Shown: piece by piece, positions 1-36,831 of the stretch
Layout: the number at the start of each line of letters is the position of its first letter
Numbering within the stretch: position 1 is the first letter of the stretch
From: Comamonadaceae bacterium
Lineage (GTDB): Bacteria > Pseudomonadota > Gammaproteobacteria > Burkholderiales > Burkholderiaceae_C
Length of the DNA stretch: 36,831 nucleotides
Reading direction: 5' to 3'
NCBI GenBank assembly: GCA_023259355.1
Contig: JAHFQI010000014.1
Span: 1-36,831 of the forward strand
Notes under the pieces: generated by a model
What the model saw: the letters and a program-made list of their open reading frames with translations, nothing else
Told to the model about the DNA's origin: nothing
Databases searched by the model: none
Position numbers and translations under genes: made by a program

Positions 1-887
1 CCGAACAGGATCGCCACCGGGATCACCGCGACCGGGTGGTGCCGCGCGATGAACGACACCAGGATGCCCGCATAGCCATAACCCGCGATCAGCGCCGCGT
101 TGGCGCTGTTGTGCACGGCGGCGACTTCCACCGCGCCGGCCAGGCCCGCGCCCGCGCCCCCGAGCACGCACGCCAGCAGAATCAGCCGCGACGCCGGCAG
201 GCCGACCAGCTGGGCCGCGCGCGGGTTGCCGCCGACCACACGCACCGCGAAGCCCGAGGGCGTGAGCCGCAGCCACAGCCCCGCCGCAAGGCAGGCGACC
301 ACGCCGAGCACCAGGCCCCAGTGGACATCCGTGCCGGCAATGCCGCCGATGCGCAACCCGTCAGACAGGGCGAAGGTGGAGGGCTTGTTCAGGCTGGACG
401 GGTCGCGCAAGGGCCCCTCCACAAGGTGCTTGAACAGGCCGACCGCCACATAGGCCAGCAGCAGGCTGCTGATGGTTTCGTTGATGGCGCGGAACTGGCG
501 CAGCCAGCCGGCCAGCCCGATCCACAGGGCGCCCGCGAGGGCGCCCGCCGCGCAGACCAGCACGGTCCCCGCGAGGTTGTCCGGCAAGGGCAGGCCCTGG
601 GCCAGCCCCGCGCAGGCGAGGCCGCCCAGGACCAGCGCCCCTTCGCCGCCGATGATCACCAGCCCGGCACGCGCCGGAATCGCCACGCACAGGGCCGTCA
701 ACATCAAGGGCGCCGCGCGCTGCAAGGTGTTCTGCCACGAGTACCCGTCGCCGAAGGCGCCCTTGAACAGCAACACCCAGACATCCAGGGGGCTGGCCCC
801 CGCGAACCAGACGAACACGCCGAACAGCAGCAACGCGGCCGCGATGGCCACGGTGGGGAGCAGGGTTTCCTTCAGGGCGTTGCGCAT
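1..887 (-). CDS. ABC transporter permease, partial (runs off the left edge), partner of the BMP-family substrate-binding protein
   Basis: Own reverse-strand reading from ATG at 887: MRNALKETLLPTVAIAAALLLFGVFVWFAGASPLDVW...; hydrophobic, and located directly behind the BMP protein gene. Absent from the ORF track because it has no stop within the window. Confidence 0.85.
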   Translation of the reverse strand, partial: MRNALKETLLPTVAIAAALLLFGVFVWFAGASPLDVWVLLFKGAFGDGYSWQNTLQRAAPLMLTALCVAIPARAGLVIIGGEGALVLGGLACAGLAQGLPLPDNLAGTVLVCAAGALAGALWIGLAGWLRQFRAINETISSLLLAYVAVGLFKHLVEGPLRDPSSLNKPSTFALSDGLRIGGIAGTDVHWGLVLGVVACLAAGLWLRLTPSGFAVRVVGGNPRAAQLVGLPASRLILLACVLGGAGAGLAGAVEVAAVHNSANAALIAGYGYAGILVSFIARHHPVAVIPVAILF

Positions 888-909
888 GGCGACCGGCCTG
901 CAGCGCACA

Positions 910-2031
910 TCAGCTGATCGAACCCATCACGCCTTCGACGAGGTAGTTCATCTTTTCCAGCTCGAGGTCGGTCTGCTTGAACGACTTGCCCGCCGCGATG
1001 ACGGTGGCGCCCTTGTTGTCCTTGAGCGGCCCCTTGAAGATGTCGAACTTGCCGGCCATCATCTGCGCCTTGGTGCCGTCGGCCGACTTCTTCGCCGCGT
1101 CGGTCACCGCCGGGCCGTAGGCCGACATCTTGACGAAGCCGTCCTTCAGGCCGCCGCGCACGAAATTGGGATGCGGCTTGCCGCGGCGCGCGGCGTCGAT
1201 GAAGGTGGTGTAGGCGGTCAGCCAGTTCCACTCGGCGCCGGTCAGGTAAGCCTGGGGCGCGAGCTTGGCCTGGCTGGCGTGGTAGCCGCAGACCATCTTG
1301 CCGCGCTTGGCGGCGGTCTCGACGATGACCTTGGGGCCATCCACGTGCATGGTGAACACGTCCACACCCTGGTCGGCCAGGCTGTTGGTGGCCTCGGCTT
1401 CCTTGACCGGCATGGACCAGTCACCCGTGAAGATCACGCTGGTGGTGATGGCGGGCTTGACCGAGCGCGCGCCCATGGTGAAGGCGTTGATGTTGCGCAG
1501 CACCTGCGGGATCGGCTTGGCCGCGATGAAGCCGAGCTTGCCGCTCTTGCTCATGTGGGCGGCGATCACGCCGTTGAGGTACTGGCACTCGTCGATGTAG
1601 CCGAAGAAGCTGGCGGTGTTCTTGGGGTGCTTGCCTTCGGTCCACATGCCGCCGCAATGCGCGAAACGCGCGTCGGGGAACTTGGCGGCCACGGCCAGCA
1701 TGTGCGGATCGAAGTAGCCGAACGAGGTCGGAAACACCAGCGACGCGCCGTCCTGCGCGATCATGCCGGTCATGGTCTTCTGCACGGCGGCGGTCTCGGG
1801 CACGTTTTCTTCCTCGACCACTTTCACGCCCGGCATCTTCTTGAGCATCGCGGCGGCCTCGGCCTGGGCCTGGTTGTAGCCGTAGTCGTCGCGCGGGCCG
1901 ACGTAGATCACGCCGACCGTGATCGGCTTCTGGGCCAGCGCCAGTTCGCTGAATCCGCCCAGCGCGCCCGCGGCGCCAACGGCGGCAAGTGTCTTGAGTG
2001 AGTCGCGACGATTGAAGTTCTTGACGGTCAT
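910..2031 (-). CDS. BMP family ABC transporter substrate-binding protein
   Basis: 373 aa, RR-containing N-terminal signal (NFNRRDSLKTLAAVGAAGALGG); Med/BMP-like features VGVIYVGPRDDYGYNQAQAEAA, NVPETAAVQKTMTGMIAQDGASLVFPTSFGYF. Confidence 0.92.
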   Translation of the reverse strand: MTVKNFNRRDSLKTLAAVGAAGALGGFSELALAQKPITVGVIYVGPRDDYGYNQAQAEAAAMLKKMPGVKVVEEENVPETAAVQKTMTGMIAQDGASLVFPTSFGYFDPHMLAVAAKFPDARFAHCGGMWTEGKHPKNTASFFGYIDECQYLNGVIAAHMSKSGKLGFIAAKPIPQVLRNINAFTMGARSVKPAITTSVIFTGDWSMPVKEAEATNSLADQGVDVFTMHVDGPKVIVETAAKRGKMVCGYHASQAKLAPQAYLTGAEWNWLTAYTTFIDAARRGKPHPNFVRGGLKDGFVKMSAYGPAVTDAAKKSADGTKAQMMAGKFDIFKGPLKDNKGATVIAAGKSFKQTDLELEKMNYLVEGVMGSIS

Positions 2032-2095
2032 GGTGGCTTCTCCGGTGGGGTGGGTGGTGAATCAAATGCAAACGGGTTTGCTGGGTCGGCCCGGC

Positions 2096-2107
2096 CTTGG
2101 ATACAAG
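2096..2107. promoter_or_regulatory. Candidate operator CTTGGATACAAG (near-palindrome), copy 1
   Basis: Exact reverse complement of the 12-mer at 8602-8613; both lie 7 bp after the TTGC of a sigma54-like element. Confidence 0.6.
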
Positions 2108-2113
2108 ACAGTG

Positions 2114-2129
2114 CGCAATATGTGTGCCA
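2114..2129 (-). promoter_or_regulatory. Predicted sigma54 (-24/-12) promoter TGGCAC-ACATA-TTGCG for the BMP transporter operon
   Basis: Matches TGGCAC-N5-TTGC exactly on the minus strand; predicted +1 near 2103, leader about 72 nt to the ATG at 2031. Confidence 0.75.
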
Positions 2130-2144
2130 TGTCAGGGCGCCGGT

Positions 2145-2519
2145 TCAGGCCAGCAGGCTCACATGGGCGGCCACCACGCGCCAGCCCTCGGGCATGCGCA
2201 CCCAGGTCTGGCTCTGGCGCCCGGTGCTGGTGCTGCCGGTGCGCTGGAATTCGACGTTGGCGGTGGCCGTGTCACGCCCATAGGTGGTGATGACGGTCTT
2301 CAAAATGGTGCGCGCCAGCCCCTGGGCGGGGCGTGCCGCGCGGAAGTCGCGGATGGCGTCGAAGCCATAAAGGTTTTCAGTGGCGCCGTAGCGCAGGGTG
2401 TGCGGGCTGTTCCAGAACAGCTCGTCCAGCACCGCGACGTCGTTGGACACCAGGGCCTGTTCATAACGCTCGAACTGCGCGGTGACTTCGGCCAGCACCT
2501 CGGGCAGGTTGATTTCCAT
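2145..2519 (-). CDS. AtzH-like / HpxZ-like small protein (DUF3225-type, NTF2-like fold family)
   Basis: 124 aa [64 protein letters not shown]...; next to the AtzE-like amidase as in atz/hpx clusters. Confidence 0.85.
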
Positions 2520-2520
2520 G

Positions 2521-3906
2521 TCAGAGCTCCACGGGTTTGACGCCGGCGACGCCGGACTGCTGCAGGACCCAGGCGACGCGCAAGGCCAGGTCCTCGCGCC
2601 AGGGCGCGGCGATCACCTGCACGCCGATCGGCAGGCCGCCGGTTCCCGCGGGCCACATCGGCGCGGCCACCACGGGGCAGCCCATGAATGACACCGGCTG
2701 GGTCAGCAAGCCCAGCGACGGCCGGCAGGGCTGGCAGCTGCCGTTGATGTCGATCCACTCCGTGCCGATGGCGGGCGCGGCCACAGGCGTGGCGGGCGCC
2801 AGCAGGATGTCCCAGTGCTGGAACAGGGCATTGATGCGGTCGCGGTAAACGCGCCGGAACCGCTGCGCCCGCACGTACCACGCAGCGGGTTGCAGCGCGC
2901 CCGCGATGAAGCGGTCCACCGACAGGGGTTCGAATTCGTCCGCGCGGGTCCGCAAATCCGCCAGGTGCAGGCTGCCGCCTTCGCTGGCCGTGATGATGAA
3001 CGCGGCGGCCCGGCCCAGCGCGGCGTCGGGCCAGCTCACTTCGGCGCGGGCCCCGAGGGTGCTCGCCGCCAGCGCCACGGCCTCGCGCGCGGGCGGCGTC
3101 GCGTGGTCGTGGAAATAGCCGTCCAGCACACCCACGCGCAAGCCGGCCAGGCCGAGTTGCAGGTCGGCCGCCACGGGCTGCAGCGCCGTGGCATGGCAGC
3201 CGGGGTCGAGCGCGTCCGGTCCCTGCAGGGCGTCGTAGCTCCAGGCCAGGCCTTCGACGCAGTCGGACAGCGGGCCGAGGTGGTCGATGCTGTGGACGAA
3301 CGGCTCGCTGCCGCGCCGCGACAAGCGGCCGAACGTGGGTTTCAGGCCCCAGACCCCGCACAGCGAGGCGGGCACGCGGATCGAGCCATTGGTGTCGGAG
3401 CCGAGCGCGAGGCCCACCTGCCCCGCCGCCACCGCCGCCCCGCTGCCGCCGGAGGAGCCGCCGGCGCTGCGGCCAAGGTCGTGCGGGTTGTGGCAGGGGC
3501 CGTCATGGCTGTTTTCGGTGGTGAAGCCGTAGGCGTATTCGTCCATGTTCAGCGCGCCCACCAGCACCGCGCCGGCCGCCGCCAGGCGCTGCACCAGCAC
3601 GGCGTCGCGCGCCGCGGGTGCATGGCCGCGGTTGATGCGCGAGCCCGCGCGCGTGACGACGCCCTCGATGTCGAACAGGTTCTTCACCGCGTAGGGCACG
3701 CCGGCCAGTGGCGACAACGCCTCGCCGGCGGCGCGGCGGGCATCCACCGCGGCGGCCTCGGCGCGGGCGCGCGCCAGTGTGCGGTCGGTGAAGGCGTTGA
3801 CGCGGGCATCGGTGGCCTCGATGCGCGCCAGGCTGTGGTCCAGCAACTCGCGGGCGCTGAGTTCCTTTGTCGCCAGCGCACGGGACAGGTCCGCAAGCTG
3901 CTTCAT
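2521..3906 (-). CDS. atzE: AtzE family amidohydrolase (amidase signature enzyme; 1-carboxybiuret hydrolase / HpxY type)
   Basis: Amidase signature [47 protein letters not shown]; start [26 protein letters not shown] at 3906; downstream of an AtzG-like ORF with a 4-nt overlap. Confidence 0.88.
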
Positions 3907-4130
3907 GACGACGCGCCCCCGTCGGCGGTGCCCGGGAAGGGGGCCGGACGGTAGATTTCCGCCGGTTCGTCCTCGGGCCGCAGCGGCACGCCGTCCAGCA
4001 AGGCCGCCAGCGCGGCCGTGCGCGCCAGATGCTGCGCCACCCGCTGCGCGCGCGCCGCCTCCAGCGGCAGCGCCAGCAGGGCGGCGCTGGCTTCCACGTA
4101 GGCCAGAAGGTCCGCGTCGGTCGGGCTCAT
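3903..4130 (-). CDS. atzG: AtzG-like / HpxX-like small subunit (DUF4089-type)
   Basis: 75 aa MSPTDADLLAYVEASAALLALPLEAARAQRVAQHLARTAALAALLDGVPLRPEDEPAEIYRP; 4-nt overlaps with the genes on both sides. Confidence 0.82.
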   Translation of the reverse strand: MSPTDADLLAYVEASAALLALPLEAARAQRVAQHLARTAALAALLDGVPLRPEDEPAEIYRPAPFPGTADGGASS

Positions 4131-4948
4131 CGGCGGACCTCGCGTTGAAAAATCTCCAGGCTGCGTTTCTTGGCCTGGATGAAGCCGGGCTCGGAGAGCG
4201 TCTCCACCGTGCGCGGACGGGCGTCGGCATACGGCAGGATCTCGGCCACGCGGGTGGGGCGCTTGGTCAGCAGCAGGACCTGGTCAGCGAGGTACACCGC
4301 TTCTTCGAGGTCGTGCGACACCAGCAGCATGGTGGTGCCGGTCTGCATGAACACCTCCTGCAGCTTTTCGCGGATGAACAGCGTCATCTCAAAATCCAGC
4401 GCCGAGAACGGCTCGTCCAGGAACAGCACCTCGGGCTTGGGCGCGAGCGCCCGCATGATCGACGCCGTCTGCTGCTGGCCGCCCGAGAGTTCGTAGGGGT
4501 AGCGATTGAGGTCGAACCTCACGTCGAAGGAGGCCACGAGTTCGGCCATGCGGCGGTCCACCTCGGCCTTGGACCGGCCCGCCAGCTTGAGCGGGTAGGC
4601 GATGTTGTCGATGGTGCGCATCCAGGGAAACAGCGCGTCGCGGTAGTTCTGGAAGACGTAGCCGATCCGCGTGTCTTTCAGCGACTTGCCGTCGAACAGG
4701 ATCTCACCCGCGTCGATCGGCACCAAGCCCGCGATCATGTTGATCAGCGTGGACTTGCCGCAGCCGTTGGGTCCGAACACCGAGACGATCTTGTGTTTGG
4801 GGATGTCGAGGTTGAAGTCCTCGTACAGCGGCCAGCCGGCGAAATGCTTGGTCAGGCCGCGCACGGTGATATGGGTGCCGGCCGGGCCGGGCTGGAAGGC
4901 CGGCACGGGCACGTCGGCCACGACAGGGGCGTTCAACACCGCGCTCAT
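4127..4948 (-). CDS. ABC transporter ATP-binding protein (nitrate/sulfonate/taurine-type)
   Basis: Walker A GPNGCGKST, signature LSGGQQQ, Walker B VLFLDEPFSALD; start MSAVLNAPVVADVPVPAFQ at 4948. Confidence 0.93.
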   Translation of the reverse strand: MSAVLNAPVVADVPVPAFQPGPAGTHITVRGLTKHFAGWPLYEDFNLDIPKHKIVSVFGPNGCGKSTLINMIAGLVPIDAGEILFDGKSLKDTRIGYVFQNYRDALFPWMRTIDNIAYPLKLAGRSKAEVDRRMAELVASFDVRFDLNRYPYELSGGQQQTASIMRALAPKPEVLFLDEPFSALDFEMTLFIREKLQEVFMQTGTTMLLVSHDLEEAVYLADQVLLLTKRPTRVAEILPYADARPRTVETLSEPGFIQAKKRSLEIFQREVRR

Positions 4949-5787
4949 CGTCCGCTCCAGTGGACGATGCGGCGTTCGACCATCAAGAAGAGAATGTTCA
5001 GGGCGTAGCCGAGCGCCCCGGCGGCCAGGATGGACGCGTACATGTCGCGCACGTTCATGACCTGCTGCGAGTTGATGATGCGGTTGCCCAGCCCGCTGTC
5101 GGCGCCGATGAACATCTCCGCGACGATCACGATGACCAGCGCCATCGAGACGGCCGAGCGCAGCCCGACGAAGCTCGGCTGCAGGCTCTCCCAGACCAGT
5201 ACGTCCTTGAACACCTGCCAGCGCGAGGCGCCCATGACGCGCGCCGCCATCACGCGCTGCTTGCGTGCGTTGATCACGCCGTAGGCGCTGTTGAACACCA
5301 CGATGAGCAGGGCGCCGAAGGCGGCGATGGCCACCTTGTTGACATCGGAGACGCCGAAGATCATCAGGAACAGCGGGATCAGGGCCGACGAAGGCGTGGA
5401 GCGGAAGAAGTCGATCAGGAACTCCACGCTGCGGTAGGCTTTTTCGTTGCTGCCCAGCAGCACGCCCAGTGGCATGCCGACGGCGGCCGCGATCAGGAAG
5501 GCCTGGACCGTTCGCCACACCGTGACCATGAAGTCCCCGAGCAGGGGGCCGCCCGCCAGGCCGCTGGCCAGCGCGCCAAGCGCATCGGCCGGCGCGGGCA
5601 GCAGGATGGCCTTGATGAAACCCAGGCGCACGACCAGATCCCAGACGATAAAGAGCGCGAGCGGCCCGATGAAGGGCAAGGCCTTGCCCCATGCCGCCGG
5701 GCGCGGCGCAGCGGCCGGCGCGGCGGCGGCCGGCGGCGCCCAGGGCTGGACCGGCGCCGTCAGGATGGAAGGTGTCGGGTCCGCCAT
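4945..5787 (-). CDS. ABC transporter permease (SsuC/TauC-type)
   Basis: MADPTPSILTAPVQPWAPP...; EAA-like loop AARVMGASRWQVFKDVLVWESLQPSFVGLR; 4-nt overlap with the ATPase gene. Confidence 0.92.
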   Translation of the reverse strand: MADPTPSILTAPVQPWAPPAAAAPAAAPRPAAWGKALPFIGPLALFIVWDLVVRLGFIKAILLPAPADALGALASGLAGGPLLGDFMVTVWRTVQAFLIAAAVGMPLGVLLGSNEKAYRSVEFLIDFFRSTPSSALIPLFLMIFGVSDVNKVAIAAFGALLIVVFNSAYGVINARKQRVMAARVMGASRWQVFKDVLVWESLQPSFVGLRSAVSMALVIVIVAEMFIGADSGLGNRIINSQQVMNVRDMYASILAAGALGYALNILFLMVERRIVHWSGR

Positions 5788-5789
5788 GC

Positions 5790-6809
5790 TCAACCCTTGT
5801 AGAGCATGGAATCGACCATGAGCCGCGACGCGAAGATGCCCTTCTCGGCGAACAGGTCGAAGAACTTCTGGAAGTGCGCCACGTCGGCCGGCGTGAATTC
5901 GTTGTACAGGGTGTACGCGGCCAGCGGCACCTCGCCGGTCAACGCGCCTTCGATGGCGGTGTAGCCCTTGAGGTACTGGCGCGCTTCGGCGGGCTTGGCA
6001 CGCACGTAGCTCACGCCCTTGCCATAGGCGGTGATGAATTTTTTCGCTTCGCCGGGGTACTTCTTGATGAAGGCCGCGGTGAGGGAGGCCGAGCCGCCAA
6101 ACCACGGCGCCAGCGGATCGCCAAGCACGTATTTCGCGATCACGCCGGCTTCCAGCACCCGGGTGGTACCGTTCAGGCGCCCGATCGTGCCGGTCGGCTC
6201 CAGGGTGTAGCAGCCGTCGAGCTGGCCTGCGGCCAGCGCCGCCACGTGCTGGCCGATAGGCAGCTCCACCACCGTGGCACCGGTGGCGCCGCCGCGCTCC
6301 AGCACGGTCTTGGCCAGCGTCACGTTCTGGATGCCCGGGCCGGAGCCGACGCGCTTGCCCTTGAGGTCGGCCATGGTCTTGGCGCTGCTGCCGACCGGCA
6401 CGATGACCTCGTCCAGCACGTTCTTCACGTTGCTCGGGTTCGAGCAGAAGATCTTGAACGAGCCGGGTGCGGCGATTTCGCCGACGGCGATGTTGGCCGA
6501 GCCGGTGCCGTTGGCGCTGCCGTCGCAGCGGTCGGACAACATGCCTTCCATGATCTGCTGGGCGCCGGCGAACTTGAGCGCTTCCACGTTCAGGCCAGCT
6601 TCCTTGAAGTAGCCCAGCTCCACCGCCGCGTAGAACGGCAGGCCGGCGGCGATGGGCCAGTAGCCGATGCGGATCTTCGGGCCGGTTTGCGCGCGCAACA
6701 GGGCCGGTGAACCGAGCAGGCCCAGGCCGCCCAGCGCGGCGCCGGTCTGGATCAGTTGCCGGCGCGTGGGGGCCGGCGTTGCCGGCGTCAGGGATTCAGG
6801 TGCGGTCAT
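5790..6809 (-). CDS. ABC transporter substrate-binding protein (NMT1/SsuA-like)
   Basis: 339 aa; KIRIGYWPIAAGLPFYAAVELGYFKEAGLNVEALKFAGAQQIMEGML; N-terminal signal-like segment RRQLIQTGAALGGLGLLGSPALLRAQ. Confidence 0.92.
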   Translation of the reverse strand: MTAPESLTPATPAPTRRQLIQTGAALGGLGLLGSPALLRAQTGPKIRIGYWPIAAGLPFYAAVELGYFKEAGLNVEALKFAGAQQIMEGMLSDRCDGSANGTGSANIAVGEIAAPGSFKIFCSNPSNVKNVLDEVIVPVGSSAKTMADLKGKRVGSGPGIQNVTLAKTVLERGGATGATVVELPIGQHVAALAAGQLDGCYTLEPTGTIGRLNGTTRVLEAGVIAKYVLGDPLAPWFGGSASLTAAFIKKYPGEAKKFITAYGKGVSYVRAKPAEARQYLKGYTAIEGALTGEVPLAAYTLYNEFTPADVAHFQKFFDLFAEKGIFASRLMVDSMLYKG

Positions 6810-6855
6810 GCGGTTCTCCGTGGAAGGTCTGTGGAAATGGGTGGGCCTTCAGGCT

Positions 6856-8586
6856 TCAGGCCGCGCCGGCCTTGAGCGCGGCGATGTAGGCACGCCAGCC
6901 GCCGTAATCAGAAATGTCCGTGGCACCTTGCAGCGCCTGCGCTTCGCACAGGAAGCCCTGCACGCTGCTGCCGTCGGCCAGTTCCAGCGTGCCGATGCCC
7001 AGCGGCGCCGGGATCATCGCGACGAACGAACCGTAGTGCTCGACCGGCATGTCCCAGACTTCCAGCGCGATGGCGGCGCCCTGGCCCGGTGCGACGCGCA
7101 GCAGGCCGGGTTTGGGCGGCACCGTGCCTGGCAGGGCAAAGAAGCGGTAGTCCGGCGCCGTCCGGGCCTCGCGCACCAGCGTGGCGCCGCGCTCGGTCAG
7201 CTGGCTGTTCAGCGGCATGCCCGACAAGTGGGCGCCGACCACCGCCACCTTCACCGTGGCGCCGGTGTGCAGGCCCCGGATCGGCTGGGGTTCCGGCAAG
7301 GGCTCGCCGGTGGCCCCCTGCGCCAGCCCCGTGGCATGGTGGTAGCGCTGGCCGAGTTCCGCGAGCTGCCAGTCGCTGCCGCAAGGGCCGACCAGGGTGA
7401 TGCCGAAGGGCAGGCCGTCCGGGCGCAGGCTGCTGGGCACCGAGATGGCCGCGTAGTCCAGCAGGTTGACGAAGTTGGTGTAGGCCCCCAGGTTGCGGTT
7501 GAGCGCCACCGGGTCCTCCTGCATCTGCGCGATGGTGTAGTGCGTCGGCGCCGTGGGCACCAGCAGCAGGTCCATCTTTTCCCACAGGGCCGCGGCCTGC
7601 TGGCCCAGCGCCCGCAGCCGGGTTTGCGCGTCGTACAGGTCGGCGGCGCTGTAGCCGCGTCCGGCGGCGATGATGCTGCGAACCGGCTCCATGACGTCGC
7701 GCTCGTGGGCGTCGAAGAAGGGGCGGATGGCGGCGTAGCGCTCGGCCACCAGGGCGCTGTCGTACAGCATCGCGGCGGCCTGCGCCAGCGGGCCATAGTC
7801 GATTTCCACGGCGGTGCCACCCAGGGCCTCCAGCCGGGCAACGGCCTGCGCGAACGCCGTCTCGGCCAGCGCATCCCCGAAGAACGAGAGCGGGCGTGGA
7901 ATGCCAAAACGGAAGTTCCGCGCGAGCGGCCGGGCGGCCAGCGGCAGGGCACGGGAGTACGGGTCCTGCGCGTCGTGGCCCAGCGCCGCCTCCAGCACCT
8001 TGACGGCCATGGCGACGCTGCGCGCGAAGATGGAGACGCAGTCCACGCTCTGGGCGGCGGGCACCACCCCACGGGCGCTGATCAGCCCTTTCGAGGGCTT
8101 GAGGCCCACGATGTTGTTCAGGCCGGCGGGTACGCGGCCCGAGCCGGCCGTGTCGGTGCCCAGCGCGAAGTCCACCTGCCCGGTGGCCACGACGTAGGCC
8201 GAGCCGGAGCTGGAACCGCCCGAGACATAGGCCGGGTTGAAGGCGTTGGGCACGGCGCCATACGGCGAACGCGTGCCGTTGAGCCCGCAGGCGAACTGGT
8301 CCAGGTTGGTCTTGCCGAGCAGGGATGCACCGGCATCGAGCAGGCGCCGCACCACAACGGCGTGGTCCGTGGGCAGGTAGGCAAAGGCGGGGCAGGCGGC
8401 CGTGGTGGGCAGCCCGGCGACGTCGATGTTGTCCTTGACGGCAAAGCGCAAGCCGTCCAGACAGCCCGGCTTCTCCAGTGAGATCGGCTGGGGCGGCCGT
8501 GCGAGCCAGGCAGGCTCCGCGGTGTCGTCGCGCGGCGCCACGGGCGCCGGGTTGACCAAGGATTCAGAAGCGAGGGGTTGCACCAC
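6856..8586 (-). CDS. atzF: Allophanate hydrolase (AtzF type)
   Basis: Amidase domain (VSGGSSSGSAYVVATGQVDFALGTDTAGSGRVPAGLNNIVGLKPSKG) plus C-terminal allophanate-hydrolase domain. The ORF track starts at TTG 8619, but that lies upstream of the predicted sigma54 +1; GTG at 8586 or 8583 is preferred. Confidence 0.88.
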   Translation of the reverse strand: MVQPLASESLVNPAPVAPRDDTAEPAWLARPPQPISLEKPGCLDGLRFAVKDNIDVAGLPTTAACPAFAYLPTDHAVVVRRLLDAGASLLGKTNLDQFACGLNGTRSPYGAVPNAFNPAYVSGGSSSGSAYVVATGQVDFALGTDTAGSGRVPAGLNNIVGLKPSKGLISARGVVPAAQSVDCVSIFARSVAMAVKVLEAALGHDAQDPYSRALPLAARPLARNFRFGIPRPLSFFGDALAETAFAQAVARLEALGGTAVEIDYGPLAQAAAMLYDSALVAERYAAIRPFFDAHERDVMEPVRSIIAAGRGYSAADLYDAQTRLRALGQQAAALWEKMDLLLVPTAPTHYTIAQMQEDPVALNRNLGAYTNFVNLLDYAAISVPSSLRPDGLPFGITLVGPCGSDWQLAELGQRYHHATGLAQGATGEPLPEPQPIRGLHTGATVKVAVVGAHLSGMPLNSQLTERGATLVREARTAPDYRFFALPGTVPPKPGLLRVAPGQGAAIALEVWDMPVEHYGSFVAMIPAPLGIGTLELADGSSVQGFLCEAQALQGATDISDYGGWRAYIAALKAGAA

Positions 8587-8601
8587 TTTAAAGCATCCAA
8601 T

Positions 8602-8613
8602 CTTGTATCCAAG
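8602..8613. promoter_or_regulatory. Candidate operator CTTGTATCCAAG (near-palindrome), copy 2
   Basis: Exact reverse complement of 2096-2107; overlaps the predicted +1 of the atzF promoter. Resembles TTGTATACAA-type GntR/FCD operators with one mismatch. Confidence 0.6.
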
Positions 8614-8619
8614 TTGCAA

Positions 8620-8635
8620 TGCAAGTGACGTGCCA
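8620..8635 (-). promoter_or_regulatory. Predicted sigma54 promoter TGGCACG-TCAC-TTGCA for the atzF operon
   Basis: Exact match to TGGCACG-N4-TTGCA on the minus strand. Confidence 0.82.
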
Positions 8636-8719
8636 GATTCCGCCGCGATGGAGGTTGGCGGGTGCTTGCCGGTTGCCCGGCCTTTCCAGAACGGCGCCCC
8701 GGCTGGGCGCGGGCGCCGC

Positions 8720-9598
8720 TCAGCCGGGGTTCTTCTTGACCGCGAGCGCCGCGTCGTAGAGCGTGTTGCGCGACGTCCCGGTGATCTCGGCCGCGAGCTT
8801 GACGGCGGTTTTGAGCGGCAGCTCGGCCAGCAGCAGTTTCAGCACGCGCAGATCCTCGCCCGCGTCGTCGGCCACCGGGGCCCCATGCACCACCACCACG
8901 AACTCGCCACGCAGGCGGTTCGCGTCGGCGGCCAGCCAGGCGGGCAAGTCCTTCGCGGGCACCGTGGCAATCTCTTCAAACTGCTTGGTCAGTTCGCGCC
9001 CCAGCGTCACCGGGCGTTCGCCTAGCACGGCCAGCGCGCCGGCCAGCGCCTCGATGCGGTGCGGCGCTTCGAGCAGCACCACGGCGCGCGGCTCGGCGGC
9101 CAGGGCCTGCACGGCGCGTTCGCGTTCGGCCGCCTTGGGCGGCAGGAAACCCGAGAACACGAAACCCCCTTCCTGCGTCATGCCCGCCGCGCAGAGCGCC
9201 GTGGTGACGCTGCTGGCACCGGGCAGCGGCACCACCGCCAGAGAGGCCGCGCGCACCGCGGCGACCAGGCGCGCACCGGGGTCGCTGATGGCGGGCGTGC
9301 CGGCGTCGCTCACATAGGCGATGCGCTGGCCCAGCTGCAGCCGTTCGATCACGGCCTGCGCGGCCTCGGCCTCGTTGTGCTGGTGCACCGCCAGCAGTTG
9401 CGCGCCGGGACGATCGATGCCGTAGGCGCGCAGCAGCTGCTGGGTGTGGCGCGTGTCCTCGCAGGCCACGGCGTCCACCAGGGCCAGCACATGCAGCGCG
9501 CGCAGCGTGATGTCGGCGAGGTTGCCGATCGGCGTGGCCACGACGTAGAGCGTGCCCTGCGGATAATGCTGGTGCGACGCAGCCTCGCGGGCCGCCAT
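8720..9598 (-). CDS. rsmI: 16S rRNA (cytidine(1402)-2'-O)-methyltransferase
   Basis: GTLYVVATPIGNLADITLRALHVLALVDAVACEDTRHTQQLL, YVSDAGTPAISDPGARLV, PLPGASSVTTALCAAG. Start uncertain: ATG at 9598 chosen; the ORF extends to 9685. Confidence 0.92.
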   Translation of the reverse strand: MAAREAASHQHYPQGTLYVVATPIGNLADITLRALHVLALVDAVACEDTRHTQQLLRAYGIDRPGAQLLAVHQHNEAEAAQAVIERLQLGQRIAYVSDAGTPAISDPGARLVAAVRAASLAVVPLPGASSVTTALCAAGMTQEGGFVFSGFLPPKAAERERAVQALAAEPRAVVLLEAPHRIEALAGALAVLGERPVTLGRELTKQFEEIATVPAKDLPAWLAADANRLRGEFVVVVHGAPVADDAGEDLRVLKLLLAELPLKTAVKLAAEITGTSRNTLYDAALAVKKNPG

Positions 9599-9636
9599 CA
9601 GGGCCGGGGCAAAAGAAGCGCTGGAGGGGAGGGACA

Positions 9637-10044
9637 ATGGAATTCCTTGCAAAAAAGCCCGGGGCTCAACCCGGAACGGCCACACGCGCCACCACCAAGC
9701 AAAAGGGCGATGCCGCCGAGGACGCCGCCCTGCGCCACCTGCAGGCGGCCGGCCTGAAACTGCTGTCGCGCAATTATCGGACGCCCGGGCGCGGCGGCGG
9801 CGAAATCGACCTGATCCTGCGCGAGCGCGACGGCACGCTGGTGTTTGCCGAGGTGCGCCAGCGCAGCAGCGCCTCGCACGGCGGCGCGGCGGCCAGCGTG
9901 GGCGTCGTCAAGCAGCGGCGCATCGTGTTTGCCGCGCGCCACTACCTGATGCGGCTGCGCGAGCCGCCGCCCTGCCGCTTCGATGTGGTGCTGGTCGAAC
10001 CCGCGGGCGTGCAGTGGCTGCGGGCGGCGTTCGATGCGGGTTGA
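9637..10044 (+). CDS. YraN family (UPF0102) protein
   Basis: KGDAAEDAALRHLQAAGLKLLSRNYRTPGRGGGEIDLILRERDGTLVFAEVRQRSS; divergent from rsmI, as is common. Confidence 0.92.
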   Translation: MEFLAKKPGAQPGTATRATTKQKGDAAEDAALRHLQAAGLKLLSRNYRTPGRGGGEIDLILRERDGTLVFAEVRQRSSASHGGAAASVGVVKQRRIVFAARHYLMRLREPPPCRFDVVLVEPAGVQWLRAAFDAG

Positions 10045-10048
10045 TGTG

Positions 10049-10120
10049 ACCCCCACGTTCGGCACTGCGTGTCCTCACTGCCCCCCGAGGGGGCCCAGCC
10101 TTGCTTGGGGCGGCCCGGCG
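10049..10120. repeat. Dispersed GC-rich intergenic repeat with hairpin, copy 1
   Basis: accccc...gcactgcgtgtc...CCCCCCGAGGGGGC...cggcccggcg; shares ordered blocks with 22271-22339. Confidence 0.55.
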
Positions 10121-10215
10121 CTGGGCTGAGCCGGCGCGCGGCACCCGGGCGGTGCCACCGCCGTGTTACACCGTCCTACATCCCGTTGCAGAGGGCGCGG
10201 TTATCATCAAAGACC

Positions 10216-10815
10216 ATGTTAGAGCAACGCATTCAACAGCATTTCATCGACAGCGCCGACCTGAAGTACCAGTCGGCCCAATCCCTCGGAAAACCGGTCG
10301 CGGCCGCAGTGCAGGCGCTGCTGGCCTGCGTCACCAGCGGCGGCAAGGTGCTGGCCTGCGGCCACGGCGGATCGGCCACGCTGGCGCAGCATTTCGCGGC
10401 CATGTTCGTGGGGCGCTTCGAACGCGAGCGCCCCGAGCTGGGCGCCCTGGCGTTAACCGCCGACGGCGCCATCCTGACCGCCATTGCGCGCAGCGACGAT
10501 GGCGACCAGGTGTTCGCCCGGCAGGTGCGGGCGCTGGGCCAGGCCGGCGACGTGCTGCTGGCGATTTCCACCAGCGGCAACGCCGCGCCCGTGTTGCGGG
10601 CCCTGGAAGCCGCCCACGAGCGCGAGATGACCGTGGTGGCCCTGACCGGCCACGGCGGCGGCGAGATGGGTCAGGTGCTGCGCGAGACCGACGTGCACGT
10701 CTGCGTGCCGCACGACCGCATGGCGCGCATCCACGAGGTTCACGGCCTGGTGCTGCACTGCCTGTGCGACGGCGTGGACGCCCAATTACTTGGAGAACAG
10801 GAAGTTTCAACATGA
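10216..10815 (+). CDS. SIS-domain protein, DiaA / phosphoheptose isomerase (GmhA) family
   Basis: MLEQRIQQHFIDSADLKYQSAQSLGKPVAAAVQALLACVTSGGKVLACGHGGSATLAQHFAAMFVGRFERERPELGALALTAD. Confidence 0.92.
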   Translation: MLEQRIQQHFIDSADLKYQSAQSLGKPVAAAVQALLACVTSGGKVLACGHGGSATLAQHFAAMFVGRFERERPELGALALTADGAILTAIARSDDGDQVFARQVRALGQAGDVLLAISTSGNAAPVLRALEAAHEREMTVVALTGHGGGEMGQVLRETDVHVCVPHDRMARIHEVHGLVLHCLCDGVDAQLLGEQEVST

Positions 10816-11462
10816 CCCCAAAACAAACCCCGCGTTTCCTGATGGGCGGGCTGACCGTCCTGGCCCTTGTGTCGGCTCTGGGCGGCTGCGCGCCGCTGGT
10901 CGTCGGCGGCGCCGTCATGGGCAGCATGGTTGCCACCGACCGCCGCACCTCGGGTGCGCAGCTGGACGACGAGGGCATCGAGCTGCGCGCCGCCAGCCGC
11001 CTGCGCGAGGCCCTGGGCGAGCGCGGCCATGTGAACGTGACCAGCTACAACCGCCAGGTGCTGCTGACCGGCGAAGTGCCCACGGCACAGGACCAGCAGC
11101 TGGTGGAGAAAACCGTGTCGGGCGTCGAGAACGTGCGGGCGATCGTCAATGAGCTGGGCGTCATGGGCAACTCCACGCTGACCCAGCGCTCGTCCGACTC
11201 GCTGGTGACCGGTCAGGTCAAGGCGACCATGGTCGATGCACAGGACATTTTCGCCAACTCATTCAAGGTTGTGACCGAGCGCGGCACGGTCTACCTGATG
11301 GGCCGCGTGACCCAGCGCGAAGCGGATCGCGCCACCGAACTCACGCGCGGCGTGAGCGGGGTGCAGCGCGTGGTGCGCGTGCTGGAGATCATCAGCGACG
11401 CTGAACTGCAGCGCACGCTGCCCCAGCCGGCGCCCGCGCCTTCGACGGCGCCGAAGTCCTGA
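10812..11462 (+). CDS. BON-domain lipoprotein, DolP/YraP-like
   Basis: Lipobox-like LVSALGGCAPL; two BON-like domains (NVTSYNRQVLLTGEVPTAQDQQLVEKTVSGVENVRAIVNEL; FKVVTERGTVYLMGRVTQREADRATELTRGVSGVQRVVRVLEII); ATGA overlap with the preceding gene. Confidence 0.92.
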   Translation: MTPKQTPRFLMGGLTVLALVSALGGCAPLVVGGAVMGSMVATDRRTSGAQLDDEGIELRAASRLREALGERGHVNVTSYNRQVLLTGEVPTAQDQQLVEKTVSGVENVRAIVNELGVMGNSTLTQRSSDSLVTGQVKATMVDAQDIFANSFKVVTERGTVYLMGRVTQREADRATELTRGVSGVQRVVRVLEIISDAELQRTLPQPAPAPSTAPKS

Positions 11463-11474
11463 GCCTGACGGGCC

Positions 11475-12389
11475 TCAGCGCAGGCGCTTGATCAGGCTGG
11501 AGGTGTCCCAGCGCCGGCCGCCCATCTGCTGCACGTCGGCGTAGAACTGGTCCACCAGCGCGGTCACGGGCAGGCGGGCGCCGTTGCGGCGGGCCTCCTC
11601 CAGCACCAGGCCCAGGTCCTTGCGCATCCAGTCCACCGCAAAACCGAAATCGAATTGGCCGGCCGCCATGGTCTTGCCGCGGTTGTCGAGCTGCCAGCTC
11701 TGCGCGGCGCCCTTGCCGATCACGTCGAGCACCTGGTTCATGTCGAGCCCGGCGCTCTGGCCAAACGCGATGGCCTCGGCCAGCCCCTGCACCAGGCCGG
11801 CAATGCAGATCTGGTTGACCATCTTGGTGAGTTGCCCGGCGCCGCTCTCGCCCATGCGCGTGAAGGCGCGTGAAAACGCCATGGCCACGGGCTGAACCGC
11901 CTCGAACGCGGCCACGTCGCCGCCGCACATGACCGTGAGGGCGCCGTTTTGCGCGCCCGCCTGGCCGCCCGAGACCGGCGCATCGACAAAACTCAGCCCC
12001 AGGTTTTTCGCGGCGCCGTAAAGCTCGCGCGCCACATCGGCCGAGGCCGTGGTGTGGTCCACGAAAATCGCGCCGGGTTCCATGCCGGCGAAAGCGCCGT
12101 CGGCGCCCAGCGTGACCGAGCGCAGGTCGTCGTCATTGCCGACGCAGCAGAACACGATGTCGGCGCCCTGCGCCGCCAGCCGGGGCGTTTCGGCGAATTC
12201 GGGCCTGGCGCCCTGCGTGAACTCCTTGCACCAGGCGGCGGATTTGGCGGCGGTCCGGTTGTACACCTTGACCTGGTGGCCCGCGGCGGCCAGATGGCCG
12301 GCCATGGGGTAACCCATGACACCCAGGCCCAGGAAGGCGACTTTGCGGGCGGGGGTGGGTTCGTAGGCCCGGACGTTGATGTTGCTCAT
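11475..12389 (-). CDS. NAD(P)-dependent oxidoreductase, 3-hydroxyisobutyrate dehydrogenase family
   Basis: Rossmann motif VAFLGLGVMGYPMAGHLAAAGHQVKVYNRT; FVDAPVSGGQAGAQNGALTVMCGGD. Confidence 0.9.
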   Translation of the reverse strand: MSNINVRAYEPTPARKVAFLGLGVMGYPMAGHLAAAGHQVKVYNRTAAKSAAWCKEFTQGARPEFAETPRLAAQGADIVFCCVGNDDDLRSVTLGADGAFAGMEPGAIFVDHTTASADVARELYGAAKNLGLSFVDAPVSGGQAGAQNGALTVMCGGDVAAFEAVQPVAMAFSRAFTRMGESGAGQLTKMVNQICIAGLVQGLAEAIAFGQSAGLDMNQVLDVIGKGAAQSWQLDNRGKTMAAGQFDFGFAVDWMRKDLGLVLEEARRNGARLPVTALVDQFYADVQQMGGRRWDTSSLIKRLR

Positions 12390-12457
12390 GGATGTCTTTC
12401 AAGTGAAGTCCTGCGGCGCGGCATCACCCACGAACGGGTGAGCGATCGCGGAAGCCG

Positions 12458-13594
12458 TCAGACGATGGAGAAGTGCTCGGTGCCAGATGCCAGATCCTGC
12501 GACTTGCTGCGCTGGCTGTTGAGCTTGATCTGCAGTCGCAGATCGTTCACGGAGTCGGCGTTGCGCAATGCGTCCTCGTAGGTGATGAGATTGGTTTCGT
12601 AGGCGTCGTACAGCGCCTGGTCAAAGGTCTGCATCCCGAGGTTGCGGCTCTTTTTCATGGTCTCCTTGATCTCGGTGACTTCACCCTTGAAGATCAGGTC
12701 GGAGATCAGTGGCGTGTTGAGCAGGACTTCCACCACCGCCAGGCGGCCCTTGCCGGTTTGCCGCGGCACCAGGCGCTGCGAAATCAGCGACTTGAGGTTG
12801 AGCGACAGATCCATGAGCAACTGCGCGCGGCGTTCCTCAGGGAAAAAGTTGATCACGCGGTCGAGCGCCTGGTTGGCGCTGTTGGCGTGCAGCGTGGCCA
12901 TGCACAGGTGGCCGGTTTCGGCGAAGGCAATGGCGTGTTCCATGGTCTCGCGGTCTCGGATTTCACCCATCAAAATCACGTCGGGAGCCTGGCGCAGCGT
13001 GTTTTTCAGCGCGGCCTCCCAGTTGTCGGTGTCCAGGCCGACCTCGCGCTGCGTGATCACGCAGTTCTTGTGCGCGTGCACGAACTCCACCGGGTCTTCC
13101 ACCGTGATGATGTGGCCGTAGGAGTTCTCGTTGCGCCAGTCGATCATCGCGGCCAGCGTGGTGGACTTGCCCGAGCCGGTGGCGCCGACCAGGATGCACA
13201 GGCCGCGCTTGGACATGACCACGTCCTTGAGCACCGGCGGCATGCCCAGGCCGTCCAGCGTCGGCAAGGTCTGTGGAATCACCCGCAGCACCATGCCGAT
13301 CTTGCCCTGCTGCACAAACGCATTGACCCGGAAGCGGCCGACGCCGGCCGGTGCGATCGCGAAATTGCACTCCTTGGTGCGCTCGAAGTCGGCCGCCTGC
13401 TTGTCGCTCATGATCGAGCGCGCCAGCGCCTGCGTGTGCACGCCCGTGAGCGGCTGGGGCGACAGCTTCGTCACCTTGCCGTCCACCTTGATGGCGGGCG
13501 GAAACTCGGCGGTGATGAACAGGTCGCTGCCGTTGCGGCTGACCATCAGCTTGAGCAGGTCGGTGATGAACTTGCTTGCCTGATCGCTTTCCAT
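12458..13594 (-). CDS. pilU: PilT/PilU family type IV pilus retraction ATPase, PilU
   Basis: Walker A LVGATGSGKSTTLAAMIDWRN, Asp box ITVEDPVEFVH, Walker B PDVILMGEIRDRETM; second paralogue directly downstream of pilT. Confidence 0.92.
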   Translation of the reverse strand: MESDQASKFITDLLKLMVSRNGSDLFITAEFPPAIKVDGKVTKLSPQPLTGVHTQALARSIMSDKQAADFERTKECNFAIAPAGVGRFRVNAFVQQGKIGMVLRVIPQTLPTLDGLGMPPVLKDVVMSKRGLCILVGATGSGKSTTLAAMIDWRNENSYGHIITVEDPVEFVHAHKNCVITQREVGLDTDNWEAALKNTLRQAPDVILMGEIRDRETMEHAIAFAETGHLCMATLHANSANQALDRVINFFPEERRAQLLMDLSLNLKSLISQRLVPRQTGKGRLAVVEVLLNTPLISDLIFKGEVTEIKETMKKSRNLGMQTFDQALYDAYETNLITYEDALRNADSVNDLRLQIKLNSQRSKSQDLASGTEHFSIV

Positions 13595-13618
13595 GAAATC
13601 TCTCCTTGCGCTGCGCGC

Positions 13619-14662
13619 TCAACCCGGGAAGTTCTCGGGGATCTTGGCTTTCGAACGCGCTTCCGCGGGTGAAATGACGTTGCGCTTGACCAGGTCCGAC
13701 AGGTTCTGGTCCAGCGTCTGCATGCCGACACTGTTGCCGGTCTGGATGGCCGAGTACATCTGGGCCACCTTGGCCTCGCGGATCAGGTTGCGGATGGCGC
13801 TGGTGCCGATCATGATCTCGTGCGCGGCCACACGGCCGGTGCCGTCCTTGGTCTTGCACAGGGTCTGCGAAATCACCGCCTGCAGCGACTCCGACAGCAT
13901 GGCGCGCACCATGTCCTTTTCCTCGGCCGGGAACACGTCGATCACGCGGTCGATGGTCTTGGCAGCGCTGGAGGTGTGCAGCGTGCCGAACACCAAGTGG
14001 CCGGTTTCGGCGGCCGTCATGGCCAGTCGGATGGTTTCGAGGTCGCGCATTTCACCGACCAGGATCGCGTCCGGGTCTTCCCGCAGGGCGGAGCGCAGCG
14101 CGGCGTTGAAGGACAGGGTGTGCGGGCCGACCTCGCGCTGGTTGATCAGGCACTTCTTGGATTCGTGCACGAACTCGATCGGGTCTTCCACAGTCAGGAT
14201 GTGGCCGTACTCGGTTTCGTTGAGGTAGTTGACCATGGCGGCCAGCGTGGTCGATTTGCCCGAGCCGGTGGGCCCGGTCACCAGCACCATGCCGCGCGGC
14301 TTCAAGGCCAGATCGCCAAAAATCTTCGGCGCGTTGAGCTGTTCGAGCGTGAGGATTTTCGAGGGAATGGTCCGGAACACCGCACCCGCGCCGCGGTTGT
14401 GGTTGAAGGCGTTCACGCGAAAACGCGCCAGGCCCTCGATCTCGAACGAGAAGTCGCATTCGAGGAATTCCTCGTAGGCCTTGCGCTGCGCGTCGTTCAT
14501 GATGTCGTACACCATGGCGAAGACGGTCTTGTGGTCCAGCGCCTCGACGTTGATGCGCCGCACATCGCCGTGCACCCGGATCATCGGGGGCAGTCCGGCG
14601 GACAGGTGCAGATCGGAAGCCTTGTTTTTGACGCTGAATGCCAGCAGTTGGGTGATGTCCAC
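13619..14662 (-). CDS. pilT: Type IV pilus twitching motility ATPase PilT
   Basis: MDITQLLAFSVKNKASDLHLSAGLPPMIRVHGDVRRIN; VTGPTGSGKSTTLAAMVNYLNETEYGHILTVEDPIEFVHESKK. Starts at GTG 14662. Confidence 0.95.
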   Translation of the reverse strand: MDITQLLAFSVKNKASDLHLSAGLPPMIRVHGDVRRINVEALDHKTVFAMVYDIMNDAQRKAYEEFLECDFSFEIEGLARFRVNAFNHNRGAGAVFRTIPSKILTLEQLNAPKIFGDLALKPRGMVLVTGPTGSGKSTTLAAMVNYLNETEYGHILTVEDPIEFVHESKKCLINQREVGPHTLSFNAALRSALREDPDAILVGEMRDLETIRLAMTAAETGHLVFGTLHTSSAAKTIDRVIDVFPAEEKDMVRAMLSESLQAVISQTLCKTKDGTGRVAAHEIMIGTSAIRNLIREAKVAQMYSAIQTGNSVGMQTLDQNLSDLVKRNVISPAEARSKAKIPENFPG

Positions 14663-14698
14663 GAATCCCTCGGTCGTTTTGATACGCTCTCAAGGATT

Positions 14699-15391
14699 AT
14701 GACGATGATTGCCGACCATCTCCAGACCGTGCACGCCCGCATCGTGGCCGCCTGTCGCGCGGCCGGGCGCGATCCGCGCGAAGTCACGCTGCTGGCCGTG
14801 TCCAAGACCTTCGGGCCGGACGCGGTGCGCGCCGCGCACGCCGCCGGCCAGACCGCGTTCGGCGAGAACTACCTCCAGGAGGCCGTGGACAAGATGGCGG
14901 CGCTGGGCGACCTGCCGCTGGCGTGGCACTGCATCGGCCCGATCCAGTCGAACAAGACCCGGCTGGTGGCGGCGCATTTCGACTGGGCCCACACGGTGGA
15001 CCGCCTGAAGGTGGCCCAGCGCCTGTCCGAGCAGCGGCCCGCCCACCTGGCGCCGCTGCAGGTCTGCCTGCAGGTCAACATCGACGGCGGCCCCACCAAA
15101 TCGGGCGTGCCGCCCCACGAGGCGATGGCGCTGGCGAAAGAGGTGGCGCAGCTGCCGCGCCTGGCGCTGCGTGGGCTCATGACCCTGCCCGAGCCGGCCG
15201 CGGATTTCGACGCCGCGCTCGCCGTGCACCGGCGCGCGAAGGCGCTGTTTGATGCGCTTTGCGCGCAGGGCCTCGCGCTGGACACGCTCTCCATGGGCAT
15301 GACCGCCGACCTGGAGGCCGCCATCCATGCCGGCAGCACCATGGTGCGGGTGGGCACCGCGATTTTTGGCGGGCGGGTCCGCGCCGCCTGA
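14699..15391 (+). CDS. YggS family pyridoxal phosphate-dependent protein (PLPBP)
   Basis: VTLLAVSKTFGPDAVRAAHAAGQTAFGENYLQEAVDKM, WHCIGPIQSNKTRLVA; divergent from pilT. Confidence 0.94.
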   Translation: MTMIADHLQTVHARIVAACRAAGRDPREVTLLAVSKTFGPDAVRAAHAAGQTAFGENYLQEAVDKMAALGDLPLAWHCIGPIQSNKTRLVAAHFDWAHTVDRLKVAQRLSEQRPAHLAPLQVCLQVNIDGGPTKSGVPPHEAMALAKEVAQLPRLALRGLMTLPEPAADFDAALAVHRRAKALFDALCAQGLALDTLSMGMTADLEAAIHAGSTMVRVGTAIFGGRVRAA

Positions 15392-15515
15392 CCGGCGTTC
15401 GCACCGGCGCCGCACGCCAGCGCCGTCCTTCATTTCGTTACCGAACTTGCGTGTCGGCGGGCGGATGTAAGCGCACCCGGCCCTAGCATGAAGTCCTGTT
15501 CAACAAGGAAGTTTC

Positions 15516-16079
15516 ATGGCATCCACACCGTTTTTTGGCAAACGCGAATCCGACGCGCTGCCACTGCGTTCCTCCGCATCCCACGGTCTCTCAGGCGGGA
15601 CTTCGCCGGCGGCCATGGCGGGCGCCGCCAGCAATGTCGCGGCCGCGCCGGCCGTCGAGGTGCCGACCCTGCCTTTGCCCAACCCCGCGGCCTCCATCAC
15701 GCCGGCCGGCGGAAGCCGGCTCATCGTCGGCCCCAACATCAAGCTCAAGGGCGTGGAGATCACCGACTGCGACACGCTGGTGGTGGAAGGCCTGGTCGAA
15801 GCGACCATGGATTCGCGCCTGATGCAGATTGCCGAGATTGGCGCGTTCAAGGGCTCCGCCGAGATCGACATCGCTGAAATCCGCGGCAGCTTCGACGGCG
15901 ACCTGACGGTGCGCGACAAGCTGGTGATTCATGCCACCGGCAAGGTCACGGGCAAGATCCGTTACGGCAAGGTCGTGATCGAGGAAGGCGGGCAGCTCTC
16001 GGGCGACATCACCGTCGACACCGGCAGCCGGGCCAAGGCCCCCGGCATCACGCCGCCGGCGCTGCAGATGGCGGCCTGA
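15516..16079 (+). CDS. Bactofilin family (polymer-forming cytoskeletal) protein
   Basis: Beta-helical core SRLIVGPNIKLKGVEITDCDTLVVEGLVEATMDSRLMQIAEIGAFKGSAEIDIAEIRGSFDGDLTVRDKLVIHATGKVTGKIRYGKVVIEEGGQLSGDI. Confidence 0.93.
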   Translation: MASTPFFGKRESDALPLRSSASHGLSGGTSPAAMAGAASNVAAAPAVEVPTLPLPNPAASITPAGGSRLIVGPNIKLKGVEITDCDTLVVEGLVEATMDSRLMQIAEIGAFKGSAEIDIAEIRGSFDGDLTVRDKLVIHATGKVTGKIRYGKVVIEEGGQLSGDITVDTGSRAKAPGITPPALQMAA

Positions 16080-16118
16080 AGAAAACCGGGCGCCGCGCGA
16101 CGCCGCCGAACAGGGGCG

Positions 16119-17174
16119 TCAGCGCCGGGCCCGGAGCCATTCGTAGGCATCGCTGACGCGCTTGAAGGCGTCTTCGGCGAGTTTTCGCACCAGGGGGGAC
16201 ACCTGGCCCAGCTTGTCCGGGTGGTAGTGCTGCAGCAGGGAGCGCCGCGCGCGCTCCACGTCCTCCCAAGGGCAGTTCTCCTCAAGGCCCAGCACCGACC
16301 AGGCACCGTCGGCGTCCGGGTCGTCAACCGCCGGGTCGGCCCCGTCCGCCTCTTCCGCCTCGGGCTCCTCGCCGGGACCGTCCTGCCGCTGCACCACGCA
16401 GACCGCCGCCTCCCAATGGACCGCGTATTCGGTCTTGCACGCGGGGCATCGGATTTCGCCGGGCTCGGGCAGGTGCGGAATCCGCAGCCGGGTCTGGCAG
16501 CTGACGCAGCGCATGATGCCCGGCACGGGCCGGGCCCCGTCCGCCTCGGACTCCATCGGAGATTCCGCATGGATCCTGGAGGAATCTCCCACCGCGGCGC
16601 GCAGCAGCTCGGTCTTCGAGGGCGGCCGGTACCGCAGTTCCGCACGCAAGGCGTCCAGCACCGCCGGATTGGCGCCGTAGCGGCGATGCAATTCGGCCAA
16701 ATCCTCCACGCCGATGCCCTGCAGCGGGCGGCCGGGGTTGAGCGGCACGGCCAGCCGGACCTCGGCCGGCTCGGTCGCCAGCAGATGGCAGGCATGCACG
16801 AGGTCTTCGGCCGCGACCGGCAGGGCTTCCAGGGCCTCGCGCGGGTCCACCAGGCCCGCGAGCATGTCGATGGTCAGGCGCGGCAGGCCCAGAAATTCGG
16901 CGGCGGCAACGGCGAGGTTGTCATCCAGCGTCTGCAGGCGCCTGAAGCCAATCCGCAACTGGCTGATGTCCCAATGGGACACGCCCATCGCCGCGGCCAT
17001 TTCACTGAGCGTGAGGCCCCGCTCCGTGGCGCATTGCACCAGGGCGGCGATCAACATGCCGCCCGGTCGGGGCAGTTCAGCCGGGTCGAGGCGGCCGCTC
17101 CAGCTCTCGGGCACGGTTTCCACGGGCTTTTTCCGGAAGGCCGACGCGGTGGCGCTGGCGGTGGCTTGTTGCAT
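16119..17174 (-). CDS. Multidomain protein: N-terminal HTH-like region, CxxC...CxxC zinc ribbon, C-terminal J domain
   Basis: GLTLSEMAAAMGVSHWDISQLRIGFRRL (HTH-like); MRCVSCQTRLRIPHLPEPGEIRCPACKTEYAVHW; WSVLGLEENCPWEDVERARRSLLQHYHPDKLGQVSPLVRKLAEDAFKRVSDAYEWL (HPD present). Confidence 0.85.
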   Translation of the reverse strand: MQQATASATASAFRKKPVETVPESWSGRLDPAELPRPGGMLIAALVQCATERGLTLSEMAAAMGVSHWDISQLRIGFRRLQTLDDNLAVAAAEFLGLPRLTIDMLAGLVDPREALEALPVAAEDLVHACHLLATEPAEVRLAVPLNPGRPLQGIGVEDLAELHRRYGANPAVLDALRAELRYRPPSKTELLRAAVGDSSRIHAESPMESEADGARPVPGIMRCVSCQTRLRIPHLPEPGEIRCPACKTEYAVHWEAAVCVVQRQDGPGEEPEAEEADGADPAVDDPDADGAWSVLGLEENCPWEDVERARRSLLQHYHPDKLGQVSPLVRKLAEDAFKRVSDAYEWLRARR

Positions 17175-17240
17175 GGCGATAGCGGCTGTCCTGGCGGGAC
17201 AAAAAGGGCGGACAGGACCTCGATGGTACCGGCGTCCCGG

Positions 17241-18839
17241 TCAGGCCGCCACGGCTTCGGGTGCCGGCGTGCGGATCAGGTGGTCGAAGGCGCTCAGCGC
17301 GGCCGTGGCGCCCTGGCCGGCGGCAATCACGATCTGCTTGTACGGCACCGTCGTGCAGTCGCCGGCGGCGAACACGCCCGGTACGCTGGTCTGGCCGCGC
17401 GCATCGACCACGATTTCGCCGAACTTCGACAATTCCACCGTGCCCTTGAGCCATTCGGTGTTGGGCACCAGGCCGATCTGCACGAACACACCTTCGAGTT
17501 CGACGTGGTGCGCCTCGCCCGTGGCGCGGTCCTTGTAGCGCAGGCCGGTGACCTTGCCCGTGTCCACACCGTCCGCATTCACGCCGGTGATTTCGGTGGT
17601 CTGTGCGTTGGTGTGGACCGTCACGTTGGGCAGGCTGTGCAGCTTCTTGACCAGCACGGCATCGGCCTTGAGTTCGGTGGCGAACTCCACCACCGTGACA
17701 TGGGCCACGATGCCGGCCAGGTCGATGGCGGCCTCGATGCCGGAGTTGCCGCCGCCGATCACGGCCGTGCGCTTGCCCTTGAACAGCGGACCGTCGCAAT
17801 GCGGGCAGTAGGCCACGCCCTTGTTCTTGTATTCCTGTTCGCCGGGCACGTTGACGTTGCGCCAGCGCGCACCCGTGGACAGGATCACGGTCTTGCCCTG
17901 GAGCACGCCGCCGTTGGCCAGCCTGATTTCAATCGGGCCGCCGGGCTCGGTCGCCGGGATGAGCTGGTCGGCGCGCTGCAGGTTCATGATGTCCACGTCG
18001 TAGGCGCGGGCGTGCGCTTCGAGTGCCAGGGCGAACTTGGGGCCGTCGGTTTCCAGCACCGAGATGTAGTTCTCGATCGCCAGCGTGTCGTTGGTCTGGC
18101 CGCCAAAACGCTCGGCCGCGATGCCCGTGCGGATGCCCTTGCGGGCCGCGTACACGGCCGCCGCGGCGCCCGCGGGCCCGCCACCGACGATCAGCACGTC
18201 GTACGGCGCCTTGGCTGACAGTTTGGCCGCATCGCGGGCGGCCGCGCCAGTGTCCAGCTTGGCGACGATTTCCTCCACGGTCATGCGGCCCGAGCCGAAC
18301 ACCTGGCCGTTGAGGAAGACCATGGGCACGGCCATGATCTCGCGCGCCGTGACCTCGTCCTGGAAGGCGCCGCCTTCGATCACGGTGGTCTTGACCCTGG
18401 GGTTGACGATGGCCATGAGGCTGAGCGCCTGCACCACGTCCGGGCAGTTGTGGCAGCTCAGGGACATGTAGACCTCGAAGTTGAAGTCACCCTCCAGCGC
18501 CTGGATCTGCTCGATCACGTCGGCCTCGACCTTGGGCGGATGGCCGCCGGTCCACAGCAGGGCCAGCACCAGCGAGGTGAATTCGTGGCCCAGTGGCAGG
18601 CCGGCAAAACGCAGGCTGTTGCCGGCGCCGGTGCGCTGCAGCGTGAAGGAGGGCCTACGCGCGTCCTGGCCATCGGTACGCAGGCTGATCTTGTCGCTGC
18701 GCAGGCTCTGGATGGCCTGCAGCAGCTCGCGCATCTGGCGCGAATTGTCGTCGTCGCCGAGCGAGGCCACGATCTCGAACGGCTGGCTCACACGCTCCAG
18801 GTAGGCGGCGAGTTGGGCTTTGAGGGTGTCGTCGAGCAT
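17241..18839 (-). CDS. ahpF: Alkyl hydroperoxide reductase subunit F
   Basis: [93 protein letters not shown]. Confidence 0.95.
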
Positions 18840-18903
18840 GGTGGTCACTCCTTGGTGAATCGCGGCAAAGGGCTGTTTGGCGCCGGGAAGAGATAAAAAA
18901 GCC

Positions 18904-18950
18904 ATAAAAAAGCCGGACGGCGGGGCGATGGGCCCCAACCCCGTCCGGCT
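18904..18950 (-). terminator. Rho-independent terminator/attenuator between ahpC and ahpF
   Basis: Minus strand AGCCGGACGGGG...CCCCGCCGTCCGGCT followed by TTTTTTAT; arms 18939-18950 and 18911-18925. Confidence 0.8.
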
Positions 18951-18994
18951 GGAGAACGCACTAAGGCGTTCTGCCGTGGTGGCGGGAGGCCCGC

Positions 18995-19558
18995 TTAAAT
19001 CTTGCCGACCAGGTCCAGCGACGGAGTGATCGTCTTGGCGCCTTCATTCCACTTGGCGGGGCAGACCTGGCCGGGGTGGGCGGCGGTGTACTGGGCGGCC
19101 TTGAGCTTGCGCACGGTTTCCTTGACGTCGCGGGCGATTTCGTTGGAGTGGATCTCGGCGGTCTTGATCACCAGCTCGGGGTTGATGATGAAAGTGCCGC
19201 GCAGTGCCAGGCCTTCTTCAGGAATGTGCACACCGAAAGCGTTGGTCAGGGTGTGGGTGGGGTCGCCGACCAGGGGGAACTTGGCCTTGCCGACGGCGGG
19301 CGAAGTCTCGTGCCAGACCTTGTGCGAGAAGTGGGTGTCGGTCGTGACGATGTAGACCTCGGTATTGGCCTTCTGGAACTCGGCGTAGTGCTCGGCGGCG
19401 TCTTCGATTTCGGTCGGACAGTTGAAGGTGAAGGCCGCCGGCATGAAGATCAGGACGGACCACTTGCCCTTCAGGGTCTCATCGCTGACTTCCACGAACT
19501 TGCCGTTGTGGAAAGCCTGGGTCTTGAAAGGCTGGACTTGCGTGTTGATCAGGGACAT
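18995..19558 (-). CDS. ahpC: Alkyl hydroperoxide reductase subunit C (peroxiredoxin)
   Basis: [71 protein letters not shown] resolving-Cys motif. Confidence 0.95.
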
Positions 19559-19623
19559 GAAAACTCCGTTGGGGTTGATAAAGCGTTGGGTCGTTTGAAC
19601 CAATGCACGAATCATAGCGGCGA

Positions 19624-19666
19624 CCTATCGATAGATGAAGTTGGTTTTTTCTAAGCTATCGATAGG
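19624..19666. promoter_or_regulatory. Inverted repeat CCTATCGATAG-N21-CTATCGATAGG upstream of ahpC
   Basis: Each arm contains the 10-bp palindrome CTATCGATAG (19625-19634, 19656-19665); centres 31 bp apart; about 66-108 bp upstream of the ahpC start. Confidence 0.65.
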
Positions 19667-19705
19667 GGTTCTTTATGACGCCACGCCGCGTGCGGCGAAA
19701 CCGGC

Positions 19706-20662
19706 CTACCCCCACACCGCGTCCAGCGCCTGCCAGGCGCTCGCGATCACCGGTTCGGCCACGCGCGATTTCTGGCAGACAAAACTCAGCGCGCAATCCA
19801 GGCTCACGCGGTCGGCCACGACCAGGCCGCGGGCCTGGCTTTCGCGGATGGCGATGGAATCGCGCACCAGCGACAGGCCCACGCCGGACTTCACCAGGTC
19901 GAGCATCGAGGCCTCCTGGTCCACCAGCGCGACGCGCCGGGGCTCCACCCCGGTCAGCGAACCGGGGCCGAACACCCGGGCCAGCAGCCGGTGGTGGGCG
20001 CTGGCCGGCGGCGTGGCCAGCCAGGGCAGCGCCGCCAGCGCCTTCCAGTCGCGCCCCAGCACCTGCGGCCCCCAGCCCGCCGGCGCGAGCACCCGGTAGG
20101 TGAACCGGGTCAGGATGTTCACTTCAAAAAGAGCGCCCGGCTGCGCGGCCTCCACGCCAGGCGCGGGCGGGTCCGGTTCGGCGTCCCGCGCCGACGGCGC
20201 CAGCGGGACCAAATAGAAGCCCACATCCAGCTCGCCGCGCCCGAGCTGCGCGAGCACGTCACCGCTCATGCCCTGGCGCAGCTCGGTTTCGATCTGCGGG
20301 GCCGATTCAACCAGCTGCTTCAGAAAAGCCCCCAGCCGGATGAACTCGGGGTCGAGGATGGTGCCGATGCGCAGGCGCCCGCGCACGGTGTTGTGCAGGC
20401 TTTGCGCCACATGGCCAAAATCCGCCAGCGCAGCCAGCGCCTTTTCGGCCTGCGGCAGCAGCGCCACGCCGTCGGGCGTCAGCGCCAGCCCGTGCGGCGT
20501 GCGCGTGAACAGCACCAGCCCGGTGGCCTGCGCCAGGCTCTTGAGCTGCAGGCTGACCGCCGGCTGGCTCCGGTGCAGGCGCTGGGCCGCCCGCGAGACA
20601 TTGCCCTCGCGCGCCACGGCCACGAAGGCGCGCAGGGTCTGGGGATCGGCGGCCGAAGTCAT
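19706..20662 (-). CDS. LysR family transcriptional regulator
   Basis: N-terminal [63 protein letters not shown]; divergent from mmsA. Confidence 0.94.
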
Positions 20663-20754
20663 ATTTGCAGAATTTATACCTTTGTTCAGGCGAAATCATT
20701 GGGAAAATCCACCTGTTTTCGCGACACTCTGGGCCTTCAACGGAGACTTTGATC

Positions 20755-22266
20755 ATGAGCACAGCAAATATTCACCATTTCATCGGTGGCCAGCGCACCC
20801 CGGGCGCCGCCGGGCGCGCCCAGGATGTGTTCAACCCCGCCACGGGCGCCGTCACGGGCCATGTGGCCCTGGCCAACGGCGCCGATGTGGACGCGGCCGT
20901 GGCCGCCGCGCAGGCCGCGTTCCCGGCCTGGGCCGACACCCCGCCGATCCGCCGCGCGCGCGTGATGTTCAAGTTCCTCGAACTGCTGAACCACCACAAG
21001 GACGAGCTGGCGCGCCTGATCACCGCCGAGCACGGCAAGGTGTTCACCGACGCGCAGGGCGAGGTGGCGCGCGGCATCGACATCGTCGAGTTCGCCTGCG
21101 GCATCCCGCAGCTGCTCAAGGGCGACTTCACCGACCAGGTCTCCACCGGCATGGACAACTGGACGCTGCGCCAGCCGCTGGGCGTGGTCGCGGGCATCAC
21201 GCCATTCAACTTCCCGGTCATGGTGCCGATGTGGATGTTCCCGGTGGCGATTGCCGCAGGCAATACCTTCGTGCTGAAACCCAGCCCGATCGACCCCAGC
21301 CCCAGCCTGTTCATCGCCGATCTGCTGCAAAAGGCCGGCCTGCCCGACGGCGTGTTCAACGTCGTTCAGGGCGACAAGGAGGCCGTGGATGCGCTGCTGA
21401 ACCACGCCGAGGTGAAGGCCGTCAGCTTTGTCGGCTCGACGCCGATCGCCAACTACATCTATGAAACTGGCGCGCGCCACGGCAAGCGCGTGCAGGCCTT
21501 GGGCGGCGCCAAGAACCACATGGTGGTGATGCCCGACGCCGACATCGACCAGGCCGTGGACGCGCTGATCGGCAGCGCCTACGGCTCGGCGGGCGAGCGC
21601 TGCATGGCCATCAGCGTGGCCGTGTTCGTCGGCGACGTGGCCGACAAGCTCATCCCGAAACTGGTCGAGCGCGCACGGACGCTCAAGATCAAGGACGGCC
21701 TGGAACTGGACGCCGAAATGGGCCCCATCGTCACCGCCGCCGCGCACAGCCGAATCACGGGCTACATCGAACAGGGCGTCAAGGAAGGCGCGCGGCTGCT
21801 GGTGGATGGCCGCGGTTTCGAGGGCAAGAGCGCCGGCGCCGGCTGCGCGGAAGGCTTCTGGCTCGGCGGCACGCTGTTCGACCACGTCACGCCCGAGATG
21901 CGCATCTACAAGGAAGAAATCTTCGGCCCTGTCCTCTCCTGCGTGCGGGTCAAGGACTTCGCCAGCGCCGTGCAACTCGTCAACGACCACGAGTTCGGCA
22001 ACGGCGTTTCGTGCTTCACGCGCGACGGCAACGTGGCGCGTGAATTCTCGCGCCGCATCCAGGTCGGCATGGTCGGCATCAACGTGCCGATTCCCGTGCC
22101 CATGGCCTGGCACGGCTTCGGCGGCTGGAAGAAAAGCCTGTTCGGCGACATGCACGCCTACGGCGAGGAAGGCGTGCGCTTCTACACCAAGCAGAAGAGC
22201 ATCATGCAGCGCTGGCCCGAGAGCATTGGCAAGGGCGCCGAGTTCGTGATGCCGACAGCGAAATAG
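20755..22266 (+). CDS. mmsA: CoA-acylating methylmalonate-semialdehyde dehydrogenase
   Basis: [95 protein letters not shown]. Confidence 0.94.
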
Positions 22267-22270
22267 GCCC

Positions 22271-22339
22271 ACCCCCGACTCTCGCGCACTGCGTGTCGCT
22301 CGCATCCCCCCTCAAGGGGGCGCTCCCAGCGGCCCGGCG
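22271..22339. repeat. Dispersed GC-rich intergenic repeat with hairpin, copy 2
   Basis: acccccgactctcgcgcactgcgtgtcgctcgcatCCCCCCTCAAGGGGGCgctcccagcggcccggcg; shares ordered blocks with 10049-10120. Confidence 0.55.
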
Positions 22340-22428
22340 AAGCCGGTTCCGCGGGAGCCCTGGCACAAGCGGCTGCGCATTGCGACATGGCGGATGAACA
22401 AGAACGACGACAAGACAGGAGACAACCC

Positions 22429-24141
22429 GTGAGCAGCACCACCTTCGACTACATCATCATCGGTGGCGGCACCGCCGGCTGCCTGCTGGCCAACCGCCTG
22501 TCCGCCGACGCCCGCAAGCGCGTGCTGCTGGTCGAAGCCGGCCGCAAGGACGACTACCACTGGATTCACATTCCGGTGGGCTACCTCTACTGCATCGGCA
22601 ATCCACGCACCGACTGGCTCTACAACACCGAGCCGGAGGCGGGCCTGAACGGCCGCGCGCTGCGTTACCCGCGCGGCAAGACACTGGGTGGCTGCAGCAG
22701 CATCAACGGCATGATCTACATGCGCGGCCAGGCGCGCGACTATGACCAGTGGGCGCAGCTGACCGGCGACGACAGCTGGTCGTGGCGCAACACGCTGCCC
22801 TGGTTCAAGCTGCACGAAGACCATTACGCCGGCGCCAACGCCATGCACGGCGCCAAGGGCACGCCTTCCGAGCTGCTGGAGGCCAAGGGCGAGCCCGCCG
22901 ATGCCGTCTGGCGCGAAGTGTTGCGCCACCACCAGGCGGGCGGCGAATGGCGCATCGAAAAGCAGCGCCTGCGCTGGGACGTGCTCGACGCCTTCGCCCA
23001 GGCCGCACAGCAGGCCGGCATCCCCGCCACCAGCGACTTCAACCGCGGCAACAACGAGGGCGTGGGCTACTTCGACGTGAACCAGAAGGCCGGCTGGCGC
23101 TGGAACACCGCCAAGGCCTTCCTGCGGCCCACCTGCTACGGCCGGCCGAACTTCGAACTCTGGACCTCGGCGCAGGTGGCGAAGCTGCTGGTGGAAGAGC
23201 AGCCCGACGGCAGCCAGCGCTGCACCGGCGTGCAGGTCTGGGCCGGCCATGAGATGGTGACGGCCACCGCCAAGCGCGAAGTCATTCTCTGCGCAGGCAG
23301 CATCGGCACGCCGCAGATCCTGCAGCTGTCGGGCATCGGCCCCGGCGCGCTGCTGCAGCAGCACGGCATCGCGCCGGTGCGCGAGCTGCCCGGCGTGGGC
23401 GCCAACCTGCAGGACCATCTGCAGATTCGCTCGGTGTTCAAGGTGCAGGGCGTCAAGACACTCAACACGCTGGCCAACTCCTTCTGGGGCAAGGCCAGGA
23501 TCGGCCTCGAATACGCCTTCAGGCAGAGCGGCCCGATGAGCATGGCGCCCAGCCAGCTCGGCGCCTTCACGCGCAGCGGGGCCGACCAGACCTACCCCAA
23601 CATCGAGTACCACGTCCAGCCGCTGAGCCTGGACGCCTTCGGCGAGCCGCTGCACCCGTTTCCCGCGTTCACGGCCAGCGTCTGCAACCTCAACCCCACG
23701 AGCCGCGGCACGGTACAGATCAGGTCCGGCCGCTTCGAGGATGCGCCGGCCATCGCGCCCAACTACCTCAGCACCGCCGAAGACCGCAAGGTGGCCGCCG
23801 ACAGCCTGCGCCTGACGCGCAAAATCGTCGCGCAACCGGCGCTGGCGAAGTACCGGCCCGAGGAATTCCGGCCCGGCGTGCAGTTCCAGAGCGACGAGGA
23901 CCTGGCGCGCCTGGCCGGCGACATCGCCAGCACCATCTTCCACCCGGTGGGCACCACGAAGATGGGCCGGGCAGACGACGCCATGGCGGTGGTGGATTCG
24001 CGCCTGCGCGTGCACGGCGTTGCCGGCCTGCGCATCGTGGACGCGGGCGTCATGCCGACCATCACCAGCGGCAACACCAACAGCCCGGTGCTGATGATGG
24101 CCGAGAAGGCCGCGCGCTGGATCATGGCGGAGGCGGCCTGA
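22429..24141 (+). CDS. GMC family oxidoreductase (choline dehydrogenase-like)
   Basis: FDYIIIGGGTAGCLLANRLSADARKRVLLVEAG; GKTLGGCSSINGMIYMRGQARDYDQW; ILCAGSIGTPQILQLSGIGP; C-terminal NTNSPVLMMAEKAARWI. Likely GTG start at 22429 after GGAGA. Confidence 0.93.
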   Translation: MSSTTFDYIIIGGGTAGCLLANRLSADARKRVLLVEAGRKDDYHWIHIPVGYLYCIGNPRTDWLYNTEPEAGLNGRALRYPRGKTLGGCSSINGMIYMRGQARDYDQWAQLTGDDSWSWRNTLPWFKLHEDHYAGANAMHGAKGTPSELLEAKGEPADAVWREVLRHHQAGGEWRIEKQRLRWDVLDAFAQAAQQAGIPATSDFNRGNNEGVGYFDVNQKAGWRWNTAKAFLRPTCYGRPNFELWTSAQVAKLLVEEQPDGSQRCTGVQVWAGHEMVTATAKREVILCAGSIGTPQILQLSGIGPGALLQQHGIAPVRELPGVGANLQDHLQIRSVFKVQGVKTLNTLANSFWGKARIGLEYAFRQSGPMSMAPSQLGAFTRSGADQTYPNIEYHVQPLSLDAFGEPLHPFPAFTASVCNLNPTSRGTVQIRSGRFEDAPAIAPNYLSTAEDRKVAADSLRLTRKIVAQPALAKYRPEEFRPGVQFQSDEDLARLAGDIASTIFHPVGTTKMGRADDAMAVVDSRLRVHGVAGLRIVDAGVMPTITSGNTNSPVLMMAEKAARWIMAEAA

Positions 24142-24174
24142 CCGGGCCGTCAACGCCGCTCAGCGGCGCTGCTG

Positions 24175-24264
24175 CCGCGTCGGCGCAAGCCGCCGAGGTG
24201 ATCTCCGCGTCAGCGTAACCCGCCGAGGTGATCGTCCGGTCAGCGTAACCCGCCGACGTAGCGC
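24175..24264. repeat. Three tandem 30-bp imperfect repeats spanning the 3' end of the downstream-of-amt ORF
   Basis: ccgcgtcggcgcaagccgccgaggtgatct / ccgcgtcagcgtaacccgccgaggtgatcg / tccggtcagcgtaacccgccgacgtagcgc; exact 30-nt period. Confidence 0.75.
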
Positions 24265-24641
24265 CCGGTGTCGTCGCCCGGCTCGCGTGGCGCGGCCGGC
24301 CGGCTGTCGGCGAACAGGGAATCGGCCCAGCCGGGGCTGTTGAAGCCACTGTCGCGCACCGGTGCGGCGGCAGGCACCGGCATGACCGGGCGCGGCGGGA
24401 TCGAACCCAGCAGCGTCCTGCGCGGCGCCGGCCCGGCGGCCATGGCCTGCTCCAGGCGGGTTGCCCACTCGGCCACGTCCTCCAGGCCGGGCTCCAGCGC
24501 ACGCTCGCGCGCGAACCGCACGATCTCGGCCGCGTATTCGGCATTGGCGGCGAGCCACTCGGTGTCGGTCACGCGGCCGGTCTTGCGGCGCAGCAGCACA
24601 TGGAGGCGGGCGGCGATCGCGAGTTTTTCACTGGGCAGCAT
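24240..24641 (-). CDS. Uncharacterised 133-aa protein, co-directional with and downstream of amt
   Basis: MLPSEKLAIAARLHVLLRRKTGRVTDTEWLAANAEYAAEIVRFARERALEPGLEDVAEWATRLEQAMA...; ordered helical N-terminal half, Pro/Ala-rich tail; 46 nt from amt. Confidence 0.65.
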   Translation of the reverse strand: MLPSEKLAIAARLHVLLRRKTGRVTDTEWLAANAEYAAEIVRFARERALEPGLEDVAEWATRLEQAMAAGPAPRRTLLGSIPPRPVMPVPAAAPVRDSGFNSPGWADSLFADSRPAAPREPGDDTGRYVGGLR

Positions 24642-24687
24642 GGGCTTCTCCTGAAGTGGACGGGAAGATGAGCGGCATCACGGCAGA

Positions 24688-26133
24688 TCAGGTGCCGATG
24701 CGCTCGCGGTGTTGCGTGATGTCCAGACCGGTCTGCTCGCCGGCCTCGTCCACCCGCAGGCCAATGACTTTCCCGATCAGCAGCAGCAGCGCGGCACTGA
24801 CCACGCCGCTGTAGATCAGGACCGCGAACGTCGCCACGGCCTGCGTGAAGACACTGCCCTGCGCGCCCGACACCGCCGGGCTGGCGAGCAGCCCGGTCAG
24901 CAAGGCCCCCACGATGCCGCCGATGCCGTGCACGCCGAACACGTCCAGCGAGTCGTCGGCCCCGAGCAGCCGCTTCAGGCCGGTGGCGCCCCAATAGCAG
25001 GCCAGGCCGGCGCCGCCGCCGAACACCACCGCCGCGGCCGGCGTCACGAAACCGGCCGCGGGCGTGATCGCGACCAGCCCCGCCACCAGCCCCGAGCACA
25101 GGCCCAGCAACGAAGGCCGCCGGCGCACCACCCACTCGGCGAGCATCCAGGCCATGGCGCCGGCCGCCGCGGCAATGTGCGTCACCAGCATGGCCAGTCC
25201 GGCGCGCCCGTCGGCGGCCACGGCCGAGCCGGCGTTGAAACCGAACCAGCCCACCCACAGCAATCCGGCGCCGGCCATGGTCAGGCCCAGGTTGAACGGC
25301 TCGAAGGGCTCGCGGCCGTAGCCGCGCCGGGGCCCCAGGACATACGCACACACCAGCCCGGCAACGCCGGCGTTGACGTGCACCACCGTGCCGCCGGCAA
25401 AGTCCAGCGCGCCCATCTGCGCGATCCAGCCGCCCGGCTCCCAGACCCAGTGCGCCACCGGCGCATACACCAGCAGCGACCACAGGCCCACGAACCAGAC
25501 CATGGCGGAGAACTTCATGCGCTCGACGAACGCCCCCACGATCAGCGCCGGCGTGATGATGGCGAAGGTCAGCTGGAACATCGCGTACACCGACTCCGGA
25601 ATGTTCGGCGCGATGTGGCTCACCGACACCTTGCCGGCCTCCTTCAGGTAATCCAGCCCCTCGAACCAGAAGCGGCTGCTGCCGCCGAGCCAGCCGCTGC
25701 CCGGCGTGAAGGCCAGCGAATAGCCGAGCATGAACCAGAGCAGGCTCACCAGCGCGGCAACCGCCACCACGGTGGCCATGGTGTTGATGACGCTTTTCTT
25801 GCGCACCATGCCGCCGTAGAACAAGGCGATGCCCGGCAGCGTCATGAGCAGCACCAGGGCCGTGGAGGTCATCATCCAGGCGGTGTCGGCGCCATTGAGG
25901 CTGGCCTGCGGCACCAGCCCCGGCCGCGTGAGCGGTGCGGGCACCGGCGGTGCAACGACAGGCGGCGCCACGACCAGGGCCGCGGGGGCGGGTGCCGCGG
26001 CAGCCCCCATCGCCGCGATCGCAGGCGGTGCAACCGGCACCGACAGGGACTCGGCGGACTGTGCCCAGGCGGCACTGCCCATCACCACGACACACACCCA
26101 CGCGACCACCGGCCGCCAGACTGCCTTGCGCAT
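24688..26133 (-). CDS. amt: Ammonium transporter (Amt family)
   Basis: GADTAWMMTSTALVLLMTLPGIALFYGGMVRKKSVINTM; DFAGGTVVHVNAGVAGLVCAYVLGPRRGY; FGVHGIGGIVGALLTGLLA; N-terminal signal MRKAVWRPVVAWVCVVVMGSAAWAQS. Confidence 0.95.
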   Translation of the reverse strand: MRKAVWRPVVAWVCVVVMGSAAWAQSAESLSVPVAPPAIAAMGAAAAPAPAALVVAPPVVAPPVPAPLTRPGLVPQASLNGADTAWMMTSTALVLLMTLPGIALFYGGMVRKKSVINTMATVVAVAALVSLLWFMLGYSLAFTPGSGWLGGSSRFWFEGLDYLKEAGKVSVSHIAPNIPESVYAMFQLTFAIITPALIVGAFVERMKFSAMVWFVGLWSLLVYAPVAHWVWEPGGWIAQMGALDFAGGTVVHVNAGVAGLVCAYVLGPRRGYGREPFEPFNLGLTMAGAGLLWVGWFGFNAGSAVAADGRAGLAMLVTHIAAAAGAMAWMLAEWVVRRRPSLLGLCSGLVAGLVAITPAAGFVTPAAAVVFGGGAGLACYWGATGLKRLLGADDSLDVFGVHGIGGIVGALLTGLLASPAVSGAQGSVFTQAVATFAVLIYSGVVSAALLLLIGKVIGLRVDEAGEQTGLDITQHRERIGT

Positions 26134-26168
26134 ATTTGTTCCTGTTGAGCTTCCAACCCGTTGCTCAG

Positions 26169-26184
26169 TGCAAACCCTATGCCA
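26169..26184 (-). promoter_or_regulatory. Predicted sigma54 promoter TGGCAT-AGGGT-TTGCA for amt
   Basis: One mismatch to TGGCAC-N5-TTGCA; predicted +1 about 25 nt upstream of the ATG at 26133. Confidence 0.72.
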
Positions 26185-26274
26185 ACCCATTTGGTGTCTT
26201 CCGGCCCCTTGAGGCCCGTCAAATGCACGTTTGCGGAACGAAGGCGTACCAGAAGGGCGCGGGAAATCCCTGAT

Positions 26275-26289
26275 GCACAAAACGAGTGC
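26275..26289. promoter_or_regulatory. NtrC-like box GCAC-N7-GTGC
   Basis: GCACaaaacgaGTGC, about 100 bp upstream of the amt sigma54 element; a weaker half-matching site at 26225-26239. Confidence 0.55.
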
Positions 26290-26437
26290 GCCCCTTTACA
26301 GTTCGGCCACTCGCAAACGGGCTCAGGCCCGTCACGCAGAGGGACCGAGGAGACACTCCCAACTATCAAAACATTTTTATCAGGCGTCCGTTCGAGACGT
26401 TTTCAAAGGCGCCGCACTCCGGCGCCTTTTCTTTTTT
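26290..26437 (+). ncRNA. Candidate plus-strand small RNA or terminated 5' leader (boundaries approximate)
   Basis: No CDS, but hairpins (ACGGGC-TCAG-GCCCGT; CGTC-N7-GACG) precede a strong intrinsic terminator on the plus strand. 5' end not determinable from sequence. Confidence 0.3.
26405..26437 (+). terminator. Strong rho-independent terminator
   Basis: AAAGGCGCCG-CACTC-CGGCGCCTTT followed by TCTTTTTTT. Confidence 0.85.
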
Positions 26438-26523
26438 TAGGCTCAAAATCCGCCAATTACACGGGCAGGACTGCCTTCATTGCTACATAGTTGATAGCGA
26501 TCTGGAATGCGACAATGCCCGCC

Positions 26524-27288
26524 ATGGAACTCCTGATCGTCTCGCTGGCCTCGCTGCTGGCCGGCCTGGTGGATTCGATCGTGGGCGGAGGCGGGTTGAT
26601 CCTGGTCCCCGCGCTGTTCGCAACCTTCCCAGCGGCCCACCCCGCCACACTGTTCGGCACCAACAAAAGCGCCTCGGTCTGGGGAACGGCCATCGCCACC
26701 GCCCAGTACAGCCGCCGCGTGCAGATGCGCTGGGCGGCACTGCTGCCGGCCGCTGCTGCCGGATTTGCCGGTTCGTTCTCGGGCGCCTGGGTGGTCACGG
26801 TGATCGATCCGGGCTTTTTGCGCCGGCTGCTGCCCTTCATCCTGCTGGCCGTGCTGGGCTACACGCTGGCCCGAAAGGAGCTGGGCCGCACCCATGCGCC
26901 GCGCTTCGGCGGCAACCACGAGGTGGCCGTTGCCAGCGCGATCGGCCTGGCCATCGGTTTCTATGACGGGTTCTTCGGTCCCGGCACCGGCAGCTTCCTG
27001 GTGTTTCTGTTCGTGCGCTTGCTGGGCTACGACTTCCTGAACGCCTCCGCCTCCGCCAAGCTGATCAACACCGCCACCAACCTGGCCGCGCTGATCCTGT
27101 TCGCCCTCAAGGGCCATGTGTGGTGGCACTTCGCGCTGGCCATGGCGCTGGCCAACGTGGCCGGCAGCCTGATCGGCACGCGCCTGGCCCTGAAACACGG
27201 CGCCGGCTTCGTGCGCGGCGTGTTCATCGTGGTGGTGACGGCGCTGATCGTGAAGACGGGGTACGACGCTTTCCTGCGGGGCGCGTGA
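26524..27288 (+). CDS. TSUP family (TauE/SafE-like) transporter
   Basis: MELLIVSLASLLAGLVDSIVGGGGLILVPALFATFPAAHPATLFGTNKSASVWGTAIATAQY; IGFYDGFFGPGTGSFLVF. Confidence 0.93.
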   Translation: MELLIVSLASLLAGLVDSIVGGGGLILVPALFATFPAAHPATLFGTNKSASVWGTAIATAQYSRRVQMRWAALLPAAAAGFAGSFSGAWVVTVIDPGFLRRLLPFILLAVLGYTLARKELGRTHAPRFGGNHEVAVASAIGLAIGFYDGFFGPGTGSFLVFLFVRLLGYDFLNASASAKLINTATNLAALILFALKGHVWWHFALAMALANVAGSLIGTRLALKHGAGFVRGVFIVVVTALIVKTGYDAFLRGA

Positions 27289-27325
27289 TCGCCTGGGCCG
27301 GGGATCCCGGGACCCCGGTTGCCCG

Positions 27326-28453
27326 CTACGCCGTGATCACCGGCACCCGCGGCGCCAGGGCGCACATGAGTTCATAACCCACGGTGCCGGCGGCGTGGGC
27401 CACCTCGTCGATCGGCAACACGCCGCCGTGGCGGCCGTGGCCCCACAGGGTGACCTCGCTGCCGAAGCCGGCCTCCACGCCCGCGTGGTCCAGGGGCGCC
27501 AGGTCCACGGCGATCATGTCCATGCTGACCCGGCCCACCGTGCGGGTGCGCACGCCGTTCACCAGCACCGGTGTGCCGGTGGGCGCCAGGCGCGGGTACC
27601 CATCGGCATAGCCGCAGGCGACGATGCCCACGCGCATGGGGCCATCGGCCGTGAAACTGGAGCCATAACCCACGGTGTCACCGACGCTCAGCGCCTGCGT
27701 GGCCAGCAGCTTCGCGGCCAGCGTCATGGTCGGCTGCAAATCCCAGTGCGCGATGTCGTGCTCAGGGAAGTCGGGCGCGCTGCCATAGACGGCGATACCG
27801 GGGCGAATCCAGTCGGCCGCGACGCGCAGGCCCTCTGAGCCGGCTGGCCCGTCGCCGGTATGGCGCAGCGTGGCGGCGCTGTTGGACAACGTGCGCTCGC
27901 CCGGCAGATCCTGCGTGACGGCGGTGAACACGACCATCTGCGCCGCGATGCCGCGCGGTCCGTCGGCGTCGCTGAAGTGCGTCATGAGTGAAATCTCATC
28001 CACTTGCGGCAGCGCGTTCAGCCGCGTCCAGGCGGCACGAAAACGCGGCGGCGTGAAACCCAGGCGGTTCATGCCGGAGTTCATCTTGAGGAAGACGCGG
28101 TGCGGCTGGTGCGTCTTGTGGGTGGCGAGCATGTCGATCTGCTCGTCGCAGTGCACGGTGTGCCAGAGGTTCAGGCGCGAGCACAGCTCCAGGTCGCGCG
28201 GCTCGAACACACCCTCGAGCAGCAGGATGGGGCCGCGCCAGCCGAGTGCGCGCACACGTTCGGCCTCGTTCAAATCGAGCAGCGCAAAACCGTCGGCCCC
28301 GCGCAGCCCCTCAAAGACGCGCTCGATGCCATGCCCGTAGGCGTCGGCCTTGACCACGGCCCAGGCGCGCGCGTCGGGCGCGGCGGCACGGGTCCGCGCA
28401 AGGTTGTGGCGCAGGGCGTCGGTGTGGATGGTGGCCAGGATGGGGCGGGGCAT
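27326..28453 (-). CDS. alr: Alanine racemase
   Basis: [87 protein letters not shown]. Confidence 0.95.
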
Positions 28454-28601
28454 GTGGGCGGCTTGCGAGCGGTGATGCGCCCGATTTTGGCACCTGGACC
28501 GGCGGTTTTCCGAGGGGGTGGCGTGATATAACGCGCTGTCATCCGGAGACACCTTGCCAATCACAAGCCATCAGCACGGCTGATGCATAAAACAACAGTT
28601 C

Positions 28602-29885
28602 ATGAAGCGCGGTTTTTACACCATCATGTCGGCGCAGTTCTTCAGCTCGCTGGCTGACAACGCGCTATTTGTCGCCGCCGTGGAGCTTCTCAAGTCCGGG
28701 GGCGCCGCCGAATGGCAGCGTGCCGCCCTGGTGCCGATGTTTGCCTTGTTCTATGTGATCCTGGCGCCGTTTGTCGGCGCTTTCGCCGATGCGCGGCCCA
28801 AAGGACAGGTGATGTTCATCAGCAACGCGATCAAGGTCGTGGGCTGCCTGATGATGCTGTTTGGCACGCACCCGCTCATGGCCTACGCCATCGTCGGGCT
28901 GGGCGCGGCCGCTTATTCACCCGCCAAGTACGGCATCCTCACCGAACTGCTGCCGGCGTCCCAGCTGGTCAAGGCCAACGGCTGGATCGAGGGGCTGACG
29001 ATTGCCTCCATCATCCTGGGCGTGCTGCTCGGCGGCCAGCTGGTCGGCCATTCGATTTCCAGCTCGCTGCTCTCGTTTGATTTCCCCATGATCAACACCG
29101 GCATCGACACAGCGCCCGAGGCGGCGATTTCGCTGCTGATCTTCATCTACGCGCTGGCCGCCTGGTTCAACACCCGCATCCCCGACACCGGCGTCGAAAT
29201 GCGGGCCATGCCGCGCAGCAAGCTGGACCTGCTGCCCGACTTCTGGCGCTGCAACACACGGCTCTGGCAAGACAAGCTGGGGCAGATCTCGCTGGCCACC
29301 ACGACGCTGTTCTGGGGTGTCTCGGGCAACCTGCGCTACATCGTGCTGGCCTGGAGCGCGGCGGCGCTGGGCTACAGCACCACGCAGGCGTCGTCGCTGG
29401 TGGGCGTGGTGGCCATCGGCACCGCGGTGGGCGCGGTGGTGGCCTCGATGCGCATGCGGCTGGAGATGGCCCCGTCCGTCATGCCGATGGGCATTGCGAT
29501 GGGGCTGCTGGTGATCGGCATGAACTTCATCAACAACGTCTGGGTGGCCGCGCCGTTCCTGATCCTGCTGGGCGCGCTCGGCGGCTTCCTGGTGGTGCCC
29601 ATGAACGCCCTGCTGCAGCACCGCGGCCACAACCTGATGGGCGCGGGCCGCTCGATCGCGGTGCAGAACTTCAACGAACAGGCCTGCATCCTGGGCCTGG
29701 GCGGGCTCTACAGCCTGTCCACCGGGCTGGGCCTGTCGGCCTTCGGCGCCATCACAGTCTTTGGCGTGGTGGTCGCGGGGTTCATGTGGCTGATCAAGCG
29801 CTGGCACGCGCGCAATCTCGCCGAGGACGGCGAGGAAGTCGAGCACCTGCTCGACATCGCCCGCAACGACAACCTCCACGGGTGA
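28602..29885 (+). CDS. lplT: Lysophospholipid transporter LplT (MFS)
   Basis: MKRGFYTIMSAQFFSSLADNALFVAAVELL; YSPAKYGILTELLPASQLVKANGWIEGLTIASIILGVLLGG; divergent from alr. Confidence 0.92.
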   Translation: MKRGFYTIMSAQFFSSLADNALFVAAVELLKSGGAAEWQRAALVPMFALFYVILAPFVGAFADARPKGQVMFISNAIKVVGCLMMLFGTHPLMAYAIVGLGAAAYSPAKYGILTELLPASQLVKANGWIEGLTIASIILGVLLGGQLVGHSISSSLLSFDFPMINTGIDTAPEAAISLLIFIYALAAWFNTRIPDTGVEMRAMPRSKLDLLPDFWRCNTRLWQDKLGQISLATTTLFWGVSGNLRYIVLAWSAAALGYSTTQASSLVGVVAIGTAVGAVVASMRMRLEMAPSVMPMGIAMGLLVIGMNFINNVWVAAPFLILLGALGGFLVVPMNALLQHRGHNLMGAGRSIAVQNFNEQACILGLGGLYSLSTGLGLSAFGAITVFGVVVAGFMWLIKRWHARNLAEDGEEVEHLLDIARNDNLHG

Positions 29886-29925
29886 GGCCGGCGCCCCGCA
29901 CGGCGGAGTCCGGGAGTGTCATCTC

Positions 29926-30801
29926 ATGCGCCAGCTTCTTCCCGCGCTCGCCCTGCTGCTGAATGCCCTGGTCTGGGGCGTGTCGTGGTGGCCGTTCCGG
30001 CGACTGGAAGCGCAGGGCGTGCACCCGCTGTGGGCCACGGCGATGGTCTACGGATTTTCGCTGCTGTGTCTGCTGGCCTGGCGGCCCGGCGCGTGGCGCG
30101 GTCTGGCCGTGCACCCGGCCTTGTGGGCGCTGATGCTGGCATCGGGCCTGACCAATGTGGGTTTCAACTGGGCCGTGACAGCGGGCGATGTGGTGCGTGT
30201 GGTGCTGCTGTTCTACCTGATGCCCGCGTGGTCGATCCTGCTGGCCTGGTGGCTGCTCGGCGAAAAGCCGACCGCCGGCTCGCTGCTGCGCCTGGTGCTG
30301 GCCCTGGCGGGCGTGATGGTCGTGCTCAAGACACCGGACTCCCCCTGGCCCCTGCCCGAAACCGCGGCCGATGCACTGGCGCTGATGGGCGGCTTCAGCT
30401 TCGCGCTGACCAATGTGCTGTTGCGCAAGCTGGAGGCGACCCCGGACGCGGCGCGTGCGATGGCGATGTTCGCCGGCGGCGCGATCTTGGCCGCTGGCGT
30501 GGCCCTGGCCGGCGCGGGACAGGGCCTGGTGCCGCTGCCCGCGATGTCGGCGGCGTGGCTGCCACTGGCGCTGGGCCTCGGCGCGGCATTTCTGGCGGGC
30601 AATCTGGCGCTGCAGTACGGCGCAGCGCGCCTGGCGGCGCAGACCACCGCCCTGGTCATGCTGTCGGAGGTGGTTTTCGCGAGTGTCTCGGCCCTGCTGC
30701 TGGGCGCGGCCGACCTGAGCGGCCGCACCCTGGCCGGCGGCGGCCTGATCGTGCTGGCCGCCCTGTGGGCCGCCTGGCCGTCACGCCGCGAGCCGGCTTG
30801 A
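29926..30801 (+). CDS. EamA/DMT family transporter
   Basis: 10-TM-like hydrophobic protein: LLPALALLLNALVWGVSWWPFRRLEAQGVHPLWATA...LGEKPTAGSLLRLVLALAGVMVVL. Confidence 0.92.
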   Translation: MRQLLPALALLLNALVWGVSWWPFRRLEAQGVHPLWATAMVYGFSLLCLLAWRPGAWRGLAVHPALWALMLASGLTNVGFNWAVTAGDVVRVVLLFYLMPAWSILLAWWLLGEKPTAGSLLRLVLALAGVMVVLKTPDSPWPLPETAADALALMGGFSFALTNVLLRKLEATPDAARAMAMFAGGAILAAGVALAGAGQGLVPLPAMSAAWLPLALGLGAAFLAGNLALQYGAARLAAQTTALVMLSEVVFASVSALLLGAADLSGRTLAGGGLIVLAALWAAWPSRREPA

Positions 30802-31965
30802 GGACTTGCCCAGCAGGTACTGCCGGAGCTTTTTCTTCCCGAGTGGCTTTTGCATCCACGCATCGCAACCGGCCAGCCACGCAAAAAAGCGGCGGAACAG
30901 GCTGCCCTCGCGGGCGATCACGACCAGCCGCGGATGGTGCCCAAACGCCAGGCTGCGCCGGCGCAGGGCGCGGCACAGCACCAGCGTGTCATCACCGAGC
31001 GACGGGTCATCGAGAAACACGAAGCCATAGTCCTGCGACGCCAGCCGGCCCAGCGCGACCTCGCCATTGGGCGCGTAATCCGCCCGATAGCCGAATTCGT
31101 GCAAGGCCCTTCTCAGGGAACCTTTCGCCACCCGCGCACCACCGACCAGCAGGATCGCCTGCGCCGATTCCGCGGCGGCAAGCGCCTGCGGCCCGGTGGG
31201 CGGGTCCGCCGCATCGGCAAAGATGCTGCTGGGGCCAAATGTGTCGGGCATCAGCGAAGGCGGCGATGGGGTCAAGGTCTCCGGTTCAACGCGCGGACCG
31301 GCGCTGCCCGAAGAGCCGGGTATCGGGACGCATGGCAGTGCCGCTTCCCGCGCGTCGCGCCAGAGCAGCACGCTGTGCTCGTCCACCAGGTCATATGCCG
31401 GTGAAGTCCCGGCCCGGGACGGCCGGAGCCGGGCCCGGCCTGCGGCCGTTGGTTCAAAAGGCCTCGTGACATCAAAGCCGTTGTAGGCGCCCGGCCCGGG
31501 TTCCAGCGGCATTTCCAGCGACGCGAACGCCACCGTGGCCGCAAAAGGCCGCGCCACGCCTGGTAACGGCGACGGCCCGGACTGACAGGGCGCGTCCGCC
31601 CGCACGACCCGTGTTTCCTGCCGGTGCGCGACCTTCTCGCGCCGCAGCGGCTTCAGGCGGTTCACGGCCTCGATCACGGCGTGCAGCCGGATCGGCCGCG
31701 ACAGCAAGGTCCAGCCCGTGCCGGCGTCCGCGTCGCCGATCAGCAGCACCGGGGCCGGCAACCTGCGGGCCTGGAGATCGCGCACGGTTTGCGCATCGTC
31801 CGCGTTGGCGATGATCACTTCGGCACGGTGCAGATCGTTCACCACCTCGTGGTGGGGCCTGCGGCCCGGATCTTTCAGAAACAGGGCTTCAAGCAGCGAC
31901 CGGTCAACCGGCGACAGTCCGACCAGGGTCAGACGACAAGGCAGGGGCATGGTCTGGGACATCAA
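30781..31965 (-). CDS. Atypical two-receiver-like protein, paralogue A (response-regulator-like)
   Basis: N-terminal receiver-like domain (CRLTLVGLSPVDRSLLEALFL...APVLLIGDADAGTGWTLLSRPIRLHAVIEAVNRL), disordered linker with FAATVAF and FDVTRPF, C-terminal receiver-like domain (AILLVGG...FVFLDDPSLGDDTLVLCRALR...GCDAWMQKPL). Confidence 0.78.
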   Translation of the reverse strand: MMSQTMPLPCRLTLVGLSPVDRSLLEALFLKDPGRRPHHEVVNDLHRAEVIIANADDAQTVRDLQARRLPAPVLLIGDADAGTGWTLLSRPIRLHAVIEAVNRLKPLRREKVAHRQETRVVRADAPCQSGPSPLPGVARPFAATVAFASLEMPLEPGPGAYNGFDVTRPFEPTAAGRARLRPSRAGTSPAYDLVDEHSVLLWRDAREAALPCVPIPGSSGSAGPRVEPETLTPSPPSLMPDTFGPSSIFADAADPPTGPQALAAAESAQAILLVGGARVAKGSLRRALHEFGYRADYAPNGEVALGRLASQDYGFVFLDDPSLGDDTLVLCRALRRRSLAFGHHPRLVVIAREGSLFRRFFAWLAGCDAWMQKPLGKKKLRQYLLGKSSSRLAA

Positions 31966-32206
31966 TGTGAGGGCTCAAGGGCTGGCGCCAAGTCCGCTCG
32001 CAACGGCGTGGACGGGCGGTTCAATGCGTTGAATATCGCGCAGCCGCACCGGTGTGGTGCGTCTCACCCGAAAAAAAACCGCGAGAGTGCGTCAAATTCC
32101 GGTTCATGTGGCGCAAGAGCCTCGAAAACGAGAACTTTTTACCACATCACATTCGCCCAATGCCTGCAGAAACATGGCCCGCTGGCCGCGGCGCGAAACC
32201 GGACCG

Positions 32207-33439
32207 TCAGCGCCCAGCCGACCCCTCGGCGCCATGCTGCAGCAAGTACTGCAGCAACGCCATCCTGTTGAGCGGAATGGCCATCCAGGCGTTGCAACCG
32301 GCAAACCAGGCCCGGACGCGCGACAGCAGACCCCGGTGGCTGGCCACGATCACCAGTTTGGGATCTTCGGGAGAAACGCCCCGGTTGTCCTGGATGGCGC
32401 GGCACAGCGCGATGGCTTCCGGCCCCAGCGACACCTCGATCAGGAACACGAACCGGTAGGGTCGCAGCGCCAGGTAGCGGAAAACGGTCTGGCGGTCCGG
32501 CGCGAAATCAACCGGAAAACCGGCGGACTGGAAAATCTTGAGCAAACCGCTCGCCGCCACCCCGGAGTGGCCGACCACCATGATGCGGTCCTCCACCGCA
32601 GGCCCCATCACGGCGGCAAAATCAGACGGGACCTCGCTTTCGCCGGTCGAAGGGCTGGCCGGCATGCCCGGTGCCGCTGACACAACCGGGGGCGCCACAG
32701 CGGCGGACTCGGCAGCGTGGTCTTGCGGTGCCGCGACTTCCGGCTGGCGCTGCATGGTGCGCCCCGCCCGGGCCGCCACTTCCTGCGCCCATTCGGGCGG
32801 GACTACGGACGAAGTGGCCCGGTCAAACGGCTTGGTGGGCCGGAAAGCGCTCTGGCCTTCGTGCGCCGGATCGAAAGGCTGCGTGTCTTCAAACTGCGGC
32901 GTGCTGCGAGACGGCACGGGCACCCCGGGCGACGCCCCGCCCGCCTGCGGCAGGCCGTGCGGCCTTGCAAACGGCCGGGTGGCCTCGAACGGCGTCGGGA
33001 AATCGGACTGCTCGAACTGGCGCGTCGGCTCGAAGCCGGCCATGCCGGTCGCGCTCAGGGGCACGAAAGGCTGGGTGGCGGCAAAGCCCGAAGTCGCCTC
33101 CTGCGGACGGCGCAGTCCGCCGCTGGCTGGTGCCGGCAGCAAACGGCGCACGGCCTCCAGCACCGGATGAAGCCGCAGCGGCCGCGCCACCACCGGCCAG
33201 CCTGTGCCGGCATCGGTGGCGCCGATCAGCAGCACGCGGCCCGGCAAGGCACGGGCCTGCAGCGCGCGCACGGCCACCGCGTCGTCGGCACTGGCGATGA
33301 TCAGTTCCGCCCGTGCCAGGTCGTGCTCCTGGAAAGCCCCCGGGATCTGGTTGACCCCCGGCTGAAAAAGGACCCCTTCCAGCAAGATCTGCTCGGTGGA
33401 GGAGAAACCTACCAGGGCAATGGGACGTTGACTGGACAT
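32207..33439 (-). CDS. Atypical two-receiver-like protein, paralogue B, with FxxT[QRK]xF repeat linker
   Basis: MSSQRPIALVGFSSTEQILLEGVLF...GRVLLIGATDAGTGWPVVARPLRLHPVLEAVRRLLP; linker FAATQPF/FEPTRQF/FEATRPF/FEDTQPF/FRPTKPF; C-terminal RIMVVGHSGV...FVFLIEVSLGPEAIALCRAI...GCNAWMAIPL. Confidence 0.78.
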   Translation of the reverse strand: MSSQRPIALVGFSSTEQILLEGVLFQPGVNQIPGAFQEHDLARAELIIASADDAVAVRALQARALPGRVLLIGATDAGTGWPVVARPLRLHPVLEAVRRLLPAPASGGLRRPQEATSGFAATQPFVPLSATGMAGFEPTRQFEQSDFPTPFEATRPFARPHGLPQAGGASPGVPVPSRSTPQFEDTQPFDPAHEGQSAFRPTKPFDRATSSVVPPEWAQEVAARAGRTMQRQPEVAAPQDHAAESAAVAPPVVSAAPGMPASPSTGESEVPSDFAAVMGPAVEDRIMVVGHSGVAASGLLKIFQSAGFPVDFAPDRQTVFRYLALRPYRFVFLIEVSLGPEAIALCRAIQDNRGVSPEDPKLVIVASHRGLLSRVRAWFAGCNAWMAIPLNRMALLQYLLQHGAEGSAGR

Positions 33440-33629
33440 GCGATGGGTGCGCCGGACGGTTGCGGGTTGCAGAAAGCCGCAGGGTCGCGACTTGAATACA
33501 AAATTATTCCCGTGAAAGGCCCCGTCCGCACGCCCGAAATCCCCACATGGCCATACTTGAGCGGTTTGGGGCGGGTTGTGTTGCAAACTCGCTGCACCCC
33601 CGGCCCCTTTCGTTTGCACAGGAGTCTCC

Positions 33630-34115
33630 ATGCCCACGATTTACGACTTTGAAGCCGTGCCGATGCACGGCACGCCGGTGCCCTTGAAGCGCTTTGAAGG
33701 CAAGGTGCTGCTGATCGTCAACACGGCCAGCGCCTGCGGCTTCACACCCCAGTTCGGCGGGCTGGAGAAGCTGCACCAGGCCTGGGAATCCAAGGGCCTG
33801 GTCGTACTGGGTTTTCCGTGCAACCAGTTCGGCGCCAAGGACCCCGGCAGCAACGACGAGATCGCCAGCTTCTGCCAGCTCAACTACGGCGTGAGTTTCC
33901 CGATGATGGCCAAGGTCAAGGTCAACGGCTCCGACGCCGACCCGCTGTACCAATGGCTCACGGCCGAAGCCCCCGGCCTGCTGGGCAGCAAGGCCATCAA
34001 ATGGAACTTCACCAAGTTCCTGGTCGGCAAGGACGGCCGGGTGATCAAGCGCTACGCGCCGCAGGATGCGCCGGAAAGCTTGGCCCGGGACATCGAGAAA
34101 GCCCTGGCGGCCTGA
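33630..34115 (+). CDS. Glutathione peroxidase (Cys-type)
   Basis: KVLLIVNTASACGFTPQFGGLEKLHQAWESKGLVVLGFPCNQFGAKDPGSNDEIASFC; KWNFTKFLVGKDGRVIKRY. Confidence 0.95.
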   Translation: MPTIYDFEAVPMHGTPVPLKRFEGKVLLIVNTASACGFTPQFGGLEKLHQAWESKGLVVLGFPCNQFGAKDPGSNDEIASFCQLNYGVSFPMMAKVKVNGSDADPLYQWLTAEAPGLLGSKAIKWNFTKFLVGKDGRVIKRYAPQDAPESLARDIEKALAA

Positions 34116-34127
34116 TCCGGGGCGGGT

Positions 34128-34931
34128 TCAGGCCGCCGACGCGGGCCGCCGGCGGCGTGCCCGCTCCAGCGTCTGCGCCACCACCCGCGGGTCCATGCCG
34201 TACATCTCGGCAAACTGCGCGACCGTGCCACTGCCGGCCTCGAAGGCGCGCAGCAGCGCCTCGTCCTTGGCAGCCCGGGCGCCGGCCTCGGCCAGGGCTT
34301 CGTCGAGCAGCGCATTGGCCGCCTCGTCGCGGGTGTGGACCCGTTCGGCGTAGGCCTCGCGGGACAGGCCCGAGGCCTCGAAGGTCTGGATGATGCGCGC
34401 GCGCAGCTTGGGGCGCAGGTCTTCCCCCGCGCGGGCCTGGCGGCGGCGGAAGACTTCGAGCAGGGCATGGTGGATGTGCTCGGGCGCCATGTCCTCCACA
34501 GCCTGGCCCTGCAGGTCGTGGCGCTTTTGGCCCGCCGCCACGCTCTGCAGGTAGCGCGTGGAACGGGTGTGGATGGCCAGCGCCGCCTTGAGCGCCTCGC
34601 GATCGAGCCCCTCCGGGTGCGCCGCGAGCAGGTCCTGGTAGATGCCGCGTTTGAGGGGCAGGAAGACTTCGCCAAACAGGCCGGGGTAGAAGCCCGCCAG
34701 CTGTTCGAGAACAGGGTGGACGGTGCGCTGCGCCCGTGGCGGGTTGCTGGCGGCGTCTTGCGGCGCCGGGTCCGGCGCGCGCGCGGGACGCGGCCCCCTG
34801 CGACGGGACTTTGACGCGGACCGGGGCGGGCGGTCCGCCGTCGGGGCAGCGGCCTCGACGCCGCGCGCGGCGAGGTCGGCTGGCGCCTGAAACGGGGCGT
34901 TTTCTTCTTGTGCGGACACGGTATCGGTCAT
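34128..34931 (-). CDS. ProQ/FinO-domain protein with basic N-terminal linker and C-terminal extension
   Basis: Core HPVLEQLAGFYPGLFGEVFLPLKRGIYQDLLAAHPEGLDREALKAALAIHTRSTRYLQSVAAGQKRHDLQG; flanked by SKSRRRGPRPARAP and GTVAQFAEMYGMDPRVVAQTLERARRRRPA. Confidence 0.88.
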   Translation of the reverse strand: MTDTVSAQEENAPFQAPADLAARGVEAAAPTADRPPRSASKSRRRGPRPARAPDPAPQDAASNPPRAQRTVHPVLEQLAGFYPGLFGEVFLPLKRGIYQDLLAAHPEGLDREALKAALAIHTRSTRYLQSVAAGQKRHDLQGQAVEDMAPEHIHHALLEVFRRRQARAGEDLRPKLRARIIQTFEASGLSREAYAERVHTRDEAANALLDEALAEAGARAAKDEALLRAFEAGSGTVAQFAEMYGMDPRVVAQTLERARRRRPASAA

Positions 34932-35041
34932 GGCGTGAGGCGGGGTAGGTGAAAGTCGAACCCGCCATCATGCCAGCCTTGGGCCGGACATGCCGCTCAA
35001 GCGGCGGCGGCTCAGCCGGGATGAGAAAGATTCACACCCGC

Positions 35042-36295
35042 TCAGGCCAGCGCGTCGTCCAGCACCTCGACCCAGTGCCGCACCGGCGTGGACGTGCCGC
35101 TTTGCAGGTGGGTGATGCAGCCGATGTTGGCCGAGACGATGATCTCCGGCTGCAATTCGCCCAGAACCTCCAGCTTGCGGTCGCGCAACTGGGTGCTCAG
35201 CGCCGGGTTGAGCACCGAGTAGGTGCCGGCCGAGCCGCAGCACAGGTGCGATTCGCTGCGCGCCACCTGCACCTGGAAACCCAGCGCGCCCAGATGCTGC
35301 TCCACACCGCCCCGCAGTTGCTGGCCGTGCTGCAGCGTGCAGGGCGGATGGAACGCGAGGGTCCGACCCGCGCCGGCGCCGCCAGCCGGCCCCTGCGCCC
35401 ATTCAGGGCGCGCGGTTTTGAGCGCCGCCACGATGTCGGGCAGCAGCTCGCTCAGGTCCTTCGTGAGTTCGCTGATGCGGCGCGCCTTGTCGGCGTAAAC
35501 CGGATCGTCCTTGAGGATGTGGCCGTATTCCTTGACCGTGACGCCGCAGCCCGAGGCATTCATGACGAGGGCTTCTACGCCGCCGGATTCGACGTGCGGC
35601 CACCAGGCGTCGATGTTCGCCCGCATCTCGGCCTTGCCGCCGTCCTGGTCGTTCAGGTGGAACTTCACCGCGCCGCAGCAGCCGGCCTTGGGCGCGACGA
35701 TCGTCTGGATGCCCGCCGCGTCCAACACGCGGGCGGTGGCGCTGTTGATGTTGGGCATCATCGCGGGCTGCACGCAGCCGGCGAGCATCAGCACCTTGCG
35801 CGCGTGCTGCCGCGTGGGCCATTCGCCCGCATCCCGCTTCGCGGGCACCTTGGCCTTGAGCGTCGCGGGCAACAGGCCGCGCACCGCCTGCCCCAGCTTC
35901 ATGGCCGGGCCGAACAGCGGCGAGGGCAGACCCTCCTTGAGCGCCCAGCGGATCGCACGCTCGGCCGCAGGACGCGGCACCTTGGCGTCCACGATCTTGC
36001 GGCCGATGTCCACGAGGTGGCCGTACTGCACGCCGCTCGGGCAGGTGCTCTCGCAGTTGCGGCAGGTCAGGCAGCGGTCCAGGTGCAGCTGGGTCTTGCG
36101 CGTGGGTGCGGCGCCTTCGAGCACCTGCTTCATCAGGTAGATGCGGCCGCGCGGGCCGTCAAGCTCATCGCCCAGCAGCTGGTAGGTGGGGCAGGTGGCC
36201 GTGCAGAAGCCGCAGTGCACGCACTTGCGCAGGATGGCCTCGGCCTCGCGGCCTTCGGGCGTGTTCTTGTATTCGGGGGCGAGGTTGGTTTGCAT
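35042..36295 (-). CDS. glcF: Glycolate oxidase iron-sulfur subunit
   Basis: [66 protein letters not shown] motifs [10 protein letters not shown] and [15 protein letters not shown]. Confidence 0.95.
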
Positions 36296-36313
36296 GGGGC
36301 GTCCGGGACGAGG

Positions 36314-36831
36314 TCAGAAGCTGCCGACCATCCGGCCGCGGTTGAAAATGCCGGCCGGGTCGAATTCGGCCTTCAGGCGCTGGTGAATCCGGTCCAGCGG
36401 CGGCTTCAGGGGCTCGAGTCGGGGTTGCTCCCGCGTGGCCGGGTTGCCGTCCACCATGAACAGCGCCGCATGGCCGCCGGCGCGCGCCGCCACCTCGCGC
36501 AGCGCGCCGGCGTGGGCGAGGCCCGCTTTCACCCAGCGCTGGCCGCCATGCCACTCAACCAGCGGCGCGGCCACGCCGGCGGGCAAGGCCAGCACCGGCG
36601 CGGTTTGCGGCACCGAGAGACGCCACAGGCATTCGGTCCCGTCGCGCCCGGCGAACCAGGGCAGGCGCTGGTCACGGCAGGCCTCCCAATCGGCCGCCGC
36701 CACGGCATTGGCCTGGCGCTCGCCGCCCAGGGTGTGACAGGCCGCATCGACCGCCGCCACCGCGCCGCGCAGGCGAAGGTAGAGCGCGCCCACGCCCGCG
36801 TCGGCCACCCAGCGACTGGCATTGAGCGGCA
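36314..36831 (-). CDS. glcE: Glycolate oxidase FAD-binding subunit, partial (runs off the right edge)
   Basis: C-terminal ...[34 protein letters not shown]; directly upstream of glcF; reading frame remains open to the window edge. Confidence 0.88.

Follow-up and report, generated by a model that had tools for sequence, protein, structure and literature searches.

Predicted sigma-54 promoters with a start-site GntR-type operator before atzF and a BMP-family transporter operon in a Comamonadaceae bacterium

Repressors that act over a sigma-54 promoter are already known, with HutC and AtzR as examples. HutC is a GntR-family protein of the HutC/UTRA subfamily. For AtzR of Pseudomonas sp. ADP, Porrua et al. 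reportedly described in 2009 an AtzR-repressed, NtrC-activated promoter, PatzR, which is a sigma-54 promoter without upstream activator sites at which the repressor competes. In Pseudomonas, the region that HutC protects at hutU overlaps the sigma-54 site and has a TGTA-N2-TACA core (PMC12977541). Triuret and biuret operons encoding TrtA, BiuH, and AtzF are presented for Herbaspirillum and Rhizobium in the retrieved passages of PMC7948467, and a gntR gene is drawn beside biuH of nitrifiers in those of PMC12625717. NtrC control has been predicted for atzF of Rhizobiales (PMC5343134).

The locus presented here resembles the HutC system in that a GntR repressor would act over a sigma-54 promoter in nitrogen-related catabolism (PMC12977541), the repression being predicted from sequence in our case; it differs in that HutC responds to urocanate, whereas the linked regulator here is of the FCD type and its targets are biuret/triuret genes. 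With PatzR it shares the cyanuric-acid/biuret pathway, a sigma-54 promoter without upstream sites, and a repressor, here a predicted one, at the promoter; AtzR, however, is LysR-type and PatzR drives a regulator gene, whereas here structural operons are driven and the regulator is GntR/FCD. The enzymes of the TrtA-BiuH-AtzF operons share one neighborhood in both cases, here as seen in relatives, but the retrieved passages of PMC7948467 and PMC12625717 give no promoter or operator, unlike the present locus. In the literature searched, mostly outside subscription journals, no description of GntR/sigma-54 control of biuret genes was found, nor any use of this architecture by an FCD regulator for biuret/triuret genes. 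The papers found cover the enzymes and not their control; the present analysis predicts a coherent biuret/triuret regulon with a named regulator, operator, and start sites.

The window is the whole stretch of DNA analyzed, 36,831 nucleotides that make up one entire contig (C38) of a Comamonadaceae assembly of 3.82 Mb in 236 contigs, estimated as 88% complete. On the minus strand, rsmI is followed by a first promoter and by atzF, encoding allophanate hydrolase (6856–8586; TIGR02713, 774.8 bits), for which the start is taken as GTG at 8586, where relatives read ATG-GTG-CA. An ABC transporter (4127–6809) comes next, consisting of an NMT1-type substrate-binding protein (5790–6809), a permease (4945–5787), and an ATPase (4127–4948). 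The genes for an AtzG-like subunit (3903–4130; PF13318), an AtzE-family amidase (2521–3906; PF01425; TIGR02715, 700 bits), and an AtzH/HpxZ-like protein (2145–2519; PF11533, NF033625) lead to a second promoter, past which the first gene encodes a BMP-family (PnrA-like) ABC substrate-binding protein (910–2031; Pfam PF02608). The last gene, an ABC permease (BPD_transp_2, 3–908; Pfam PF02653), is truncated by the contig end. In relatives the BMP operon goes on with a second permease, a biuret hydrolase (NF050097, 413.7 bits against a cut-off of 370), an ATPase, a second cysteine hydrolase, and finally a GntR/FCD regulator. The second cysteine hydrolase is triuret-hydrolase-like, its closest structure being PDB 6XIX (308.9 bits), presumably the entry for TrtA, the triuret hydrolase of PMC7948467. 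Neither biuH nor trtA was found in this 88%-complete assembly, nor was an orthologue of the regulator (best match 31% identity); the contig stops ahead of the place expected for biuH, trtA, and the regulator gene.

The two promoters contain the same 34-nt module, TGGCAC-N5-TTGC-N7-CTTGKATMCAAG. The copy before BMP reads TGGCAC-ACATA-TTGC-GCACTGT-CTTGTATCCAAG on the minus strand from 2129 to 2096, base for base as the first-pass annotation had given it, and the atzF copy reads TGGCAC-GTCAC-TTGC-ATTGCAA-CTTGGATACAAG from 8635 to 8602. That annotation had further described the two 12-mers as exact reverse complements that begin 7 nt after TTGC behind unlike 7-mers, and both sequences bear this out. 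The module occurs exactly twice in the window, with no further match there at up to three mismatches and none in 100 dinucleotide shuffles at the same tolerance; an exact TGGCACN5TTGC is likewise confined to these two places in the window. Across the 3.82-Mb assembly CTTGKATMCAAG is found three times, and the third occurrence (CTTGGATCCAAG, contig C113 at 6896) was set aside as unrelated, as it lies within a reading frame and has no such promoter.

Each copy is best read as a sigma-54 promoter with its predicted start inside a GntR-type operator. The -24/-12 elements lie at 2115–2129 before BMP and at 8621–8635 before atzF, with GG and GC exactly 10 nt apart in both copies and invariant in orthologues, and the genome encodes rpoN (PF04552, 220 bits). 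By convention the GC of TTGC is placed at -13/-12, which puts the predicted starts at about 2103, 12 nt past the -12 C, and 8609. These positions fall inside the 12-mers at 2096–2107 and 8602–8613, the predicted GntR/FCD sites, so that each operator would span about -4 to +8 and overlap the core promoter or start.

Phylogenetic footprinting, which the first-pass annotation had proposed, strongly supports a functional promoter module composed of the -24/-12 element and the operator at fixed spacing. The family genomes, 401 in all, were searched with TGG, TTGC, and the operator as the only fixed parts; 33 of them yielded 34 matches, the reversed control yielded none, and the free -24 bases were CAC or CAT in all but one match. 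The surroundings were read for 31 matches: 27 stand before atzF, two before BMP, one before an NMT1 gene, and one is unrelated (L029, with TGGCCC). When spacings of 0 to 20 nt were allowed, the two elements occurred jointly in 51 of 54 atzF orthologues, 48 of them at exactly 7 nt, and in 31 of 79 BMP orthologues, 28 of them at exactly 7 nt; the rows are related, and these counts are not independent events. The annotation had named orthologous regions lacking both elements as evidence against function; such regions are found in part for BMP and clearly not for atzF. Information content drops sharply just upstream of the -24 box. An order-wide scan of 250 genomes added eight matches besides the window genome, in other families, six of which are near atzF or BMP orthologues (L124, L125, L127, L128, L129, and L132, the last adjoining a GntR/FCD gene). 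The spacing is not absolute, being 8 nt in a few atzF copies, while in the BMP promoters of Ideonella, Roseateles, Sphaerotilus, and Albitalea the operator abuts the -12 element or shares its C. In each of these arrangements the operator overlaps the core promoter or the start, a constant that is consistent with steric repression.

At one locus (L013, module at 1501) the module and an atzF-like leader (ATGGTGCG) stand immediately before the NMT1 gene, the arrangement that a deletion of atzF downstream of its own promoter would leave.

The likely repressor of the module is a GntR protein of the FCD family whose gene is the final one of the BMP operon in relatives, as holds for nearly all Comamonadaceae loci where the flanking sequence extends far enough. 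The operator is a short palindrome, and in relatives its half-sites switch from CTTG to CTGG in step with a Gln/Glu change in the recognition helix of the linked regulator. Of 60 scored sites that go with a Gln in SRTPVRQAL, 59 have TTG or ATG half-sites; of the seven that go with a Glu, six have one or more TGG/CCA half-sites, L107 being the exception. This covariation is evidence that the linked GntR is the cognate protein, to be taken with caution since the Glu group is small. We consider it unlikely that the operator instead binds an activator, or another GntR or other regulator encoded outside the BMP operon. GntR paralogues are many (17 weak matches in this assembly) and the cognate protein is a putative one, which leaves room for such a factor; but a site that covers the predicted start is an unusual place for a sigma-54 promoter activator, and another regulator would have to be squared with a linked GntR that is conserved and whose recognition helix covaries with the operator.

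The first-pass annotation took the BMP copy to split the cluster into two transcription units, which is supported in part. An operon boundary is less well borne out, as the -24 box begins 15 nt past the atzH stop, a simple scan of 1900–2600 detected no terminator, and many relatives have no BMP copy. The gap between atzH and BMP is measurable in 64 loci, 21 with a module (median 107 nt) and 43 without (median 55 nt); in the latter BMP comes after atzH mostly at short distance. An added internal promoter plus read-through from the atzF promoter is the more likely arrangement, and the second copy is best seen as kept or gained by some lineages and absent in others. It is quite improbable that only the atzF module functions and the BMP copy is a relic or a recent copy devoid of promoter activity. 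In favor of this reading, about half or more of the BMP orthologues, the closest ones included, lack the second copy, and some Variovorax keep the -24/-12 element with a decayed operator. Against this, both elements of the BMP copy in the window are intact at consensus, the 28 orthologues with 7-nt spacing keep both elements while flanks and spacer diverge, and a separate module precedes BMP at loci with unlinked or divergent clusters (L109, L127, L128, and L129). The Variovorax loci (L080, L084, L086, and L088) retain GGGCAC-N5-TTGCAC upstream of BMP with CCTGTAACGGAG in place of the operator, which indicates that the two elements can be lost separately. Short motifs do arise individually by chance, but a chance coincidence, a sigma-70 promoter, or an RNA structure is barely credible given the empty shuffles and reversed controls, the many genera with the module, and the lack of any sigma-70-like site in 1900–2600 and of any Rfam match.

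From the modules, their targets, and the linked regulator we infer, with good confidence, that each copy is a sigma-54 promoter in which a substrate-specific GntR/FCD repressor has its operator at the start site. The RpoN holoenzyme would bind TGGCAC-N5-TTGC and be fired by an enhancer-binding ATPase, a presumed activator, under nitrogen limitation. When a biuret-type inducer is lacking, a GntR dimer on CTTGNNNNCAAG would block holoenzyme binding or melting, and the inducer would release the dimer from the operator. The atzF promoter would then drive atzF, the NMT1-type transporter, atzG, atzE, and atzH, and the second copy would act as an internal promoter from which the BMP transporter operon gains additional or independent expression; since this operon encodes the GntR regulator itself in relatives, a negative autoregulatory loop may result. 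The ligands suggested earlier were biuret, allantoin derivatives, oxalurate, and uracil; biuret, triuret, or a derived intermediate is favored because the BMP operon of relatives encodes a biuret hydrolase and a triuret-hydrolase-like enzyme, and allantoin, oxalurate, and uracil are less so. In the simplest reading, a biuret-type ligand lifts the repression at the start and a sigma-54 activator conveys the nitrogen signal. Such a design could explain how a cell might express these genes only when nitrogen is short and the substrate is present, and would provide a compact and testable promoter that responds to biuret-type compounds, which are fertilizer impurities.

NtrC is a candidate for the activator. 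The genome contains ntrC, and no exact NtrC site (GCAC-N7-GTGC) is within reach of either promoter. NtrC-like scores upstream of atzF orthologues were near those of shuffles, and the slightly higher scores for BMP copies were not counted, as the scanned DNA codes for AtzH and the rows compared are related. The NtrC control predicted for Rhizobiales atzF (PMC5343134) has nitrogen control in common with the present reading and favors NtrC, although sites are predicted there and none was found upstream here. In B. cenocepacia, loss of ntrC by mutation made growth on biuret better, not worse (PMC5491218), which does not favor NtrC. An unbiased dyad search upstream of the promoters returned no convincing activator site, and conservation stops at -24. 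Its top dyad, GCTA-N9-TAGC, was rejected, as it occurs at varying positions in a few loci, mostly Polaromonas; the instances upstream of atzF in L044, L046, L051, L053, L069, and L014 are probably a dispersed repeat.

The atzF leader contains a further conserved element, GGATGC (8593–8598, minus strand), which may be an outer operator arm or part of the ribosome-binding region. It is nearly invariant in the atzF leaders of relatives. It mirrors the bases past the -12 GC about the operator center, giving GCATC-N4-CTTGNNNNCAAG-N4-GATGC, with 76% of outer-arm positions at atzF paired as compared with 47% for the next center. The BMP copies have no right outer arm. Compensating changes between the atzF arms were sought; the columns hardly vary and covariation is uninformative.

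In another Burkholderiales family, two loci (L130 and L131) carry TGGTAT-N5-TTGC-N7-ATTGTATCCAATT at about position 1501, beside a purine-catabolism cluster with HIU hydrolase, a xanthine-dehydrogenase-type small subunit, and an amidohydrolase, which suggests that the module architecture serves a second regulon. A broader proposal is possible but doubtful: a dedicated FCD repressor would be embedded in sigma-54 promoters needing no fixed upstream activator site; at atzF it would recognize the longer dyad GCATC-N4-CTTG-N4-CAAG-N4-GATGC, which takes in the -12 GC with its left arm, and some bases would thus be contacted by both sigma-54 and the repressor; and the -24/-12-plus-7 geometry would be reused with another half-site before the purine-catabolism genes of L130 and L131.

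In Rhodoferax lacus the GntR gene is closely followed by a gene of the Crp/Fnr family, and a third operator-like site, CTTGTATTCAAG (L083, 17103–17114), lies near the start of the latter.

Follow-up and report, generated by a model that had tools for sequence, protein, structure and literature searches.

A predicted FCD-GntR operator on the start site of two sigma54-type promoters in an atzF cluster of the Comamonadaceae

Introduction

Which signals would have to coincide before allophanate hydrolase is made from an atzF promoter that carries a sigma54 element and, across its predicted start site, a near-palindrome? This question is raised by the window analyzed here, a stretch of 36,831 nucleotides from a Comamonadaceae bacterium (assembly GCA_023259355.1, contig JAHFQI010000014.1). 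A first-pass annotation of the same stretch had proposed that RpoN-dependent activation under nitrogen limitation is gated by a repressor of the GntR/FCD kind sitting on the start site. Direct repression of sigma54 promoters is stated to be rare, because their dependence on an activator is thought to make repression unnecessary (PMC5263251).

Results

The minus strand from 8635 to 8602 reads TGGCACGTCACTTGCA (8635..8620), TTGCAA (8619..8614) and CTTGGATACAAG (8613..8602), which bears out the exact 16-nt -24/-12 element that the first-pass annotation had placed upstream of atzF; within TGGCAC-N5-TTGC, GG and GC lie 10 nt apart. The 7-nt spacer given there between element and dyad holds if counted from TTGC, whereas the distance from the end of the 16-mer is 6 nt. 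Transcription from sigma54 promoters starts about 12 nt past the -12 GC, and from C8621 this rule leads to the same predicted place, near 8609 and within the near-palindrome, as had been indicated before. The distance of about 85 bp between the element and rsmI also agrees, the rsmI stop being located at 8720, and no NtrC box was found at up to 2 mismatches between 8636 and 8720, as the first-pass annotation had noted. Both rpoN and the enhancer-binding-protein gene ntrC are encoded in this genome. The mechanically called atzF reading frame opens at TTG 8619, a position inside the promoter, and the likely start codon is listed together with the other features in Table 1. Column conservation of the dyad, CTTGKATMCAAG, agrees with the consensus of the FadR subfamily, whose AT-rich palindromes are built of TKGT/ACMA-type boxes in which GT and AC stand 2-3 nt apart (PMC4494728); one dyad half is TTGG or CCAA, and not TTGT or ACAA, in many copies including that of the window.

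Table 1. Location and basis of assignment of the features predicted in the window
Feature	Coordinates	Strand	Basis
BMP-type ABC permease, interrupted by contig end	1..887	-	sequence analysis; continuation read in relatives
BMP/PnrA-like ABC substrate-binding protein, opens second transcription unit	910..2031	-	PF02608
Second operator CTTGTATCCAAG, 7 nt past TTGC as in first module	2096..2107	-	pattern scans
Sigma54 element of second promoter, TGGCACACATATTGC	2115..2129	-	pattern scans
atzH/hpxZ-like protein	2145..2519	-	PF11533 and NF033625
atzE-family amidohydrolase, 1-carboxybiuret hydrolase type	2521..3906	-	TIGR02715, 699 bits vs cut-off 426
atzG-like small subunit, 75 aa	3903..4130	-	PF13318, 43 bits vs 24
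ABC ATPase, start approximate	4127..4950	-	profile matches
ABC permease, start approximate	4945..5800	-	profile matches
NMT1/SsuA-type ABC substrate-binding protein	5790..6809	-	profile matches
atzF, allophanate hydrolase	6856..8586	-	TIGR02713, 775 bits vs cut-off 511
Conserved leader dyad TGCTTTAAAGTGGTGCA, +15..+31, overlaps start codon; candidate NtrC site	8579..8595	-	2 mismatches from TGCACN7GTGCA
Likely atzF start codon GTG	8584..8586	-	alignment; mostly ATG in relatives, operator distance constant
Operator dyad CTTGGATACAAG, -4..+8, predicted site of linked FCD-GntR regulator	8602..8613	-	sequence and conservation
Predicted +1	8609	-	sigma54 position rule, C of -12 GC = 8621
Sigma54 -24/-12 element of atzF promoter, TGGCACG-TCAC-TTGCA	8620..8635	-	TGGCA and TTGC invariant in 49/49 aligned orthologous promoters

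A second module, TGGCACACATATTGC-GCACTGT-CTTGTATCCAAG, is located at 2129..2096 on the minus strand ahead of the BMP-transporter operon, with a spacing identical to that of the first. When the halves were scanned separately, each of the window's two exact 12-mers was found to sit in one of the two modules. According to a base-composition model about 7e-7 exact composites are expected in the whole 3.8-Mb genome, and two were found. Outside both modules the exact operator pattern occurs once more in this genome (C113, CTTGGATCCAAG), and three further places at 1 mismatch are similar in number to the yield of the reversed control pattern.

The contig stops inside the BMP operon, and its continuation was read from relatives, where the first permease is followed by a second permease, a formamidase-like protein, biuH, an ATPase, a trtA-like gene and an FCD-GntR regulator. 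BiuH of these relatives scores 424 bits against a cut-off of 370 (PDB 6xjm, 6azo), and the trtA-like product is closest to TrtA, as which PDB 6xix/6xj4 have been identified (PMC7948467). These enzymes therefore point to a regulon serving the catabolism of triuret, carboxybiuret, biuret and allophanate, probably for nitrogen. One relative also encodes the cyanuric acid amidohydrolase AtzD (525 bits versus 360), suggesting that chromosomal clusters of the atzF/BMP kind can complete cyanuric acid breakdown; its gene lies between atzH and the BMP operon (L056:9770-10909). As to gene calls in the window, the mechanical reading frames 2521-4230 (atzE) and 4127-5692 (ABC ATPase) are spuriously long at the N-terminal end by a wide margin, the true starts lying well inside.

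Composites with at most 2 mismatches were present in 25 of 151 family genomes, nearly all of them preceding atzF or the BMP gene, while the reversed control pattern gave 0. The 2-mismatch composites of G099, G055 and G143 lie away from the atzF/BMP cluster and were treated as background, even though two of them stand ahead of another FCD gene. When the gap was left free between 0 and 30 nt in 401 family genomes, 34 of 43 exact matches had a gap of exactly 7, and reversed-pattern matches were 0; the binomial p of about 1e-42, like the other counts and p-values given here, overstates independence because the genomes are phylogenetically related, the matches spanning about 30 genera. Non-random spacing of the motif pair, which the first-pass annotation had set as a check, was thus observed. 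Orthologues of atzF number 55 in the 401 genomes; with identities of 68% or more they stand well apart from a group at 51-58%, and a perfect TGGCAY-N5-TTGC at gap 7 before the 12-bp dyad precedes 49 of them. Among the remaining ones the gap is 4 in two cases and 6 in one, and the module is absent in three (G085, G207, G336). In an alignment of the 49 orthologous promoters, conservation is limited to -26..+31. Ahead of the BMP gene the module was found in 23 of 40 upstream regions, 22 times with gap 7, and in several of the module-less regions atzH lies so close to the BMP gene that there is no room for a separate promoter.

A search profile built from the FCD proteins of the window's genome located FCD-GntR genes in the relatives that lie immediately after atzH or close the BMP operon. 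These linked regulators form one orthologue group (group A), about 50-85% identical, in which both the GntR and the FCD domain (PF00392 and PF07729) exceed their cut-offs. No NCBIfam equivalog reached its cut-off for the linked regulator; phnR_burk and other NCBIfam names were rejected, their scores being far under the cut-off. Group A proteins score at least 379 bits versus at most 357 for paralogues in the 401 genomes, one truncated copy of G042 below this score also being counted, and they occur in 55 of the 401. With the window's own genome set apart, the exact module was present in 32 of 55 genomes with the regulator versus 0 of 345 without it (p = 1e-32), and the presence of atzF coincides with that of the regulator (p = 7e-56; 401 genomes). 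Of the three orthologues without a module at atzF, those of G085 and G336 stand in genomes that lack a group A regulator; in G207 the regulator is present and an exact module precedes the BMP gene. An order-level profile search in a sample of 300 genomes recovered relatives of the regulator in many families, with scores of at least 379 bits only within the window's own family. Fixed spacing and regulator co-occurrence support, on sequence grounds, the earlier proposal that a GntR/FCD protein gates a sigma54 promoter at its start site.

That no GntR regulator is encoded in the window had been stated correctly by the first-pass annotation, probably because the contig ends within the transporter operon. 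The genome encodes 20 FCD proteins, none of them close to group A (no match at E <= 1e-50). Since the contig stops where it does and the assembly is 88% complete, the window's own group A gene presumably lies beyond the contig end. The first-pass annotation had overlooked the second promoter and the linked regulator, and likewise the biuret/triuret setting of the genes and the conserved element downstream. In the group A alignment (A1), an Asp and three His (D145, H149, H193 and H215 in first-row numbering) are kept at positions that we regard as similar to those of the FCD metal site; this would fit a carboxylated ligand. Two 2-mismatch composites (L010 and L020, modules at 1501; likewise the corresponding places in L044 and L053) directly precede another FCD-GntR gene, and in these genomes without group A they possibly represent a related autoregulated system or background.

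Upstream NtrC boxes were not enriched, 18 (at most 2 mismatches) being found in about 27 kb where 25 were expected. A positive control in the window's genome is glnA, recognized by the N-terminus of its product, where TGCACCACCAGAGTGCA lies at a distance of 150 bp from a sigma54-like element. Downstream of the operator, 40 of 49 group A atzF leaders come within 2 mismatches of TGCAC-N7-GTGCA at +15..+31, where the dyad overlaps the start codon within ATGGTGCA. Non-coding BMP leaders carry GCAC at +24..+29 in 16 of 22 cases (shuffled mean 0.64, maximum 6); the window's own BMP leader has no clear GCAC copy. A further group of clusters, group B, is defined by AtzF proteins 51-58% identical and a paralogous FCD regulator (L184-L187, L238-L257); its promoters are alike in kind, and its operator variants are TTGTATACMA or TGGTATACCA. 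The gap between promoter and operator in group B is 6-17 nt where the two do not overlap; in G120 and G283 the operator and the -12 box share bases. Of 23 group B leaders, 20 have GCAC at 5 or 7 nt past the operator (shuffled mean 0.94, maximum 5), and 5 are 1 mismatch away from TGCAC-N7-GTGCA. By motif resemblance, NtrC is the natural candidate for this leader element.

Discussion

We consider it likely that both modules act as sigma54 promoters within a biuret/triuret/carboxybiuret regulon, repressed at +1 by the linked FCD-GntR protein and driven by NtrC in the manner of an AND gate. What can be read directly from the genomes is the promoter element with a dyad at fixed spacing, the conservation of this module and its linkage to the regulator. 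Regulator binding to the dyad, repression, the ligand and NtrC as activator we infer, the sign of regulation being deduced from the position of the operator. The chromosomal regulon would comprise uptake and breakdown of biuret/triuret/carboxybiuret-type compounds, encoded by atzF-ABC-atzGEH and by the BMP transporter-biuH-trtA genes. A dedicated FCD-GntR protein would occupy the CTTGKATMCAAG dyad at -4..+8 and, in its inducer-free state, block binding or opening by sigma54-RNA polymerase. It would be released by a compound of the pathway, for which the carboxylated intermediates allophanate, carboxybiuret and dicarboxyurea are possible candidates, after which phosphorylated NtrC would drive open-complex formation under nitrogen limitation. 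Block and drive would thus form the AND gate, and a GntR site on a sigma54 start site suggests that expression requires nitrogen shortage together with the appropriate substrate.

An activating or anti-repressing role of the FCD regulator at +1, exerted together with NtrC bound just downstream, seems unlikely to us. FCD proteins are able to activate, and a site centred near +3 may formally be compatible with roles beyond repression. In group B the distance between operator and GCAC is nearly constant (5 or 7 nt, 20/23) while the gap between promoter and operator varies, which suggests that the two proteins interact or compete. However, a dimer on -4..+8 would cover DNA that sigma54-RNA polymerase contacts and melts, and established regulators at such start-site positions are repressors. 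That promoter and dyad are real and the dyad is read by a different protein, the linked GntR acting elsewhere, is more improbable still: the window's genome offers 20 FCD proteins, none of them the linked orthologue, but all 32 exact-module genomes other than the window's possess a group A orthologue, the module is missing from the 345 genomes without the regulator, and the dyad has the geometry documented for FadR-subfamily sites (PMC4494728). Single elements of such length do arise by chance in large genomes; a chance neighbourhood of a good sigma54 match and a palindrome is nevertheless ruled out for practical purposes by the expectation of about 7e-7 composites per genome, the spacing test with its 0 reversed matches in 401 genomes, the 49 of 55 atzF upstream regions, the confinement of conservation to -26..+31 and the exact recurrence of the module across genera.

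For the leader, and compatible with repression at +1 by the linked regulator, +9..+31 might be a translation-initiation region that holds no protein site, a reading that we regard as possible and rather doubtful. The start codon falls within it at an unchanging distance, and GGAtG there weakly resembles a Shine-Dalgarno sequence. Against this, the second codon GTG of atzF is nearly fixed while later residues vary, atzF orthologues without the module do not have the ATGGTGCA start, and GCAC recurs far above shuffled expectation in the non-coding BMP leaders and in those of group B; the conservation is poorly explained by constraint on coding or translation alone. With somewhat less than even confidence, we propose that there is no upstream enhancer and that NtrC acts from the weak +15..+31 site beside the GntR operator, competing or cooperating with the regulator over the start. 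Such an arrangement, if true, would amount to a compact AND gate at sigma54 promoters, one that is conserved across two paralogous groups of regulators in the family.

On the reading that we prefer, in which the linked FCD-GntR protein is a repressor, a single regulator family appears to repress sigma54 promoters systematically, with fixed spacing, at two promoters of a cluster and in about 30 genera. A GntR site exactly at a sigma54 start is an arrangement rarely seen, and the defined 58-bp module could serve as a model for a repressor and an enhancer-binding protein sharing one sigma54 start site. For nitrogen catabolism of biuret, triuret and cyanuric acid, the linked FCD-GntR protein is, as judged from genome comparison, a candidate regulator together with its regulon, of relevance to slow-release fertilisers and s-triazine residues.

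The flagellar enhancer-binding proteins FleQ and FlrC act at sigma54 promoters from sites close to or downstream of +1, and the proposed leader site would resemble theirs in that an activator site lies in the leader and not in a distant upstream enhancer; it differs in that FleQ and FlrC are flagellar regulators, whereas the half-site described here is NtrC-like and adjoins a GntR-type operator. In enzymes and kind of cluster, the relatives of the window correspond to the TrtA-BiuH-AtzF triuret/biuret operons of Herbaspirillum and Rhizobium (PMC7948467), and they are of the same kind as the atzF-ABC-atzGEH arrangement reported, without a regulatory model, for Comamonadaceae and other Burkholderiales (PMC6219798). 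A gntR gene is drawn in biuH-bearing contigs (PMC12625717), and PMC7948467 refers to an M.Sc. thesis on biuret/triuret regulation; we found no description of the regulation of either kind of cluster in the open-access literature. FadR-subfamily sites in which 2 nt separate GT from AC are known for several orthologous groups including HpxS (PMC4494728), with which the present system shares the palindrome and an FCD-GntR regulator of a catabolic cluster, although here the site overlaps +1 of a sigma54 promoter and the regulator matches no NCBIfam equivalog at cut-off. The closest parallel in function is offered by PatzR, the sigmaN-dependent atzR promoter of Pseudomonas sp. ADP, which, according to PMC5263251 (citing Porrua et al., 2009), needs no upstream activation sequence for its activation by NtrC and is directly repressed by the LysR-type AtzR, acting on its own promoter. 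Both are promoters of s-triazine/cyanuric acid nitrogen catabolism with a regulator encoded in the cluster, and, in line with the missing activation sequence of PatzR, upstream NtrC boxes are not enriched at the promoters described here. In contrast to the LysR-type AtzR, a protein with GntR and FCD domains is linked to the dyads of the window, and these stand at catabolic and transport promoters and are accompanied by a conserved site downstream of +1.
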